Under the pieces are notes generated by a model that was not told the DNA's origin, did not search any database, and saw only the letters and a program-made list of their open reading frames with translations. Of a stretch of 64,000 nt of DNA, positions 1 through 64,000 are shown in pieces. A program made the translations under genes and the position numbers. Source of the stretch: Okeania sp. SIO2B3 (GTDB lineage: Bacteria; Cyanobacteriota; Cyanobacteriia; Cyanobacteriales; Microcoleaceae). Within the stretch, counting starts at the first letter, position 1; each line of letters opens with the position of its first letter. The DNA lies in the NCBI RefSeq assembly GCF_010672525.1, contig NZ_JAAHGH010000028.1:1-64000 (forward strand), given 5' to 3'.

Positions 1-45
1 CACCCACACAACTGAGATTCCGAGCAGCTTCCGCCACTACTGCCT

Positions 46-2172
46 TTGCTCCCATATATGGGTCTAGATAAACTAAACGAGAATTGCAGTCTACCGTCGC
101 AGCAACACCAGAATTTGATGGTGGGAGAAAATCAGGAGGTAGCAATCAATGCCTACCAAAAAGCCTTGCAAGTTTTCACTCGTGAAGTAAATCCTGTCAG
201 TTGGGCAGGTATTCAAAACAATTTGGGTCTTGCCTATAGGGATAGAATATCTGGCAACAAGGTAGAAAATCAGAAGACAGCGATCGCTTTCTTTCAAGAG
301 GCACTACAAGTGTACACTCCGGAAGCAGATCCGATTAACTGTTTAAATACTTCTCGGAATCTAGGCAATCTCCACTTCAGCAAAGGCAATTGGCAAGAAA
401 CCATTGATGTCTACGAACAAGCCATAACCGCAGTAGAACTTAGTTGTAGTTGGGCAAGTGATGAAAATCGCCGCCAAGAGATTATGGCAAAAGCAATAGC
501 AGTTTATCAAAGACAAGTACAAGCTTATATTAATACCGAACAATGGGATGAAGCTATCGAAACAGTCGAACGCAGCAAAGCCCGCAATTTAGTCGAACTC
601 CTTGCCAACCGTGACCTTATCCCTAAAGGCAACGTTCCTCAAGAGATAATCACTAATTTAAGGCAACTACGAGGGAAAATTCTCTCACTGGAAAGAGAGT
701 TACAAGTAGTTATAGACAAACTGTCTGGAAATATGGGCGCTCGATTACAACAGCAGCGACTACCATTAGAGGAGTCACGGAAGCAACTACAGCAAGGTAT
801 AGAGCTGTCACGCCAGCAGCTAGATGAGCTACTCAAGCAAATCAATGATCGCTACGACTCCAGTTTCAGTCTAACTCAGAAAGTAAAAACTATTCCTTTC
901 AGAGATATTCAGAGCCTCATTGATGAACGCACTACCATTATTGAGTGGTATCTGACAGAAGATGAAATTATTACCTTTATTGTCACCAGTCACGATCAGT
1001 ATCCCATAGTTATGCCATCCTCTCGCAAAAACCTAGAAATTTTAGCAAATTGGCATCAAGAATACCTTAATGCTTACAACGAACAAAAAAGCCAATGGAT
1101 AAACAATCTATTCACTCGTCTCACCGACCTCGCTCAAATACTCAATCTTGATAGTATCCTTGCTGAAATAGATGCTATATTTGATAAACAAGGAGTTAAA
1201 TGCGATCGCCTAATTCTAATTCCCCACCGTTTCCTCCATTTATTTCCACTCCACGCCCTACCCCTATCAAACTCTAATGAAGAGCTACTTCTAGACCATT
1301 TTGCAAGAGGAGTAAGTTATGCTCCAAGCAGCCAGTTGTTGAAACTAACAAAACAACAACACCGCCCCGAATTCAATAACTTATTTGCCATCCAAAACCC
1401 TACTCGACTTGATGGAAAACCTTTGCTTGGCTCCAAACTAGAGGTTAATAAAATTCGACAATATTTTGACCCTAACGATAGCATCGTTCTAGCAGAAGCA
1501 GAAGCAACAGAAGCAAATTTGAATCAAAACAAAGAGCAACTCCGCTCTGCTCACTGTCTCCACTTTTCCTGTCATGGCGAGTTCAAATTTGAATCCCCCC
1601 TAGAATCTGCTCTACTTCTCAGCGACCCTGAAGGAAAGTTGAAAGCAGATGCAGACCTAACCTTGTACAAAATCTTTAAACTCGACCTGAGTCAATGTCG
1701 TATAGTCAGCTTTTCTGCTTGTGAAAGTGGGATGACTCTTTCGGGAAACAAAGAAGATGCTGACTTACCCAGCGGCTTAGATGAATATATAGGTTTACCA
1801 AGTGGCTTCCTATATGCAGGTAGTCCGAGCGTTGTTAGCACCCTCTGGACAGTAGACCCCATTGCTACAGCTTTGTTAGTTATCAAATTCTATAAAAACC
1901 TGAAACAACTACCAACATTAGGAGATGGGGATGTTTCAACAGCTTTGATTAAAGCTCAATACTGGTTGCGAACACTCAACAGTCAAAAATTAGCAAGAAT
2001 TCAAAAAAACAAAAGATTTAAGCTTTTGATAGCCCAAATCTTTGAAAACAATAAGAGCGATCGTCGCAAATTCAATGATTCACTATATGCTGCCATTAAC
2101 CTACCAGACCGCCAACCCTATCCTTTTGCTAACCCCTATTATTGGGCAGCTTCTGTAGCTACAGGAACTTAG
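46..2172 (+). CDS. TPR-CHAT caspase-like protease, 5' end probably missing
   Basis: Helical tetratricopeptide-type repeats (about residues 28-130) lead into a coiled-coil stretch (about 190-275) and a C-terminal CHAT domain. The CHAT domain is a caspase-fold (clan CD) cysteine peptidase; its dyad is visible as His510 in FSCHGE and Cys559 in SACESG, and the usual C-terminal PYYWAA segment is present. Bacterial TPR-CHAT proteins cleave partner proteins, often in defence or death pathways. An in-frame stop at 13-15 and a TTG start at 46 suggest that upstream TPRs have been lost; ATG 118, just before the first good TPR helix, is an alternative start. Family members usually carry more TPRs than this. 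The target is unknown. A small convergent gene overlaps the 3' end by 4 bp. Confidence 0.85.
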
Positions 2173-2573
2173 GTATTAGACTCGTAAGATTTGCAGAATT
2201 TTTCGATCCCTTCTTCCTGGATATAAACCGCCAATGGAGTAGCAATTAGTCCCGCTACTATAGGTGGACATCCCAGTAATCCAGCCAAGAAATCAGCTAT
2301 TATTGGTATAAATCTAGGGAAATATTTTTCTCTCAACGTTTGATAGTTTTCCTGACAGATGTAATCACGACATTGCTGAAGTATGCTAGTAAACCAACGC
2401 AGGTCTTTATTATCTTGTACTCCTTGAATGCCATTGCGGGTGGCTATTGATTCAGCAGCATCAGCTAAATCACCATCGCACTCTTCGATTACTTCAAGAG
2501 CTTCTAGAGCTTCTGCATTATCTGCTAGCTCGGAACGTAAGTTTTCAATCTGTTCTAGTGTAAGTTTCATCAT
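2169..2573 (-). CDS. Hypothetical 134-aa protein, convergent with the CHAT gene
   Basis: I do not recognise this family. The first 50 residues are acidic and helical (LEQIENLRSELADNAEAL followed by GDLADAAESIATRNG), a spacing that recalls small UBA-like three-helix folds, though this is only an impression. A middle segment rich in aromatic and charged residues follows, then a hydrophobic stretch (about residues 90-118, with FLAGLLGCPPIVAGLIATPL) that could be one membrane-inserted hairpin. Two ATGs lie back to back at 2573 and 2570; either could start translation. The gene is tail-to-tail with the CHAT protease gene, overlapping it by 4 bp, so the two are close neighbours but not co-transcribed. 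A role as CHAT partner or substrate is possible but unsupported by motif. Confidence 0.6.
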   Translation of the reverse strand: MMKLTLEQIENLRSELADNAEALEALEVIEECDGDLADAAESIATRNGIQGVQDNKDLRWFTSILQQCRDYICQENYQTLREKYFPRFIPIIADFLAGLLGCPPIVAGLIATPLAVYIQEEGIEKFCKSYESNT

Positions 2574-2701
2574 AGAGTTCTTCTAATTTACTTACTTAAT
2601 TTTACTACACCTTTATGATATGATAAGTTAATAACTAGAGGAATTACTCATGCAGCAAATACTCCCCTTTTAACCACCAATAATTTATAGGAAAATAACT
2701 G

Positions 2702-3238
2702 ATGACAACTCAAGAATTAATTGATTTAAGGACTTGCATTATGGAAGGCAGAAATCACGATGCTTTAGCAATTATTGATGAACTGGATGCCATGAGTAAA
2801 AAAGACACGCTTTTCAAAATAGATTCTTATTTAACTGTGGTCTTAATTCACTTAATAAAAAATCAGATTGAAGGGCGATTAACTAATTCCTGGGCAGCAT
2901 CAATTCGGGCTTCGATTAGAAAAATCAAAGACTTGAATTTGAAGGAAAATAAAACCTCTTATTACATTAAAGAAGATGAATGGGATGAGATGTTAGAAAA
3001 TGCTACAGAATTTGCTATTGGTGATGCCAGCGTGGAGGTTGAAAATGGTGCTTACAGTCCGTTTCAACTGGAGGAAATGGTAGATAAAAATTCTGTAGTC
3101 GCAACTGCTAAGAGTTTTTTGGCCTTAACTTACGCTTATTCTACTAAAGATTTGTTGGCAGTTATTGACGATAATTTGACTTTATTACCTGGTGGGGAAG
3201 ATTGGAAATTTGGCAGGAGAAATAAACAGCATTTTTAA
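2702..3238 (+). CDS. DUF29-like protein, first of a tandem pair
   Basis: A 178-aa helical protein. Residues 20-75 (IIDELDAMSKKD, then VLIHLIKNQ and NSWAASIR) match the DUF29 pattern of a helix with E-(D/A)-M followed by L-x-H-L-x-K and S-W-x-x-S-I. DUF29 proteins are multi-copy in cyanobacteria and of unknown function, sometimes found near toxin-antitoxin or mobile loci. AGGA lies about 11 bases before the ATG. The next gene is a close paralogue only 27 bp downstream, so the two are probably co-transcribed. The C-terminal half (PFQLEEMVDKNSVVAT) differs from typical DUF29, so this may be a diverged branch. Confidence 0.72.
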   Translation: MTTQELIDLRTCIMEGRNHDALAIIDELDAMSKKDTLFKIDSYLTVVLIHLIKNQIEGRLTNSWAASIRASIRKIKDLNLKENKTSYYIKEDEWDEMLENATEFAIGDASVEVENGAYSPFQLEEMVDKNSVVATAKSFLALTYAYSTKDLLAVIDDNLTLLPGGEDWKFGRRNKQHF

Positions 3239-3250
3239 TTGTTAATTTCA

Positions 3251-3256
3251 GGAGGG
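3251..3256 (+). promoter_or_regulatory. Ribosome binding site fixing the start of the second DUF29-like gene
   Basis: GGAGGG lies 9 bases before ATG 3266. The paralogous gene begins with the same MTTQELIDLRT at that point, so the upstream in-frame TTG at 3239 is not the start. Confidence 0.7.
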
Positions 3257-3265
3257 AAAAAACTG

Positions 3266-3793
3266 ATGACAACTCAAGAATTAATCGATTTAAGGACTTG
3301 CATTATGGAAGGCAGAAATCACGATGCTTTAGCAATTATTGACGAACTGGATGCCATGAGTAAAAAAGACATCATCAGAAAAATCAAATCCTATTTAATT
3401 GTGATGTTAATTCACTTAATTAAAAATCAGGTGGAAGGACGTTTAACTAATTCCTGGGCAGCATCCATCCGCAATGCAATTATTGAAATTCAAGACTTGA
3501 ATTTGAGGCCAAATAAAACCTCTTATTTTATCAAAGAAGATGAATGGGAGGAAATATTAGAAAATGCTATAGAATCTGCTATTGATAATGCCAGTGCGGA
3601 GGTTGAAAATGGTGTTTACAGTCCGTTTCAACTGGAAGAAATGGTGGATAAAAATTCTGCGATCGCAACTACCAAGAGTTTTTTGGCCTTAACTTACAGT
3701 TCTTCTGCTAATAATTTGTCAGCTATTATTAAGGATAATTTGACTTTATTGCCCGGTGGAGAAGATTGGAAATTTGGTAAGAGGAATAAATAA
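3266..3793 (+). CDS. DUF29-like protein, second of a tandem pair
   Basis: A 175-aa paralogue of the gene just upstream. The first 40 codons are nearly identical, and divergence increases in the middle (residues 40-60) and at the C-terminus, where the partner's last residues (QHF) are absent. The DUF29-like core (LIHLIKNQ, NSWAASIR) is retained. A good Shine-Dalgarno 9 bases upstream and the conserved N-terminus fix the start. The arrangement looks like a recent tandem duplication in which both copies stayed open. Function is unknown. Confidence 0.72.
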   Translation: MTTQELIDLRTCIMEGRNHDALAIIDELDAMSKKDIIRKIKSYLIVMLIHLIKNQVEGRLTNSWAASIRNAIIEIQDLNLRPNKTSYFIKEDEWEEILENAIESAIDNASAEVENGVYSPFQLEEMVDKNSAIATTKSFLALTYSSSANNLSAIIKDNLTLLPGGEDWKFGKRNK

Positions 3794-3832
3794 GGGTTTT
3801 ATAAAAAAAAGCGATCGCTTCCATTATAATAA

Positions 3833-3899
3833 GTAAGCATGACCTAGGAATAGCTGACTGCTAATAGCTGTTTGCGCAGCAGTCCGCAGGAAATGCTTA
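3833..3899. repeat. Short derivative of the MITE-4 repeat
   Basis: Begins GTAAGCAT and ends AAATGCTTA, with the same inner block (tagctgtttgcgcagca, ccgcaggaaatgc) as the full MITE-4 copies at 16252 and 59487. It is internally deleted to about 67 bp, and I cannot see a clean target duplication. Confidence 0.5.
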
Positions 3900-3911
3900 A
3901 TAATTAGAGGA

Positions 3912-5375
3912 GTGAAAAATATCAAAGTGCTAAAAAAACTAAAATCATACCATAGCCTTTTTATCTACAGTATTTTAATCTTAATATCTGCCTGTAGCAA
4001 CACATCAAATATTTCCGACAACCCTACACCCACTAACAATAAAAGTTCTAAATTAGAGACATTAAAATTTGAAAAAAAGCCCATTAACGACAAAGGTGGA
4101 TACTTCTATACTAACGGCGAATACGCTCTTGGACCATTCACTAAAACAATGATTAAAAAATGTCAAGAATGGGGAGGTGGAGGCAGTTGCAATAGTAACC
4201 AATGGTCAGAAAAATTATTTCTCCAAGCATACGGAAACAGAAGATGTCCGGAGGGAGCTACCCTCAACAAAATTATCGGTTATTGCGTCGAAAATAACCA
4301 AGTCATGGGTCCTTTTCCTCAAGAATTAATATCTGCTTGTGTCAAAGCTAACGGTGGAAATAGCTGTCAGTTGAACCTTTGGAATGCACGTTTCCTCTAC
4401 AAACTGATGCAAGATGAAGGTATAGTGAGCAAAATAGATAAACCGCCCCAGTTTGTGATGTTAGCATTTGATGGTTCCAGTTCCCTAGACGCTTGGAAAA
4501 GATCGCGCAATTTTGCCCAAGAAATGGAGAAAAAAGGCATTAACCTGCGGTTCACTTATTTTGTCAGTGCAGTATATTTTGTCAGCAAAGACAAACGAAA
4601 ACTTTACGATGCTCCCGGTGGGAAAGGAAAAGGTCGGTCGGATATTGGTTGGGGTGATACAGCGGAAGATATTGCTCTGAGACTCGAACAGGTTAACCTC
4701 GCTTATCAAGAAGGTCACGAGATCGGGTCTCATGCAGTGGGTCATTTTGATGGTAGCAAATGGAGCGAGCAAGACTGGACGGAAGAGTTTAAATATTTCG
4801 AGCAATTTTTCTTTGGAGCGCATAAAATTAATAATTTGTCAGGTTCCCTAGTATTCGATCACACTGCCATCGAAGGTTTTCGCGCACCACTATTAGCTCG
4901 AAGTCCTGGTTTGTATAAAGTGTTAGCCAAAAATGGTTTCCGCTATGACACTAGCAAAGTAGCATTATCTAACTATTGGCCGCGAAAGGAAAATGGTATT
5001 TGGAATTTTCCCCTAGCTAGTCTGACTAACTCTCGTGGAAAAAATGTTCTATCAATGGATTACAATTTTTATTATTTGCATTCCAAGGCAAAACCAAACC
5101 CTCGTAATGCTAAACGTTATGAGGAGGATACTCTGAAAACTTACATGAAGTATTTCCAGAAGAACTACAATGGCAACCGCGCTCCTATAGATATTGGGCA
5201 TCATTTTTCAGCTTGGAATAACGGTGCTTACTGGAACGCAATGTTTCGGTTTGCTGAGTCTGTCTGTGGTTTACCAGAAGTTCGATGTATTACTTATAGT
5301 GAGTTAGCAGATTTTATGGATCTGTTGAGTGACGAGCAAATTACTGCTTATCAGCAGGGAAATTTTCGGCGTTAG
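3912..5375 (+). CDS. Polysaccharide deacetylase-like (NodB-fold) lipoprotein
   Basis: A 487-aa exported protein. Residues 1-28 form a lipoprotein signal with lipobox ISAC (Cys28). Two short cysteine-containing repeats follow (about 62-108 and 122-165; each has GPF, a Cys, a GG-SC segment and a Trp). The rest is a NodB-like carbohydrate esterase domain: Asp187 in AFDGS, the metal pair His274/His278 in SHAVGH, RAPLLARSPG and GFRYDTS. Such enzymes remove acetyl groups from envelope or extracellular polysaccharides using a divalent metal. The usual FDDG is FDGS here, so activity is likely but not certain. The start is GTG at 3912 with GAGG touching it; GTG 3927 is an alternative that would shorten the signal. 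It appears monocistronic, with a MITE-4 fragment just upstream. Confidence 0.8.
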   Translation: MKNIKVLKKLKSYHSLFIYSILILISACSNTSNISDNPTPTNNKSSKLETLKFEKKPINDKGGYFYTNGEYALGPFTKTMIKKCQEWGGGGSCNSNQWSEKLFLQAYGNRRCPEGATLNKIIGYCVENNQVMGPFPQELISACVKANGGNSCQLNLWNARFLYKLMQDEGIVSKIDKPPQFVMLAFDGSSSLDAWKRSRNFAQEMEKKGINLRFTYFVSAVYFVSKDKRKLYDAPGGKGKGRSDIGWGDTAEDIALRLEQVNLAYQEGHEIGSHAVGHFDGSKWSEQDWTEEFKYFEQFFFGAHKINNLSGSLVFDHTAIEGFRAPLLARSPGLYKVLAKNGFRYDTSKVALSNYWPRKENGIWNFPLASLTNSRGKNVLSMDYNFYYLHSKAKPNPRNAKRYEEDTLKTYMKYFQKNYNGNRAPIDIGHHFSAWNNGAYWNAMFRFAESVCGLPEVRCITYSELADFMDLLSDEQITAYQQGNFRR

Positions 5376-5710
5376 TGAAGTGCGTGCATGATATTAATCT
5401 TAATTATTTAGGAGTCAACCCACCCCTAACCCCTCCCAGGAGGGGGAGTCAGAACTCAGGAGTCAGGAGGAAAGAAAGAAGAAGAAAAGGGCTTGCTGAG
5501 GGGCGGAATGAATCTTTTTGGAACAGGTGAATCTCATCTTTAATACTTGATACTTCTTTTTTCTCTAAACCTAAAATTCATCCCACAAATATGTAACGCT
5601 AAAATTTTCCGAAAAGTTCAGAGGATGAGGTTGCTCAGGAATAGTTGAATAAAGAAGAAAGCAAAATTATATAGAACTTATTTGAATGAATTACGCTCAA
5701 TTTAATTAAT
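5376..5710. other. Intergenic region with simple repeats
   Basis: No gene is visible. It holds a block shared with about 26010-26080 (atgatattaatcttaatt, then aggagtca and a purine-rich tail), a CAGGAGT-type heptamer repeat near 5456 and a CCCTCC/GGAGGG hairpin near 5420-5445. Confidence 0.5.
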
Positions 5711-6691
5711 CTAATCTAATAATAAGTCTAACATTTCAAATATTTCTTGAAAATATTTCCTGTTGTTACTTAATATTTCCTGAACCCAATAATTAATCAA
5801 CTGCTGAAACATCTTATCTTTTGTTGTCCAGTTAACGTTACCATCTGCTTCTTGGCTAACTTGCATAACACATTTAATATATGCTTCTTTCAAAAAATCA
5901 TAACCAATATGACCATGACATAGCCATTTCACAATCTCAAAAGATGTTTGATTAATAAGTTGAATATAAATTTTATAATTTTGCTTAAGTTCTAAAATTT
6001 GGCTATCGGGTATACCACGTTTATCGGTCAAAAAAATCAACCAATCTTCTAATAAAAAAATTATTTCCCCAGAGGTTAACTCAATGAAATCTCTCCAAGG
6101 AACGCCAGATTCTATTCTTTGTAACAGGCTACTTTTAGTAGCAGCTAAACCAACAGTACAAGCTGAATATATTACCGATTTAAAAATTTGTCTAAATAAA
6201 TTTGTGGCTGTTTGGGCATTAGGTATTGTTGTATTTATGTCAAAAAAATTACTAACTATATCGAGTTCAAATAAATAGTTTTCTAATGAGTGTCCTCGTG
6301 TTCTAATAATTCGTTTTTCTATATTATGTCCTGGAAAATTGTCTTGCAATATTTGAGTTTTTTCATAATCCCAATCAAACATATCGAAATCCCGGTCTAC
6401 AAAACCTATAAATTTATGACAGTAAGATTTACCAACTATACTTTTAGCAATTTCCTGAATTTTTTGTTTATTGTTACCTGTTCCTGAATTAGCTTTAATT
6501 AAAGATTCTGCTGAATCTACACGAACCTGTTCTTTGAGTTCTGGTTTATCTATTTCATTTGCCAGATAAGACAACATTCTTTCTATAAAATATTTATCAT
6601 TTTTGCCTTCAACTAAAATATGTTTTTCACTACTACTCATCAAGTAAATTCGATACTCTTGTGGAGTAAATTTGGGAGTATTTTTTGCCAT
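5711..6691 (-). CDS. DUF4435 TOPRIM-like nuclease, candidate AriB of a PARIS system
   Basis: A 326-aa protein with DUF4435/TOPRIM features: Glu28 in ILVEGKND, the acidic cluster Asp99-x-Asp101-x-Asp103 in GFVDRDFD, and HSLENYLF (134-141), the ENY motif typical of DUF4435. In PARIS defence, AriB is a DUF4435 TOPRIM-like effector nuclease released by the ATPase AriA when it senses phage anti-restriction proteins; it cleaves host tRNA. Here the gene follows an AriA-like ATPase gene on the same strand, 146 bp downstream, in the order known for PARIS. Length fits AriB (about 300 aa). I infer the function from architecture, not alignment. The intervening DNA holds a copy of the GTTTAAAG-core repeat. 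A DUF4435 protein from another ATPase-TOPRIM system is the main alternative. Confidence 0.78.
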   Translation of the reverse strand: MAKNTPKFTPQEYRIYLMSSSEKHILVEGKNDKYFIERMLSYLANEIDKPELKEQVRVDSAESLIKANSGTGNNKQKIQEIAKSIVGKSYCHKFIGFVDRDFDMFDWDYEKTQILQDNFPGHNIEKRIIRTRGHSLENYLFELDIVSNFFDINTTIPNAQTATNLFRQIFKSVIYSACTVGLAATKSSLLQRIESGVPWRDFIELTSGEIIFLLEDWLIFLTDKRGIPDSQILELKQNYKIYIQLINQTSFEIVKWLCHGHIGYDFLKEAYIKCVMQVSQEADGNVNWTTKDKMFQQLINYWVQEILSNNRKYFQEIFEMLDLLLD

Positions 6692-6726
6692 TATTATTTT
6701 TTTTCTCTTCTTTTTTATTCCAAATT

Positions 6727-6856
6727 TACCGAATAATTAAGATTTAAAGCCTCTCCTTTACAGGAGAAACAATAAAAAATTTTCCTTTGAGTCAATCCTC
6801 TCCTTGAAAAGAAAAGGTCGTTATTAATTATTAATTATTAATTATTAATTGTTGAA
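6727..6856 (-). repeat. GTTTAAAG-core interspersed repeat, short form
   Basis: Starts ttaccgaataattaa, then the core tttaaagcctctcc and a self-complementary ctcctt/aaggag block, and ends with the heptamer array of ATTAATT units and ttgttgaa. It overlaps the last 19 bases of the upstream ATPase gene and supplies that gene's stop codon and its final Asn codons. Confidence 0.65.
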
Positions 6857-8259
6857 TCATCTACTATCGTTGCGGAAACTGTTTGAAGATTTTGAGTTAT
6901 TTGAGGTTCAAGTATTATTATTTCATCTTCGTAGTCAGCTCCCACTACTGGAGAATGAGTACAAGCAATAATTTGTTTATTACCTAACTGTTGAGATATT
7001 TTTTCTAGTAATTTACGTTGCCAATCAACATGAAGAGAAATTTCAGGTTCATCAATTAAAACTATTTCTTGTTCGCTCATCTGAGATGCCGCATATATCA
7101 TAGTTAAAATTTGACGTTCTCCTGATGATAATGCTTTACTTATTCCAGGAATAGTAGGCATATCGTTATGAAAATTTATGCCTAAAATTGGTGAATTTTT
7201 GAAGATAATTTCTATCTCTTTACTGTCTAAAAATGAGTTCACAGCAGCTAGATATTTCTCAATATTCTGAAAATAAGTTTTCTGTTCATCAGATATTTTT
7301 TGCAGTGCTTCTCTGTAGGTAATTAAAATCCTGACAGCAGCTTCTTTCGATTGTTCATCCGCTTGAAATGATTCAACAGCAGTGCGGAGGTCTTTAGGCA
7401 TTTGAAATTTAAGATCGTTACTCAGTTGTTTGATTTCTTCTAGAATAGAATTTGAGTCTTCTTCTACAGGTTTTGAATTTTTGGAATTGGAAAGAGCATG
7501 AAATATTTGAGGTATAAGGTTTCCTAAATATTTTTCTTGTGCTTGGTTTAGTTGATGAAAAGCTTGAGAAATTTCTTGGTTTAATACTTGCTCTATTTCG
7601 ATAATAGATGGGTAGTTAAGTAAAGGCACAAAGTCTCCAAAAATTTGACGTGCAAAATCTGTTTTTCGTCGCTGCTTTTCTTCATCAAAAATATCTTTGA
7701 GTTTTCCTCTTTCTTCCTTTGTTGATGCCCAAGCTTCTATCATGCTTCTAAAAGCTGGAAAATAAGCTGTTATTAATTTTTGTTCTTGCGAATGATTGAG
7801 AATATTGTAATTTATCGGTACTTTTGCCGCAGCAGAAAAAGCATCGGTTATTGATTGTTCTTCTGATGATTGATTTGGAATCTTATTACAAAGGTCTGCT
7901 ACAGCAGAAGCAATATTAGAAAACACTGGGAAAAGCTTTGTATTAATTTCTTGAGTTCTTTTAAATGTAATTCTTGTTGCTTCTCTTCCATCTAAAAATA
8001 ATATAATCTCATCATCATTTCTATTATTTTTTAACTCCACTTGACTTTCATCACTCATTCTCAGATTAATATAATCAAAATCAATAAAAACAAATCTTTC
8101 ATAGTTTTCATTGAGTAAATTAGCAATAATATGTAGCAAAGTAGTCTTCCCTTTGCCATTTTTAGCAAATAAAACATTAACCCCTTGATGAAAATCTACA
8201 TTTATATCAAAAATTCCATAAATTCCTTTAGCTTCAAGGTGCTTTATATATGCAGACAT
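6838..8259 (-). CDS. ABC-type AAA ATPase, candidate AriA of a PARIS system
   Basis: A 473-aa SMC/RecF-like ATPase with no membrane segment. Walker A is AKNGKGKTT (Lys38; first Gly replaced by Ala), the ABC signature ALSSGERQ lies near residue 377, Walker B IVLIDEPEISLH near 400, and a His-switch ACTHSP follows. The middle (about 120-350) is helical and probably coiled coil. AriA of PARIS is an ABC-type AAA_15 ATPase that assembles into a scaffold holding AriB and reads phage anti-restriction proteins. The downstream DUF4435 gene makes the same pairing. AGGAGT 9 bases upstream supports the ATG at 8259 over an in-frame start at 8316. A RecF- or OLD-like ATPase of another defence system is the alternative. 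Its last codons lie in an interspersed repeat. Confidence 0.8.
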   Translation of the reverse strand: MSAYIKHLEAKGIYGIFDINVDFHQGVNVLFAKNGKGKTTLLHIIANLLNENYERFVFIDFDYINLRMSDESQVELKNNRNDDEIILFLDGREATRITFKRTQEINTKLFPVFSNIASAVADLCNKIPNQSSEEQSITDAFSAAAKVPINYNILNHSQEQKLITAYFPAFRSMIEAWASTKEERGKLKDIFDEEKQRRKTDFARQIFGDFVPLLNYPSIIEIEQVLNQEISQAFHQLNQAQEKYLGNLIPQIFHALSNSKNSKPVEEDSNSILEEIKQLSNDLKFQMPKDLRTAVESFQADEQSKEAAVRILITYREALQKISDEQKTYFQNIEKYLAAVNSFLDSKEIEIIFKNSPILGINFHNDMPTIPGISKALSSGERQILTMIYAASQMSEQEIVLIDEPEISLHVDWQRKLLEKISQQLGNKQIIACTHSPVVGADYEDEIIILEPQITQNLQTVSATIVDDSTINN

Positions 8260-8268
8260 ATTACTATT

Positions 8269-8274
8269 ACTCCT
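8269..8274 (-). promoter_or_regulatory. Ribosome binding site for the AriA-like ATPase
   Basis: Read on the minus strand this is AGGAGT, 9 bases before ATG 8259. It decides the start in favour of MSAYIKHLEAKG; the upstream in-frame ATG at 8316 would add 19 residues outside the conserved ATPase fold. Confidence 0.7.
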
Positions 8275-8399
8275 ATTGCAAATTACATTCCTTTTATTTG
8301 TTTTACCGAATATCAAAATTGGTGTTTTACTTGGATAAATGAATACGAACTTTACCCAAAGGATTAATTTGATATTCTTTACAGCAAAGCTAACTTAAA

Positions 8400-9143
8400 T
8401 TAACTAAAAATTGGTACAGCTAAAGACTCATACATTTCACTAGAAAAAGGTTTAAAATCATCATGTTTGACTATTAAATGACAAAGCAATCTCATTTGTA
8501 ACGGTGCCGGTGGCAAATTGATACGCTCTACTTTCACCTCCACTGAATTACGATGATTTTGTACTAGCGGAAAAACATCATTTAATAAATATCGAGGGCA
8601 AAAACCTAAAAGGTAAAAATCTTTCGTGCGTAGCATTAAAGCATCTTGGTCAAAACTGTTTTGCGCATCGTGCATTAAATACAAAATTTCTCCTACCTCT
8701 AATTTTTTGATTTTGTCAATAGTTTCAGATGCCATATATCGGAAACCATGAGTAAAGAAATATAGATGATAAACACCATTTTCATCTTGTTCTGGGTAAG
8801 GAAAAATTTCATAATTATCTGTTACTTTTTTACCTCCGCTACGAGACAATAAAACCATAGGATCATCTTCTGCTTCTGAGAGATTTTGCCAGCTAATAAA
8901 ATCTGGATAATCCGGGCGAGACTTCCTCATAATTCTATGAGAAAATACAGGCAATAATTCCTGAGAGCGATAAACTTTATCAAATTCATTTAAAGACCAA
9001 ATACCAGAAAAACCAATTTTTTTAGCTTCTTCTGCACCTCTAAGGTAAATAAATTCATACCAACCATTTTCATAAGTTAAGCGACCTACTGGAAACCAAG
9101 CACGACTAATTGGGTCTTGCCAAGCTAAAAATAATTTTTTCAT
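8400..9143 (-). CDS. HIRAN-domain protein with a HipA N-subdomain-like front half
   Basis: A 247-aa protein of two parts. Residues 1-110 (LFLAWQDPISRAWFPVGRL, a YEF strand, SLNEFDKVYRSQELLPVFSHR) read like N-subdomain 1 of HipA kinases (short beta strands, VGxL, then a Leu-Pro-x-Phe loop). Residues 115-200 match HIRAN (FFTHGFRYM, LYLMHDAQNSFDQDAL, LLGFCPRYL). HIRAN domains bind single-stranded 3' DNA ends in helicases such as HLTF; free-standing bacterial ones often sit next to HipA-like kinase genes, as here. In split HipBST systems the separate N-subdomain (HipS) is the antitoxin, so this protein could restrain the kinase encoded 62 bp upstream. The HIRAN call is good; the HipS-like part is inference. 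Confidence 0.75.
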   Translation of the reverse strand: MKKLFLAWQDPISRAWFPVGRLTYENGWYEFIYLRGAEEAKKIGFSGIWSLNEFDKVYRSQELLPVFSHRIMRKSRPDYPDFISWQNLSEAEDDPMVLLSRSGGKKVTDNYEIFPYPEQDENGVYHLYFFTHGFRYMASETIDKIKKLEVGEILYLMHDAQNSFDQDALMLRTKDFYLLGFCPRYLLNDVFPLVQNHRNSVEVKVERINLPPAPLQMRLLCHLIVKHDDFKPFSSEMYESLAVPIFS

Positions 9144-9205
9144 CGCAGTTTTTCTCTTATTTGTAGAAGTCTATTTTGGTTAATTGTCAGAATTTTTTGT
9201 GCAAA

Positions 9206-10051
9206 TTAAATAGAAATTTCAGAGATATAATTTTTAGGTATACGTTCAAATAAAGACAAAGTATCCTCTGCTGAGATATTGGCTAAATTTTGGAGCAAAA
9301 TTAGAGCAGCTTTGGGATATTTTCGTGCTGCTTGTTCAAATAAATCTAGTGTCAACATCGGTTTTCTATCTCCTATTTTATCATAAGTTGCTGACCTTGA
9401 TTTAGCTATATAATTTTTGACAGTTTTATTATTAATTTTCTCCTGTTTTTTGTAGTCTAGTAATTCTCTACCGAGACTGGATGCATGGTCGAATGTTGGT
9501 GCTAAATTTACTAAATCATTGACAATAAATCCACAATTTTCGTGATGTCTATCAGTGTTACCTATCCAAGCATCTAATAATAAGTAACCAACAAAAATTT
9601 CTATTGCTGTTTCAATACCTTCAGGAGGTTTCCAGTTTAAAGGTAAATTTATATTGATAGAATTATAGGCGATCGCTTCAACTACAATATCAAGAGTATG
9701 TTCGGAAACTTTATAATTACTCGGACTAAATTCGGGATAACTTTTATCTATTTTTACTAAAATTTGGTTACCAGGAATAAGAGTGTTATTTTCTGGTACA
9801 AAGGAAGGAGAAATTGTGCCTAAATTACCTTTCCAAATTGCTAGTTCATAATGTGCATGAGGTAGCTTTAGTAACTCACATAATTCTGATGCTATTTTTT
9901 CTGACCAAGCTTCCCCAGTATTAGGTCTAGCTTTTTTGTATAAATAGTTAAGCTCATTCTCGCAATACCAAAATTTGTCCTTAGTTCCTAGTTGTTCCGT
10001 TTCTAAGATTGAATCTTCTGGAACTTCAATAATGTTAAATAAATTGCACAT
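9206..10051 (-). CDS. HipA-like Ser/Thr kinase, C-terminal domain only
   Basis: A 281-aa protein with the HipA kinase core. The catalytic loop GNTDRHHEN (Asp167, Asn172) and the metal-binding LAPTFDHASSLG (Asp188, a DFG equivalent) are intact. Lys39/Lys40 in YLYKKARPNTGEAWSEK are candidate ATP-binding residues. The N-subdomain of full HipA (about 100 residues) is missing and may be encoded by the HIRAN gene downstream. HipA-type kinases phosphorylate glutamyl- or tryptophanyl-tRNA synthetase and stop translation; the target here is unknown. No HipB-like DNA-binding gene is adjacent. It is the first gene of a possible four-gene operon ending in the PARIS-like pair. No clear Shine-Dalgarno precedes the ATG, and a MITE ends 25 bp upstream. 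Confidence 0.8.
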   Translation of the reverse strand: MCNLFNIIEVPEDSILETEQLGTKDKFWYCENELNYLYKKARPNTGEAWSEKIASELCELLKLPHAHYELAIWKGNLGTISPSFVPENNTLIPGNQILVKIDKSYPEFSPSNYKVSEHTLDIVVEAIAYNSININLPLNWKPPEGIETAIEIFVGYLLLDAWIGNTDRHHENCGFIVNDLVNLAPTFDHASSLGRELLDYKKQEKINNKTVKNYIAKSRSATYDKIGDRKPMLTLDLFEQAARKYPKAALILLQNLANISAEDTLSLFERIPKNYISEISI

Positions 10052-10076
10052 TAGTAGTTATTAATTTTTAATCTAA

Positions 10077-10176
10077 TAGGATTTACGCTGAGACCGTATA
10101 GATACCTCTCAATACTATTGTACAATAGTTTTTCAACTCTATAGATAGTACAGATAGTACCTTTGCGTAAATCCTG
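10077..10176 (-). mobile_element. MITE-1 copy 1, diverged
   Basis: Inverted ends AGGATTTACGC and GCGTAAATCCT with a central palindrome around CTATTGTACAATAG. It is flanked by the 5-bp direct repeat TCTAA (10072-10076 and 10177-10181). The orientation matches the copy at 35248. It lies between any upstream promoter and the HipA-like gene. Confidence 0.75.
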
Positions 10177-10386
10177 TCTAACTAATTTTAAATATCAATA
10201 AAAGCTTGTGTTTGTCTTTCGATTCTTTATCAATAGAAAACAAAATCATTTCTGTAGGTCATTATTGATAATAAATGTTATACTATAAACTTAAATAATA
10301 ACTCAAGTGATTTTGGGCAATATTTCAATACTCAAATTAAAAAATATTGCTATAGAACATTTTTGTAAGCTGAGGTACACCCTGAA

Positions 10387-10406
10387 GCGAGCAAGATGCT
10401 CGCACT
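10387..10406. repeat. 20-bp palindromic repeat, copy 1
   Basis: Consensus of the family is GCGRGCAAGATGCYCGCACT; a hairpin-forming, intergenic element. Other copies lie at 10436, 19061 (inverted), 24000 and 50481 (inverted). Confidence 0.7.
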
Positions 10407-10435
10407 GGGAATATTTAATTTTTAATATCGGGCAC

Positions 10436-10455
10436 GCGGGCAAGATGCTCGCACT
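10436..10455. repeat. 20-bp palindromic repeat, copy 2
   Basis: Second copy, 49 bp after the first and in the same orientation, just upstream of mnmG. Confidence 0.7.
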
Positions 10456-10501
10456 TCATATACCTGGAATTTGCTGTAACAAATAACTTTTAACTAATAA
10501 C

Positions 10502-12415
10502 ATGACCACAACTTTCGATTTCCAAGACGAATACGACATCATCGTAGTAGGTGCAGGCCACTCAGGTTGCGAAGCCGCCCTTGCCTCCGCACGCCTCGGT
10601 TGCCGCACCCTCCTACTAACCCTCAACCTCGACAAAATAGCTTGGCAACCATGCAACCCTGCTGTTGGCGGCCCCGCAAAATCTCAACTTACCCACGAGG
10701 TCGATGCTTTGGGTGGAGAAATTGGCAAAATGAGCGATCGCACTTATCTCCAAAAACGCATCCTTAATTCATCTCGTGGGCCTGCCGTCTGGGCGTTACG
10801 TGCTCAAACTGACAAACGGGAATACGCCGCCGTTATGCGTAACATTGTGGAAAACCAGGAAAACCTCCGAGTCCGGGAAAGCATGGTGACAGATTTAATT
10901 CTGGGAGACAACGACGAAATTATCGGAGTGGAAACCTACTTCGGTGTCGCTTTCAAATGCAAAGCTGTCATCCTGACCACCGGAACATTCCTGGGGGGAG
11001 TTATTTGGGTAGGCAACAAGTCAATGCCAGCAGGTCGTGCGGGAGAATTTCCTGCCATCGGTCTCACCGAAACCCTCAATAAACTTGGTTTTGAAACCGG
11101 ACGACTGAAAACAGGTACACCTGCCAGAGTTGACAAACGTTCTGTTGACTACACTGACCTCGAAGAGCAACCAGGGGATGAAAAAGTGCGTTGGTTTAGT
11201 TTCGACCCGGAAGTGTGGGTGGAACGGGAACAAATGTGTTGTTATCTGACGCGCACTACTGAAGAAACTCACAAACTAATTCGCGATAATTTGCACTTGT
11301 CTCCTGTTTATGGTGGGTGGGTGGATGCGAAAGGTCCCCGTTATTGTCCGAGTATTGAGGATAAAATTGTTCGCTTTGCTGATAAAAGTAGTCATCAAAT
11401 ATTTATTGAACCCGAAGGTCGTGATATTCCTGAACTTTATATTCAGGGGTTTTCTACTGGTTTGCCAGAGAAATTGCAATTACAAATGTTGCGGAGTTTG
11501 CCTGGTTTGGAAAATTGTGTGATGTTGCGACCTGCTTATGCTGTGGAATATGATTATTTGCCTGCAACTCAATGTTATCCGACGTTGATGACTAAGAAAA
11601 TTGAAGGGTTATTTTGTGCCGGTCAAATTAATGGTACCACTGGATATGAGGAGGCGGCAGCTCAGGGTCTTGTGGCGGGAATAAATGCGGTTAAATTTGT
11701 TAAAAATCAAGAGATGATTATTTTCCCCAGGGAACAAAGTTATATTGGTACTTTGATAGACGATCTATGTACAAAAGATTTGCGAGAACCCTATCGAATG
11801 TTGACGAGTCGTTCGGAATATCGTTTGATTTTACGGTCGGATAATGCGGACCAAAGACTAACTCCTTTGGGTCGAGAAATTGGTTTAATAGATGACCGTC
11901 GGTGGGAGTTATTTGAGAGGAAGCAAACTAATATTATTGCTGAAAAGAAACGGTTAGAGTCAACTCGAATCAAAGAAAAAGATGAGGTAGGAATTACTAT
12001 TGTTGCTGATATTAAGCAAAAGATTAAAGGTTCGATTACTTTGGCTGAACTTTTGCGCCGACCAGGTTTTCATTATGTGGATTTGGAAAAGTATAATCTA
12101 GGGAATTTAGATTTGAAATTGGTTGAAAAAGAGGGAGCAGAAATTGATATTAAATATTCTGGTTATTTGCAAAGGCAACAGAATCAAATTGACCAAATAA
12201 GTCGCCAGGAAAATCGGAAGTTACCTGTAGATTTAGATTATTTTGAAATTGTTACTTTGTCGATGGAGGCCAGGGAAAAATTGTCAAAAATTAAACCTTT
12301 AACTCTTGGGCAGGCGTCTCGTATTGGTGGGGTAAATCCGGCGGATATTAATGCTTTATTGGTTTATTTGGAGATAAAATATAGACAAGACCAATTAACT
12401 TCTGTGAGTATTTAA
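10502..12415 (+). CDS. mnmG: tRNA uridine-5-carboxymethylaminomethyl(34) synthesis enzyme MnmG (GidA)
   Basis: A 637-aa full-length MnmG. It has the N-terminal FAD dinucleotide fold ([22 protein letters not shown]), GTFLGGVIW, the [21 protein letters not shown] motif and the C-terminal [20 protein letters not shown]. With MnmE (GTPase) it installs the 5-carboxymethylaminomethyl group on U34 of tRNAs reading two-codon boxes, using FAD, NADH and a methylene-folate carbon donor. MnmE is not in the window. The gene stands alone. Codon use changes along the gene: the first third prefers C at third positions, and from about 11,250 on T and A dominate. Confidence 0.97.
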
Positions 12416-12775
12416 TTACTGGAAGAGCTACTGGAAGAGCGATAGCCAAACTCAATAGACAACACGCTTTTTGTTTGGTCTATCCTTAATAGATAAACTT
12501 CGCTTTTTTTCTACCCAACTTATTCGCAGGTCTAGATTGATTTTGTGGGTAAGCTTAGGCAAATGAAAACCTTTCCTTTAAGCTCTCTCCTACTCCGAGA
12601 AGCAGGACAGTTTCATTTTCAAAATAAGTGTATAATTAAATTTTTAACTTATTCTGAGCTTACTCACAGCCATTGTTTCAAGAAATGTAAAAATATAGTT
12701 AAACTAACTAATTGAATATAATTTGCTAAGTTAAAATAATCAGAAGTAAAATTATTAATAATTAGCTCTAAGTCA
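12416..12775. other. Intergenic region with a possible 123-bp inverted-repeat element
   Basis: No gene. A short direct repeat (actggaagagc) follows the mnmG stop. From 12545 to 12667 the ends GTGGGTAAGCTTAG and the reverse complement of CTGAGCTTACTCAC pair as imperfect inverted repeats, which could be a single-copy MITE. I see no clear target duplication. Confidence 0.35.
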
Positions 12776-13507
12776 ATGAGTGATATAAAATGCCCCAATT
12801 TAGAAGAAATAAAAAATATAGGCGAATACCAAGCCTGTGTAGAGCAATTACATCATACAACATGGTATGTTGCTAGTACTATTCTGATGCAGTCAATTCT
12901 AACAGCTATTATAACAGAAGCTCTTTACAATTTATTAATTCGTTCTAGCCTACAAAGATTAATTATTAGACAATGGATGCTCGGGAGAAATATTACTCCT
13001 GTTAAAGATAAGATGACTGCTTTTCAACGTTCGGTAGGGATGGGTAATGGATCGAATATTTATTCTCTTCCCTATCAACAGCTATGTGGTCAGATTACTA
13101 ATGCTTTACGGAATCAACTTGATTCCGGAGAGGGTGCTTTATTAGATATATTTGCTCGCGATGTACATCCAGAAAATTTAGAAAGATTAAAAAGTAAAAA
13201 TGCTCAAGACTTATCGAATGAGGAACAAAACAATTTAGCTGTGATAGAGGAACAAGTATTTAATAGCGCAGATAGAGGTCTTGACGATCTTCAAATTACT
13301 CTAGCTAAGTGGTGGCTCAAAGTAGACTATATTTTTTCAATACTGATCAGTTTTATAATTTTAGATAGGTTATTAACAGTACCCACTACGTTTTCGGTTG
13401 CGGATAGTATAGCAGAATTCATACTGGCTTTTTCTATTTCTATGATATCAGGATTTTTAGCTCCGACAATTCGTAATTTCTTACTCAATATACTTGGTAA
13501 AAGATAG
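12776..13507 (+). CDS. Membrane protein of unknown function, partner of an alpha/beta hydrolase
   Basis: A 243-aa protein with a transmembrane segment at about 31-55 (ASTILMQSILTAIITEAL), a basic cytosolic-type stretch (SSLQRLIIRQWML), a soluble centre and two C-terminal hydrophobic segments (about 180-200 and 209-232). The layout (N-terminal anchor followed by a basic patch, central helical part, W-W before two C-terminal membrane segments) parallels the protein encoded at 15084, so the two may be distant relatives. The hydrolase gene starts 47 bp downstream on the same strand, which suggests co-transcription. I do not recognise the family. A scaffold or membrane anchor for the hydrolase is an inference. 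Confidence 0.65.
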   Translation: MSDIKCPNLEEIKNIGEYQACVEQLHHTTWYVASTILMQSILTAIITEALYNLLIRSSLQRLIIRQWMLGRNITPVKDKMTAFQRSVGMGNGSNIYSLPYQQLCGQITNALRNQLDSGEGALLDIFARDVHPENLERLKSKNAQDLSNEEQNNLAVIEEQVFNSADRGLDDLQITLAKWWLKVDYIFSILISFIILDRLLTVPTTFSVADSIAEFILAFSISMISGFLAPTIRNFLLNILGKR

Positions 13508-13554
13508 AAAGAATTTCAAGATAAGTATATATTAAATATTAACAACATCTGAAA

Positions 13555-14433
13555 ATGCTCAAAGATAACAATCAGAAAAGTAAAGATCGAATAATAACCC
13601 TCAGACAAAATGAAAATAAATATGCAATCAGAGAAGAAGTTCATGGTAAAACTACCATAACTTCTAGTGACATAATTATTCTAACTCATGGATATAATGT
13701 TTCAGAAGAAGGGGCGGAAGAAGCATACAAAGAATTTCAAAAAAATTTTAATAAATATTCTAATCAATTATCAACATTAAACAAAGCAATCTATTGGTTG
13801 ATTTGGCCCTCCAATAAACCGAATAAACGTGATAGTGAATTATCTTATTTTAAAACAGTAGGTGTTGCTAAAAATTGTGGGGAAAAACTTGCTGAATATT
13901 TGAAAAAATTAAATTTTTCGGCAAGTAATAAGCAACCTCGTATTATTTTAATAGGACATTCTTTAGGGTGTCGTTTATTACTTGAAGCTTTAAAAAAGAC
14001 CATAAAAACTAACTTTAAATTGGAAGTTTTTTTAATGGCTGCTGCTGTTCCAGTGTCCATGGTACAACCAGGTCAACAATTAAATCCTAGTATTTCTTCT
14101 ACAGAAAAATATCGTATCTTATACTCAAAAAAAGATTGGGTTTTAGAATATACTTTTCCCTGGGGTCAAAAATTAGCAGGAGAAGGATTCGATCAGGCTG
14201 TAGGTTTCAAAGGAAACCCCAATATGGGAGTTTGGTCTAATACTAAAGACATGGAAAACTACGGTCATAGTGATTACTGGAAAGGAGAAAAATCAGTGAA
14301 GTGGATTCTTTCACAATTAGGAATTCTCAAAACTTCTTCCAGAAACTTAAAATTAGAGCGACCAACAATAGCATCTAAATCTAGAACTTTAAAATGGCGA
14401 ACCATTCCAGAAAGAGAACTGAGTTACTCTTAG
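13555..14433 (+). CDS. Alpha/beta hydrolase (DUF900-like serine hydrolase)
   Basis: A 292-aa alpha/beta hydrolase. The oxyanion region is IILTHGYNVSEEGA (about 41-54), the nucleophile elbow GHSLGC has Ser136, and late candidate acid and histidine residues lie in YSKKDWVLEY and NYGHSDYW. It lacks a signal peptide. The substrate is unknown; the fold covers esterases, lipases and peptidases. It sits between two membrane protein genes (47 bp after the first, 650 bp before the second). Known bacterial defence and competition modules pair lipase-like hydrolases with membrane proteins, but there is no direct sign of that here. The start is an ATG with weak upstream AACAUCUG context and no strong Shine-Dalgarno. 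Confidence 0.8.
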   Translation: MLKDNNQKSKDRIITLRQNENKYAIREEVHGKTTITSSDIIILTHGYNVSEEGAEEAYKEFQKNFNKYSNQLSTLNKAIYWLIWPSNKPNKRDSELSYFKTVGVAKNCGEKLAEYLKKLNFSASNKQPRIILIGHSLGCRLLLEALKKTIKTNFKLEVFLMAAAVPVSMVQPGQQLNPSISSTEKYRILYSKKDWVLEYTFPWGQKLAGEGFDQAVGFKGNPNMGVWSNTKDMENYGHSDYWKGEKSVKWILSQLGILKTSSRNLKLERPTIASKSRTLKWRTIPERELSYS

Positions 14434-14787
14434 CAATAAGGTCTCGAACAACCCTTCATTTCAGTTAGCCTCCTCCGGAGGAACTTCGTTAACAGTTATC
14501 AGTTATCAGTACCTCTAGCTGTTTGCGCAGCATTCTGCAAGAAAGCAAGAGGCTTGATATCAGGAATAGTCTCTTTTTTTATCCCTTTAAAAAGGGACGC
14601 GCATACCCACAATTTTTCGGTAAACAAAATAATCGAGGTTGCACATTATGGAATAATACTGCCAAAAATAGGTGTTCGACTTTGACTAAAAAAAACCTAA
14701 TATTAATCGTTCTAGCAATTATCAAATCCAAAATCTCTTTCATCAAAAATCTCAAATCATTCGTCACTGTGCAACGCCAAATAATCT

Positions 14788-14815
14788 GTAGGGACGTTTC
14801 ATGCAACTTCCTTAC
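14788..14815. repeat. 28-bp palindromic repeat, copy 1
   Basis: Starts GTAGGGACGTTTC and ends GCAACTTCCTTAC; imperfect palindrome. Relatives lie at 22797, 26307 and, inside a coding region, 49859. Confidence 0.65.
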
Positions 14816-14818
14816 CTG

Positions 14819-14982
14819 TTACCGAATAATTAATAATTAATAATTAAATAATTCAGGTTTAAAGCCTCCCCTTTTAAGGGAAAAAAAAGTGCTAGGATAT
14901 TTCCTGATATTCAATTCTCTCGGTTTTAACCAGAGGTAATTATCAATTATCAATTATCAATTATCCATTATCCATTAATGAA
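14819..14982 (+). repeat. GTTTAAAG-core interspersed repeat
   Basis: Begins ttaccgaataattaa, has the core ggtttaaagcctcccc with a CCCCTTTTAAGGG palindrome, then ggttttaaccagaggtaatt, and ends with ATTATCA/ATTATCC heptamers and attaatgaa. The central block of the long form is mostly deleted. Confidence 0.65.
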
Positions 14983-15083
14983 CTATTCCCTAAGCACGAA
15001 AATTATGGCTAAATTCACCAACGCCACTTTTCAATTATTGTAAAAACCAGTTCAAATATTACAGTCTAAAACTAAAGATAATT

Positions 15084-15998
15084 ATGAGTTTATCTACTAT
15101 CATCACCATCGCAATTGCCCTCGCTTTTATTTATTTAGCTGCTAGTTTTTTCACTTATGCAATTCAAGAAAAAATTGTTTTATTCTTTAAATTAAAAGCT
15201 CATAACTTAAAAGACACTATTTATCGTTTGTTAGGAGAGGAAGCAAAACAAGAGGAATCTTATACAGAAAAATTTTATCGAAAATACTTACAGTCTTTCG
15301 GTCGATTGTTAGGAGAGGAAGCAAAACAAGAGGAAGCAAAACAAGAGGAACCTTATACAGAAAAATTTTATCGAAAATACTTACAGTCTTTCGGTCGATC
15401 TCTATCATCAAACCAAAAGAAAGCACCAAAATCTGGGGGAATAGAAAAAATATCTGCTAAACAGTTTGTTACTGATTTGATCGAGCTAGTAGCAACAGAA
15501 TTAAACTATAAAAATAGAAATTTCTACAATGAGTATGGATTGGAGAAAATTGTCGAAGATATTAATAGCAGTGATTGTCATTTTTCTGACAAAATGAAAC
15601 GAGACCTTTCTGCAATTGCACAAAGAGCGATCAATAAATTTCAAGACAAAGGAGAGCAGCTTCAATATTTAGAGCAAGAACTTGAGTCTTGGTTTAATAG
15701 AGCAATAGAATATGCTCAAGAAAATTACCTTAGAAAATCGAAATATATTTCCATTGTATTATCTGTAATAGTTGTTTTGATGTTCAATATTGACACAGTA
15801 AATATTATCAACAAATTATCAAAAAGCGAAATTACCTCAACCATAAGTAATAGAGTAACCGAAGCAGTAGTTTCAAACTCTCAATTAAATTCATGTTCGG
15901 AAGTCAATAATGATACTGAAGTTCAAACTTGTATTTCAAGTATTCTAGATGTTGTAGATGGAATTGATAATTTGCCTATTGGATGGAACCTTTCATAA
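15084..15998 (+). CDS. Membrane protein with internal repeat, C-terminus cut by an in-frame stop
   Basis: A 304-aa product. Residues 6-27 are a transmembrane segment, followed by QEKIVLFFKLKAHNLKDTI. A segment of about 25-30 residues (RLLGEEAKQEE and YTEKFYRKYLQSFG) occurs twice (about 49-74 and 75-105), a clean duplication in DNA as well. A second membrane segment (about 228-247) ends FNIDTVNII. The family I recall, large bacterial membrane proteins of unknown function, continues after an LPxGW motif with a G-APFW-F membrane helix. Here LPIGW is followed by TAA, yet the missing helix (GWILSIIAISQGAPFWFGIL) is encoded in the same frame downstream. It resembles the protein at 12776 and may work with the hydrolase between them. 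Confidence 0.65.
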   Translation: MSLSTIITIAIALAFIYLAASFFTYAIQEKIVLFFKLKAHNLKDTIYRLLGEEAKQEESYTEKFYRKYLQSFGRLLGEEAKQEEAKQEEPYTEKFYRKYLQSFGRSLSSNQKKAPKSGGIEKISAKQFVTDLIELVATELNYKNRNFYNEYGLEKIVEDINSSDCHFSDKMKRDLSAIAQRAINKFQDKGEQLQYLEQELESWFNRAIEYAQENYLRKSKYISIVLSVIVVLMFNIDTVNIINKLSKSEITSTISNRVTEAVVSNSQLNSCSEVNNDTEVQTCISSILDVVDGIDNLPIGWNLS

Positions 15999-16160
15999 CC
16001 ACTAAAAGCACAGTTCACACCCTTGAATTTTTCTAATGTTATAAAAGTAGTTACAGGATGGATTTTAAGTATTATTGCGATTTCTCAGGGAGCGCCTTTT
16101 TGGTTTGGAATTCTGAATAGTTTAATCAATGTTAAATCAAATAAATCAGCCAAAAATTAA
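15999..16160 (+). pseudogene. In-frame C-terminal remainder of the membrane protein
   Basis: After the TAA at 15996-15998 the same frame stays open for 53 codons to TAA 16158. It encodes FTPLNFSNVIKVVTGW, then a membrane helix with SQGAPFWFGILN, the expected family C-terminus. It is either a nonsense mutation (pseudogene), a readthrough case or a sequencing error. Confidence 0.6.
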
Positions 16161-16251
16161 TTGTATCTGTAGGGGTTTGGAGAGCAAACCTCTTTTTGAT
16201 ATTTTAGCTGATCAAAGAAACATGATTTGTAAGTTTTAACTACATTTTATT

Positions 16252-16481
16252 GTAAGCATTCAGCCGTCAGCTATCAGCTATCAGCTATTGCTTTTAATGA
16301 GTGATAAAAGCTTGATCGACTGAGCTAGAAAAATCTTACTACAAAAGTCAGCTCTAAAGTCTATATTCATTTAAAACCCCTCCTTAAGCACAGGTTATTA
16401 TTGCTGTTAACGCAGTTCCTCCGGAGGAGGCTAGCTGACTTCTAATAGCTGTTTGCGCAGCATTCCGCAGGAAATGCTTAC
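16252..16481 (-). mobile_element. MITE-4 copy with 8-bp target duplication
   Basis: A 230-bp element with ends GTAAGCATTCAGC and AATGCTTAC. It is flanked by perfect 8-bp direct repeats ATTTTATT (16244-16251 and 16482-16489). Inside are AGCTATC heptamers and a TCCTCCGGAGGA palindrome. The copy at 59487 is the same element in opposite orientation. Confidence 0.8.
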
Positions 16482-16521
16482 ATTTTATTTATAAGAATAG
16501 GTAATTATTAATTATTCATTA

Positions 16522-16983
16522 TTAATTATTCATTATTGAATCTGGTAGCCAATCTTCATCCAATATATGTTCCAGAGAATAAGGATTAATTTCTGGTAAT
16601 TGAAGTTCTGATTTAATTTGAGCAATCTTTCTAGCTTTGCCATAAAGATAATCAAGTCGTTCAGCTAAATAATTCTGTAAATTTGTTGTGATTTTTAATT
16701 CTAATTGATCCCGAAAAGTTAAAATTTCTCCACGCCAATGCCTAGAGTTATTAGCTCTTTCTTCTGACCAATATTGATAAAGTAGTAAATGTTGAATAAT
16801 TAAAATAACGAAACTTTGAGCAGCACTTTTTTCACTTCTACCCAAGGCTTCTAATTATTCAATTAAGTTCTCATAATCTAGGTTTTCTAATTGACAATTA
16901 TTTAGTAGTTTGATTGTTTCTTCTAACCACAGAAAATAATCTTCTTCATACAGTAATTTTAGATCGGTAATTTGATTAACCAT
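16522..16983 (-). pseudogene. DUF29 pseudogene with in-frame stop
   Basis: Close paralogue of the intact DUF29 gene at 19180-19626. From ATG 16983 it encodes MVNQITDLKLLYEEDYFLW, ENLIE, then a TAA (16855-16857) where the intact copy has GAG, and continues LEALGRSEKSAAQSFVILII to DEDWLPDSIMNN. Everything else is open and conserved, so a single codon change inactivated it. The final codons come from the adjacent heptamer-type ATTAATT/ATTCATT repeat, replacing the normal end. Confidence 0.75.
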
Positions 16984-17072
16984 GTTTTATGTCTATTTGT
17001 GAAAAAGTTAGCGATCGCGCAACAAAAATTTCGATAATTTTTCAGTATCTGTCGATAAATTTACAATTTTAA

Positions 17073-17648
17073 CTACCAAATTCTTGTCATATCTAATATA
17101 AATCCAGGCAAAACATCTTCACCAGATAATATTTCAGGAGAGTCTAATATTTCCACATCTTTACCAACGCGATAAATTTCTACTTGCCGATTTTTAGGAT
17201 TAATTAACCAACCCAACTGCATTCCATTTTCCAGATATTCTTTCATTTTTTCTCTAGTTTTAGGTAAGCTGTCGGAAAGTGACATTAATTCGATTAAAAA
17301 ATCAGGGCAAAGAGGTAAAAATTTCGTTCTTTGTTCGGGAGTTAAATTATTCCATTTTTCTATAGTTATCCAGGAAGCATCGGGAGAAAAGTTAGAGCCA
17401 TTTGGGAGGTTAAAACCTGCTGATGAATCAAAAGGAATACCAAGTTGATTTCTGTCTGACCAGTTAAATAATTGTTGGGTTAATCTGCCATTTCGATTTC
17501 CAGTTTCACCTCCCGTCGGCGACATAATAATTAAATCTCCTTTAGCATTTCTTTCAAATCTTAAATCCGGGTTTTTTTGACAGAGTTGAAAAAATTGTTC
17601 TTCTGTCATGTCAATTACTGAATTAAGCTCGATAGTCAAATTTGTCAT
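17073..17648 (-). CDS. Uma2 family (DUF820) putative endonuclease
   Basis: A 191-aa Uma2 protein with PD-(D/E)XK-like features: SPDASWI (conserved Asp), CPDFLIELMS (Asp-x-n-Glu), then KMKEYLENGMQLGWLINP with the conserved Lys, and the usual late GEDVLPGFILDM. Uma2 proteins are multi-copy in cyanobacteria and their role is not settled; a nuclease fold is predicted. I place the start at 17648 (MTNLTIELNSV) because the 11 codons upstream of it lie in, or next to, the duplicated tail of a second Uma2 copy. Confidence 0.82.
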   Translation of the reverse strand: MTNLTIELNSVIDMTEEQFFQLCQKNPDLRFERNAKGDLIIMSPTGGETGNRNGRLTQQLFNWSDRNQLGIPFDSSAGFNLPNGSNFSPDASWITIEKWNNLTPEQRTKFLPLCPDFLIELMSLSDSLPKTREKMKEYLENGMQLGWLINPKNRQVEIYRVGKDVEILDSPEILSGEDVLPGFILDMTRIW

Positions 17649-17674
17649 TTTGGTTATTTTTTCCTCAGAGTTAA

Positions 17675-17776
17675 CTACCAAATTATTATCATATCTAATA
17701 TAAATCCTGGTAAAATATCATCTCCAGATAATGTTTTAAGAGAGTCTAATATTTCTACATCTTTACCAGGAAGTTA
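17675..17776 (-). pseudogene. Uma2 C-terminal fragment
   Basis: Encodes KDVEILDSLKTLSGDDILPG and FILDMIIIW then TAG, a near copy of the end of the Uma2 protein at 17073 (KDVEILDSPEILSGEDVLPG). The rest of this second copy is gone. It shows a former tandem duplication reduced to about 33 codons. Confidence 0.7.
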
Positions 17777-17849
17777 AGAATATTTATTATAACAAAATAT
17801 AAAGTACAATGGAAACAAGACTGCTGAAATTTTTCATACCACCAGGAAT

Positions 17850-18329
17850 ATGATAAACCAACCTAACAAAGAAGCAATTATTATCCGTACTGAAAGAGGT
17901 CAGACGATTTCAGGTACTCGTATTACTGTCTATAACATTATGACAAAATAAAAGCTGAGTATCCACCCAAGTACATTCGCGATGCTTTCGACCTTACTGA
18001 GGAGGAACTCCATGGTGTTCTTTCTTATATTATAGCAGTCGAAGCAAAGGTTAGGACAGATAAAAAGCTTAAAACTCAGATAACGTAATACTTTTCCTTC
18101 TTCCTTCTTCCCTCTTCCTTCTTTCTTCTGCTATAAAAACCATCAAGTAGAAGTTGAGACAGAGTATCAGGAAGTTTTGAGGATAGCAGAAGAAATTCGA
18201 GCATATTCGGAAGAACAGAATCGCGATCGCTTGGCAAAAATTGCGACCAGTCCTCCCCGTCCAGGATATGAAGCAGTTCGAGTTAAACTGATAGAAAGGA
18301 AAACCAAGGGTCAAGTAAGGAAAAAATGA
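17850..18329 (+). pseudogene. DUF433 antitoxin-like gene broken by a frameshift and a MITE
   Basis: Starts MINQPNKEAIIIRTERGQTI and SGTRITVYNIM, typical of cyanobacterial DUF433 proteins (small DNA-binding proteins, often antitoxins paired with PIN-like toxins). A one-base deletion near 17942 (ATGAC where ATGGAC is expected) shifts the frame. The correct frame then reads KIKAEYPPKYIRDAFDLTEE and ELHGVLSYI, is interrupted by a MITE at 18033-18133, and resumes with HQVEVETEYQEVLRIAEEIR to KGQVRKK. Removing the MITE and one TA restores SYIKNHQVE exactly in frame. No partner toxin is visible nearby. Confidence 0.75.
18033..18133 (+). mobile_element. MITE-2 copy inserted in a DUF433 gene
   Basis: A 101-bp element with ends TAGCAG and CTGCTA, flanked by TA on both sides (18031-18032 and 18134-18135). 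Inside is a TTCCTTC heptamer array. A second copy lies inverted at 56163-56264. TA duplication is the habit of IS630/Tc1-type elements; the source transposase is not in the window. Confidence 0.75.
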
Positions 18330-18478
18330 TGATTTTGGTTGACTACAATTGTTGATTTTTGGTGTCTTACTCTGACATCTGTTTCCTTACGTTCTATTTC
18401 AGCTCTTTTTAGCTCTTTTTTTGTAAGATAAATCCTGAATAAAGGATAGAATTAAATATAGTTTATTTTTTAAATTGG

Positions 18479-18754
18479 ATGATGAATATTATCTTAACTC
18501 CCGAACAAGAAAAATTTCTTCAATCCCAAATTACTAAGGGAAGATATACCAATATTCAACAGGCGATTGATGTCGCTTTAAAACTATTAGAAAAACAAGA
18601 ACAAGATTATCAAGAATGGCTTGATGAAACTCGCGCTCAAGTTAAAGTAGGTTTAGAACAATTAGAAAGGGGTGAAAAAGTTGATGGAGAAATTGTTATT
18701 GCACAATTAAAGCAAAAATTTCAGCGGTTGCGAGAGGAAAATTTAGGTGAATAA
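18479..18754 (+). CDS. ParD-like type II antitoxin
   Basis: A 91-aa protein with an N-terminal ribbon-helix-helix-type start: NIILTPEQEKFLQSQITKG, then YTNIQQAIDVALKLLEKQE. A charged C-terminal half follows that would wrap the toxin. ParD/CopG-family antitoxins bind the partner and repress their own operon. The gene overlaps the downstream ParE-like gene by 8 bp. ATG occurs twice at the start (18479 and 18482). A related antitoxin N-terminus is encoded at 54382-54125, but that one is paired with a truncated PIN protein. Confidence 0.85.
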   Translation: MMNIILTPEQEKFLQSQITKGRYTNIQQAIDVALKLLEKQEQDYQEWLDETRAQVKVGLEQLERGEKVDGEIVIAQLKQKFQRLREENLGE

Positions 18755-19052
18755 ATATAGTTTATCTCAAGCAGCTATTCGCGATCTAGATGAGATTTCT
18801 GATTATTTTAGTAACTTTAGTGTAGAAGTAGGTGAACGTTTTATTAAACGCTTTGATGATCAGTGTAAAAACTTAATTAACTTTCCTAAGATGGGGCGAA
18901 GTTATGCTCAAATAATACCTAATTTAAGAGGTGTGCCCTTAGATAGTTATATTATTTTTTATCAAGTAACTGAGGTAGAAATAGAAATCGTGAGAATAGT
19001 TAGTGGATATCGTAATTTAGAGTCTTTATTTGGAAGTGATATTAACAATTAA
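18747..19052 (+). CDS. ParE/RelE-family toxin
   Basis: A 101-aa toxin of the ParE/RelE fold: YSLSQAAIRDLDEISDYFSN, FIKRFDDQCKNLINFPKMGR, then LRGVPLDSYIIFYQVTE and a final IVRIVSGYRNLESLF. ParE poisons DNA gyrase, and RelE-type relatives cleave mRNA on the ribosome; the sequence does not separate these. The start is GTG 18747 inside the antitoxin gene, giving translational coupling. The pair is intact while its neighbours are decayed, as expected for an addictive module. Confidence 0.87.
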   Translation: MNKYSLSQAAIRDLDEISDYFSNFSVEVGERFIKRFDDQCKNLINFPKMGRSYAQIIPNLRGVPLDSYIIFYQVTEVEIEIVRIVSGYRNLESLFGSDINN

Positions 19053-19060
19053 ATGTTGCC

Positions 19061-19080
19061 AGTGCGGGCATCTTGCCCGC
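19061..19080. repeat. 20-bp palindromic repeat, inverted copy
   Basis: AGTGCGGGCATCTTGCCCGC, just after the ParE stop codon. It could act as part of a transcription terminator, though no T-run follows. Confidence 0.65.
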
Positions 19081-19179
19081 GTGGGTTTACCTTTTAGTTG
19101 ATTAGTTGATTATATGAACCGTGAAACAATTATGTATGTAACTGATGCTCATGTTGATAAAGGAAGAGATGTTGAATAA

Positions 19180-19626
19180 CTACTCTGGTAGCCAATCTTC
19201 ATCCAATATCTGTTCTAGAGAATAAGGGTTAATTTCTGGTAATTGAAGTTCTGATTTAATTTGAGCGCTTTTTCTAGCTTTACTATAAAGATAGTCAAGT
19301 CGTTCAGCTAAATGATTTCGTAAATTTGTTGTGAGTTTGTATTCTAACTGAGTCCGAAAAGCAAAAATTTCTCCACGCCAATGCCTAGAGTTATTAGCTC
19401 TTTCTTCCTCCCAATATTGATAAAGGAGGAGATGTTGAATAATTAAAGTCACAAAACTTTCAACAGCACTTTTTTCACTTCTACCCAATGCTTCTAACTC
19501 CTCAATTAAGTTCTCATAATCTAGGTTTTCTAATTGACGATTATTTAGTAGTTTGATTGTTTCTTCTAACCACAGAAAATAATCTTCTTCATACAGTAAT
19601 TTTAGATCGGTAATTTTATTAACCAT
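19180..19626 (-). CDS. DUF29 family protein
   Basis: A 148-aa intact DUF29 protein: YEEDYFLWLEETIKLLNNRQ, YENLIEELEALGRSEKSAVE, LIIQHLLLYQYW, NSRHWRGEI, and a C-terminal INPYSLEQILDEDWLPE. This is the full canonical pattern. Function is unknown; cyanobacteria carry many copies. It is the intact twin of the pseudogene at 16522-16983. The flanking DNA before the ATG is also shared, so the duplication included some upstream sequence. Confidence 0.88.
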   Translation of the reverse strand: MVNKITDLKLLYEEDYFLWLEETIKLLNNRQLENLDYENLIEELEALGRSEKSAVESFVTLIIQHLLLYQYWEEERANNSRHWRGEIFAFRTQLEYKLTTNLRNHLAERLDYLYSKARKSAQIKSELQLPEINPYSLEQILDEDWLPE

Positions 19627-19689
19627 GTTTTATGTCTATTTGTGAAAAAGTTATGGAAAATGCGGTGCGTTACGCTACGCTAACATATC

Positions 19690-19911
19690 CTACTGGAATG
19701 TTAAAGTTGCTTGTAACTCAGTGAGAATATTTTCTATAGACTGAGATTGTAACTATCCTCTATGAAAAGAGGCGATCGCTTCTTTTGCTTCTTGAGCTAT
19801 TTCCTCTCGACTAGCTTCAATCATTTGATTTTTAACAATTTCTAATAACATTTCTCTTTGTTCAATGGAAAGTTGGTTAACTATTATAAGAGCCTCTTCT
19901 AGTGTTGCCAT
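19690..19911 (-). pseudogene. Small antitoxin-like gene with premature stop
   Basis: From ATG 19911 it encodes MATLEEALIIVNQLSIEQRE and MLLEIVKNQMIEASREEIAQ, ending HRG-stop at 19753 (52 aa). Without the TAG the frame continues LQSQSIENILTELQAT to a stop at 19690, the C-terminus expected of this family of cyanobacterial antitoxin-like small proteins. It could still make a 52-aa product. No partner toxin is adjacent. Confidence 0.55.
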
Positions 19912-20043
19912 AATCTATACTATCCTAATTTAATTACTATTATTTTCCCTAAATTATAACTTAAGTTTAGTTAGAGTTTAGTAGTAGACTGTTTCATCTA
20001 AAATGATGTAATACGCTTCTTAAGTATATCTAGTTTCAGAAAC

Positions 20044-20865
20044 CTATTTAGTTGTCCAAACAGCTCCAAAAATAGTTCCATGATTACCATTACCTGATTT
20101 ATCCTTAACAAGATTACCAGACCCTTCATTAAAAGGCCAATAACTAATAAGTCCTAGTTCATTACCCCGAAGAGAGTCAAGCATTTTAGACTGTATTTCA
20201 GCATCAGTTAATGCCCGATTCCAAATACTTAATTCATCAATTTTACCTTTAAAATGTGTCTGAGATGAATTGACTTTATCCCAACCAATTAAGAGGGGTT
20301 GCTCGGAGGCAAGATTATAGTTTCCAATTCTAGAAGTTGTCAAAGATGCCACGAGTTTTCCATCTGCAAAATATGTTAGTGTATCCCCCTGTTTACGAGC
20401 AACAAAGTGATGCCATTGACCATTTAACAAGTTAGGTTGATTAGGATACTCAATCCAATTAATATTATCAAGTTGAACATAAGGTATCTTATTCTCACTT
20501 CCTCTCCAACGACCATGAAATCCAAACAGAAATCCTGCACCGTTGGTTGTGCGATTAGACATAATTTGAGGATGACGTACTTGTTCACTTTCTAGCGCAA
20601 AAACCCGTGCTAAAAATGTAAAATCTCCACTACCAATCTGATTAATTACATTAGTATTTGTAACTTCAATATAGTCATCAATTCCATCAAAATATAAGGC
20701 ATAATTTATTTTTTTACGACCGAAAAATACCCACACAACTAAGATTACTACAGTAATTAAAGTAACCGCAACGATTATGGTCAGTGACCACTTAGAAAAG
20801 TTCATTTTTTTATCTCTTATTTTCTCAATATCTATCTTAGTATTTTTAAAAGATTGCTGTACCAA
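20044..20865 (-). CDS. Membrane-anchored LamG (concanavalin-like) domain protein
   Basis: A 273-aa protein with one N-terminal transmembrane anchor (about 27-49, LTIIVAVTLITVVILVVWVF) and an extracytoplasmic LamG-type jelly roll: YALYFDGIDDYIEV, FTFLARVFALES, NLLNGQWHHFVARK, LTYFADGKLVASL, KGKIDELSIWNRALTDAEI and LISYWPFNEGSG. Such domains bind glycans or matrix components; no enzyme motif is present. ATG 20805 (MNFSKW, with AAGAGA upstream) would give a shorter cytoplasmic tail and may be the true start. It is monocistronic. Confidence 0.82.
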   Translation of the reverse strand: MVQQSFKNTKIDIEKIRDKKMNFSKWSLTIIVAVTLITVVILVVWVFFGRKKINYALYFDGIDDYIEVTNTNVINQIGSGDFTFLARVFALESEQVRHPQIMSNRTTNGAGFLFGFHGRWRGSENKIPYVQLDNINWIEYPNQPNLLNGQWHHFVARKQGDTLTYFADGKLVASLTTSRIGNYNLASEQPLLIGWDKVNSSQTHFKGKIDELSIWNRALTDAEIQSKMLDSLRGNELGLISYWPFNEGSGNLVKDKSGNGNHGTIFGAVWTTK

Positions 20866-21213
20866 ACTTCTAAACAGCCAAGACTGCTACAAATAAATCT
20901 GAAAATTGGCCCAAAAGTTAAATAGTTATTGACAAAAACTCAAAATAATGATATTAGATTTATGTAGTAATCTAAAACTCATTGTAGATTCTATAATTCC
21001 TCCTTGCCAGCTCCGGTATTCCCTGTTCCCCTTTCCAAAATTAAGATATATAGCTTAAATGCTGAACAACTTATAAACTATAGTTAAAATGTCTATAATT
21101 AATCTCATCTGAGACACAGTTACTAGATAATCTTGGTAAACTAAAATATCCGAATTAAAATTAAACAAACTCTTAAATCAAAAATTATTGAGGATAGGGA
21201 GTAAAAAAAGAAT
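20866..21213. other. Intergenic, promoter-bearing gap
   Basis: About 350 bp between divergent genes. It is AT-rich, with no repeat family or open frame that I recognise. Confidence 0.4.
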
Positions 21214-22596
21214 ATGACCACGAACTACCAAAAAACTAAAGAAAGTTCAGAAAAAACAAGATTTCAAGAGCCTCTTTCGGTAGATAATCTTGCTGAAAAT
21301 TTGATGGAAGATATGTTCCGCGATATTGACCGAGTATTAGATGGTGGTACTCGTTTGCCTACTCAAGTAACTAAACCAGAAGTTGTATCTTTAACACAGA
21401 TTAAGGTTCCTGAAATTGTTCTGCCTCAAAAGAAGACTCAACCTCAAGAAATAGACAAAGAAGAAAAGGCAAAATTAGCCAAAGTAGAAGCTGAAAAAAA
21501 ACAAAGTCAATCATTAGATAAACTACTTTTAGGAGCAGCTTTTGCCTCTATATTAGTTACCCTTTCTTTGTGGTTAGTAAATAGAGGAGGTCTCAATAAA
21601 ATTTTGGGTTATTTAGGTTATGTAGAAAAGCCAAATGAATCATCAGAAACATTAAGTCCTAGAGCAGTAGCAGATCAAGAATTTGCTGAATATATAGAGC
21701 GATCGCTCCAGATGATTGAACAAAAAGAAGCAACTCGCAAACAACAACAACAAATTCCTGGTATACCACCCGCCCCACCAAGCAACAACTTACCAACAGT
21801 ACCAGTACCTGCAAACCAACCTACAAACACTAGCTTACTATTACCGCTCAACCGACTGGTCGATCTCATGGAGGCACAAGTAGCAAAAGAACCTATTACT
21901 ATTCCAGAAACTAAAGTAGTGGTAATTCCTCCAGTGCCAACTGTTGTACCTTCAGCAGTAGCAGCAGCACCAAAATCTGCCGAATCTTCCCCAAAGCCAT
22001 CAGCAGCATCTGCATCTAATGCTTCTGCCTCCGCAGAGGCTGCTGAAAACGTTACAGAAAGGTCGGAAGCAACAAAAACTGCTAAACCAGAAACGGCAAA
22101 AGTAGAGGAGAAAGCTCAACCAGAAACGGCAAAAGCAGAAACCGCAAAAACAGAAACGGCAAAAGTAGAGGAGAAAGCTCAACCAACAGAAGAAGTAGCA
22201 ACAAAACCGGAAGCAACAAGCCAACCGGAAGCATCATCCCAGTCCCAACCAGAAACTACAGCAGAAGCAGAAACTCAATCTGAAACAGAAGCAAAATCAG
22301 AAGAATCACAAGCGCCAACACAACCAGTACAATTACCTCCACCGCCAGCAGAAATACCTGCAACCAGCACAGTGACAGAAAGTCAAGTTCAGATTCCTAT
22401 TAATACCTTGGTGGGTATTTTGGAGTTAGGGGAACGTTCCGCTGCTTTATTTGAAGTAGAGGGTGTAGCTCGTCGGATATATGTAGGGGAAAATATTGGT
22501 GGTAGTGGTTGGACTCTTGTTAATGTGGCAAACCAAGAAGCTGTGATTCGCCGTAATGGTGAAGTTCGTTCTGTTTTTGTAGGGCAACAGTTTTAG
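21214..22596 (+). CDS. PilP/GspC-like single-pass protein with Pro/Ala-rich linker
   Basis: A 460-aa protein. A cytosolic N-terminus (1-100) is followed by a transmembrane helix (about 104-123, LLLGAAFASILVTLSLWLV), a long Pro/Ala/Glu-rich linker with repeats of the type PETAKVEEKAQ (about 285-330), and a conserved C-terminal domain (IPINTLVGILELGERSAALF, GVARRIYVGENIGGSGWTLV, AVIRRNGEVRSVFVGQQF). That domain has the look of PilP or the GspC homology region, which link the inner-membrane platform to the secretin in type IV pilus or type II secretion machines. No other pilus gene is nearby, so the role is inferred. The linker repeats are visible at DNA level (22080-22190). Confidence 0.65.
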   Translation: MTTNYQKTKESSEKTRFQEPLSVDNLAENLMEDMFRDIDRVLDGGTRLPTQVTKPEVVSLTQIKVPEIVLPQKKTQPQEIDKEEKAKLAKVEAEKKQSQSLDKLLLGAAFASILVTLSLWLVNRGGLNKILGYLGYVEKPNESSETLSPRAVADQEFAEYIERSLQMIEQKEATRKQQQQIPGIPPAPPSNNLPTVPVPANQPTNTSLLLPLNRLVDLMEAQVAKEPITIPETKVVVIPPVPTVVPSAVAAAPKSAESSPKPSAASASNASASAEAAENVTERSEATKTAKPETAKVEEKAQPETAKAETAKTETAKVEEKAQPTEEVATKPEATSQPEASSQSQPETTAEAETQSETEAKSEESQAPTQPVQLPPPPAEIPATSTVTESQVQIPINTLVGILELGERSAALFEVEGVARRIYVGENIGGSGWTLVNVANQEAVIRRNGEVRSVFVGQQF

Positions 22597-23043
22597 TTTA
22601 AGGGAACAGGCAACAGGCAACAGGCAACAGCTCATGTGTGGGAAAAATATTTCCCTGTATTACGGTTTCCGATCGCCATAAGTCCTAATCAACCCATTCT
22701 TTGCTATATAAGCTATCAAGTTAAATAGACATCTGGTGGTAATAAAAAATCAAATCAACTATCGTACAGAAATTATCAATTCTTTCCCCCTACTCTGTAC
22801 GGACGTTGCATGCAACGTCCCTACTCCTCTCTTTTGGTGGAGATGTCTAATTTTCCACTGCCTAATCCTCCTAATTTTATATCATCTTGACCAAAAAATC
22901 AGGTCTCAAGCCTCTGACTTTCCTAGGTCATGCTGCGCAAATAGGCAGAGAGATGTACTGATAACTGTTAACGTTTGCGCAGCATTCCGATAGGAAAGTT
23001 CCTCCGATAGGAGGCTAACTGATAACTGATAACTGAAATAACT
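22597..23043. other. Intergenic region with heptamers and a 28-bp palindrome
   Basis: No gene. CAGGCAA heptamers follow the upstream stop (22603-22628). A 28-bp palindrome lies at 22797, and a block shared with MITE-4 interiors (gtttgcgcagcattcc, cctccgataggagg) is followed by GATAACT heptamers just before the next gene. Confidence 0.5.
22797..22824. repeat. 28-bp palindromic repeat, copy 2
   Basis: Nearly perfect palindrome; the core is GGACGTTGCATGCAACGTCC. Confidence 0.7.
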
Positions 23044-23622
23044 ATGGGTTTATTTGACGATTTCAGCGAATTTCTAGAAAATAGGCTTGAAGAGTTTCTG
23101 CGGAATAATCCTCATCTAGAACTCCAAGCACTCGAAGAGCAACTACGCAAACAAGAAGAAGACACCTTGCGTCTGATAGCGCAACTCCAGCGCCAAGAAA
23201 AAAAATTAGAGCAAGATATTCTTTCAACAGCACAAGAAGTAAAGCGTTGGCATAACCGAGTAGAAAAAGCACGAACAGCTAATAGACCCGATCTAGCTCA
23301 GGCGGCTCAAGAAAGGGAAGCATTTTTTTTACGCCAAGGTAACCAACAGTGGGGACAGATGCAAGGATGTAAGCAGCGCATCCAACAAGCTAAAGAACTC
23401 TATCGTCAAATTAAACAACGTCGGGAGGAAGTACGAGCAAAAGCTGTTCAAGCTGAAGCAAACCGTTATGTTGCTAGGAATGAAAGACGCTGGGAAACCG
23501 ATGGCTGGAATCAAACCAATTCCTATAATTTTGCTAATTCATTAGACCCTTTAGAAGCACAGTTTAAAAGTTTGGAAACAGATGAAGAATTAGAAAAAAT
23601 GAAGCGGGATATGGGAAAGTAG
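23044..23622 (+). CDS. TIGR04376-like coiled-coil protein
   Basis: A 192-aa cyanobacterial protein: MGLFDDFSEFLENRLEEFLR, NNPHLELQALEEQLRKQEED, a long heptad region (about 30-150) rich in Gln, Glu, Arg and Lys, and a short polar tail. The sequence matches my memory of the TIGR04376 family, which is restricted to cyanobacteria and has no assigned function; the coiled coil recalls PspA/Vipp1-like helical proteins. No membrane segment. Single gene. Confidence 0.75.
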   Translation: MGLFDDFSEFLENRLEEFLRNNPHLELQALEEQLRKQEEDTLRLIAQLQRQEKKLEQDILSTAQEVKRWHNRVEKARTANRPDLAQAAQEREAFFLRQGNQQWGQMQGCKQRIQQAKELYRQIKQRREEVRAKAVQAEANRYVARNERRWETDGWNQTNSYNFANSLDPLEAQFKSLETDEELEKMKRDMGK

Positions 23623-23642
23623 TAGTTTGATACTAAGCTCAA

Positions 23643-23863
23643 TTTACCGAAAAATTGGGGTATGGGGGTATGCGCCTCGCCCATAAGCGGGGGACTTTTA
23701 GATCGTTTTTGATTGATATAGATATGTGATAATACGGCTTTGTTGCCGAGGAGCACGCCTCCTGCGGAGGAGCTGTGAATTGCGGAAACTGTAAATTGAT
23801 GCGGAGGGGAGCGTAACCCACCCCCATCCCCTCCCGGGAGGGGAGCAAGAGGGGTGGGTGCAG
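23643..23863 (+). repeat. Interspersed repeat family 6, copy A
   Basis: About 220 bp starting tttaccgaaaaattggg, with a TCCTGCGGAGGA hairpin, gaattgcggaaact, and ending in a CCCCTCCCGGGAGGGG palindrome followed by gcaagaggggtgggtgca. A second copy is at 35646-35860. Confidence 0.65.
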
Positions 23864-23999
23864 TACATGATATTATAAGTATTCAACTGGGACATGAGCT
23901 TAGAAGAGAACGCTATTTGTTGTCAAGCGATCGCTCATTTAGCATAAATTGGTAGTCTTGCTCGCGTAATGGTATACAGAAAAAAGGAATACCAGGTAC

Positions 24000-24019
24000 G
24001 GGAGCAAGATGCTCCCACT
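24000..24019. repeat. 20-bp palindromic repeat variant
   Basis: GGGAGCAAGATGCTCCCACT; the stem bases differ from the other copies but remain complementary, which argues that the hairpin is maintained. Confidence 0.6.
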
Positions 24020-24089
24020 CCCTTGCCTCGTAACAAAAATAATGACAATGCACAACCAATGAAAATGCACCACCACCCATAAATTTTCT

Positions 24090-25667
24090 CTAGAAAGAAC
24101 TAAACCCGAAATGCTGAACACCAAACTTACTGGAAGTTTGACAAGAAATATCTAGGTTCTTAACAACTTTTTGATAAATTTCCTCCGCTTGTTCAGGAGA
24201 GTTACCAATACTTGTTAAACCTAATTTGCCAAATTGTGATAAACAACCCATCATGTGAAATACAGTTCCTGTCTCAGTACAACTATCAAAATGTAATTGA
24301 TTAAAGGCAATAATATCCATCAAATCATTAGGTAATAAACCCCGATAAGAACTTTTTTGTAAATTATCAGTAGCTTTGTAAAATTTTGCCCGTCCCTGCT
24401 GACTATAAAATAAAGCAGTAGTACGATCGTAATGTCCATTTGTTAATAATTTTAATGTCATAAATGGATGAGTTGTACCACCACGACGCAAGTTAATTTC
24501 AATGGCAGATAAATCCCATTTTGGGGTAGCATTTTCACCTCGATATACAGCAATAAAATCCACACCAAATCTATCTAAAGCACCTTTTTCCGCTAAATTT
24601 TTTCCCACTTTCATACCTAATTCTTGTAACTGTAATCGGTAAGCTTCATCAGCAGGAAAACGACAACCAAGAAAAATTTGTCCATCAGGTCCGCCTAAAA
24701 TTTGGTCATGGGTAGAAATAATTTCAACTTTTCCTTTGGGATTAATCAGACCTTGTACGCTTGGCGATCGCTTCACATCTCCTTCTATAAAAGCTTCTGC
24801 CATCACTCCTAACTCAAAAATGCGCTGACTAAAATTTTCCCAAGTTTCATCACCAGACTGAAAGCGCAGTGTGCCAAAACTCTCGCGTATTGCTGTCACT
24901 TTGTCACTGTTCACTTCTGTGTGCAATGGTTGTAAGTCCAACAACGCATTACCTTCGCCTGAAAATCCCTCATTCAACTTAATCACAATTCGTTGTAGGT
25001 GAGGTTGACGCTCCCATAACTGCGCTGTTACTAATGCCAAATCATCAACATTCCAAACTAACTCACTCCCATCAGGATGAGATATATTACATTCAGTAAA
25101 TATCTGCCTGCTGCCACTTTTAGTCCCCCAACAATTCAAATCTGGGTCTGATGCTAACAGAGGAATACCTAACTGCAGGGATAGCTCTCGCTCAAGTGAA
25201 GTGGAGTTATAACAAACCATGTAGGACTTATCCCGGCGCAATGCTAGACGAATACGCTCAATGAGACGGGGACGTTCTAAAATTTTTTCTGTTAGAGGTC
25301 TTGCAGAAGTATCATAGGTGGCAAATAGGAGTAGTCGCTCGCGAGCGTGAGAAAATGGGATTCCTGGTAATAGTTGTAAGTAATAGTCAATGATGCTCGG
25401 ATGCAGAGGTTCGGAAGTAATGTAAATTAGTCTAGTTCTGGGGTTACGCAGACGAATCAAAGAAAATAGATATCGTTCTTCATAATTGTGATTGCCCTCT
25501 ATCTTTTGCAACTCCCGTTGGTCGAGTGTGACAGAAGGAATAATCAAAATATCGGAGTCACCATGGTCACATAAATCTATACTTTCCCAGCGATCGCGTA
25601 AAGAATTTTGTAGTTCTCGAAATCTTGAGGCTTGTTTTGCTTCATAAATATGTAGTTTTGTCATCAT
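24090..25667 (-). CDS. PGM1-related peptide ligase (ATP-grasp-like)
   Basis: A 525-aa protein of the family annotated as peptide ligase PGM1-related. The ATP-grasp-like part carries QRIVIKLNEGFSGEGNALLD (phosphate-binding loop), VMAEAFIEGD, and metal-binding acidic residues in FGVDFIAVY and SAIEINLRRGGTTHPF; the C-terminal region is specific to PGM1. PGM1 of Streptomyces ligates a nonproteinogenic amino acid to ribosomal peptides in pheganomycin synthesis. In cyanobacteria the substrate is unknown, and no precursor peptide or tailoring gene is apparent here. Two ATGs are adjacent at the start. It stands alone with about 850 bp of repeat-rich DNA upstream. Confidence 0.78.
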   Translation of the reverse strand: MMTKLHIYEAKQASRFRELQNSLRDRWESIDLCDHGDSDILIIPSVTLDQRELQKIEGNHNYEERYLFSLIRLRNPRTRLIYITSEPLHPSIIDYYLQLLPGIPFSHARERLLLFATYDTSARPLTEKILERPRLIERIRLALRRDKSYMVCYNSTSLERELSLQLGIPLLASDPDLNCWGTKSGSRQIFTECNISHPDGSELVWNVDDLALVTAQLWERQPHLQRIVIKLNEGFSGEGNALLDLQPLHTEVNSDKVTAIRESFGTLRFQSGDETWENFSQRIFELGVMAEAFIEGDVKRSPSVQGLINPKGKVEIISTHDQILGGPDGQIFLGCRFPADEAYRLQLQELGMKVGKNLAEKGALDRFGVDFIAVYRGENATPKWDLSAIEINLRRGGTTHPFMTLKLLTNGHYDRTTALFYSQQGRAKFYKATDNLQKSSYRGLLPNDLMDIIAFNQLHFDSCTETGTVFHMMGCLSQFGKLGLTSIGNSPEQAEEIYQKVVKNLDISCQTSSKFGVQHFGFSSF

Positions 25668-26517
25668 ATTTATACATTATTCTTACGTTTTGTATCACTA
25701 TAGTAACATGGAAAATCAATTAACCTATGGTGTGCGATCGCATTCTCATGCTCAAATTATTCTGTACTTAGGTCGCAATTTCTCTAGATCAAGTCTGATA
25801 TAAATGCTCAAGCTCGCTCAGGGATTATTTTTGAATTTTGAGTTTTGAATTGCGCGTAGCGCTGTACCTCACCATCTTAAAAAGTGCTGTAAATTTTATA
25901 TTTCCTGTTCCCGAAAATTTTCGGGAAAATTTTCCTGATAGTGAGTGTAGGATTTCTGATAATACAAAGTTAATTTAAAATGGACTAATAAGGCGTTGGT
26001 AAATTAGGGTATGATATTAATCTTAATTATTTAGGAGTCAGTCCTCAGTCCTCAGCAGTCAGAAGGAAAGAAAGAAGAAGAAAGAGTAGTAGAGGGAGAA
26101 AGTTTTTTGTTTGCGCTCTTATCCGGACAAGACATCATACCTCAAATCACCAACATCACTAATAAAACTAATAAAGTAATATAGCATTTCTCAACTTACC
26201 GAAGTACAGTTATTTTTCTTATTTTCTCACAGGAGTGCACTACCAGGTGCGTCTGTCACCGACGCGGGGTCGCACCGCTATTCCCTGTTTCCAGAATTAC
26301 TGCTCTGTAGGAAGGTTGCATGCAACTTCCTACGAGCGTTAACAATAGTTATGCGAAGCTAACGGCCGCCGTTACAAGCCCCTACTCCCGCCCAACAAAC
26401 GAATTTTGTACTTCACACTTCTTGGGAATTGCTATATTAGTCCTAATTAAGAGGACTTTCCTTAATTAGCTAGAGATTTTAATCCCTAGCAGATAAACCT
26501 ATGCTGCAAGATTTAAT
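25668..26517. other. Repeat-rich intergenic region
   Basis: About 850 bp without a convincing gene. It contains a run of nested AAAATTTTC palindromes near 25911-25940, a block shared with 5380-5480 (26008-26080), GTCCTCA heptamers, and a 28-bp-type palindrome at 26307. A 33-codon ATG frame at 25709 has no supporting features. Confidence 0.45.
26307..26333. repeat. 28-bp palindromic repeat variant
   Basis: Core GGAAGGTTGCATGCAACTTCC. Both arms changed in step relative to the copy at 22797 (GGACGTTG/CAACGTCC against GGAAGGTTG/CAACTTCC), so pairing is mostly kept. Confidence 0.65.
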
Positions 26518-26703
26518 ATGACTGATTCTAATTTTAATCACGAATTACAATGGACACCAGAAGCTCAAATTAAATTAAAAAATATTCCCTATTTTGTGCG
26601 AACTCAGGCCAGAAAGCGAATTGAAGATTTGGCCAGAGAAGCAGAGCAAGAAGTCGTCACAGCAGAAATAGTTGAGCAAGCTCGGTTAGAATTTGGCCAG
26701 TAG
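26518..26703 (+). CDS. Stand-alone PCP_red domain protein
   Basis: A 61-aa protein that is essentially one PCP_red domain: [52 protein letters not shown]. The same small domain ends the ChlB subunit of light-independent protochlorophyllide reductase and occurs alone in many cyanobacteria, where its job is not established. A truncated second copy starts 58 bp downstream. The tpiA gene follows. Confidence 0.8.
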
Positions 26704-26761
26704 AATAACAATGAATAATTAATAATGAATAATTAATAATTCCTTTGTTGCAAGATTTAAA

Positions 26762-26881
26762 ATGAATGATTCTAATTTTAATAACGAATTACAATGGACG
26801 CCAGAAGCTCAGATTAAACTAAAAAACATTCCCTATTTTGTGCCATTTCCCGGCGGGGTGGCGCGACCCAATGCTGTTTGA
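26762..26881 (+). pseudogene. Truncated PCP_red duplicate
   Basis: Copies the first 27 codons of the gene upstream ([27 protein letters not shown]), then switches to an unrelated GC-rich tail (PFPGGVARPNAV) before TGA. The upstream ATTAATT-type DNA between the copies is repetitive, which may have mediated the duplication. Confidence 0.7.
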
Positions 26882-27009
26882 TAACACTATCCCTATCAAC
26901 ACAGTTGTGATGAGGAAAACAATTATTCTTTGAAGTCTAGAAAAAGGACTCATAAAGCCTTAGACTGGAGTGTTGCAGATAGTCAAGTTTGAGGTCTACA
27001 AAATCAACA

Positions 27010-27735
27010 GTGAGAAAAATTATAATTGCTGGGAACTGGAAAATGTACAAAACCCAGGCAGAAGCTAAAGAGTTTCTCCAGGGTTTAATGTCTCAACTCA
27101 CAGAAATCCCTGAAAAACGTGAAGTAGTTCTTTGCACTCCCTTTACTGCACTAGATTTTATGACAAAAAATTTGCATGGGAGTCGCATCAAGTTGGGTGC
27201 CCAAAATGTTCATTGGGAAGAGGAGGGAGCATATACAGGAGAAATTTCTGGCCCAATGCTGAAGGAAATTGGAGTTAGTTATGTAATTGTTGGCCACAGT
27301 GAGCGTCGTCAATATTTTGGTGAAACTGATGAAACAGTTAATTTGCGCTTAAAAGCTGCTCAGAGGAATGGTTTAACCCCTATTCTCTGTGTGGGAGAAT
27401 CTAAGGAGCAAAGAGCTGCTCATGAAACAGAATCACATATCTTTTCTCAGTTGGCCACAGATTTAATTGATGTGGATCAGGAAAATCTAGTAATTGCCTA
27501 TGAACCTATCTGGGCAATTGGTACTGGCGATACTTGTGAAGCTACAGAAGCTAACCGTGTTATTGGTTTAATTCGTAGTAAGTTAACTAATTCTAATGTC
27601 ACTATTCAATATGGTGGGTCTGTTAAACCTAATAATGTTGATGAAATTATGGCTCAACCAGAAATTGATGGTGCTTTAGTTGGGGGAGCAAGTTTAATGC
27701 CAGATAGTTTTTCTCGTCTGATTAACTATCAATAA
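27010..27735 (+). CDS. tpiA: Triosephosphate isomerase
   Basis: A 241-aa TIM barrel enzyme interconverting dihydroxyacetone phosphate and glyceraldehyde 3-phosphate in glycolysis and the Calvin cycle. It shows [10 protein letters not shown] (Asn/Lys substrate residues), [14 protein letters not shown] (catalytic His), [11 protein letters not shown] (catalytic Glu) and the phosphate-gripping [11 protein letters not shown] and [10 protein letters not shown] chose GTG 27010 ([11 protein letters not shown]) as the start because cyanobacterial homologues begin there; the in-frame TTG 26989 would add seven residues. folP follows about 800 bp downstream. Confidence 0.96.
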
Positions 27736-28074
27736 TTTCAGGATTGTTGATGATTAATTAGACTTCTTTGAGAAACTAAAAAAGGGAGGAAAAAAGAGTA
27801 TGTTGCAGCAAAATAGAAATATAAATTTACTAATTTCCTAAACAATTTGCACTATAACATAACTATAAATTGGTGGCAATAATTATGGAGAATCAAGCCT
27901 TACTATCATCTATAGATTTGGTTTAATTATTCGACCTAGTTTTTGCTCTACTAACAGTTATAGTTGAAATTTTTTTCTTCCCTTTTGCTTAAATTATCCT
28001 AAAATAAATTCTCATAAATTATCTAACTCTTACTGCATTAATCTTTTATTTTGCTGGTTTAATAGCCCACCTTC
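27736..28074. other. Intergenic region with a mini-ORF behind a strong Shine-Dalgarno
   Basis: GGGAGGAAAAAAGAGT precedes ATG 27800, which opens only 13 codons. A second frame at 27885-27992 (ENQALLSSIDLV, stop, LFDLVFALLTVIVEIFFFPF) could be a decayed small membrane protein. Both are weak. Confidence 0.25.
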
Positions 28075-28275
28075 AATAATGAATAATTAATAATTAAATT
28101 ATTCTGGTTTAAAGCCTCCCTTTTTAAGGAAAAAAAAGCGGTTGAGGGATGGCGAGGTCCCCTCGCCATATCCAATCAACCAAGAGAAGAAATAATATTT
28201 CCTTATCTTCAATTCCGTAACGGTTTTAACCAGAGGTAATTATCAATTATCCATTATCCATTATCCATTAATGAA
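28075..28275 (+). repeat. GTTTAAAG-core interspersed repeat, long form
   Basis: About 200 bp: ggtttaaagcctccc, a gcggttgagggatggcgagg block with a GGCGAGG/CCTCGCC hairpin, atatccaatcaaccaagag, ttccgtaacggttttaacc, then ATTATCC heptamers and attaatgaa. Confidence 0.7.
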
Positions 28276-28418
28276 CCCTCCTTTAAAACGGATAGGATTG
28301 ACTAATCATGAAAATTTCTCTTCTGTTGGTCGATTGGATATGGTGAGGAAAACTCGCCATCCCTTGACCGCTTTTATCCCCTTAAAAGATGAGGCTTTCA
28401 ATCACAATTTTTAGGTAA
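28276..28418 (-). repeat. GTTTAAAG-core repeat in opposite orientation
   Basis: Directly abuts the previous copy head to head. Read on the minus strand it has aagcggtcaagggatggcg, catatccaatcgacca, and the short-form end with caatcctatccgttttaaa. The two together could fold into a hairpin with arms well over 100 bases. Confidence 0.65.
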
Positions 28419-28530
28419 ATGAGAGTGGTGAAAATTGCTTGGGGTGATAAGACAGGAAGTGTCCGGTCGTTGACTATCTATAAGAAATTTTTCCTTCTCC
28501 CTTCTGTCTTCTTGAATAAGAATAATTGAA

Positions 28531-29391
28531 ATGCACAATTACTATCAAAATTTTGCTTGGGGAAAACGTACCTATATTATGGGTATTTTGAATGTAACGC
28601 CAGATAGTTTTAGTGATGGTGGTGATTTTAATACATTAGAAACATCTTTAAGACAAGCAAAAAAAATGGTAGAATCTGGTGCCGATATGATTGATATTGG
28701 CGGTCAATCTACTCGACCTGGGGCTGAAGTTGTCTCTCTGGATGAGGAAATTAATCGGGTTTTACCAATAATCAAGTTATTAAGAAATCAGCAAAATATT
28801 TGTGCTGAAATTCCAATTTCTGTTGATACAACTAGGGCAGTAGTTGCACAAAAAGCTGTGGAGGTTGGTGCTAATTTAATTAATGATATTTCTGGGGGGA
28901 CTTATGACTCAGATATGTTTTCCGTGGTGGCTGCTCTTAAAGTACCCATTGTATTAATGCATATTCGGGGTACGCCAAAAACAATGCAAAAATTGACAGA
29001 TTATCAAGATTTAATTGGGGAAATATATCAATTTTTAGAGAGTCGAATAGAGGCGGCTATAACCGCAGGAATTGAACGGAATAAAATTATTATTGACCCT
29101 GGTATTGGTTTTGCCAAAAACTACGAACAAAATTTAGAAATTATCCGCAATTTATCAAAATTTAGAAGTTTAAATTGTCCGATTTTAGTAGGGTTATCTC
29201 GTAAAAGTTTTATTGGTAAAATTTTAAATCAACCTGATGCTAAACAAAGAGTTTGGGGAACTGCTGCTGGTTGTGTGGCAGCGATCGCTGAATCTGTAGA
29301 TATTTTACGAGTTCACGATGTGAAAGAAATGTCTGAAGTTTGTCGAGTTGCTGATGTTATTTTTAGGAAGGAAGAAGAAGGGTTAAAATAA
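28531..29391 (+). CDS. folP: Dihydropteroate synthase
   Basis: A 286-aa TIM barrel enzyme that joins p-aminobenzoate to 6-hydroxymethyl-7,8-dihydropterin diphosphate in folate synthesis. It has MGILNVTPDSFSDGG, DIGGQSTRPGAE, INDISGGTYD, DPGIGFAKNYEQN and GLSRKSFIG; all five conserved segments are intact and length is normal. It follows tpiA on the same strand, an order seen in other cyanobacteria, but nearly 800 bp of repeats now separate them. Confidence 0.96.
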   Translation: MHNYYQNFAWGKRTYIMGILNVTPDSFSDGGDFNTLETSLRQAKKMVESGADMIDIGGQSTRPGAEVVSLDEEINRVLPIIKLLRNQQNICAEIPISVDTTRAVVAQKAVEVGANLINDISGGTYDSDMFSVVAALKVPIVLMHIRGTPKTMQKLTDYQDLIGEIYQFLESRIEAAITAGIERNKIIIDPGIGFAKNYEQNLEIIRNLSKFRSLNCPILVGLSRKSFIGKILNQPDAKQRVWGTAAGCVAAIAESVDILRVHDVKEMSEVCRVADVIFRKEEEGLK

Positions 29392-29468
29392 TTCAGGAGT
29401 CAGGAAGAATAAGAGTAGAAATTATTTTTTTATCTTGGGTTTATACCTCACCCTCTACATGGTGTTGA

Positions 29469-29669
29469 ATTGGTTGGGGTTTGAGTTCCCATCCATTTTT
29501 TCTTCCTTCTTCCTTCTTCCTTCTTCCTTCTTCTGCTTGGGGTTTGAGTTCCCATCCATTTTTTCTTCCTTCTTCCTTCTTCCTTCTTCTGCTTGGGGTT
29601 TGAGTTCCCATCCATTTTTTTCTTCCTTCTTCCTTCTTCCTTCTTCCTTCTTCCTTCTTCCTTCTTTAA
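29469..29669 (+). repeat. Triple repeat of a 30-bp block plus TTCCTTC heptamers
   Basis: Three copies of ttggggtttgagttcccat plus ccatttttt, each followed by an array of TTCCTTC units. The array ends 13 bases before the start codon of the ABC permease, so that gene's leader is almost pure pyrimidine. Confidence 0.75.
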
Positions 29670-29672
29670 CAA

Positions 29673-30698
29673 ATGTCTCGCTCTAAAGCCCTATATTCTT
29701 ATATATTAATACGTTTGCTATTAGCCCCACTTATGTTATGGACGATTAGCACATTAGTTTTCTTGTTATTAAGAGCAACACCGGGAGACCCCGTAGATGC
29801 TATTCTTGGACCAAAAGTATCAACTGCAACGAAAGAAGCTCTGCGAGTAGAACTTGGTTTAGATGGCTCACTACTAGAACAGTATCTTAATTATCTAGGA
29901 AAATTACTCAGTTTTGACCTTGGTACATCAATGACCACTCGCGGGGAGTCAGTCTGGCAAATTATTCAAAATTATTTTCCTGCCACTGTAGAATTAGCAG
30001 TATTTAGTATGGCGATCGCTCTAATTGTTGGTATTACTGTTGGTTCTATTGCTGCTTCTCACCCTGATACCAAGTTAGATATTGGTGGGCGTTTATTTGG
30101 AATTATTACTTATGCAGTTCCACCTTTCTGGGCTGGGATGATTTTACAATTAATTTTTGCAGTACAGTTAAAATGGTTTCCTTTAGGTACTCGTTTTCCT
30201 ATTACTGAAAACCCGCCTCCAACTATTACAGGTTTATACACAATTGATAGTATTTTTAGTGGTAATATAAATCATTTTTTCACCTCTATATATTATTTAG
30301 CTTTGCCGAGTTTAACATTAGGAATTTTGCTGAGTGGTATTTTTGAAAGAATAGTCAGAATTAATCTCAAACAAACATTAAAATCTGATTATGTAGAAGC
30401 TGCTAGAGCTAGAGGTATTCCTGAATTAAGAATATTATTTGCTCATGCTTTCAAAAATGCCATGATTCCAGTAATTACAATTTTAGGATTAACTTTTGCT
30501 GCTTTATTAGGAGGAGCAATATTAACCGAAGTAACTTTTTCTTGGCCTGGTTTAGCGAATAGATTATATGAGGCAATTAGTTCGCGAGATTATCCTACAG
30601 TACAGGGAATTGTTGTATTTTTTGCCGGAATTGTTGTGGTAGTTAGTATTTTTATTGATATTTTAAATGCTTATATCGATCCAAGAATTAGGTACTAA
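29673..30698 (+). CDS. Peptide-type ABC transporter permease (DppB/GsiC family)
   Basis: A 341-aa inner-membrane permease with the BPD_transp_1 fold: an N-terminal helix (LLLAPLMLWTISTLVFLLLR) followed by ATPGDPV, about five further helices, and the EAA loop EAARARGIPELRILFAHAFK that contacts the ATPase. The first residues and ATPGDP are typical of DppB-type subunits importing di- or oligopeptides, nickel or glutathione. The second permease, ATPase and binding protein are not in the window. The start ATG directly follows a pyrimidine heptamer array, so there is no Shine-Dalgarno. Confidence 0.9.
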   Translation: MSRSKALYSYILIRLLLAPLMLWTISTLVFLLLRATPGDPVDAILGPKVSTATKEALRVELGLDGSLLEQYLNYLGKLLSFDLGTSMTTRGESVWQIIQNYFPATVELAVFSMAIALIVGITVGSIAASHPDTKLDIGGRLFGIITYAVPPFWAGMILQLIFAVQLKWFPLGTRFPITENPPPTITGLYTIDSIFSGNINHFFTSIYYLALPSLTLGILLSGIFERIVRINLKQTLKSDYVEAARARGIPELRILFAHAFKNAMIPVITILGLTFAALLGGAILTEVTFSWPGLANRLYEAISSRDYPTVQGIVVFFAGIVVVVSIFIDILNAYIDPRIRY

Positions 30699-30700
30699 TC

Positions 30701-30740
30701 GAAAGTCAAAAGTCAAAAGTCAAAAGTCAAAAGTCAAAAA
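30701..30740 (+). repeat. AAAAGTC heptamer array
   Basis: Five tandem AAAGTCA units just after the permease stop codon. The same heptamer recurs at 50320-50420. Confidence 0.75.
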
Positions 30741-30932
30741 TTAAGATTTTATCAGCTCAAAACTTTGATGATACAGTAATTTCAGGTTTGATATAACTGA
30801 TAAAGTTTTAGTGGGACTTAAACAACTTCTCTATAAATACCCTAGTTAACGGTTATGTCAGTTAATTATTGAGGATGAATCAATAGAAATTCCTCCAATT
30901 AATGGAGGTGTATTGGTGTATTTTAATGATTT

Positions 30933-31778
30933 TTAGCAGGGTTTTTCTATCCCTTTCTTTATAGATTTTGAAGGTTTCAGTTGACGTTTTAGGGTTGAAG
31001 CTGCGCCGAGTGTACCAAGGAACAGAAGAGATAATGTTGAGGTGGATTCGGGTGTTGTAGCAACAACATAACCTTCAATAGTTCCTGGATCGCAATTATT
31101 ATTATTGCTATTCAATGTTAGAAAAGATAGTTGGCTAAGTTCCATAGTTAGAGAACATTGCAAAGGCGAACCTGCTGGTGGTCGCACCATTGTATCTTGA
31201 TAATCCAAATTTTGAAACTTCAAAATTGGTTCGCCAAAAAAAGTAAGAGTATAGAAGCCTAAACTATCTATCGTTCCATTATTAGGAAAATATTCTACAT
31301 CTTGATGAAAATCAAAAATACTTAAAATTGAATTAGTGACAATGCTAGCTTCTAAATCACTTTCCATGGCGGTTCTTGAATCTACAGTTTCGCTAAAATT
31401 ATAAGATCCTGAAGATTCCCAATTAGAAGAGCCTATAGTTCCTATAGAACTATATGTTCCTATATCGTTAATATTGTTAAATGTTCCGGTGAAGTCAATA
31501 TTAACAGACATATCTAAGTAGTCACCAGTCATATTGAGAGACCATCCAACTTCATTAAAATCTCCTGAAAAAGTTAATTTATCTTTGGAGATACCAAGTG
31601 CTTGAGTGAGCATAGCATGACTTCCAAGAGCAGTTGAGGCTAGCATCTCAAGATTTTTCTCGGCAGATGTAAGAGTAACTGATTTGGCAGATTCAATGCT
31701 TGTCAAGCTCAAAGTCACAAGAGTAGCAGTAACTAGAGCAAATTTATTACATTTTTTATTCAGAGAAAGAAAGCTCAT
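30933..31778 (-). CDS. PEP-CTERM sorted exported protein
   Basis: A 281-aa secreted protein. The N-terminal signal peptide (KCNKFALVTATLVTLSLTSI) is followed by a low-complexity Ser/Asn/Thr-rich body with beta-strand character. The C-terminus has TPESTSTLSLLFLGTLGAAS followed by a basic KRQLK tail, the PEP-CTERM tripartite signal recognised by exosortase, which suggests release or anchoring at the surface or in the extracellular matrix. The body matches no domain I know. Monocistronic, convergent with the ABC permease. Confidence 0.8.
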   Translation of the reverse strand: MSFLSLNKKCNKFALVTATLVTLSLTSIESAKSVTLTSAEKNLEMLASTALGSHAMLTQALGISKDKLTFSGDFNEVGWSLNMTGDYLDMSVNIDFTGTFNNINDIGTYSSIGTIGSSNWESSGSYNFSETVDSRTAMESDLEASIVTNSILSIFDFHQDVEYFPNNGTIDSLGFYTLTFFGEPILKFQNLDYQDTMVRPPAGSPLQCSLTMELSQLSFLTLNSNNNNCDPGTIEGYVVATTPESTSTLSLLFLGTLGAASTLKRQLKPSKSIKKGIEKPC

Positions 31779-32018
31779 AAATTAACCAGTATCTAATTGA
31801 TATAACAATATTACACTTCTCACAAGATTTAGATTGCTCATTTTTCTGTTCACTTTTCTGTTCACTTTTCTATTTTCTGTTCACTTTTCTGTTCACTTTT
31901 CTATTCCCGATGTAAAATTGCCACTATTTCTGTGGCCTGAGTCATCTAAAATTAAACTAAATCCTCTAGTTATTCTTAATTTTATAGCAATAAGTAATTA
32001 TCATATTTTTATAATAAT

Positions 32019-32108
32019 CAGGACTTACGCAAAGGCACTATGTATAGGGTCTATAACTATTGTCCAATAGTTTTTATCACTATATATAGCGTATCTGCGT
32101 AAGTCCTA
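32019..32108 (+). mobile_element. MITE-1 copy 2
   Basis: A 90-bp element with ends AGGACTTACGC and GCGTAAGTCCT and central AACTATTGTCCAATAGTT. The 5-bp target duplication is ATAAT (32014-32018, 32109-32113). Confidence 0.82.
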
Positions 32109-32159
32109 ATAATGTAAAATCTTAACTTCCTTCTTCCTTCTTCCCTCTTCCTTCTTCAC

Positions 32160-33044
32160 TTAAAATATTAACCCCGTAATCATACCAGCCAATAATATAA
32201 AACCAATCCAAACATTTTGTCTAAATATCTGACCGTAGGGTTTTAAAACTTCTTCTTGCCGTAATTTTCCATATTGAATAAACCAGAAAACTGTAGCAAT
32301 ACCAAGAGCTATCCAAAAGCCAAAATGTAGCTCCATTTCTATTCCTAATACTCCCAATAAAACGGCAGTCAAAAAGAAAAATATAGCTACAGCATTAGCT
32401 GCATATTCACCAAAAAATAGAGCGCTCGAATTAACCCCTAAAAGTCGGTCATCTTCCCGATCGCTCATTGCATAAACCGTATCAAAACCCAAAGTCCAAA
32501 CAATAGTAGCGCCCCACAATATCCAGGTAGCAGTGTCCAACTCAGCTACTGCAGCACTCCAACTAATTAATACGGCAAAACCCCAAGCAATAGATAATAC
32601 TAACTGAGGTACTGGAAAAAATCGCTTGGCCAGGGGATAACAAATAATCACCGGAATTGCTGCTACGGATAGCCAAAAACTGAGTCGGTTGAGATAAAGT
32701 GCTATAACTCCAGCACAGGCAAAAGCAATAATGGCAATGACAATACCCGTTTGAATAGTCAAAGCACGGGACGCCAGGGGGCGATCGCGAGTTCTCTCCA
32801 CTTCTGGGTCAATATCCCGGTCCCACAAATCGTTAATTACACAACCTGCTGCACTGGTGGCCAGAGTCCCGACAATAATTACTCCAACTAATGGTAAGGG
32901 TGGCATTGCATGAGTAGCCAAAAATATAGCCCATAGGGCAGGAATCATTAAAATGAAGCGTCCGGCAGGTTTATCCCATCTCAGAAGCTTGATTACTTTG
33001 ATCAAAGTTGATTCTGATTGAGGAGGTTGATAAGATTGGGTCAT
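32160..33044 (-). CDS. ubiA: 4-hydroxybenzoate polyprenyltransferase
   Basis: A 294-aa integral membrane prenyltransferase of the UbiA superfamily. The two Asp-rich Mg-diphosphate sites are NDLWDRDIDPEVERTRDRPL and YAMSDREDDRLLG, and there are about eight or nine hydrophobic segments. In cyanobacteria it attaches the solanesyl tail to 4-hydroxybenzoate in plastoquinone synthesis. It is divergent from the exopolyphosphatase gene, an arrangement I recall from other cyanobacteria. GATAACT-type heptamers sit just upstream of the ATG. Confidence 0.94.
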   Translation of the reverse strand: MTQSYQPPQSESTLIKVIKLLRWDKPAGRFILMIPALWAIFLATHAMPPLPLVGVIIVGTLATSAAGCVINDLWDRDIDPEVERTRDRPLASRALTIQTGIVIAIIAFACAGVIALYLNRLSFWLSVAAIPVIICYPLAKRFFPVPQLVLSIAWGFAVLISWSAAVAELDTATWILWGATIVWTLGFDTVYAMSDREDDRLLGVNSSALFFGEYAANAVAIFFFLTAVLLGVLGIEMELHFGFWIALGIATVFWFIQYGKLRQEEVLKPYGQIFRQNVWIGFILLAGMITGLIF

Positions 33045-33313
33045 TTCAGTTATCAGTTATCAATTATCAGTTATTGTTATTAGTTAGCCTCCATCGGAGG
33101 AACTTTCCTACGCAAATGCTACGCAAACATTAATAATACCTCTAGTTTTAGCCAGAAGTTTGAAATACTGAAGTTTATTCTTTCATTACCTTAAATAATG
33201 GTATTTTGTCAAGGGTTAAAGGCCAGATTACTGATTTTCAATCATAATGACACAGATGATATTTTTTAATCTAAAATTTAGGCAACTTGTAAATTTAAAC
33301 ACATTTATAAAAT

Positions 33314-34948
33314 ATGGTTACATCTGTTCCTTTAGTAAAAATACCCTCGATCTCGGACAACCGAGAACAGATATTGGCAGCAATAGATATGGGTACTAAC
33401 TCTCTACATTTAGTAGTAGTGAAAATAGACCCCACTTTACCTGCTTTTACAATTATTGACCGAGACAAAGAAACAGTAAGACTGGGAGACTGTGAAACAA
33501 ATGGTAATTTGAAAGCAGAAGTCATGGATAGAGCGATCGCTACCTTAGACCGCTTCCAAAAAATTGCTAAAAGTGCCAATGCCGAGCAAATTATTACTGT
33601 CGCTACCAGTGCTGTACGAGAAGCACCCAATGGCACAACATTTCTGAATAAAATTGCTGATGAGTTAGACCTGTATGTTAACTTAATTTCTGGTCAAGAA
33701 GAAGCGCGCCGAATTTATCTAGGAGTGCTTTCCGCAATGGAATTTAACAACAAACCCCATGTCATTATTGATATTGGTGGGGGTTCCACAGAGTTAATAT
33801 TAGGTGACGGTAATGCAGCGCGGACTTTAAGCAGTACAAAGGTAGGTGCAGTACGTTTGACCAAAGAATTTGTCACTACTGACCCCATTAGCAAAATAGA
33901 ATTTGCCTATCTGCGAGCTTACATTAGGGGTTTATTGGAACGTCCGACAGAGGAGTTATTAGCTAATATCCAGAAAGGTGAAAGACCAAAGTTAGTGGGT
34001 ACTTCTGGCACCATTGAAGCATTGGCGACTATTCATGCTTATGAAAAATTCGGGAATGCACCGACTTCCCTAGCAGGTTATCAGTTTAGTTTAGCTGAGT
34101 TGGAAGGGTTAGTTAATAAGTTGAAAAAAATGTCAGTTTCCGATCGGGAAGATATACCGGGAATGTCACAAAGGCGATCGGAAATTATTTTGGCAGGTGC
34201 TTTAGTATTACAAGAGGCAATGAGTTTATTGGGAATGGAGTCAATAACTGTTTGCGAACGTAGTTTGCGGGAGGGAGTAATAGTTGACTGGATGTTGAAT
34301 CATAGTTTGATATACGACCGCCTCCGTTTCCAAAGTTCCATTCGTCAGCGTAATACTCTAAAAATTGCTCAAAAATACCAAGTAAATTTGGAATGTAGCG
34401 AGCGGGTTGCTTCTTGGGCGTTACATTTATTTGACCAAACTCAAGGAGTGCTACATGAGTGGGGGAATGATGAACGAGAGTTATTATGGGCAGCCGGAAT
34501 TTTGCATAACTGTGGTTTATATGTGAGTCATGCATCCCACCATAAACATTCTTATTATTTAATTAGGAATGGAGAATTATTGGGTTATAGCGAAATTGAG
34601 ATTGAAGTAATTGCTAATTTGGCTCGCTATCACCGCAAAAGTTTACCGAAGAAAAAGCACGAAAATTATCAAAATTTACCCAAAAAATATCAACAGATGG
34701 TATCTCAGTTGAGTGCCTTGTTGAGGTTGGCGATCGCTTTAGACCGACGACAAAAGGGAGCGATCGCTAATGTCAAATGTCAGTTAAATCAAAATAAACA
34801 GGAATTTTATATGTGGTTACAACCAGCTCACCCTGAAGATGACTGTGCTTTGGAGTTATGGAATTTAGACTATAAGAAGGAGGCGTTTGAAGAAGAATTT
34901 GCTTTGAAGTTGATAGCAAAGTTGGAACCTATGATGGCATCTGTATAG
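33314..34948 (+). CDS. ppx: Ppx/GppA exopolyphosphatase
   Basis: A 544-aa member of the ASKHA fold family. It has AAIDMGTNSLHLVVVKI (phosphate 1), VATSAVREAPNG, VIDIGGGSTELIL (phosphate 2) and LVGTSGTIEAL, followed by a C-terminal HD-like helical domain (about 330-540) with HNCGLYVSHASHHKHSYYLI. It hydrolyses polyphosphate from the ends and/or pppGpp. Length and domain order are normal. The N-terminal dozen residues are not conserved; ATG 33314 fits the position of homologues. Confidence 0.94.
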   Translation: MVTSVPLVKIPSISDNREQILAAIDMGTNSLHLVVVKIDPTLPAFTIIDRDKETVRLGDCETNGNLKAEVMDRAIATLDRFQKIAKSANAEQIITVATSAVREAPNGTTFLNKIADELDLYVNLISGQEEARRIYLGVLSAMEFNNKPHVIIDIGGGSTELILGDGNAARTLSSTKVGAVRLTKEFVTTDPISKIEFAYLRAYIRGLLERPTEELLANIQKGERPKLVGTSGTIEALATIHAYEKFGNAPTSLAGYQFSLAELEGLVNKLKKMSVSDREDIPGMSQRRSEIILAGALVLQEAMSLLGMESITVCERSLREGVIVDWMLNHSLIYDRLRFQSSIRQRNTLKIAQKYQVNLECSERVASWALHLFDQTQGVLHEWGNDERELLWAAGILHNCGLYVSHASHHKHSYYLIRNGELLGYSEIEIEVIANLARYHRKSLPKKKHENYQNLPKKYQQMVSQLSALLRLAIALDRRQKGAIANVKCQLNQNKQEFYMWLQPAHPEDDCALELWNLDYKKEAFEEEFALKLIAKLEPMMASV

Positions 34949-35064
34949 TTTTAGGTAAGCTTGATATAGCAATGAGCGCTGGTATATTTACAAATTACAG
35001 GAGGGGCAAAATAGCTAAAAGTCTTATATTATCTGTTTTTTTATTCCCCTCCTGGGAGGGGTTA

Positions 35065-35107
35065 GGGGTGGGTTGCCTGTTGCCTGTTGCCTGTTGCCTG
35101 TTGCCTG
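35065..35107 (+). repeat. TTGCCTG heptamer array
   Basis: Tandem TTGCCTG units following a CCCCTCC/GGAGGGG hairpin; the reverse complement of the CAGGCAA array at 22603. Confidence 0.7.
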
Positions 35108-35247
35108 CGCACAGCGCTATATTTTTGATAGTAGAGGCGTTTGGTCGAATGTCTCTATGAAGAAGGAAGAAGGAAGAAGCAATAAGGAAGAATATTATGA
35201 AAAGAAAGAATAATTTTTTTGATAATTAGCACGCCAGTTATTTTGTT

Positions 35248-35338
35248 TAGGACTTACGCAGATACGCTATATATAGTACTCATAACTATTGTCCAATAGT
35301 TACTGGACTCTATACACAGTGTCTTTGCGTAAGTCCTG
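35248..35338 (-). mobile_element. MITE-1 copy 3
   Basis: A 91-bp element, inverted relative to the copy at 32019 and clearly homologous over its whole length. The target duplication is TTGTT (35243-35247, 35339-35343). Confidence 0.82.
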
Positions 35339-35348
35339 TTGTTAATTA

Positions 35349-35631
35349 GGGTTTGCTGATTAAATATCAAAGCACTGACAGATATTGGCTTCAGCCTTTT
35401 TTGGTCTAAAAAAGTGCGCCTGTTTTCGGTCTAAAAAGCTCATGCATGCTAGTATTTTGGGATGATTATGGCAGAAAAATCACTCTTACAATTTTTACGA
35501 CTATCTCCTCTATAATTTCCATTTATCCTGTATCCTGTCTTCCCCTCCCCTCCTGGGAGGGGCTCGCGGGTAGGTTGTCTCCTTGTCTCCTGTCTCCTAC
35601 CCCTAACACTCATACTTTATTCAGCAAGCCC
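35349..35631 (-). mobile_element. MITE-3 copy 1
   Basis: A 283-bp element with ends GGGTTTGCTGA and TCAGCAAGCCC. The 6-bp target duplication is TAATTA (35343-35348, 35632-35637). It lies next to MITE-1; their flanking duplications touch. Opposite in orientation to the copies at 60893 and 61349. Confidence 0.82.
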
Positions 35632-35645
35632 TAATTATTCTGATG

Positions 35646-35860
35646 TTTACCGAAAAATTGGGTTTAAAGCCTCGCCCTTGTAGGGAGACTTTTTATTTTA
35701 GCATGCAAGCGAATTGAATATATGCTACAGTGTTATTAGTTGCCGGAGGGCACGCCTCCTCCGGAGGAGCTACGAATTGCGGAAACTCGTGCGCTGACCT
35801 GGAGGGAAGCGTAACCCACCCCCATCCCCTCCCGGGAGGGGAGCAAGAGGGGTGGGTGCA
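35646..35860 (+). repeat. Interspersed repeat family 6, copy B
   Basis: Homologous to 23643-23863, with the same CCCCTCCCGGGAGGGG end and gaattgcggaaact block. Together with the two MITEs before it, nearly all of 35243-35860 is repeat DNA. Confidence 0.65.
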
Positions 35861-36025
35861 GCACCCTGTGTTAGCGACAGCTCTGCGCAAGCATTGCATA
35901 AACCCGCCGAGGAGCTACGGTTCAGTAGGAACCCCCGCGCCTAAAGGCACGGGGAGGATGTCAATTCGGGTTTGCTTATGGCAGTCTTATGGGTGAGGAT
36001 AGGAGTCAACCCACCCCCAGAAAAA

Positions 36026-37363
36026 CTATCGACTCAAACGCTGATAAACTGTCGCCAAACCATCCACATCCCCAACATTACCCGGAAATAAAACAACAGG
36101 TAACTCAGGAAATTGAGGATGCTCTGCGGGAGTCCGCACCATCGAACAACCAGCTAACACCTGACCCAATAACCTAGCAGTAGTTAAAGCCAAACCTTTA
36201 CTCAGAGTATCATTAGAAGTAATCCCACCTTTACTTATCAAAAATCCAATATCCTCCGGCAAACCCCGAACAATATCCATCAATAACTCAGAAACTGCCA
36301 CACCAAACTCCAAACGCACCTGCACATTTTCAAAAGTCAACTCCTCACGACTGGTATAAACCACAGGTGTTTTCCCTTCTGCATGAACAGCATGAACTTT
36401 TTCGAGAATATTCTTGAGTAAAGTTGTTCTCTGTTCCCCAGACTCCTCAACTAAATGAGACACATTTACTTCTACACCCACTACATCAGACTCTTGTAAT
36501 AACCTTTCCAACTGTTGGGTAGATTTCTTAACATGAGAACCCACAATAATTACACCTGGTTTCCCACTCCTGACATACTGCCTCATTTCCTCAGCAGCTA
36601 TAGGTTGATTTCCCAAAGCAGCTAAAGAAGTTAAAATACTTGCAGCACTCCGCAACAGAAACTTTTTACCTTGACTAGCTGCTGCCAACAAATCATTAGC
36701 AAACTTGTCTAAGTCGCCTTGAGTTTCACCATCCACAACCCCACATTGGTTATTAGTCAATTTCATTAAACGTTCTAAACTACCAGAGCGAATATCATCA
36801 AGTGTAAATCTTTCTACAGCTTCAGCTTTGATTTTACCTGTGGTTTTTTCTTCCACATAATCAGGTAAATAACTGTAGGTATAGCCAAATACCGAATCTT
36901 TAGCAAATTCTGTTTCGTGAACTGGGGTTTCTACACCATTAACCATCAAATAGTGGATGCTGTTGCGGGTGACTCTCCCACCTTCAAAAAATGCTGGAAC
37001 TAGGAAATGAGCATCAAATGGACCAAGTTCGGCTGCTATGACATCTGTTTCTATGGGATAATGACCCCGTAGAGTAGAGTCGGAACGACTGACGACTAAA
37101 AAATCTTGGATATTTGATTGAGCGATCGCTTCGGTCAAGTTATGTGTAACTTCTCGTGTCACATTAGCTGCTTGGTCTGGGGTCAGAGCACGAGTATTGG
37201 AGAGAATAAAAAATATGGGAGATTCATCAAGTAATCCTAACTTAAGGGTTTCTACATCCCACTTAGTCAGAAGTAGACAACTATGAACAGTTTGGGAACC
37301 TGTTGGGTCATCATCTAGTACAATAATTTTTGGTTGGCTGGTAGTCATGTTTTTTTTGCTCAT
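36026..37363 (-). CDS. Four-carbon acid sugar kinase family protein
   Basis: A 445-aa protein of the former DUF1537 family (OtnK/DtnK-like). The N-terminal domain has IIVLDDDPTGSQTVHSCLLL, VVSRSDSTLRGHYPIETD and DAHFLVPAFFEGGRVT; the C-terminal nucleotide-binding domain has VIIVGSHVKKSTQQ, FLISKGGITSNDTLS and LPVVLFPGNVGD. Characterised members phosphorylate D-threonate, D-erythronate or related acids in catabolic operons. No aldolase or dehydrogenase partner is nearby, so the substrate is open. Length is standard. An in-frame second Met (residue 6) is an alternative start. Confidence 0.88.
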   Translation of the reverse strand: MSKKNMTTSQPKIIVLDDDPTGSQTVHSCLLLTKWDVETLKLGLLDESPIFFILSNTRALTPDQAANVTREVTHNLTEAIAQSNIQDFLVVSRSDSTLRGHYPIETDVIAAELGPFDAHFLVPAFFEGGRVTRNSIHYLMVNGVETPVHETEFAKDSVFGYTYSYLPDYVEEKTTGKIKAEAVERFTLDDIRSGSLERLMKLTNNQCGVVDGETQGDLDKFANDLLAAASQGKKFLLRSAASILTSLAALGNQPIAAEEMRQYVRSGKPGVIIVGSHVKKSTQQLERLLQESDVVGVEVNVSHLVEESGEQRTTLLKNILEKVHAVHAEGKTPVVYTSREELTFENVQVRLEFGVAVSELLMDIVRGLPEDIGFLISKGGITSNDTLSKGLALTTARLLGQVLAGCSMVRTPAEHPQFPELPVVLFPGNVGDVDGLATVYQRLSR

Positions 37364-37428
37364 TATCTATAGAAGTTTATACCGAGATTATTACGAAGTC
37401 AAAAGTCACTAGAATCAATAGCAGGATA

Positions 37429-37986
37429 TCAAGGCAAAAGCATTTTTGTAATGGATAAAGAAACTGATGGAAAATTCAAGGGATTAATTACTTCACTATC
37501 GGACAAAACAGTTTCAGATTGATAACCTCCTGGTGTAGGATGACGATATATATAAGCTTGGCGTTGGACTACATCTAAAACCCAATATTCCGGAATATTT
37601 GCTCCAGCATAGATAAGTGTTTTTTCTTGCCGATCTATTCTCAAGGTAGTATCGGAAATTTCAATTAAAAAGAATATTTCCTGTGGACTAGGGTGGCGAA
37701 CGCCATAAGCTTTGGGATCGATATGAACTACTGCAATATCCGGTTCTGGTTCAGAATTTGATAATGTAACTGGTAACTGCATCCTAATATGAGCTTGCTG
37801 AGTTAATTGAGACTTTAAATAATCTGATGTCCGTTGAGTTGTTGCAGTATGAGGAGCACGTTGGGGATTCGTTTTGATGATACGACCTTCTAATAGTTCG
37901 ACGCGGGATTCTGGTGTCAGAATACCACAATCTATCATTTGATGATACTCTGCTACTGTCCACAAATGAATTTTGCTTGTTGTCAT
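37429..37986 (-). CDS. Uma2 family (DUF820) putative endonuclease
   Basis: A 185-aa Uma2 protein from a different subfamily than the one at 17073: WTVAEYHQMIDCGILTPESR, VELLEGRI, EPDIAVV (conserved Asp), FFLIEISDTTLRIDRQEKTL (Glu and Lys) and IPEYWVLDV. A PD-(D/E)XK-like nuclease fold is predicted, and the biological role is unsettled. It is on the same strand as the sugar-acid kinase gene, 65 bp upstream of its start, but functional linkage is doubtful. Confidence 0.87.
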   Translation of the reverse strand: MTTSKIHLWTVAEYHQMIDCGILTPESRVELLEGRIIKTNPQRAPHTATTQRTSDYLKSQLTQQAHIRMQLPVTLSNSEPEPDIAVVHIDPKAYGVRHPSPQEIFFLIEISDTTLRIDRQEKTLIYAGANIPEYWVLDVVQRQAYIYRHPTPGGYQSETVLSDSEVINPLNFPSVSLSITKMLLP

Positions 37987-38253
37987 TAGTTTAATTTCCT
38001 GTTTTTGATAATTTCTATAATTACTTCAAGACTTTAATCTCCCCTACTCCCCTGCTCCCCTACTGCCAACTAAGTAACTGAGAGTTAAGTTTAATGGTGA
38101 AAATCCTATTATTATTGATTTTAGCTGAAATTTTATGGCTAGAATTAGATTGTGTTGTTTAATTTTTAACTTTTTTGCAGGTAAGAGTTTCTTTGGCTGA
38201 GATGAAAAAGGAATTTTTGGGGTAGAATAATGTAGATTTATGGTTGGGTTGTT

Positions 38254-38379
38254 ATGGGTAATGAGGGTATGAGTGCTGGTCAGTTGTTGAAGCAGGCTAA
38301 TCAGTTGAAGAGAGCGGGGAGGTTGGATGAGGCGATCGCGGAGCAAGTTCGGCAGTTACATTGCTCTTTAGTTGTGTAG
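38254..38379 (+). pseudogene. 5' fragment of the TPR gene, copy 1
   Basis: Encodes MGNEGMSAGQLLKQANQLKR and AGRLDEAIA, identical to the first 29 residues of the TPR protein at 40200, then leaves the TPR sequence (EQVRQLHCSLVV) and stops. The 70 bp upstream are shared with copy 2 at 39285. Confidence 0.75.
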
Positions 38380-38518
38380 GTGCAAGATATTGATTGAGAA
38401 TCTTTACCAAAATAATATGGGTCTAAAACCCTGCCTTTTAAGGCCAAATATTTTTGGAGAGTTGCTTAAATCCCCTACTTCCCCTCCCCTCCTGGGAGGG
38501 GTGGGTTAACTTCTGTAC

Positions 38519-38542
38519 GGGCGAATGGCCATTCGCCCCTAC
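38519..38542. repeat. Palindrome with GGGCGAATGGCCATTCGCCC core
   Basis: Perfect 20-bp palindrome followed by ctac. The 20-bp tandem unit at 51741 and the ttcgcccctac after it appear to be built from the same element. Confidence 0.65.
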
Positions 38543-38548
38543 TGACTT

Positions 38549-38920
38549 CTAACTTCTGACTTCGTCAAGGCTGACTCTTGATAGGGGTTCTAAGGGAGAA
38601 ATGATGGGATCGAAGCGACAATAACACAGGATTATTGCTTTTTTAGAGCTATCGTCGCCACCAGGAAGGTACTCTTCTAGTCTACTTATTACCCAGTCTC
38701 CTTCTCTAACGTGGGTGGAACTTCCAGGGAATTTGGGGTCGATGAATTCTTCTACTTGCAAAAATTGTCTGAGGCGATCGCCTATTTTAGGTTTTGCTCC
38801 TGTGCTGGTGTAGTCCCATTGTTCGTCTAGAATGTCTGTTAAGCCACCCATTGGTAGTTTGCGATTTTCCCATCCGGGTTGATCTGGTTCAGCAATAAAG
38901 ATTATCCATGTTTCACTCAT
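38549..38920 (-). CDS. Hypothetical 123-aa protein
   Basis: Not recognised. A soluble, acidic protein: WIIFIAEPDQPGWENRKLPM, GLTDILDEQWDY, GDRLRQFLQVEEFIDPKFPG, STHVREGDWVISRLEEY and a Cys-containing CYCRFDP near the end. The motif GDWVI with preceding beta strands may be a small beta-barrel, but this is a guess. GGAGG lies 10 bases before the ATG, inside the 3' end of a 56-aa gene just upstream, so the two form a mini-operon. Confidence 0.6.
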   Translation of the reverse strand: MSETWIIFIAEPDQPGWENRKLPMGGLTDILDEQWDYTSTGAKPKIGDRLRQFLQVEEFIDPKFPGSSTHVREGDWVISRLEEYLPGGDDSSKKAIILCYCRFDPIISPLEPLSRVSLDEVRS

Positions 38921-38922
38921 TT

Positions 38923-39093
38923 TTATTTTTCCTCCGTGAAAGTTGTTTGTTCACCTTCAAAAATACAATCGACTTTGAGTATTTTGTCTTTTGTTGCTTC
39001 TATTCTAATGAGTTTCCACCCGTTCAACTTTGCCATTTTTTTACATTGTTCTTTATTGGTGGCAGAGTGACGATTTTCCTCTTTTTTAGTCAT
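38923..39093 (-). CDS. Small 56-aa protein, first gene of a two-gene operon
   Basis: From ATG 39093: MTKKEENRHSATNKEQCKKM, AKLNGWKLIRIEATKDKILK, VDCIFEGEQTTFTEEK. The protein is basic then acidic, with no known motif. It ends 2 bp before the start of the 123-aa gene, and its last codons carry that gene's Shine-Dalgarno, which makes translational coupling likely and supports this being a real gene despite its size. Confidence 0.55.
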   Translation of the reverse strand: MTKKEENRHSATNKEQCKKMAKLNGWKLIRIEATKDKILKVDCIFEGEQTTFTEEK

Positions 39094-39284
39094 GTATAGA
39101 GCTAATTTTTTTTATTAGCCTTCTATTATATAGCATTTTCAAATTTTAGTAGATTAAAAATAATAGAAGTTAAAGACTATGCCCTATTCTCTATTCCTGA
39201 AATAAGAAAGTTTCTTTGACTTAGATGAAAAAGGAATTTTTGGGGTAGAATAATGTTTTTGAGTAGATTTATGGTTGGGTTGTT

Positions 39285-39350
39285 ATGGGTAATGAGGGTA
39301 TGAGTGCTGGCCAGTTGTTGAAGCAGGCTAATAGGTTGAAGAGGTTTTAA
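39285..39350 (+). pseudogene. 5' fragment of the TPR gene, copy 2
   Basis: Encodes MGNEGMSAGQLLKQANRLKR then F and a stop. The coding start and about 60 bp upstream (gatgaaaaaggaatttttgg, ggttgggttgtt) match copy 1 at 38254. It sits upstream of xisH. Confidence 0.72.
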
Positions 39351-39435
39351 CTGGTTTATATTTTGTTACATAGTGAGGTTTATTTGTGCCTACTTACTTA
39401 ATTCTCAGATTAATAATAGTTTTAATTTTAGTTCT

Positions 39436-39855
39436 ATGCCAGCCAAAGACATTTTTCATAATGCTATTAAATCAGCTTTAATCAAAGATGGTTGGCAAAT
39501 TACTGACGATCCTCTATTTATTAAGGCCAGTACCAGAATATCTCTGTATATTGATATTGGTGGTAAACGAGCTATTGGAGCAGAAAAAGAAGGGAAAAAA
39601 ATAGCAGTAGAAATAAAAAGTTTTTTGGGAATGTCGCCTTTGGCAGAATTTCATACAGCCCTTGGTCAATTTCTTAACTATGTGTTAGCTTTAAGGATAA
39701 ATCAGCCTGAACGAGTTTTGTATTTGGCAATTACTGAAGATACTTATAGAGATTTTTTTAGCGACCCCTTTATTCAACTTTCTGTAAGTACTTATCAAGT
39801 TAAACTACTAATTTTTAATCCGTCAGAAGAGATAATTGTTTTATGGAGCGATTAA
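39436..39855 (+). CDS. xisH: XisH family protein
   Basis: A 139-aa XisH protein: MPAKDIFHNAIKSALIKDGW, ITDDPLFIKA, then the nuclease-like core AIGAEKEGKKIAVEIKSFLG and FHTALGQFLNYVLAL. XisH and XisI were named as factors needed for excision of the fdxN element in Anabaena, but the pair is widespread without any such element; the fold is PD-(D/E)XK-like (Glu-x-Lys visible). The ATG at 39436 is where all homologues begin. The start codon of xisI lies inside this gene (13-bp overlap), so translation is probably coupled. Confidence 0.88.
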   Translation: MPAKDIFHNAIKSALIKDGWQITDDPLFIKASTRISLYIDIGGKRAIGAEKEGKKIAVEIKSFLGMSPLAEFHTALGQFLNYVLALRINQPERVLYLAITEDTYRDFFSDPFIQLSVSTYQVKLLIFNPSEEIIVLWSD

Positions 39856-40175
39856 ATTATCAAGAAATTGTTTCCCAAATAGTTAAAGAACACTATCAAT
39901 ATCATAGTCAGGATTCAGAATATGAAACACAACTGATTTTAGATTCAGAAAGAAATCACTACCTTTTAATTTCTTGGCGTTGGCAAGATGAAAAACGAGA
40001 TTATGGCTGCCCTATTCATGTTGATATTAAAGATAACAAAATTTGGATTCAGCAAGATTTTACTGAGCCAGGAATTGCTCAACAATTATTAGATTTAGGT
40101 GTGCCTAAGTCTGATATTGTTTTGGCTTTTCGCTCCCCTTATGTGCGACAGTTTTCGGATTTTTCTGTAAATTAA
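39843..40175 (+). CDS. xisI: XisI family protein
   Basis: A 110-aa XisI protein: LNYQEIVSQIVKEHYQYHSQ, ETQLILDSERNHYLLISWRW, CPIHVDIKDNKIWIQQDFTE, and the family's end with LDLGVPKSDIVLAFRSPYVR. It forms a complex with XisH in the family model. The pair could also behave as a toxin-antitoxin-like or nuclease-chaperone couple; neither has been settled. The TPR gene follows 24 bp downstream. Confidence 0.9.
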   Translation: MERLNYQEIVSQIVKEHYQYHSQDSEYETQLILDSERNHYLLISWRWQDEKRDYGCPIHVDIKDNKIWIQQDFTEPGIAQQLLDLGVPKSDIVLAFRSPYVRQFSDFSVN

Positions 40176-40199
40176 TGATAAATTCAAAGTCAAATAATC

Positions 40200-41300
40200 A
40201 TGGGTAATGAGGGTATGAGTGCTGGCCAGTTGTTGAAGCAAGCTAATCAGTTGAAGAGAGCGGGGAGGTTGGATGAGGCGATCGCTCTTTACCATCAGCT
40301 TATTGAAATTAATCCTAATTTTGCTTGGGCATATAATAATTTGGGTGATGCTTTTGTTAAGCAGGGAAACTTTGATGAGGCTGCTGTTGAGTATCAAAAG
40401 GCGATTGAAATTAATCCTAATTCTGCTTGGTTTAATATAAATTTAGGTCGTTTGTTTATTGAGCAAGGTTGTTTTGAAGAGGCTATAGGTTATTTTAGGC
40501 AAGCGGTTCAAAGCAAGCATAATTTGTTATGTGAATTGAATGGTAAGCATGAAGAATGTGCTTCAAATCTCTCTGCACTAACTGTAAATAATGAGCTTTT
40601 CCCAGAGAATTTATACTTTCGAGAGGAAACCGACTCTCAATGGCAGTTTGGTGACTTGGATAACCTGGCAAAGTTAACTCCTGAAACATTACGAAACCAG
40701 CCGGAAAGATCTAAAGTTGCCGTTTTTGTGGCGATCGCTCACCTTTACCAAGGGGATATTCAGGCAGCACGACATTGCATTGGTCTTGCACGAGATTGGG
40801 GTTTGAGCCAACAAAGTATCAGTCAAATAATTGTTTCTGGCTTACATAAGTGGTTTGCTTGTTCTGCTACATTTACTGGCGTTCGTAACTTTTGGTACAT
40901 TGGGGACTGGGAAGCTCTAGTTCAGTTGGACAAGGCCGATCTGTTTCAGCGTCCCGAACGTGCTAAACTAGCTCTGTTAGTTGCTGCAGGTTATCAACAA
41001 CTGGGGAATATAAATGCTTTACGACGCTGCACAGATTTAGCCCTAGAATGGGGTTGCAGCAATGGTCTAGTTTATCGAGTTTTGACTTCTGGTATATATA
41101 ATCTGTTTGGACGGGGAGCTGCTGTTGCCCGTCGGTACAAGGTGTCTTTAAAGTATTTTAAATCGGCTTTTGCGGTTATGGAAATTGCAGATAATCTCCA
41201 GGGAACTTTGCTGAAGTCGCGAATCAAAATGCAAATTGGACAAATACCTTCTCTTAATAATCAAAGGGTTATCAATTTAGTGTTAAACTCAGACAAATAA
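40200..41300 (+). CDS. TPR protein
   Basis: A 366-aa protein. The first 110 residues hold about three TPRs (QLLKQANQLKRAGRLDEAIA, INPNFAWAYNNLGDAFVKQG, INPNSAWFNINLGRLFIEQG). The rest (about 150-330) consists of two longer repeats of another helical type with LATLxPExLxxQPER-like and GDWEALVQLDKADLFQRPER motifs, each followed by VAxAHLYQG-type helices; I do not recognise this second domain. TPR proteins of this type accompany glycosyltransferase genes in filamentous cyanobacteria, and the glycan operon lies convergent just downstream. The 5' module exists twice more, truncated, at 38254 and 39285. Confidence 0.78.
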   Translation: MGNEGMSAGQLLKQANQLKRAGRLDEAIALYHQLIEINPNFAWAYNNLGDAFVKQGNFDEAAVEYQKAIEINPNSAWFNINLGRLFIEQGCFEEAIGYFRQAVQSKHNLLCELNGKHEECASNLSALTVNNELFPENLYFREETDSQWQFGDLDNLAKLTPETLRNQPERSKVAVFVAIAHLYQGDIQAARHCIGLARDWGLSQQSISQIIVSGLHKWFACSATFTGVRNFWYIGDWEALVQLDKADLFQRPERAKLALLVAAGYQQLGNINALRRCTDLALEWGCSNGLVYRVLTSGIYNLFGRGAAVARRYKVSLKYFKSAFAVMEIADNLQGTLLKSRIKMQIGQIPSLNNQRVINLVLNSDK

Positions 41301-41349
41301 GAATGTCTATTTAGTAAGGTGAAAGAGTCGGTTTACTACTTCGTGGCTT

Positions 41350-42399
41350 TCAGAGGCGATCGTGGGTAGGATTTTGTAGATATAGTTCCTGGAGATGATT
41401 AAGTGCTTTATCAGCACGCAGGATTTCTTTTTCCATTTCTGATAATCGCTGATTTTCCCGTTCGAGTTCTCCAATGCGTTTTTGTAGTTTAGGGATTTCG
41501 GCTTGTTTTTCTTTGGCAGTCTGAAGCTGTTCTCTGAGGTTGGCAACGCGGGCAATGTTTTCTTGGGCGATTAAATACCATCCTTTGAACCCGTCCATTG
41601 CTTGGCGACATTCTTTGACGACAGCCATGAGGCTGGTGCGATCGAAGTCTGCTCCTCGGCAATCTTTGAGGACATCATAGAGTTTGAGTACATATTGATT
41701 TTGGATTTGATAATCTTCATGTACTGAGCGGTTTAAATTGGGTTTAATGACCTGACCAAGAACTTCCTTCACATCCCCAGTAAAATATTGGTCTAGTCCC
41801 GTGTAGGACAAAATCTCCTCAGCTATTTTGGTCGGCTCACTGAACCAGTCTTCGTAGTGGACAATGAAACAATCAGCGCCACTATGGTGCAGCGCATCAA
41901 TGGTGCGAGTTAGCCATGCTAGCTCAGATATATGTTCAGACTCGTTATACTGCCTGGAAAAAGACAAAACTATAGGACTTGGATTGCGCATAGCCAAGAT
42001 AAAAATCGGCTTAACTTTTAAAGGATTAAATAATCTAAACCACAAAGGAAGAAAGGCATTTGTTAGAGTATCTTTGAATCCCCAAATATTAGTAGCAGAA
42101 TCAAACCGTTGACTTAGTATTCGACTTAACTTAAATCTAGCCTCGTTTACTGAATTGGTATTCATCCATTCCTCCGGTAAAGGCAAATAAGCATGAGTAC
42201 CTAATTCACGTAATAAATTGCGATGTATATTTACAATATCCGCATCTTCAAAAAGACCTTCTGGATTGCTGACATTTGCCGGGATCAAATTTTCCGAAAC
42301 GCTCATGCCTATTGATTCTAAGACTTGCATCAATAGTGAGGTTCCCGATCTACCAGAACCTAGTACAACAATAACACGCTTTGTTTTTGTTTCTTGCAT
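41350..42399 (-). CDS. Sulfotransferase family protein with C-terminal coiled coil
   Basis: A 349-aa protein. The N-terminal PAPS-binding loop is VVLGSGRSGTSLLMQVLESI (13-32), followed by ENLIPANVSNPEGLFEDADI and a mid-protein FILAMRNPSPIVLSFSRQY resembling the 3'-phosphate binding segment RNPxxxxxS. Residues 285-340 are a coiled coil (REQLQTAKEKQAEI, LEKENQRLSEMEKEI type). It would transfer sulfate from PAPS to a sugar hydroxyl. It is the last gene of the glycan cluster, 350 bp after the preceding intact gene. The acceptor is unknown; related proteins occur in polysaccharide and glycoprotein loci. Confidence 0.78.
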   Translation of the reverse strand: MQETKTKRVIVVLGSGRSGTSLLMQVLESIGMSVSENLIPANVSNPEGLFEDADIVNIHRNLLRELGTHAYLPLPEEWMNTNSVNEARFKLSRILSQRFDSATNIWGFKDTLTNAFLPLWFRLFNPLKVKPIFILAMRNPSPIVLSFSRQYNESEHISELAWLTRTIDALHHSGADCFIVHYEDWFSEPTKIAEEILSYTGLDQYFTGDVKEVLGQVIKPNLNRSVHEDYQIQNQYVLKLYDVLKDCRGADFDRTSLMAVVKECRQAMDGFKGWYLIAQENIARVANLREQLQTAKEKQAEIPKLQKRIGELERENQRLSEMEKEILRADKALNHLQELYLQNPTHDRL

Positions 42400-42508
42400 A
42401 TTTATTTTAAATGTATGTAATTAAAGTTAAGTAGAAATTTTGAACTATGCTTTTTAATGCAACCCCAAGACCTGAATGCTTACGAATTTACATTCTCACA
42501 ATATCAAA

Positions 42509-42735
42509 TCATGCTAGGGGGTAGTTGTTTTCATCAAATTCTTCTAGCAATGGGGATAACACCTCTTCCAGATGGGTAGCAATGACCTTAGTACTTCAGA
42601 GTTGGGATGTCCATCCAGGCTATTCGCAAAGAACAAACGCTCCGGTTGTTTTGACAGCACCTCTATCATATCGGTTTAGCGAACATTATGTTCGCTAAAC
42701 AAAGCTTTCAGCTCCTTCTTGTGTAAATTACTTAT
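42509..42735 (-). pseudogene. Remnant of a gene in the glycan cluster
   Basis: Reading the minus strand: KKELKALFSEHNVR, a TAA stop, TDMIEVLSKQPERLFFANSL, DGHPNSEVLR, a frameshift, then IATHLEEVLSPLLEEFDENN and YPLA before TGA. The sequence looks coding but is broken twice. The family is not recognised; it is probably the 3' end of a former enzyme gene between the GT-B gene and the sulfotransferase gene. Confidence 0.4.
42674..42700. repeat. Perfect 27-base inverted repeat
   Basis: Arms GTTTAGCGAACAT and ATGTTCGCTAAAC around a single T. It lies in the decayed gene and contains that gene's stop codon; it could now act as a terminator or protein-binding site. Confidence 0.5.
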
Positions 42736-42751
42736 TATCTCATACTATCGT

Positions 42752-43939
42752 TCACTTCCTCCAAGTTTTATACGTTGCATTTGGCATACGCATACATTCA
42801 AAAGGGAGGTATGGTGTAATCACATCGACTGAAATATCAAACTTATTCAAACTGCTGAGTAAACGACGGATGCGATCATTGCGACGTATATCTTTAACCG
42901 CTATCAACAAACATTTGGTTGCACTTGGTTTCGCTTCTTGCAGATACTCTAAAAATTTTTTTTCTTCTGACTCCCAACAAAAAATTTTAGATGCATTATT
43001 AACAGACTTCTTTAAAAAAACCATATCTCTAATTGTTAAAATTAAAGTTTCTTTTATAGATTCAGGTGTTGTTTTGGGGATGACTTTTCCAACATTATAG
43101 CGTTTAATAAACTCAGCAATTTCAGTACCATCAAAGCCTAAAACAGGTACTTTGGCTGCAACCGCATCAAAAATTCTATTGGGTAAAGAGTGCTTATGGT
43201 TATCAATTACTGGTTCTAGTAAACATAGGGCAATATCAGCTTCTCGTGTGATAGGAAGAACTAGATCTGGATCAAGCATATCTGTGATAAAAAAGCGGTA
43301 GGACACCTGCAACTGCTCGGCTAAAAGAATCACATTATCATACAATTCCGGCACTACGTCGCCGAGTACGATCAGCTTAAATCTTTCATCCAACAGCGGT
43401 AAAGTGGATACCATTAATTCTACTCCACAATTACTATATGCTCTATTTGAATATAGTAGTATTATATCATCACTAGACAAGTTATACTTTTGTCTTAGAT
43501 AAGAACCCTTTTCTAGTTCGACATACTCTCTACAATTGCGAAGCAACTCCATAGGTACATTACAACCAAGATTCCGCATTATATCTATTTGACCTTGACT
43601 CGATGCAAAAATGTAGTCAAAATGATTGGCAACATTGGCAGCATAAAGTGATGTTAAATTGCATGATATTAAACTTTGAAAAGCCATCTCTCTTAGGCTA
43701 ATTGATGTTCGTTCCTTAAAGATTGGATATTCAACGACATCAAGTATTTTTAAAGGATTACAAAAATGCTCAGATACATATAATCCTGCCAATCCAGAAG
43801 TGTATGTTTCATGAGCCAGAACAATATCATAATCGCACTCAAAATCAATATACTCTAGTGTTATTCGATAAGCATCCATGCCTTTTTTTAGGCGCGAAAA
43901 AAGCAAATCATTGCGTATCTCTTTGGAACTGTTCTTCAT
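42752..43939 (-). CDS. GT-B fold glycosyltransferase (GT4-like)
   Basis: A 395-aa protein. The N-terminal half has DIVLAHETYTSGLAGLYVSE and FDYIFASSQGQIDIMRNLGC; the C-terminal half has DIILLYSNRAYSNCGVELMV, FKLIVLGDVVPELYDNV, ADIALCLLEPV, NRIFDAVAAKVPVLGFDGTE and IAEFIKRYNVGKVI, the usual donor-binding face of GT4-type enzymes. Donor and acceptor are not readable from sequence. Its ATG overlaps the stop of the preceding glycosyltransferase gene (ATGA, 4 bp), showing translational coupling. The C-terminal 50 residues (CLLIAVKDIRRNDRIRRLLS, SLNKFDISVDVITPY) look like the start of another N-terminal GT-B domain, so the end may be truncated. Confidence 0.78.
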   Translation of the reverse strand: MKNSSKEIRNDLLFSRLKKGMDAYRITLEYIDFECDYDIVLAHETYTSGLAGLYVSEHFCNPLKILDVVEYPIFKERTSISLREMAFQSLISCNLTSLYAANVANHFDYIFASSQGQIDIMRNLGCNVPMELLRNCREYVELEKGSYLRQKYNLSSDDIILLYSNRAYSNCGVELMVSTLPLLDERFKLIVLGDVVPELYDNVILLAEQLQVSYRFFITDMLDPDLVLPITREADIALCLLEPVIDNHKHSLPNRIFDAVAAKVPVLGFDGTEIAEFIKRYNVGKVIPKTTPESIKETLILTIRDMVFLKKSVNNASKIFCWESEEKKFLEYLQEAKPSATKCLLIAVKDIRRNDRIRRLLSSLNKFDISVDVITPYLPFECMRMPNATYKTWRK

Positions 43940-46686
43940 CTGCTAATTTTTCCAAGTGTTTCTTCTAATTTTTTGATTTGTTCTGATATTTCCCTAGTTT
44001 TCTTCTTTAATTCGTCCAAATTATCTGTTTTGACTGGAACAAGGATTTTTTTTCTGTTACTAAAAAGCTTTTTTAGATCGGGGGTACTTGACTGGCTTTT
44101 TATATGAGATAGTATCTTTAGTTGTCGCGACAAAAACTGATACTTTCTTTTATAAAATAAAAAGCTTAATTCAGGATTCCAATCTTTAGGTATTTTTCCC
44201 AACTCAACAGCTTTAATAAACTCAAAATCAAATAAGTGTTCTGATAGTTCTCGATCGCTAATTTCAGGATATATCTTGTTCATCAAGTCCAAAACAGTTT
44301 TTTGATAACAGCTAAAGCTCCAATCATACTTTTGGGCCACTACAGTTCTACCATTATCATCAATTAACATTTTGTTCCAATAATCTAGTCCAGCATCCTT
44401 GTTGGGATCTGATTCAATCTGCTGCAACCAGTTACTTTCTCGCGCCAATGAAATAATTGGCAAACAATTTTTTCGAGCTTTCGCTGATACTTGCAAATCA
44501 CACATGGGAGTTGGATAAAAGTCATCAAAATCTAAATTTAGGGAATTAGTATGAAAAGCAAAAGTCCCAGTTCCGAGTAACGTAATAAAGCGGTCATGCT
44601 GAAGCCCATGAAGTGAGCTATAAACGGCTGTTCGCTCAAAATACCATTTCAATGGTTCTCCAAAAATTGAGCCATGAACGCAGACAGGAATTGCATCTTT
44701 ATATTTTTTGAGAGTAGTTACCATCTTGTATGAATAATTCTCTGGATACAAGAAGTCATCATCTACTGAAAAGTAATAACCATCTTTTACTTCTGGCAAA
44801 AAAAAGAACTTTCCAGCAGCAGCTAAATCACCGTGATTCTTACTCCAGGCATAAGATACGTTATCCTGTCGAACACATTCTGGAACTTTTTGATGACCAT
44901 TCAGATAAACATAAATATGATCGAACTGAGGTTTCAGGCATTCTAGCACTTGTGGCAATGTATTCAGTCTGCTCGGTATTGTCGCCATTCCAGCTATAAT
45001 TTTTTCTCTTACTGGTGGTCTTCCAGTTTTTTTTGAATTATTTATCAAATTCATGTACTCAGTATTCTCATTGATGGTCAATGACTTACTGTGAAAAAAA
45101 TCGTTCTTTGTTTTACTATTTTTAGTATGGATGGGATATTTTGTCTCAACACCAGTTATCTGGCTAGATGCTTCTTTTGCCTCATTTTTTTGATTTTTTT
45201 GCCTTTTTGAACTAGCATTCTCCACCTCTTGAGCTATAAATTTTTGAGTATAGCTGAAATGTCTAAGTAAATCATAAACTACTATATTCGCAGGTAACTT
45301 TTCCACTTTTTTGGGATCTGTTATAAATTGCTTGTGAGAAAGGAAAAATAAGCCTTTAATCAGTTTATGAAATGAATAATCCTGAATCTTCAGTTGGTCA
45401 TTTTCTGTGTTAGATGCTATATATCCTAACTGTGAAGAACTCAGATGCTCTAAAAGTCCTGGCAAAACATCGCCTTCAAAAACAGCCTGTTCATTGAGAA
45501 ACATAACTTGCTCGTACCGAGCAGTTTTGGCAATTTTACTTATAGGAGCTTGAGAAGACATAATTTCCGGTGGCAGTAACCGGATCAACACGCGAGGAAT
45601 AAAAGGCTTAATAACAGACAGAGCTTCCTGGGGGTGAGCAGCAGGGATCAATATCTCCACAGGTTTATGGGTGTTATAACGTACAAAAGACCCTAAAAAC
45701 TTCTTCACTGGGCGGATATCTTCCCCTGCTCGAACAATGATAGATACACCTTCTGTTGCTGCCTTGTCATTTTTGCTACTGACAGGCTCCACTGCTGAAC
45801 CTTCAGGACGTAAAGAATACCATATTAGATACTCCTCAGACAAGAACCCAGCTAAAGGCGAGACCACCTTAATATATTTCTTAGCCAAAGTCTGTCGCGC
45901 TTTTTTAGCCTCCAGTTTCTCAGCACTGACAAAATCGTGATTAATAACTAATTTTGGCCAATAATATATTCCTCTGTTGGGAAACTTCTGCAAACAACGG
46001 CTCGTTAACTCCACACCTTCGTGCCCAAAAAGCAGAGGATCGAACCCCCCAACAGAGACAAACTCTTGTTTTTGAATCACCATATTCCCCTCAGTAATCA
46101 ATACTGTGGGTAAAGGATAAACCCCCAAATCATAGTGCAACGGAGGCTGTGCTTTTGGTGGATTAACACTAGGAAGTATTCTACCCCTAATTGCCAAAAA
46201 ATCGTGGTTTTCCATCGCTTCCCGTGCGTTGCTGACATACTCAGAATCCATCGTGGCATCGTCATCCAGAAAAATCAAGCGATCGCCCCTAGCAAAATGC
46301 CCCCCCACATTGCGCCCTTCAGAGGGCAACAAATTTATCGGAGAAGACACCCAAAGCATCGGAAAATCTGCTAGTTGCTGGCTAACCGCTTCATTCCCAC
46401 CATTGTCTATGAGAATAACTTCAAACCCCGTATCAGTTTGCTTGAATACTGATTCTAGGCATTGCACCAAGGCTGTACCTGCGTTAAAGCTGACAATAAT
46501 CACCGAACTATGAACCGACTTCTGTGACCTTTTATCCTGCTTAGGAAAACTGTCATAATCAACACTTTGCCGATACACAGCCATCTGTTCGCGAGCTTCC
46601 TCAAACCGCTCTTGGAGATATAACCTACGGGCTTCCTCAAAGATGGTAAATACGTTCTGATTTTGTGTCATTACCTCAAAACCCAT
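43936..46686 (-). CDS. Multi-domain family 2 glycosyltransferase
   Basis: A 916-aa protein with three GT-A-like parts. Domain 1 (about 55-290) is a standard GT2: SSVIIVSFNAGTALVQCLES, DNGGNEA, RLIFLDDDATMDSEYV and GFDPLLFGHEGVELTSR. Domain 2 (about 310-480, VSIIVRAGEDIRPVKKFLGS) is degenerate and lacks a clear DxD. Domain 3 (about 590-760) has IAGMATIPSRLNTLPQVLEC and YYFSVDDDFLYPENYSYK, so it probably is active. A charged coiled coil ends the protein. It would add at least two sugars. Its stop overlaps the next gene's ATG. Start choice between 46686 and 46671 (MTQNQNVF) is uncertain. Confidence 0.85.
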   Translation of the reverse strand: MGFEVMTQNQNVFTIFEEARRLYLQERFEEAREQMAVYRQSVDYDSFPKQDKRSQKSVHSSVIIVSFNAGTALVQCLESVFKQTDTGFEVILIDNGGNEAVSQQLADFPMLWVSSPINLLPSEGRNVGGHFARGDRLIFLDDDATMDSEYVSNAREAMENHDFLAIRGRILPSVNPPKAQPPLHYDLGVYPLPTVLITEGNMVIQKQEFVSVGGFDPLLFGHEGVELTSRCLQKFPNRGIYYWPKLVINHDFVSAEKLEAKKARQTLAKKYIKVVSPLAGFLSEEYLIWYSLRPEGSAVEPVSSKNDKAATEGVSIIVRAGEDIRPVKKFLGSFVRYNTHKPVEILIPAAHPQEALSVIKPFIPRVLIRLLPPEIMSSQAPISKIAKTARYEQVMFLNEQAVFEGDVLPGLLEHLSSSQLGYIASNTENDQLKIQDYSFHKLIKGLFFLSHKQFITDPKKVEKLPANIVVYDLLRHFSYTQKFIAQEVENASSKRQKNQKNEAKEASSQITGVETKYPIHTKNSKTKNDFFHSKSLTINENTEYMNLINNSKKTGRPPVREKIIAGMATIPSRLNTLPQVLECLKPQFDHIYVYLNGHQKVPECVRQDNVSYAWSKNHGDLAAAGKFFFLPEVKDGYYFSVDDDFLYPENYSYKMVTTLKKYKDAIPVCVHGSIFGEPLKWYFERTAVYSSLHGLQHDRFITLLGTGTFAFHTNSLNLDFDDFYPTPMCDLQVSAKARKNCLPIISLARESNWLQQIESDPNKDAGLDYWNKMLIDDNGRTVVAQKYDWSFSCYQKTVLDLMNKIYPEISDRELSEHLFDFEFIKAVELGKIPKDWNPELSFLFYKRKYQFLSRQLKILSHIKSQSSTPDLKKLFSNRKKILVPVKTDNLDELKKKTREISEQIKKLEETLGKISR

Positions 46687-46710
46687 TCCTGATGGGAAAT
46701 AACTTTAGTA

Positions 46711-47898
46711 TTACCAACGGATGCCACGAAAGATTACATCCTTGCGGATATTATCCTTGTAACGCTCCACCACCCGGAACATACCTTCCATCACCTCTTC
46801 AGTCAAGTAGTGAGGTTCAACGCCAATATTAACCAAACCTTGGTAAGTAGGATTGTAGTAATGTTCCTCAGACTCTTTGCGCGGGTTTTCAATGCTTTTA
46901 ATCTCTACATCATAACCCAGTTTTGTACCTACCTTCTTAGTCAATTCAGCCAGTTGATTAACGCTGAAAGTTTCCATGATTTGGTTGAAGATACGAAGTT
47001 CCCCAGACTTTGCTGGCGTAAGTTCCGACTTGTGTACGCATTGCAGTGTATCTTTAATATTCAGATAACCCCGAATTTGCCCGCCCTTTCCATAGACAGT
47101 CAGAGGGTAACCAACAACAGCTTGGGTAATGAAACGATTGACCACTGTACCAAATACCTCATCATAATTGAAAAGAGTCTTCAGGCGATCGTCAATCACA
47201 GACTCCTCTGTTTCCAAACCATAAACCGGACCTTGCATAAGGTCTGTCACCCTTAGATTCCACATCCTCACCCCAAACCACAGCAAGTCCGTATCCATAA
47301 TTTTTGTTGTGTGGTAGATAGATGATGCTTGTCTAGGGAAGAGAAATTTGTCTTTACGCCCTTTGTGTTCAATTTCCAGCCAGCCTTCCTCGATATCAAT
47401 ATTAGGAGTTCCATATTCTCCCATCGTTCCCAACTTAATAATGTGGGTACTAGGAGAATAATCACGCACTGCAAACATCAGGTTATTTGTAACCAGAAGA
47501 TTATTTGAGATAGTTGTACTAGCGTACTTATAATTAATCAAAGAGTAGGGAGCAGATGGCTGCTCGGCATAATGGACAACTGTATCTGGGATACCAGTAA
47601 AGTTATTATTCACAGCCCATTGGTAGGAAACACTACCATCAAAAAATGCACGCATTTGATGGGGTTTAGTCAGATCGCCAATCACCACTTTTATTTCTTT
47701 GCCAGTTTTTTCATGCCAAATACTGGCTCTCTCCTGTAAGGTAGGCAAGCTATAAAGCATTCCTACATCTAATTCAGTGCAAGCATTGCGCCGGAAATAG
47801 TTATCCACTACGGTAACATCATAACCGCGTTGAGAAAAATACATAGCTGTAGGCCAGCCGAGATAGCCATCACCGCCGAGTATTAGGATATGTGCCAT
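46711..47898 (-). CDS. SqdB-like NAD-dependent epimerase/dehydratase (sulfoquinovose synthase family)
   Basis: A 395-aa extended SDR. The NAD site ILILGGDGYLGWPTAMYFSQ has the GGDGYxGW pattern of SqdB/SQD1; further shared segments are KLGTMGEYGTPNIDIEEGW, IEHKGRKDKFLFPRQASSIY with YHTTK (catalytic Tyr-x-x-x-Lys), and LTVYGKGGQIRGYLNIKDT. SqdB makes UDP-sulfoquinovose from UDP-glucose and sulfite for sulfolipid. Here it sits among glycosyltransferase genes, 24 bp before one and 39 bp after a dehydratase gene, so it more likely supplies a modified or sulfonated sugar for this glycan. The main sulfolipid gene may be elsewhere. Confidence 0.82.
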   Translation of the reverse strand: MAHILILGGDGYLGWPTAMYFSQRGYDVTVVDNYFRRNACTELDVGMLYSLPTLQERASIWHEKTGKEIKVVIGDLTKPHQMRAFFDGSVSYQWAVNNNFTGIPDTVVHYAEQPSAPYSLINYKYASTTISNNLLVTNNLMFAVRDYSPSTHIIKLGTMGEYGTPNIDIEEGWLEIEHKGRKDKFLFPRQASSIYHTTKIMDTDLLWFGVRMWNLRVTDLMQGPVYGLETEESVIDDRLKTLFNYDEVFGTVVNRFITQAVVGYPLTVYGKGGQIRGYLNIKDTLQCVHKSELTPAKSGELRIFNQIMETFSVNQLAELTKKVGTKLGYDVEIKSIENPRKESEEHYYNPTYQGLVNIGVEPHYLTEEVMEGMFRVVERYKDNIRKDVIFRGIRW

Positions 47899-47937
47899 GT
47901 TGTATTCTAGCCTCCTGTATATTATTAATTATTCCGA

Positions 47938-49008
47938 CTAATTGTGTTTTGTCAAATTTTGTGGTAATAAGTCTGCTTCCAGAAGTTGATTCCCAAGCAG
48001 AAAATCCGTTAACTCTTTTTGAGATAAGGGCTTTTCATTGTTAGAATTATAGGGCTTTTCAACCGTTAAGGACAGAATATCTGGATAATCGTATTGAATC
48101 TTGTGAGAAACACTGCCAAAAGCAGGTATAACAGCAAAATAGTTTTTCAATTCATACGTTCGTCTAGTTTCCTCACTATTCATCAGTTCTTCATAGAACT
48201 TCTCACCAGGTTTAGCCCCAATCGTGACAACTTCGATAGCATCAGGGCGATAGCCGTAAACCGGAGCCAGTTGCTGAATCATAACCTCAGCCAAATCCAG
48301 AATCCGAATCGCTGGCATTTTTGTCACAAAAATTTCTCCCCCCTTGGCAAGGATACTAGAATCAATAACAAGTCGGGTAGCTTCCTTAATGCTCATAATG
48401 AAACGAGTCATGTCCGGATCTGTCAGAGTCACTGGACCACCTCGGCGAATCTGTTCATGAAAAATTGGTATCACAGAACCTCTGGAACCAAGAACGTTTC
48501 CGAAACGAGTAGAAGCAAAAACTGTCCCACTTCCCCTCAAGGATTCGCTGCTAGCCGCAGTCATCAGCTTTTCACCCATAAGTTTAGAAGTTCCCATCAC
48601 ATTTGTAGGATTAACAGCTTTATCAGAACTTGTAAAAATCACCCGTTCTACCTTTGACTCATAAGCAGCTTCAATGACATTTTGAACACCATTAATATTA
48701 GTCTGAACAGCCTCAAAAGGGGAACGCTCGCAGAGTACAACGTGCTTAAAAGCAGCAGCATGAAAAACAATATCTACACCTTGAAACATTCTAATCAGCT
48801 TGTAGCGATCGCGGATGTCGGCTAGAAAGAAAGTAACATTTGCACGTTGCTGATAGCGCTGCTGAAGAAAAAATAGTTCGGATTCATTATTATCTAGTCC
48901 AATTAGCTCGCCTACAGCATATTCTTCTGTAAGTTGCCGTACCAGTTCTTTACCTACAGTGCCACAGCATCCTGTCACTAATACAGATTTTTTGTTAAGG
49001 TGCGTCAT
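47938..49008 (-). CDS. UDP-sugar 4,6-dehydratase, PseB/FlaA1/CapD-like
   Basis: A 356-aa extended SDR. It has SVLVTGCCGTVGKELVRQLT (NAD loop), FFLADIRDR, VFHAAAFKHVVLCERSP, and the active-site string FTSSDKAVNPTNVMGTSKLM, in which Met replaces the usual Tyr. This Ser-Met-Lys arrangement is the rule in the PseB/FlaA1 group of inverting UDP-GlcNAc 4,6-dehydratases, so the change is not a defect. Later come FASTRFGNVLGSRGSVIPIF and GAKPGEKFYEELM. It probably makes a 4-keto-6-deoxy UDP-sugar for the glycan operon. It precedes the SqdB-like gene by 39 bp. Confidence 0.87.
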   Translation of the reverse strand: MTHLNKKSVLVTGCCGTVGKELVRQLTEEYAVGELIGLDNNESELFFLQQRYQQRANVTFFLADIRDRYKLIRMFQGVDIVFHAAAFKHVVLCERSPFEAVQTNINGVQNVIEAAYESKVERVIFTSSDKAVNPTNVMGTSKLMGEKLMTAASSESLRGSGTVFASTRFGNVLGSRGSVIPIFHEQIRRGGPVTLTDPDMTRFIMSIKEATRLVIDSSILAKGGEIFVTKMPAIRILDLAEVMIQQLAPVYGYRPDAIEVVTIGAKPGEKFYEELMNSEETRRTYELKNYFAVIPAFGSVSHKIQYDYPDILSLTVEKPYNSNNEKPLSQKELTDFLLGNQLLEADLLPQNLTKHN

Positions 49009-49067
49009 ATTTTCCCAGTTTTACTTTCCAATTCTATTAATAAGATGTATACTATCATTTGAATCAT

Positions 49068-50297
49068 TTAAAGATTCATTTTGTTTAACTCCTGATATTT
49101 AAAATAATATTCTTCCAACATTTCTTGAGCTTGGGTTAGCTGGAGTAGAAGCAGTTCGTTTTCTTTATAGAGGCTATCCGTGGTTATTTCTTCTGCTTTC
49201 TGTCTGTCCTCATCTCTTTTTGCCAAAAGGTAGTACCCATCCACTCCATCAAAGCCTAAATCCACAGCTTTCTGATAAGCCTTAATCGCCTCATCCCTTT
49301 TCCCCAACTCCCTTAAAACATCCCCCAACTGCTGCCTAACCACAGCAGACCCAGGATGCAACTCCAAAGCCTTCCGCAACTCAACCTCTGCCTCCCGCCA
49401 CCTACCCAACTGCATCAACCCATACCCCAACTGATGCCGCACCTGAGCCGACTTAGGACTAAGCTCCACCACCAACCGATACTCAACAACGGCCTCTTCC
49501 CATCTACCCAACTGCCCCAAAGCATACCCCAAATGATGCCTCACCTCGGCCCAAAAAAAACCCAAACTAATCGCCCGCTGATACTCAACAACAGCCTCCT
49601 CCCATCTACCCAACTGCCCCAAAGCCTGAGCCAAACCAAACAAAACCTCACCAGACTCCCCAGACAAAACCACCGCCTGACGATAAAATTCCACCGCCTC
49701 GGACCATTGTCCTAACTTACTCAAAGCCTCAGCCAAACCCAAACAACAATCAACCCCACCGGGACTCATCTCCCAACTGCGACGATAAAACTCCACCGCC
49801 TCAGACCATTGCTGTTGCCCAGACTTAGCCACTCCCAAATAATAATAAGCCTCTGTATGTAGGGACGTTCCATTAAACTTACCTACATTTTCATACAACA
49901 TATTTACCACTTTGTCAAGACACTGCTCTGCCTCGGACCATTGCCCCAACTTCACCAACACCGCTCCCAAACCAAGATAAAACTCCGGCACATCAGTTTT
50001 CTGCTCCACGGCCTGACGAAAATAACCTACAGCCTCCTGAAATTGACCTTCACCCTGTAACAAAACCCCCAACTTGTAGAGAGACCAGGAAGCTTGAGGA
50101 TTTATGGCCACAGCCTGACCAAAAGCAGCGATCGCCTCTTCTATCCGCCCCACCTTAAGCAAAGCTTCCCCCAAATTATGATGACCATGGGAAAAACCAG
50201 GATTAAGAGCGATCGCCTCACGGTAAGCAGCCACAGCATCATCGAGCTTGCCCTCCCGCAACAATTGATTAGCAGTTTTGAAATTAGTTTGAACCAT
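49068..50297 (-). CDS. TPR protein heading the glycan operon
   Basis: A 409-aa protein made almost wholly of about nine TPRs with the repeated core LGQWSEAVEFYRQAV or LGRWEEAVVEYQRAI, ending in a short coiled coil (LLLQLTQAQEMLEEYYFKYQ). It has a solenoid scaffold role and no catalytic motif. It lies 59 bp upstream of the dehydratase gene. The start at 50297 (MVQTNFKTANQLLREGKLDD) is preferred over 50318. Between two TPRs there is an extra stretch (ENVGKFNGTSLHTE) whose DNA at 49859-49886 is a copy of the 28-bp palindrome found in intergenic sites. Base composition is more GC-rich than its neighbours because the repeats are conserved at DNA level. Confidence 0.82.
   Translation of the reverse strand: MVQTNFKTANQLLREGKLDDAVAAYREAIALNPGFSHGHHNLGEALLKVGRIEEAIAAFGQAVAINPQASWSLYKLGVLLQGEGQFQEAVGYFRQAVEQKTDVPEFYLGLGAVLVKLGQWSEAEQCLDKVVNMLYENVGKFNGTSLHTEAYYYLGVAKSGQQQWSEAVEFYRRSWEMSPGGVDCCLGLAEALSKLGQWSEAVEFYRQAVVLSGESGEVLFGLAQALGQLGRWEEAVVEYQRAISLGFFWAEVRHHLGYALGQLGRWEEAVVEYRLVVELSPKSAQVRHQLGYGLMQLGRWREAEVELRKALELHPGSAVVRQQLGDVLRELGKRDEAIKAYQKAVDLGFDGVDGYYLLAKRDEDRQKAEEITTDSLYKENELLLLQLTQAQEMLEEYYFKYQELNKMNL
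49859..49886. repeat. 28-bp palindrome copy inside a coding region
   Basis: Starts GTAGGGACGTTCC and ends AAACTTACCTAC, related to copies at 14788, 22797 and 26307. It is translated in frame within the TPR gene, between two repeats. Confidence 0.55.
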
Positions 50298-50318
50298 AGT
50301 GATAAACTCAAAAGTCAA

Positions 50319-50420
50319 AATTTAAAAGTCAAAAGTCAAAAGTTAAAAATTAAAAGTTAAAAGTTAGAAATTAACTCAAAAGTCAAAAGTTAAAAATTAA
50401 AAGTTAAAAGTTAGAAATTA
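50319..50420 (+). repeat. AAAAGTC/AAAAGTT heptamer-type array with a 49-bp duplication
   Basis: Tandem AAAAGTC, AAAAGTT and AAAAATT units; the block ctcaaaagtcaaaagttaaa to agttagaaattaa occurs twice in a row. Confidence 0.7.
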
Positions 50421-50480
50421 ACTCAAAATTACAGCATATTTCGGGCAAATGATGTACAAGATGAATAGTGAAAATATTGT

Positions 50481-50500
50481 AGTGCGGGCATCTTGCCCGC
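50481..50500. repeat. 20-bp palindromic repeat, inverted copy
   Basis: AGTGCGGGCATCTTGCCCGC, the same sequence as at 19061. It is followed by gatgggtgtacctta, which resembles the reverse complement of the sequence before 10387. Confidence 0.65.
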
Positions 50501-50719
50501 GATGGGTGTACCTTATAACAGCGGAAAGCGCTGTAAGTCAAAAGTAAGTAATTAACTCAAAAGTTAAAAGTCAAAAGTGAGATTTTATAGGCTCGAAAGT
50601 TTGAAACTATAGCAATGTGCGCTGGCATATCTACAAATTACCGAAGAATTAAGGTATCAGTTTTCAATAATTATTAATTATTAATTATTCATTATTAATT
50701 ATTCATTACACTTCCATTT
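50501..50719. other. Short-repeat intergenic DNA
   Basis: Contains AAAAGTC heptamers, a block shared with about 34965 (atagcaatgngcgctggcat) and ATTAATT heptamers that run into the 3' end of the next gene. No gene. Confidence 0.4.
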
Positions 50720-51328
50720 TCAGCGACCTGAATACAACCGTACCAAAGCAATACCAGTAACAATAGCCACAAAAAACCATGTCACTAACAGACCTATAAC
50801 TTCACTAATAAATAGACCGATCGCCCCATAAATAAATCCACCCACTGCCCAACCAAGGGATAAACCTACAGTCCAAGCAACAATATTAGCAATTATCCAC
50901 CATTCTTCCCAATAAATTTGCTTCCTGAGTACAAACCATTGGCCTAATCCCAAAATTGCCCCCACAATAGCTCCATTAATCAACCCATGAAATAGCCTGA
51001 CTGAAATTTGTTCTGTTCGTGGGGCCACCCAACCTAATGCTCCTAAACTACTGGCCCCGATTAATAACCATGTCACAATATTTACTACAACCCACCATCT
51101 ACTTCGGAAGATATAATTTCTCAGCACTAACCATTGGGCCAATCCGATGATGCCACCGCCGATGGCTCCGGAAAAAGCACCAATATAGGGTCTAATGCCT
51201 ATTTCTACAAATATTAAACTGACCAAAAAGCCGACAATGGTGAAAAATACCCACAGCAACCAAAAACCCCAGCCGATAGTTTTAGATTGAGTATGAGATG
51301 GATGATAATATGATTTTGTAATTGACAC
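50720..51328 (-). CDS. Multi-pass membrane protein with internal duplication
   Basis: A 202-aa protein with about six hydrophobic helices. Two halves repeat the motif GLAQWLVLRNYIFRSRWWVV and GLGQWFVLRKQIYWEEWWII, each followed by a (V/A)NI(V/A)xW helix. This GLxQWxVLR family is common in cyanobacteria and Chloroflexi and has no known function. Start ATG 51328 follows a Gln/Ser-rich N-terminus. The 3' end abuts ATTAATT heptamer repeats. Confidence 0.72.
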   Translation of the reverse strand: MSITKSYYHPSHTQSKTIGWGFWLLWVFFTIVGFLVSLIFVEIGIRPYIGAFSGAIGGGIIGLAQWLVLRNYIFRSRWWVVVNIVTWLLIGASSLGALGWVAPRTEQISVRLFHGLINGAIVGAILGLGQWFVLRKQIYWEEWWIIANIVAWTVGLSLGWAVGGFIYGAIGLFISEVIGLLVTWFFVAIVTGIALVRLYSGR

Positions 51329-51334
51329 AGGCTC

Positions 51335-51453
51335 TTCAACAATTAATAATTAATAATTATCTCTCCTTGAAAACGGATAGGATTGATTCAAAGGAAAATT
51401 AATTCATTGTTTATCCTTTAAAGGAGAGACTTTAAACCTTAATTATTCGGTAG
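51335..51453 (-). repeat. GTTTAAAG-core interspersed repeat, short form
   Basis: Read on the minus strand: taccgaataattaaggttta, CTCTCCTTTAAAGGA block, caatcctatccgttttcaag, then ATTAATT heptamers. It lies directly upstream of the membrane protein gene. Confidence 0.65.
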
Positions 51454-51740
51454 TTTTGCTCTATCCCTAATACATAATATGAAATATTGCAAGGGCAAGC
51501 TTGTAGTTATATCAAGTCTCATTAATTAGTTAATTAGCCATAATAAATCAGCTATCTTTAGTCATCTAAAGATGACTTCTTCTTTGAGCTAAATAAATTT
51601 CTTGGCTTGGCTACATCACGCGCCCCCGCGCATCTCCCAATTTTGGGGGACTTTTACCAGCTAATGGATTCTTGTTCCCCCCAGAATTGGGGGGCTAGGG
51701 GGGCAAAATTCAGTATTAAACAACTTTTCAGATATCCCCT

Positions 51741-51900
51741 TATGGTGAGGGCGAATGCCATATGGTGAGGGCGAATGCCATATGGTGAGGGCGAATGCCA
51801 TATGGTGAGGGCGAATGCCATATGGTGAGGGCGAATGCCATATGGTGAGGGCGAATGCCATATGGTGAGGGCGAATGCCATATGGTGAGGGCGAATGCCA
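51741..51900 (+). repeat. Eight perfect tandem copies of a 20-bp unit
   Basis: Unit TATGGTGAGGGCGAATGCCA repeated eight times with no mismatch, ending in ttcgcccctac. Each unit contains CATATG at the junction and GGGCGAATGCC, which can pair with the TTCGCCC after the array. There are no spacers, so it is not CRISPR. Confidence 0.9.
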
Positions 51901-51930
51901 TTCGCCCCTACTCCCCCGCGTCCCCGTGTC

Positions 51931-53223
51931 CTATTTCGGTCGAGATACAGAGGTGGGGAACATTTTCTTGAAACCAGTCCGGCGCTCTTGGGGTGAATTT
52001 GGAGTCATATAACCCCATAATGTTTCCCAATAGAAAAAAGATACTCCGGCAAAGTGGCGATCGCGTACTGCTTTTACTTGTTGTTGAATTTGCTCTATTT
52101 TCATGGGTGTTTTCATGGTCCCTGTGAGAATACCAATACTGAAAGGAATTTTACTTTTGGCCAATTTTACTTCTGGTTGTTCTAATTCTGCTAAAAATGA
52201 GGGTAAGTTATCTCGATACACCTGTAAAACAAACTCATCTACTATACCTCGCTTTATCCAAGTTGGCCAGTCTTGCAAATATAATTTATAAGCAAAGTCA
52301 TCAGGATTAGAAGACAAGGATACAATACAATTAGGTTTAACTGCTTTGACGGCTTTATAAAGTCTTTCCATTAAAGCAGTTATTTGATTTGCTCGCCATT
52401 GCATCCATTCTGGGTCTGTAAAATCTTCCGGAGGCATTTTACCCTGATGTTGTTCCCTGTAGAGGCGGACTGTAATTGGATCGTAGCCTAATTGTACTGG
52501 CATGGCAAAGCGGTCATCTATTTGAATGCCATCGACATCGTATTTTTTGACAACTTCTAATACTAGGTCGATAAAAAATTTTTGCACTTGGGGGTGAATG
52601 GGGTTAAGCCAAACATTATTGATAGAGAGGGACTGTTTTAGTGTTGTTAATAAGGACTGTTCATCTGATTCTGGGAGCAGGTCTTTCAGTTCTAATTCAA
52701 ATATATCTTCGGAAAAATTTCTATTTTTATCAAGACTGGTTGTCACCCAGTGGGGATGGCGTTTGACTAACAAAGAATTTATTGGTGCCATGAAACCATA
52801 TTCAAACCAAGGGATGACACGTAAACCTTGGCGGTGGGACTGTGTAAATATTTCTCTGAGTACATCCCGACCAAGACGAAATGTGGCAAGGGTAGGGTCT
52901 TGAGGTTGACCTGTGACTTTTCGAGCAAGGTCACTGGGATAAAATGTGTTACCTCTATTCCAGGTTACAGGATAAACAGTATTGAAGTTGAGTTGAGAAA
53001 GTTGACGGATGGCGCGGTTAATTCCCCAGGGAGCGAATAATACGGTACTACTAACATTAGTTATCCAGACTCCACGCACCTCTTTTTTTTCAGGTATAGC
53101 TTTTGCAGTGACTAAATTTGGCGAGCTTACTATTGCGTATAGGGAAATAGAAAGAAAAGCGATCGCTATTCCTATTCCTAGCCAGATTTTTAATTGTTTG
53201 AATTTATGATTAATTTTATTCAT
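51931..53223 (-). CDS. GHL10-type glycoside hydrolase
   Basis: A 430-aa exported or membrane-anchored protein. An N-terminal hydrophobic segment (LGIGIAIAFLSISLYAIV) is followed by the GHL10/DUF187 domain: EVRGVWITNVSSTVLFAPWG, LNFNTVYPVTWNRGNTFYPS, GLRVIPWFEYGFMAP, YDVDGIQIDDRFAMP and CIVSLSSNPDDFAYK. GHL10 enzymes are TIM-barrel hydrolases thought to act on extracellular or cell-wall glycans. Start 53223 (MNKINHKF) places the signal anchor properly; 53274 would add 17 residues before it. Monocistronic. Confidence 0.85.
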   Translation of the reverse strand: MNKINHKFKQLKIWLGIGIAIAFLSISLYAIVSSPNLVTAKAIPEKKEVRGVWITNVSSTVLFAPWGINRAIRQLSQLNFNTVYPVTWNRGNTFYPSDLARKVTGQPQDPTLATFRLGRDVLREIFTQSHRQGLRVIPWFEYGFMAPINSLLVKRHPHWVTTSLDKNRNFSEDIFELELKDLLPESDEQSLLTTLKQSLSINNVWLNPIHPQVQKFFIDLVLEVVKKYDVDGIQIDDRFAMPVQLGYDPITVRLYREQHQGKMPPEDFTDPEWMQWRANQITALMERLYKAVKAVKPNCIVSLSSNPDDFAYKLYLQDWPTWIKRGIVDEFVLQVYRDNLPSFLAELEQPEVKLAKSKIPFSIGILTGTMKTPMKIEQIQQQVKAVRDRHFAGVSFFYWETLWGYMTPNSPQERRTGFKKMFPTSVSRPK

Positions 53224-53278
53224 TATTAGGGAGTAGGAAGTAGGGGGCAATAATTTATGATTTCTGTACGACAATTAA

Positions 53279-53775
53279 TTTTATTTTTGATTATTGGATA
53301 TCTCTAATGGGAAAAATGGTGCGTGATACTCCACTTTGTTCCGCTCACACACCCTACTACTACTGTTTAACAATTAGTGAGTAGGGTGTCGTTAGCGACA
53401 GCGTAACGCACCTCTATCCCTATTGAGCATTTCCTCCAAAAGAGGGAGTAGGGAAAAAGAATTGATGAATAACAGTGGGATGATTGATTTTATTTTTGAT
53501 TATTGGATATCTCTAATGGGAAAAATGGTGCGTGATACTCCACTTCGTTCCGCTCACACACCCTACTACTGATATTTGAGTGAGTAGGGTGTCGTTAGCG
53601 ACAGCGTAACGCACCCCCTATTAGACATCTCCTCCAAAAAAGGGAGTAGGAAGTAGGGAGCAGGGAGAAAAAATTTATGAATAACAGTGGGATAATTTAT
53701 TTTATTTTTGATTATTGTCTAATGGGAAAAATGGTGCGTGATACTACTACTGTTTAACAATTAGTTAGTTGCTCA
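53279..53775 (+). repeat. Tandem repeat with a period of about 210 bp
   Basis: Two full units (53279-53487, 53488-53699) and a partial third (53700-53775). Each starts ttttatttttgattattgg, has gggaaaaatggtgcgtgata, and carries an inverted pair around gtagggtgtcgttagcgaca. Units are well conserved with small deletions. Confidence 0.75.
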
Positions 53776-53858
53776 TATCTCTAGCAAATAAATCTTTTTT
53801 TTAATGAGGTCCAAAGCCTCCCATTTTAAGGGGATAAAAAATATTCAATTAAGTATTT

Positions 53859-54134
53859 TCAAGCCTCCGGCTTTAGTCGGAGGTACTGGTAACTGATAAC
53901 TGATAACTGATAACTGATAACTGAAATGACCTTCTCAATACTCAGAAATTGTTTTAATTCACCGCGATTTATGGCTTCTTTCGTTCCTACAGCAAATCCC
54001 CCTAATAATTCTCCTGAAATAACACTATTAAGGCCGATTAAAGGAGTATTGTTAATAACTTCTACTGCATCAGATACATTACGTTTAAAAGCAGTATAAG
54101 CATTAGTATCTAATAAAATCGGTTTTATTTCCAT
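53859..54134 (-). CDS. Truncated PIN-domain (VapC-like) toxin
   Basis: A 91-aa frame. The first 70 residues are a PIN domain front half: ILLDTNAYTAFKRNVSDAVE (Asp9), NSVISGELLGGFAVGTKE (Glu43), REELK-like helix. The last 20 residues (VISYQLSVISYQYLRLKPEA) are a translation of GATAACT heptamers and a hairpin, so the second half of the domain, with its remaining acidic residues, has been replaced. It is unlikely to be an active RNase. It overlaps the upstream antitoxin gene by 10 bp in the usual order. Best read as a toxin pseudogene that still has an open frame. Confidence 0.65.
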   Translation of the reverse strand: MEIKPILLDTNAYTAFKRNVSDAVEVINNTPLIGLNSVISGELLGGFAVGTKEAINRGELKQFLSIEKVISVISYQLSVISYQYLRLKPEA

Positions 54135-54382
54135 AAATTTGTCTCAATTTTTCCAAAAGGCTGAGTATTCTCTAAAAATTCAATTTCATCAGTTGCTGTC
54201 CAAGTTCCAGCTAATTTATCCAGTTTATGAGTTGATTTTTTCTCTAAATCTGTAGGAGTAATCTCTTGTTTTTCTAACAACTTGAAAGCTGCATCAACTG
54301 CTTGTTGAATGTTAGTATATTTTCCCTGAGCAATTTGGGATTGAATAAATTTTTCTTGTTCTGGACTTAAAGTAATATTCAT
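54125..54382 (-). CDS. Antitoxin of a PIN toxin pair, ParD-like N-terminus
   Basis: An 85-aa protein: ITLSPEQEKFIQSQIAQGKY, TNIQQAVDAAFKLLEKQE, strongly similar to the ParD-like protein at 18479 in its first 40 residues, then a different C-terminus (LDKLAGTWTATDEIEFLENT). The shared front is the DNA-binding ribbon-helix-helix part, while the partner-binding tail is exchanged to suit a PIN toxin. Start AUG 54382, weak Shine-Dalgarno. The cognate toxin downstream is truncated, so this antitoxin is probably an orphan now. Confidence 0.75.
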   Translation of the reverse strand: MNITLSPEQEKFIQSQIAQGKYTNIQQAVDAAFKLLEKQEITPTDLEKKSTHKLDKLAGTWTATDEIEFLENTQPFGKIETNLWK

Positions 54383-54473
54383 AGTTACATTTCATAACTA
54401 ACTTAATATTATAATTCTACAATACCAATTTTCAAAAAGAATATGTTTGAATAATAAAAGTGATTAAAAGATT

Positions 54474-54678
54474 TTACCGAAAAATTGTGGTTTAAAGCCT
54501 CCCCTTTTAAGGGGATAATAAGCGGTCGTTTGCGGAGCAGTCCGTTAGGATGGGATGGCGAGGTCTCCTCGCCATATCCAATCGACCAAGAGAAGAAAAA
54601 TTTTCATCTCTTTGTCAATTCTCTTCTTTCAAGGAGAGGTAATTATTCATTATTCATTATTAATTATTAATTGTTGAA
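54474..54678 (+). repeat. GTTTAAAG-core interspersed repeat, long form
   Basis: Full ~200-bp copy: ttaccgaaaaattg, ggtttaaagcctcccc with CCCCTTTTAAGGGG, a GGCGAGG/CCTCGCC hairpin, catatccaatcgaccaagag, then aaggagaggtaattatt and ATTAATT heptamers. A MITE-4-like fragment (gtttgcggagcagtccg) interrupts it. Confidence 0.7.
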
Positions 54679-54806
54679 ATGAGATTTCCGCTGAAATTAC
54701 TGTAGAGTATATATACGATAATTGATAATTATAATAACAAATATTCGAGTCAAAAAATCCCGCGGTGTCACCTAAACGCACCGTCGGGAGTATGTCAAGA
54801 TCATCT

Positions 54807-56078
54807 CTATTGAACTAAAGTCGCGATCGCTCTTGCCAAAGCATCTACAGCTTCAGTAACTTCGGCAGCACTAACAATAAGTGGAGGCACAAAACGCAAT
54901 ACTTTCGGACCCGCAGGTACAATTAATAAACCCTCATTCATTGCAGCTTTGACTATATCGATAGAAGTCAACTCTACATCTGCATTTAACTCCATACCAT
55001 TAATCAAACCCCAACCACGTACTTCGGTAAACAGATCGGGATATTTAGTGGCAATAGCATTTAACCCTACTCGCAACTGTTCGCCTCTCTGCTGTACATT
55101 TGTCAACAAATTTTCCTGTTCCAAAGTTTGACAAACAGCGAGCGCTACTGAACAAACAAAAGGGTTTCCACCAAAGGTGCTAGCATGACTGCCTGGTTCA
55201 AAAACATCACAGTGAGATTTACATAACATTGCTCCGATGGGAATACCTCCACCTAACCCCTTAGCGGAAGTAAAAATATCTGGCTCAATGCCCAAATTTT
55301 CATATCCCCAAAGTTTGCCACTACGACCCATACCTACTTGTACTTCATCTAATATTAAGAGAATGCCTTTCTCGTCGCAAATTTCTCTAATTCTTTGAAA
55401 GTAAGCCACATCACCAGGGCGAACGCCACCTTCTCCCTGGAGTCCTTCTAGCATAATAGCTGCAACTTGTCGTTGGTCTTTGTCTAATTCAGCGATCGCA
55501 TTTTCTATAGCAGCAATATCATTGTAAGGCACATAATAAAATCCTGGCATTAAGGGGCTAAAACCTTTATGATACTTTGGTTGCCCCGTTGCGGTAATAG
55601 TTGCTAGAGTTCTTCCGTGGAAACTAGCATGAGCAGTCAAAATTATCGGATTTTCAATATCTAATTTTTCGTGAGCATATTTGCGGGCTAATTTTATTGC
55701 TCCTTCGTTAGCTTCTGCTCCAGAGTTACAGAAAAATGCTTTGTCCGCACAGGAATGCTCTGTCAACCATTGTGCCAATTCTCCCTGAACTGGGATATAG
55801 TATAGGTTAGATACATGATGTACTCGTTGAATTTGTTGCGAGACTGTTGCCATCATTACGGGGTGAGCATGACCAAGGGTACAGGTAGCAATTCCGGCCA
55901 CAAAATCTAGATATTCTTTTCCTTCAGTATCCCAAACACGACAACCTTCACCACGTTCGAGGGCAATGGGAAAACGCCCGTAGGTGTTCATTACAAAAGC
56001 GTTGAAGTTGTCAGCACTAAATGTTGTATATCCGCCTGTTGTTCCTAAAGACTGTTTGACTATTGTTTCAGGGGTCAT
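54807..56078 (-). CDS. argD: Acetylornithine aminotransferase
   Basis: A 423-aa class III PLP aminotransferase. Segments: RVWDTEGKEYLDFVAGIATC, CNSGAEANEGAIKLARKYA, GRTLATITATGQPKYHKGF, ILDEVQVGMGRSGKLWGYE, and the PLP lysine in FTSAKGLGGGIPIGAM. It converts N-acetylglutamate 5-semialdehyde to N-acetylornithine (and back) in arginine synthesis with glutamate as donor. Length is slightly above average because of about 25 extra N-terminal residues (TPETIVKQSLGTTGGY), common in cyanobacterial ArgD. No arg neighbours. Confidence 0.94.
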   Translation of the reverse strand: MTPETIVKQSLGTTGGYTTFSADNFNAFVMNTYGRFPIALERGEGCRVWDTEGKEYLDFVAGIATCTLGHAHPVMMATVSQQIQRVHHVSNLYYIPVQGELAQWLTEHSCADKAFFCNSGAEANEGAIKLARKYAHEKLDIENPIILTAHASFHGRTLATITATGQPKYHKGFSPLMPGFYYVPYNDIAAIENAIAELDKDQRQVAAIMLEGLQGEGGVRPGDVAYFQRIREICDEKGILLILDEVQVGMGRSGKLWGYENLGIEPDIFTSAKGLGGGIPIGAMLCKSHCDVFEPGSHASTFGGNPFVCSVALAVCQTLEQENLLTNVQQRGEQLRVGLNAIATKYPDLFTEVRGWGLINGMELNADVELTSIDIVKAAMNEGLLIVPAGPKVLRFVPPLIVSAAEVTEAVDALARAIATLVQ

Positions 56079-56162
56079 AAATCATAAATCCTCAAAATTA
56101 ACCTCAATATTAATTTGATTTCAAAAGAACATATAGAATTTGTAGGTTTTTTTTAATTTATA

Positions 56163-56264
56163 TAGCAGAAGAAAGAAGGAAGAAGGAAGAAGGAAGAAGG
56201 AAAAATCTTGCGTTGTTTGAGTTTTAAGCTTTTGATATGTCCGCGCCCTTTGCTTCGACTGTTA
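56163..56264 (-). mobile_element. MITE-2 copy 2
   Basis: A 102-bp element, inverted relative to 18033-18133, with ends TAGCAG and CTGTTA and TA on each side (56161-56162, 56265-56266). Shared interior: the GAAGGAA heptamer array and gttttaagcttttgat. Confidence 0.75.
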
Positions 56265-56266
56265 TA

Positions 56267-56970
56267 ATATGTTCTCTAAAGTTTTTCGCCGTATCAATTT
56301 TTATTGCTTTTGCCTTGTTTTTTTAGATTCTTTTAAACTTTCTTTTTTGAGCGGGGGAGTAGGCAGGGCTAATTCATTGTCGTAGCGAGAATATTCATAA
56401 GAAATACATTTACAGCAGTTTTCTAGTTGATGAGGTACAAAGTTTTATTGCTTTAGGCAACAGCTCCGGAAGGCAACAGCTCCGAAAGGGAATATAGAAA
56501 TAAATAGTCTTATAGCTGTACCTCACGCTTCCTCAAAAGTGCTGTAATTGTGCAAATATACAAATCTCCCCATCTCCCCAGGGCTAATTCATTGTCGTAG
56601 CGAGAATATTTACAACCCTATATTTTTTTGAGTTCCTATGCTTCCCCCTCTTCCCCCTCTCCCCCCCTCTTTCTTTTTTCTCTGGTGACAATAAATAGAC
56701 CCTGGGGGGAGTAGGGGAGTAGGGAGAGTAGCAAACAACAGTAAGTTTTTTTTCACCACCTAAAACCTACCACCTATTACCTTACCGAATAATTAAGGTT
56801 TAATACCAAATCTCACGCATTCTTGGTACATCTCCTTGAGAGTAGGGAGTAGAGATAAAATAGATAAGATATCTTGCTTTAATACCGAATAATCGTTACA
56901 AACATGATTAAACCATTATTATTACTTAATAACTGAAGTCCCATGGGAAATATAGTATTATTTTTGGGCA
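56267..56970. other. Repeat-rich intergenic DNA
   Basis: No gene. A block gggctaattcattgtcgtag plus cgagaatatt occurs twice (56368 and 56581), pyrimidine runs fill 56640-56690, and a block near 56522 (gctgtacctcac, aagtgctgtaa) is shared with about 25862. Confidence 0.45.
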
Positions 56971-57085
56971 TTGGTATAAAGCATCTCCTTTAAAGGAGAA
57001 AAAATAAAAAAAAATTACTTTTTGCGTCAATCCTATCCGTTTTCAAGGAGAGGTAATTATTAATTATTAATTATTAATTGTTGAA
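56971..57085 (+). repeat. GTTTAAAG-family repeat, short form
   Basis: ggtataaagcatctccttta with CTCCTTTAAAGGAG, caatcctatccgttttcaag, gagaggtaattattaatt and ttgttgaa. It lies just downstream of the secreted-protein gene. Confidence 0.6.
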
Positions 57086-57099
57086 CACCTACCATCTTC

Positions 57100-57561
57100 T
57101 TATTTCTTAACTTTTAATCCCGTCATAGTTTCAAGTTCTTGTCTGAACAATAAAGCATATCGACTAGGGATATCAACCAAGGTAACATTTTCATTATTTT
57201 GTGCATCCAAATAAACAATTGCTATTTGAATTCTAGCTTGTTTATCTATAGCACTAATTATTCCACCTACAGGAGAAAGAATACCTTTAGCAATACTTTT
57301 TCTGACTTGAGTTTTTGCATAATCTCCTGTAGAAAGTTCTGTAATTTGTTCTTTCTTTAAAGTAAAATTAGCATCTTGATATTCTTCTTTATCAAATTCT
57401 ATATCTAGGCGCTTACCCGAAATATCTATGTTGACTTTGCATTGATTTAACTCCCCATTATTATTATTTAAACAATGAGCACCATGAGTTCTAGCTAAGG
57501 CAATATTAGCTGGAAAAAATAATGAAGCAATAGAGACGAGAGTAATTAATTTTTTCTGCAT
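57100..57561 (-). CDS. Secreted protein of unknown function, paralogue B
   Basis: A 153-aa protein with a signal peptide (KKLITLVSIASLFFPANIAL, cleavage near ALA-RT). The mature part has HGAHCLNNNNGELNQCKV, TLKKEQITELSTGDYAKTQV, a short hydrophobic glycine-rich stretch (GILSPVGGIISAI) and QNNENVTLVDIPSRYALLF. Two cysteines near the mature N-terminus probably form a disulfide. The family is not recognised. It is 40 percent or so identical by eye to the gene just upstream (57683), so a duplicated pair on one transcript is likely. Confidence 0.68.
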   Translation of the reverse strand: MQKKLITLVSIASLFFPANIALARTHGAHCLNNNNGELNQCKVNIDISGKRLDIEFDKEEYQDANFTLKKEQITELSTGDYAKTQVRKSIAKGILSPVGGIISAIDKQARIQIAIVYLDAQNNENVTLVDIPSRYALLFRQELETMTGLKVKK

Positions 57562-57682
57562 AATTTTAGCCCTACTAATTAATAAAAGTCAGGAGTCAGG
57601 AGGAAAAAAGAAGGAAAAAAAGAAGAAAGTTTTTTGTCACGCTATTAGTTATGTAAGATTTTTTATTCTGCCTTCTGCTATA

Positions 57683-58150
57683 TTATTCAGAACTACGAAT
57701 TTGTAAACCAGTCAAAATTTCTAAATCGTTCATTAGAGGTTCGCTATGTTTTGTCGGAATATCAATCATAGTCACATTTTTATTGTTTTGATAATCTACA
57801 TATTCAATTGCTAACTGAGTCCTATCCTGTTTAGCAAACAGACCAACTAAAGCTCCCAAAGGACCGAGAACTAAACTAGCACCAATAGTTTCTTTTGCTC
57901 TTTTTTTAGCATATTCACCAGTTGAAATTTCAGTAATTTGATTACCTTTCAACTTCATATTAACATCTTGAAATTTTTCAGATTTAAAATTCATTTCTAG
58001 GCTATTATTTCGGCCTGATATAATAACTCTACACTGTTTCATTTCACCACTAATAATATTCAGGCAGTGAGCGCCATGTTCTCCGGCAAAAGCCTGGTTG
58101 TTACTCAAAACAACTGTAGCAATAGATATCAAAATAGCAATTTTTTTCAT
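57683..58150 (-). CDS. Secreted protein of unknown function, paralogue A
   Basis: A 155-aa exported protein: signal peptide KKIAILISIATVVLSNNQAF-A, then EHGAHCLNIISGEMKQCRVI, LKGNQITEISTGEYAKKRAK, a Gly-rich hydrophobic segment (GASLVLGPLGALVGLFA) and YQNNKNVTMIDIPTKHSEPL. It has the same organisation as paralogue B encoded 121 bp downstream. The Gly-rich segment could insert into or touch a membrane. No enzymatic motif. Confidence 0.68.
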   Translation of the reverse strand: MKKIAILISIATVVLSNNQAFAGEHGAHCLNIISGEMKQCRVIISGRNNSLEMNFKSEKFQDVNMKLKGNQITEISTGEYAKKRAKETIGASLVLGPLGALVGLFAKQDRTQLAIEYVDYQNNKNVTMIDIPTKHSEPLMNDLEILTGLQIRSSE

Positions 58151-58230
58151 ATCCTTAATGTAGTGAATTAATACTTAATCAGATTGACTAAAGCTTTTTA
58201 TATATTAGCTCTAATAAACTTACGCTATAT

Positions 58231-58445
58231 GTAAGCATTCAGCCGCCAGCTATCAGCTATCCTCCTATGGTCGGAACTGCCTCTTACAGAAGAGCTAACG
58301 TTAACAGCTATGAATTATTAACTAATGTTCGCACGCTCAGGAGGAATTAGTCTCCAAGGCAAATTTAAACTTATGAATAAATTGGTTGCCTTTAGCTAAC
58401 CTTACTAAGTACTGTACGTTTAAAATCTGTTTGCTGAATGCTTAC
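58231..58445 (+). mobile_element. MITE-4 copy with perfect 13-bp ends
   Basis: A 215-bp element with ends GTAAGCATTCAGC and GCTGAATGCTTAC. Flanking 8-bp repeats are CGCTATAT (58223-58230) and CACTATAT (58446-58453), one mismatch. Confidence 0.78.
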
Positions 58446-58836
58446 CACTATATTATATTCTCTAGATAATTAGTGTTGGATAATTAACAGTATCAAGGAT
58501 AAAAAAAATCTAAAGTTGATCTCGGTAAGTTTATGGCCAATTATATTAGTATCCCCAGACACTTTTTCCTTCTTGCTTCTTCAAATAACAATCCTAATAT
58601 CAAGTCTCATTAATTAGCCATAATCAAAATGTTTTCTATGATAAATCTCTCCCTATTCCCTAAATTTTGTATTGTGGGTATTCAAAGAGACATGATATAA
58701 ATCATTCCTAATATTGCTTCGATGTTTCCAATTCCCTTTTCCCTATATATTGTATGAAGTTTTACAAAAAATAAATATCTATAGTTGTAAATATCAAATA
58801 AAATAGTAAACGAAAAAATATACTAGCCAAAGCAAC
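58446..58836. other. Intergenic, mostly unique AT-rich DNA
   Basis: No open frame of note. It includes caagtctcattaattagcca, also seen near 51515. The promoter of the DoxX gene must lie here. Confidence 0.35.
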
Positions 58837-59229
58837 ATGAATAATTTACAACAGTGGACTTCACTCTTAGGCAGAATATTCCTCTCTGCAGTTTTTATCA
58901 AGTCAAGTATTGGTAAAATTTTCGATCCAGCAAGTGCTCAACAATATATGGCATCTGCTGGAATTCCTGGTTGGCTTTTATTTCCTACAATTGCTGTTTT
59001 ATTAATAGGTGGATTATCTGTTTTAGTAGGTTATAAAGCCCGGTATGGCGCACTTTTATTAATAGGATTTTTAATTCCAAGTAGCCTAATTTTCCACAAT
59101 CTTTTTGCAGATCCTTCCCAGGAAATTGCTTTTATGAAAAATCTTGGATTAATTGGAGGATTGTTAATGATTTATTCTTTTGGTCCGGGTTCAATTAGTT
59201 TTGATGAGAAAAATATTAATTATGATTAA
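58837..59229 (+). CDS. DoxX family membrane protein
   Basis: A 130-aa protein with four transmembrane helices: LLGRIFLSAVFIKSSIGKIF, GWLLFPTIAVLLIGGLSVLV, YGALLLIGFLIPSSLIFHNL, IGGLLMIYSFGPGSISFDE. The pattern of the first helix followed by SSxxKIxD and a second helix with GGLxVLxGYKAR is DoxX. Members range from thiosulfate:quinone oxidoreductase subunits to poorly defined redox membrane proteins; this short form is of unknown function. Single gene; the start ATG fits the helix boundary. Confidence 0.85.
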   Translation: MNNLQQWTSLLGRIFLSAVFIKSSIGKIFDPASAQQYMASAGIPGWLLFPTIAVLLIGGLSVLVGYKARYGALLLIGFLIPSSLIFHNLFADPSQEIAFMKNLGLIGGLLMIYSFGPGSISFDEKNINYD

Positions 59230-59486
59230 ATAAGGCAGAAGGCAGAAGGGAAAATTACTTATGGATAGTATCTGACATGGCACTTCGTGTCTTATAAACC
59301 CAAACAATTTTAAGCACTTCTATTAATGGTGGGATATTAAACCCGCTACAAAAAAATAATACTAAATTTATTGAGGAAAAAAGGAAAAAATAAACTTAAT
59401 AATTTCCTAGGTTTATACACAAATAGAGTATATATAGTTTTTTTCAAAACCAGTATGGAAATTGCTATATCAAAAGTTTAAAATTC
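59230..59486. other. Intergenic, partial copy of the 61-62 kb repeat
   Basis: Shares gacatggcacttcgtgtctt and the following caatttt/gggatattaaac pattern with the duplicated block at 61172-62065, in diverged form. Confidence 0.4.
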
Positions 59487-59721
59487 GTAAGCATTTCCTG
59501 CGGAATGCTGCGCAAACAGCTATTAGCTCTCAGCTATCATAAGGGGGTTTAAATGAATATAGACTGTTTCAAGCTTTGAGGCGTAAGTATAAATTATGGC
59601 TCAATTAGTAAAGTTTTTCTCTAAAACTAAAAGCAATAGCTGTTAACGCAGTTCCTCCGCAGGAGGCTGGCTGATAACGCAGTTCCGACCATAGGAGGCT
59701 AGCTGACGGCTGAATACTTAT
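59487..59721 (+). mobile_element. MITE-4 copy with perfect 8-bp target duplication
   Basis: A 235-bp element beginning GTAAGCATTTCC and ending GAATACTTAT (right end mutated). Direct repeats TAAAATTC at 59479-59486 and 59722-59729 fix its borders. Confidence 0.82.
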
Positions 59722-59759
59722 TAAAATTCAAACAAAGCCAAATTTTTCCTTCTTCTTTC

Positions 59760-59967
59760 TTACCGAATAATTAACTAATTAATAATTAAATAATTCTGGT
59801 TTAAAGCCTCCCCTTTTAAGAGGAAAAAAGCGGTCGAGGGGTGGATGGGTTTCCTAACCATATCCAATGGACCAAGAGAAGAAATAATATTTCCTTATAT
59901 TCAATTCCGTAACGGTTTTAACCAGAGGTAATTATCAATTATCCATTATCAATTATCCATTAATGAA
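59760..59967 (+). repeat. GTTTAAAG-core interspersed repeat, long form
   Basis: Nearly identical to the copy at 28075 in the second half (tccaatggaccaagagaag, ttccgtaacggttttaacc, ATTATCC heptamers). Followed by a TTCCTTC array to about 60013. Confidence 0.7.
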
Positions 59968-60044
59968 TTCTTCCTTCTTCCTTCTTCCTTCTTCCTTCTT
60001 CCCTCTTACTTCTTCTATAAATATCAATAAATTTGTTAGAAAAT

Positions 60045-60893
60045 ATGAAAACACAATGGGAAAATTTTTTACAAAATCTCGGTGAATGGCATGGTTCATT
60101 TACTAAAATTTCTGCTCAAGGAGATATAGTTGAAGATACACCTAGTATTCTGATTTTAGAAAGTTTGGATGAACAAAATAAAACAGTTCGTCTCACTCTC
60201 CGTCGCTTTACTTATTCAGGGGATAATTCTCAGCCAAAAGTTAATGAATTAGTCAGAGAATATCAAACCTTTGGCAAAGATACTATGTTTTTTGAAGATG
60301 GTACTTTTTCTCAAGGTTCAATTCAAATATCACCAATTTCAGTTAATGGTGCTGAGTTGAGTTTTATTAATCAAAATCGTCGTCTCCGTTTAGTAGAATT
60401 ATTTAACCAGGATGGAAATTTCCAAACATTAACTTTAATTCGAGAAAAACGAGCAGGTACAAATGCTTTAGAAAATCCGATTCTCACAGTAGATGCTTTA
60501 TTAGGAAAGTGGCAGGGAGAAGCTATTACTATTTATCCTGATTTACGGACACCGGATGTTTATCCAACTCAAATGGAATTAAAGATTGAAAATACAGGTC
60601 GCTTATTTCAGCAAATTACTTTTGGTAATTCTAATCAGAAAATAATTACTTCTACTGCGAGAATTGAAGGCTCTATTTTACACTTCGACCAAGGTTCTCA
60701 ACCTGTAAAAGTCTTACTTCTTCCTGACGGTGCTTCTGCTACTTTGCCGATTAAAGTTGAGTTGAGAAAACCTATATTTTTTGAGGCTGGTTGGTTAATT
60801 AAACCTGACCTTCGTCAACGACTTATTCGTACTTATAATGAGAAAGGAGAATGGGTTAGTTTAACCTTAGTTACTGAACATAAAATTAATTAG
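60045..60893 (+). CDS. DUF3598 family protein
   Basis: A 282-aa cyanobacterial protein of two calycin-like beta-barrel halves: MKTQWENFLQNLGEWHGSFT, FTYSGDNSQP, LVREYQTFGKDTMFFEDGTF then a second LTVDALLGKWQGEAITIYPD and LLLPDGASATLPIKVELRKP, FFEAGWLIKPDLRQRLIRTY. DUF3598 resembles lipocalin and phycobilin-lyase (CpcS/CpcT) folds; function is not known. The start at 60045 matches homologues; 60033 adds four residues. Its stop codon TAG is formed by the target duplication plus the first base of a MITE-3 copy; before insertion the stop would have been TAA at the same place. Confidence 0.83.
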   Translation: MKTQWENFLQNLGEWHGSFTKISAQGDIVEDTPSILILESLDEQNKTVRLTLRRFTYSGDNSQPKVNELVREYQTFGKDTMFFEDGTFSQGSIQISPISVNGAELSFINQNRRLRLVELFNQDGNFQTLTLIREKRAGTNALENPILTVDALLGKWQGEAITIYPDLRTPDVYPTQMELKIENTGRLFQQITFGNSNQKIITSTARIEGSILHFDQGSQPVKVLLLPDGASATLPIKVELRKPIFFEAGWLIKPDLRQRLIRTYNEKGEWVSLTLVTEHKIN

Positions 60894-61136
60894 GGCTTGC
60901 TGAAAAAGTCTTATGGGCAAGGGTAGGAGACAGCTATACTGGAGACAGCTATACTGGAGAAATGGGAATTATAGAGGAGGTAGAAGGAAGAATAATCAAG
61001 GGATTATTCTGCGCAACTATAAGCCTAAAATGCGCTCTTTTTTGAACCATTATGACCATTAAGCTTGAACTTTTTTTAACTAAAAAATGCGCTCAACCTT
61101 TATATTTCAGTGCTTTTAGATTTAATCAGCAAACCC
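60893..61136 (+). mobile_element. MITE-3 copy 2
   Basis: A 244-bp element with ends GGGCTTGCTGA and TCAGCAAACCC and target duplication TAATTA (60887-60892, 61137-61142). An internal gagacagctatactg unit is duplicated. Its first base completes the DUF3598 stop codon. Confidence 0.82.
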
Positions 61137-61171
61137 TAATTAAAATTACTTTTGGCTAGACCTAAATAACC

Positions 61172-62065
61172 TTGAAGAAGGAAGAAGGAAGAAGGAAGAA
61201 GTGGATGGGGACAGTTAGCGAACTTGCACTTCGTGTCTACAAACTCCAACTAATTGTAAATATCCTGTAGAAGGTGGGGTATTAAACTCAAAAGAAAAAG
61301 ATAATTTTAGAATATATTTTCTTGAATAAGCAAGAAGACATTTAGTTAGGGTTTGCTGAAAAAGTCTTTTAGTAGGGGTAGGAGACAACCCACCCCTAAC
61401 CCCTCCGGTGGAGGGGAAAGACAGGAGACAGCTATACTGGAGAAATAGGAATTTAGAAGAGGTAGGAGTAACAATTGTAAGAATGATTTTTCTGCCCAAC
61501 TATGCGCCTAAAATACGCTCCTTTTTGAGCGTTAAAAGCTGAAACAGGCGTACTTTTTTTAGCCCAAAAAAGGCTAAAGTCTTTATATGTCAATACTTTT
61601 AGAATTAATCAGCAAACCCTAGTTATCTAGGAGATAATAAAGAAGAAAAAAATGAATAGAGATACTGAAAAGTTGCCCCTCCGCATCTATAAACTTCAAC
61701 TAATTGTACACATCATGTAGAAAGTGAGGAATTAAATCAAAGAAAGCTATTAGAAGAAGGAAGAAGGAAGAAGGAAGAAGGAAAAAGTGGATGGGGACAA
61801 TTAGCGAACTGGCACTTCGTGTCTTATAACCCCAACTAATTGTAAATATCCTGTAGAAGGTGGGGTATTAAACTCAAAAGAAAAAGATAATTTTAGAATA
61901 TATTTTCTTGAATAAGCAAGAAGACATTTAATTATCTAGGAGAGAATAAAGAAGAAAAAAGTGAATGGGAATACTAAAAAGTTGCACCTCCGCATCTATA
62001 AACTTCAACTAATTATAGACATCATGTAGAAAGTGAGAAATTCAACCTATAAAGAAAGCTATTAA
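61172..62065 (+). repeat. Direct duplication of about 300 bp, one copy carrying a MITE
   Basis: Copy A (61172-61752) and copy B (61753-62065) share a GAAGGAA array, gcgaactnGCACTTCGTGTC, caactaattgtaaatatcct, ttagaatatattttcttg, and gtagaaagtgag near the end. Copy A alone contains MITE-3 (61349-61619). Confidence 0.78.
61349..61619 (+). mobile_element. MITE-3 copy 3, empty site preserved next door
   Basis: A 271-bp element with ends GGGTTTGCTGA and TCAGCAAACCC and target duplication TAGTTA (61343-61348, 61620-61625). The neighbouring duplicate reads gacatttaattatctagg across the same point with no insertion. Confidence 0.88.
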
Positions 62066-62079
62066 CGGAATGTAGAAAA

Positions 62080-63048
62080 ATGTCATTATCTATCCAAATT
62101 CTTCTGCTAGTCGCTACAACAATTTATCAAGCGATCGCCTGTCATTTGGAGAATCAAAAACTACCTCCGGGAAAACTATTTGATGTTGGTGGTTATCGTC
62201 TACATTTGTATGTTGTAGGAGAAGCTAGTCCAACAATTATTCTCGACCATAGCTTAGGTGGAATAGAGGGATATTTCTTAGTAGAAAAACTGGCAAAGTT
62301 AGGGCGAGTATGTATTTACGACAGAGCTGGATATGGATGGAGTGAACATAGCCCCCATCCTCGAACTAGCAGTCAAATTGTAGAAGAATTAGATACCCTA
62401 CTTACTCAAGCAAAAATTCAGCCACCTTACATTTTAGTAGGAAATTCTTTTGGCAGTTACAATGTCAGATTATATGCTCATCGCTTCCCAGAAAAAGTTA
62501 TTGGCATGGTACTTACAGATGGACTCCATGAAACAGAGATGCTGAAAATGCCTATCCAATTACAAGCTTTAAAACTATTATTTATTTCTGGCTTTGTTAT
62601 GTCTATTTTCGGCTCAATATTAGGAATTATTCAGCTATTAAGAAAATGTCGAATATTTGAATTAATCAAACCTGAATTACAAGATTTTTCTCAAGAGTCA
62701 AGAAGTTTAGTAAAACGTTCTTTTTGTCGTTCTAAACATTGGATGACAATGAGTCGAGAAATGCTCAATCTAAATAATAGTGGAAATCAGGTTATTATTG
62801 CTAATCAGTTTGCTTCGATGCCAGTAGTTAGTATCAAAGCTAATTCCTTTTTTCAGTCTTCTTGGTGGACTTTTTTAATTCCTCTGAAATCAGCCAACAA
62901 ATTACGGGAGCAAATGCACAAAAATTTGTGTAATCTATCAACAAATTCTGTTCAAATTCAAGCTAATAAAAGTAGCCATTTTGTGTGGATAGACCAACCA
63001 GATATCATCGTAGATAGTGTAAAAATCTTATTAGATAAACTAAATTAG
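62080..63048 (+). CDS. Alpha/beta hydrolase
   Basis: A 322-aa protein. An N-terminal hydrophobic segment ([19 protein letters not shown]) is probably a membrane anchor. The hydrolase domain has [60 protein letters not shown] (nucleophile Ser in GNSFG), a VLTDGLHE loop and a late [14 protein letters not shown] (catalytic His). The substrate is unknown; it is a member of the large HAD/epoxide-hydrolase-like branch annotated simply as alpha/beta hydrolase. It is convergent with aat, overlapping it by 9 bp. The upstream region is the duplicated block ending about 15 bp before the ATG. Confidence 0.85.
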
Positions 63049-63636
63049 ACTACATTGACGACTTAACGCCAATTTCAAAAGTGCTTTATACTTTTTATCG
63101 CTAATAGTATAAGCTCCAAATCTTTCCAAATGAGGGTTATTCATCTGAGCATCAAAAAACACAAATTCTCTCTCCCGTAGTCGCTCCACCAACTTTACCA
63201 TCGCCACCTTCGACCCCTCTGGAATATTGAAAAACATTGACTCCCCAATAAAACCACCACCAATGGCAATACCTAAAATTCCACCAGCAAGTTTATCTCC
63301 TTGCCAAGTTTCAAAACTATACGCCCAACCTGCTAAATTCAGTGCTTTATAAATCTGTTTCAACTCCCCAGATATCCAAGTTGTATCTCTATCCGCACAA
63401 CCTTCCACTACTGCCTCAAAGTCCCCATTAACAGCAACAGTAAAACGATTTTGATTAATCACACGACGTAGCGACCGTGGGTAGCGAAATCTTTCATCCA
63501 AAGGAATCAAAGCTCGTTTACGACTACCATACCACTCTAAACTATTCTCTCCGTCATTTGCCATGAGAAAGTAGCCTTGAGCATATCCTTGTATGATTGA
63601 ATTAATATCATATTCCATCATCGGACGATCGTTCAT
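63040..63636 (-). CDS. aat: Leucyl/phenylalanyl-tRNA--protein transferase
   Basis: A 198-aa Aat protein: [20 protein letters not shown] with [80 protein letters not shown], and [20 protein letters not shown]. It adds Leu or Phe from aminoacyl-tRNA to N-terminal Arg or Lys, marking proteins for ClpAP/ClpSC (N-degron pathway). Length and motifs are normal, though the C-terminus is a little short. The divergent gene on its right starts 25 bp away, so their promoters overlap. Confidence 0.93.
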
Positions 63637-63661
63637 AATTTATAATATAAAATTTAGAATC

Positions 63662-63991
63662 ATGGCAGAACCAATCAAACCAATTACTTTACCAACAGCA
63701 GAAAACCCCCAACAAGAAGGGGAATGGTTGCGAACTTCCTTACACAAATGGCTCAATCAAGAGTTTATCCCAGAACAAGTTAATGAGGACATTGCTCAAA
63801 GAGCAGCTCAAATATTTATTCGCCATCGTATGGAAGGAGAAAATGATTTAGGTTCATTGGTAATTGCTATTGTGACAGAAATGCAAGCTTTTGATTTTTC
63901 CCAGAGTTTTTACGGAGAGTTCGCGATCGCTAATGCTGTTAGTGACTTGCTATTGGATAGTCTAGGAATAGAGCGCTGTTGTGGAGAATAA
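63662..63991 (+). CDS. Conserved cyanobacterial protein, about 109 aa
   Basis: Starts MAEPIKPITLPTAENPQQEG and continues EWLRTSLHKWLNQEFIPEQV, RAAQIFIRHRMEGENDLGSL, VIAIVTEMQAFDFSQSFYGE, ending LLLDSLGIERCCGE. I recall it as strongly conserved in cyanobacteria with no assigned function. It is soluble and helical. I prefer ATG 63662 over the in-frame start at 63593, since the extra N-terminus would lie inside aat on the other strand and is not conserved-looking. The stop is 9 bp before the window's end. Confidence 0.8.
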   Translation: MAEPIKPITLPTAENPQQEGEWLRTSLHKWLNQEFIPEQVNEDIAQRAAQIFIRHRMEGENDLGSLVIAIVTEMQAFDFSQSFYGEFAIANAVSDLLLDSLGIERCCGE

Positions 63992-64000
63992 AAGATTTTA

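Follow-up and report, generated by a model that had tools for sequence, protein, structure and literature searches.

The DUF433 gene considered here lies in the window, by which we mean the whole stretch of 64,000 nucleotides analysed from the cyanobacterium Okeania sp. SIO2B3, and it is interrupted by a 101-bp sequence that begins with TAGCAG and ends with CTGCTA. The locus raises the question of whether this sequence is a mobile element and, if so, into what target it inserted, what could have moved it and how recently it arrived. On the evidence set out below it is very probably a non-autonomous MITE that derives from an ISY100-like IS of the IS630/Tc1-mariner group, about 974 bp long, and that recently inserted at a TA in the gene. 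The features of the locus, all on the plus strand, are the following.

17850 to 18329, plus strand: DUF433 gene, disrupted by the element as well as by a frameshift further upstream (reading frames; intact orthologues L116 and L117)
17942 to 17950, plus strand: cluster of differences from both relatives that removes one base net (alignment of the window with L116 and L117)
18031 to 18032, plus strand: duplicated target TA, left copy (single TA at the empty site of L116 and L117)
18033 to 18133, plus strand: 101-bp MITE, subfamily A (empty-site comparison; matches in the host; nine identical copies in genome G003)
18033 to 18058, plus strand: left terminal repeat, which together with the flanking TA forms the 28-bp end TATAGCAGTCGAAGCAAAGGTTAGGACA
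18095 to 18127, plus strand: tail of CTTCCTT-type heptads, differing in length between copies (copy lengths; a one-heptad difference at a shared copy)
18128 to 18133, plus strand: right end CTGCTA, a short inverted repeat of TAGCAG (recognisable in 50 copies)
18134 to 18135, plus strand: duplicated target TA, right copy (empty-site comparison with relatives)

The preliminary description took restoration of the reading frame as proof of the element borders. Removal of 103 bp (the element and one TA) does join LSYI to KNHQVEVETEYQEV in one frame, and removal of 101 bp leaves the two halves out of frame; a frame is restored by chance in about one case in three, however, so that proof from one reading frame alone is too strong a claim, and the site was therefore sought in relatives. 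When four other genomes of the genus were searched with the left flank, one match was found in each of G001 (L116) and G004 (L117), and none in G002 or G003. Sequence alignment showed that both matches are the empty orthologous site, ...CTTATATTAAAAACC..., with a single TA, whereas the window has a TA (18031-18032), the element from TAGCAG to CTGCTA (18033-18133) and a second TA (18134-18135). The flanks of the window and of G004 are 98% identical over 965 bases to the left of the site and 97% identical over about 1.6 kb to the right. These two relatives, with an uninterrupted gene and one TA, demonstrate both borders and TA duplication directly, and the location, the TAGCAG and CTGCTA ends and the TA-type integration proposed earlier are all borne out.

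ISY100/ISTcSa, an IS630/Tc1-mariner element of Synechocystis, likewise inserts at TA and duplicates it, and moves by cut-and-paste, the cleavage being exact at the 3' ends but displaced inward by two bases at the 5' ends (PMC2170065). A footprint would be expected after excision of this type, and the uninterrupted sites of the relatives are therefore most plausibly sites as they were before insertion; the "precise removal" of the preliminary description is thus apt for the state before insertion but not for a likely product of excision. The window copy has several features of a MITE, being 101 bp long (at most 33 codons), devoid of a transposase gene, bounded by TAGCAG/CTGCTA inverted repeats and flanked by a TA target-site duplication with an empty counterpart in L116 and L117, and it is probably a recent insertion at TA. 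The hexamer TAGCAG alone is undistinctive, with 49 occurrences in the window against 27 expected.

Further empty sites were sought among 118 copies that have both ends and enough flanking sequence, and two copies in G003 proved to have unoccupied counterparts, which again support the borders. One lies in a tandem array in which three other intact units lack the element and have a single TA at that place. The other lies in a palindromic repeat, for which three of six element-free copies (L218, L063 and window positions 14825-14949) have a single TA and the other three of the six matching copies have different bases at the place. This repeat, of the CCTCCCCTTTTAAGGGG type, is itself dispersed (window 14825-14949, L218, L202 and L063), the G003 copy being the one that the MITE interrupts. 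Candidate empty sites at L040, L069/L179, L021/L084, L025/L071, L017 and L027 were dropped as local duplications or for gaps at the junction, and L120 was left out of the count, since TG rather than TA stands at the site in its paralogous unit.

The assignment of the interrupted gene to DUF433 was confirmed by its intact orthologues, L116 (139 aa) and L117 (125 aa), which match PF04255 with E values of 1.1e-7 and 8.8e-8 and scores of 32.3 and 32.0 bits, above the family cut-off of 23.6. DUF433 homologues with a natural insertion at this place had been named as evidence that would count against an inserted element, and none was seen in the aligned relatives L116 and L117 or in the more distant L123 and L131, the last of which shows a one-codon alignment gap at this place, offset nearby. 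That the gene has been hit twice also holds, as the second lesion, at 17942-17950, is seen against both relatives and leads to a stop at 17949-17951. It had been described as a one-base deletion; the net loss of one base stands, but the loss is not a clean one, for as aligned it is accompanied by five substitutions within about ten bases. Downstream, at 18326-18352, a gene starts with MMILVDYNC and then stops; its G004 counterpart starts with MIILVDYN, and in the window and in G004 alike the stop falls within ten codons. We take this start to belong to the usual DUF5615 partner of a DUF433 gene, and 18326-18352 is probably that partner in a decayed state. Since this gene start is stopped in both genomes, the loss of the DUF433 gene, which is broken as sequenced, has probably been tolerated with little consequence.

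The element belongs to a large family. In the host genome (10.0 Mb in 249 contigs) a 19-bp left-end pattern, with at most 2 mismatches allowed, found 163 left ends, against 1 for a reversed control pattern, and 42 matches to the MITE were obtained with 40 of 359 candidates scored; the many dispersed copies are those of a MITE. The core of the element is present in at least four named Okeania genomes (SIO2C9, SIO1I7, SIO3B5 and O. hirsuta), and the 19-bp end was found in 11 of 27 genomes chosen elsewhere in the family and order, with a maximum of 184 in G016, the reversed control giving 3 hits in all over those 27 genomes. Copies without flanking TA had been named as a refuting observation, and TA was therefore counted in copies picked by their interior. 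Among the matches listed there were 76 such copies, from which 10 unrecognisable left ends and 26 unrecognisable right ends were excluded; TA was present at 60 of the 66 remaining left ends and at 44 of the 50 right ends. Most ends thus have the expected TA, but a few (6/66 on the left and 6/50 on the right, among the same matches) do not. Length ranged from 80 to 142 bp in the 48 listed copies with both ends, 101-102, 94-95 and 81 bp being the commonest values, with others between.

The window copy appears to be young. In G003, nine copies are identical to it over the full 101 bp and two more differ by one base, and all 11 have TA on both sides, the left TA being part of the search pattern. 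In the host, none of the other matches scored (n=41, from 40 of 359 candidates) exceeds 93% identity to it, and only one other copy falls within three mismatches over 79 bp, at exactly three. Alignments of at least 500 bases between the host and G003 are 71-98% identical, orthologous-looking ones mostly 91-96%, with a weighted mean of 90% over 36.8 kb, paralogues included; a copy inherited since the two genomes split would therefore be expected to show about four to nine differences per 101 bp. Set against this expectation, the identical copies are most simply explained if the element multiplied recently in G003-like cells and its arrival in the host was recent too, and the young copy was probably passed between Okeania species.

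Two further members of the family lie elsewhere in the window.

56161 to 56266, minus strand: second MITE copy with its flanking TAs (nhmmer E 9e-31)
59705 to 59763, plus strand: weak fragment of the MITE family, without recognisable ends (nhmmer E 7e-6)

The preliminary description held that the second copy, placed at 56163, confirms mobility. The nhmmer match upholds the existence of the copy, but not its value as proof of movement. It is 88% identical to the first copy and has a counterpart at the equivalent position in SIO2C9 (L055), which is shorter by one 7-bp unit and carries a few substitutions; the L055 alignment takes in the left flank and the element together with the next 8 bases, and similarity resumes about 0.4 kb further on (L055 versus L019). 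Judged from this comparison, the copy at 56161-56266 is an old insertion shared with SIO2C9, and it shows a change in length of the heptad tail in place rather than recent movement.

The search for a source of the transposase, suggested earlier in the form of IS630-type elements with such ends, led to the sister genus g7, where an IS630-type IS with TA at its ends (G016, G021, G025, G028 and G010) starts with the same end. The G016 IS is 974 bp long, and its own two ends have 27 of 30 bases in common; the MITE left end agrees with them at 26/30 and 27/30, with the G028 right end at 26/30, with the G025 left end at 28/30 and with the G021 left end at 20/30, ungapped. The MITE thus shares an end with an IS of autonomous type on its left side, but on the right nothing of the repeat beyond TATAGCAG is left before the heptads, and the agreement of this right end with the IS end (20/30, ungapped) is no better than that of IS630 cousins with other ends (16-21/30). 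Two pieces of the G021 copy match PF01710 (HTH_Tnp_IS630, E 5e-10) and PF13358 (DDE_3, E 1e-13), and the G028 copy has DESG, LDNASF and YSPDLNEIE (with the NEIE motif) in one frame, with 34 residues counted by eye between DNASF and NEIE, the interval examined for DD34E-type catalytic spacing. Together with the agreement of the ends in G016, G025 and G028, the G021 domains support the IS630/Tc1 class proposed earlier, and this IS of the sister genus is the probable parent. None of the seven IS copies translated is whole when read without allowing for programmed frameshifting, as each is interrupted by stops or frame breaks or lacks an end. The assemblies of G010 and G025 each have three contigs that break off after 52-120 bp of this IS, a pattern that repeated elements cause in draft assemblies.

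Within Okeania, searches of five genomes with N-terminal and DDE queries found no intact copy of the parent-type IS. The N-terminal query gave no match in the host and only cousins of 35-53% identity in the other four genomes, and the DDE query gave three host matches of 30-55% identity, each with an internal stop. G001, however, holds a remnant in which a left end of the same kind (26/30) is fused to transposase interior that is 88% identical over 34 aa, and which looks like an internal deletion of the sort from which MITEs arise. The first IS630 loci considered as parents (PF13358 and NCBIfam NF033545) were set aside because, where TA-flanked end pairs could be discerned, their ends differ (TCAAATCCGGTAGCAT, CCAATTTAATATGAAG, TAGCAATGTGCGCTGG and others). 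L164/L178, which has a MITE-type end beside an IS630 ORF, was also rejected; the matching region in G001, G002 and G003 begins about 100 bp further in, without that end, which was probably contributed by a MITE variant that landed upstream. The region itself (L164/L182, L178, L179, L180 and L181) is conserved at 91-98% across the five Okeania genomes, and the N-terminal-only, IS630-like ORF in L164, 148 aa long, may encode a stand-alone DNA-binding protein of transposase origin.

Four other accounts of the element were weighed. It might be a passive repeat, spread by a hairpin or by tandem-repeat expansion rather than by transposition. The right half is indeed an array of CTTCCTT heptads, the copy shared with SIO2C9 differs by a single 7-bp unit, and genomes without the left end (for example G012, G014, G017, G019 and G022) contain heptad-only matches; but exact empty sites with TA duplication refute this account for the window copy, and the IS630-type left end and the identical sequence at nine other sites in G003 speak against it as well, leaving it extremely improbable. 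The presence of that identical sequence in another genome, and of only one other host copy within three mismatches over 79 bp, could be taken to mean that a repeat was misjoined into the DUF433 gene during assembly. Such an artefact is very unlikely, as the flanks, compared with G004 for about 1.0 and 1.6 kb, are 97-98% identical to it and an exact TA duplication at the junction is not expected of a chimera. TA-containing targets are also duplicated by transposases outside the IS630 family, such as the IS427 group of IS5, and one of these could have been the mover. Our transposase search covered the IS630 family, and the identity of the left end with IS630 ends at 26-28 of 30 bases makes a mover from another family hardly credible.

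A further account concerns which transposase works in Okeania now and is compatible with a MITE of IS630/Tc1-mariner origin. The working enzyme could come from another IS630 subfamily, whose ends have just the outer TATAGCA and inner TTAGGACA boxes in common with the MITE, and would then cross-mobilise it. In favour of this arrangement, the exact parent was not found intact in G000 to G004, yet G003 holds 11 identical or one-base-different copies, and IS630 elements with TATAGCA-N13-TTAGGACA ends occur in Okeania genomes G002 (L278, 962 bp, with breaks) and G003 (L282/L328, broken). Against it, the remnant in G001 indicates that the parent was once in the genus, a multi-copy IS is easily lost at the contig breaks of draft assemblies, and the ends of these cousins match the MITE left end at only 18-21/30 (the MITE's own right end does so at 20/30). 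We regard cross-mobilisation as a serious possibility, though one with less than an even chance. Slightly more doubtful, and offered tentatively, is the broader proposal that the family crosses species and keeps jumping without a transposase of its own, driven by other IS630 subfamilies that share TATAGCA-N13-TTAGGACA, while transposition of its slippage-prone heptad end seeds heptad minisatellites across Okeania genomes.

For the MITE as we understand it, derived from an IS630/Tc1-mariner IS, the likely course of events can be outlined. The transposase of the sister-genus IS, or of a close IS630 cousin, would bind the element ends in trans and pair the full left end with the reduced right end, whose use is presumed here; it would then cut the element out and paste it into a TA, which is duplicated, and the young copy would have arrived from another Okeania species after the two separated. 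A studied member of this group is ISY100, which has a DDE transposase with two helix-turn-helix motifs and end repeats of 24 bp (PMC2170065). ISY100 codes for its own transposase, whereas the window element, at 101 bp, codes for none. The 974-bp g7 IS resembles the MITE at the left end and in having TA at its ends; unlike the MITE, it has a transposase gene (defective in the copies examined) and, in G016, the full repeat at both ends, where the MITE right end is reduced. ISY100 itself is about 1 kb in size.

Nezha and other cyanobacterial MITEs are, as described in PMC10969869, likewise short and non-autonomous. The BrickBuilt MITE of Porphyromonas gingivalis likewise has a block of tandem (minisatellite) repeats between small inverted-repeat ends, with 23-nt units and 19 copies in strain ATCC 33277, always intergenic, according to its description (PMC4596501); the Okeania MITE differs in its 7-bp units, its well over 100 copies and the position of the window copy within a gene. 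No publication pointing to this family was found by searches on cyanobacterial IS630-type MITEs, Okeania transposases, heptad repeats and the end sequence, which covered few subscription papers and the top results of long lists. The IS630-type MITE appears to be new, and the kind of element is already familiar. Slightly unusual are the full IS630-type end on one side with heptads behind a six-base end on the other, and also the high copy number and the young identical set common to two species. An argument from a reading frame has become a demonstrated insertion with a known target, known borders and a probable parent, and the heptad repeats of these genomes are linked to the tail of a mobile element. 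The young copies (nine identical and two one-base variants in G003, one in the host) offer a direct test bed for the movement of MITEs and their transfer between marine cyanobacteria; the general understanding of such elements is unaltered by the finding.

Several variant arrangements were seen in passing. At G000:C184:70596-71337 (L183), five left ends stand in tandem at spacings of 181, 181, 181 and 180 bp, and from the sequence this array is a unit of MITE plus flank duplicated head to tail. A second MITE subfamily (B; L189, L193, L198, L199, L233 and L242) has the same left end and a right end like TATAGCGCTACGCGC, which resembles another IS630 end (TATAGCACTACG) of L277 and L282. In the sister genus, L260, L261, L270 and L271 have a composite-looking right end, with TATAGCAGTCGAAG directly outside TATAGCACTACGGG, and one L270 copy of this end reads ACAGG, not ACGGG. 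Finally, the MITE copy at L194, on the minus strand, holds a nested repeat bounded by AGGACTTACGCA and GCGTAAGTCCT.
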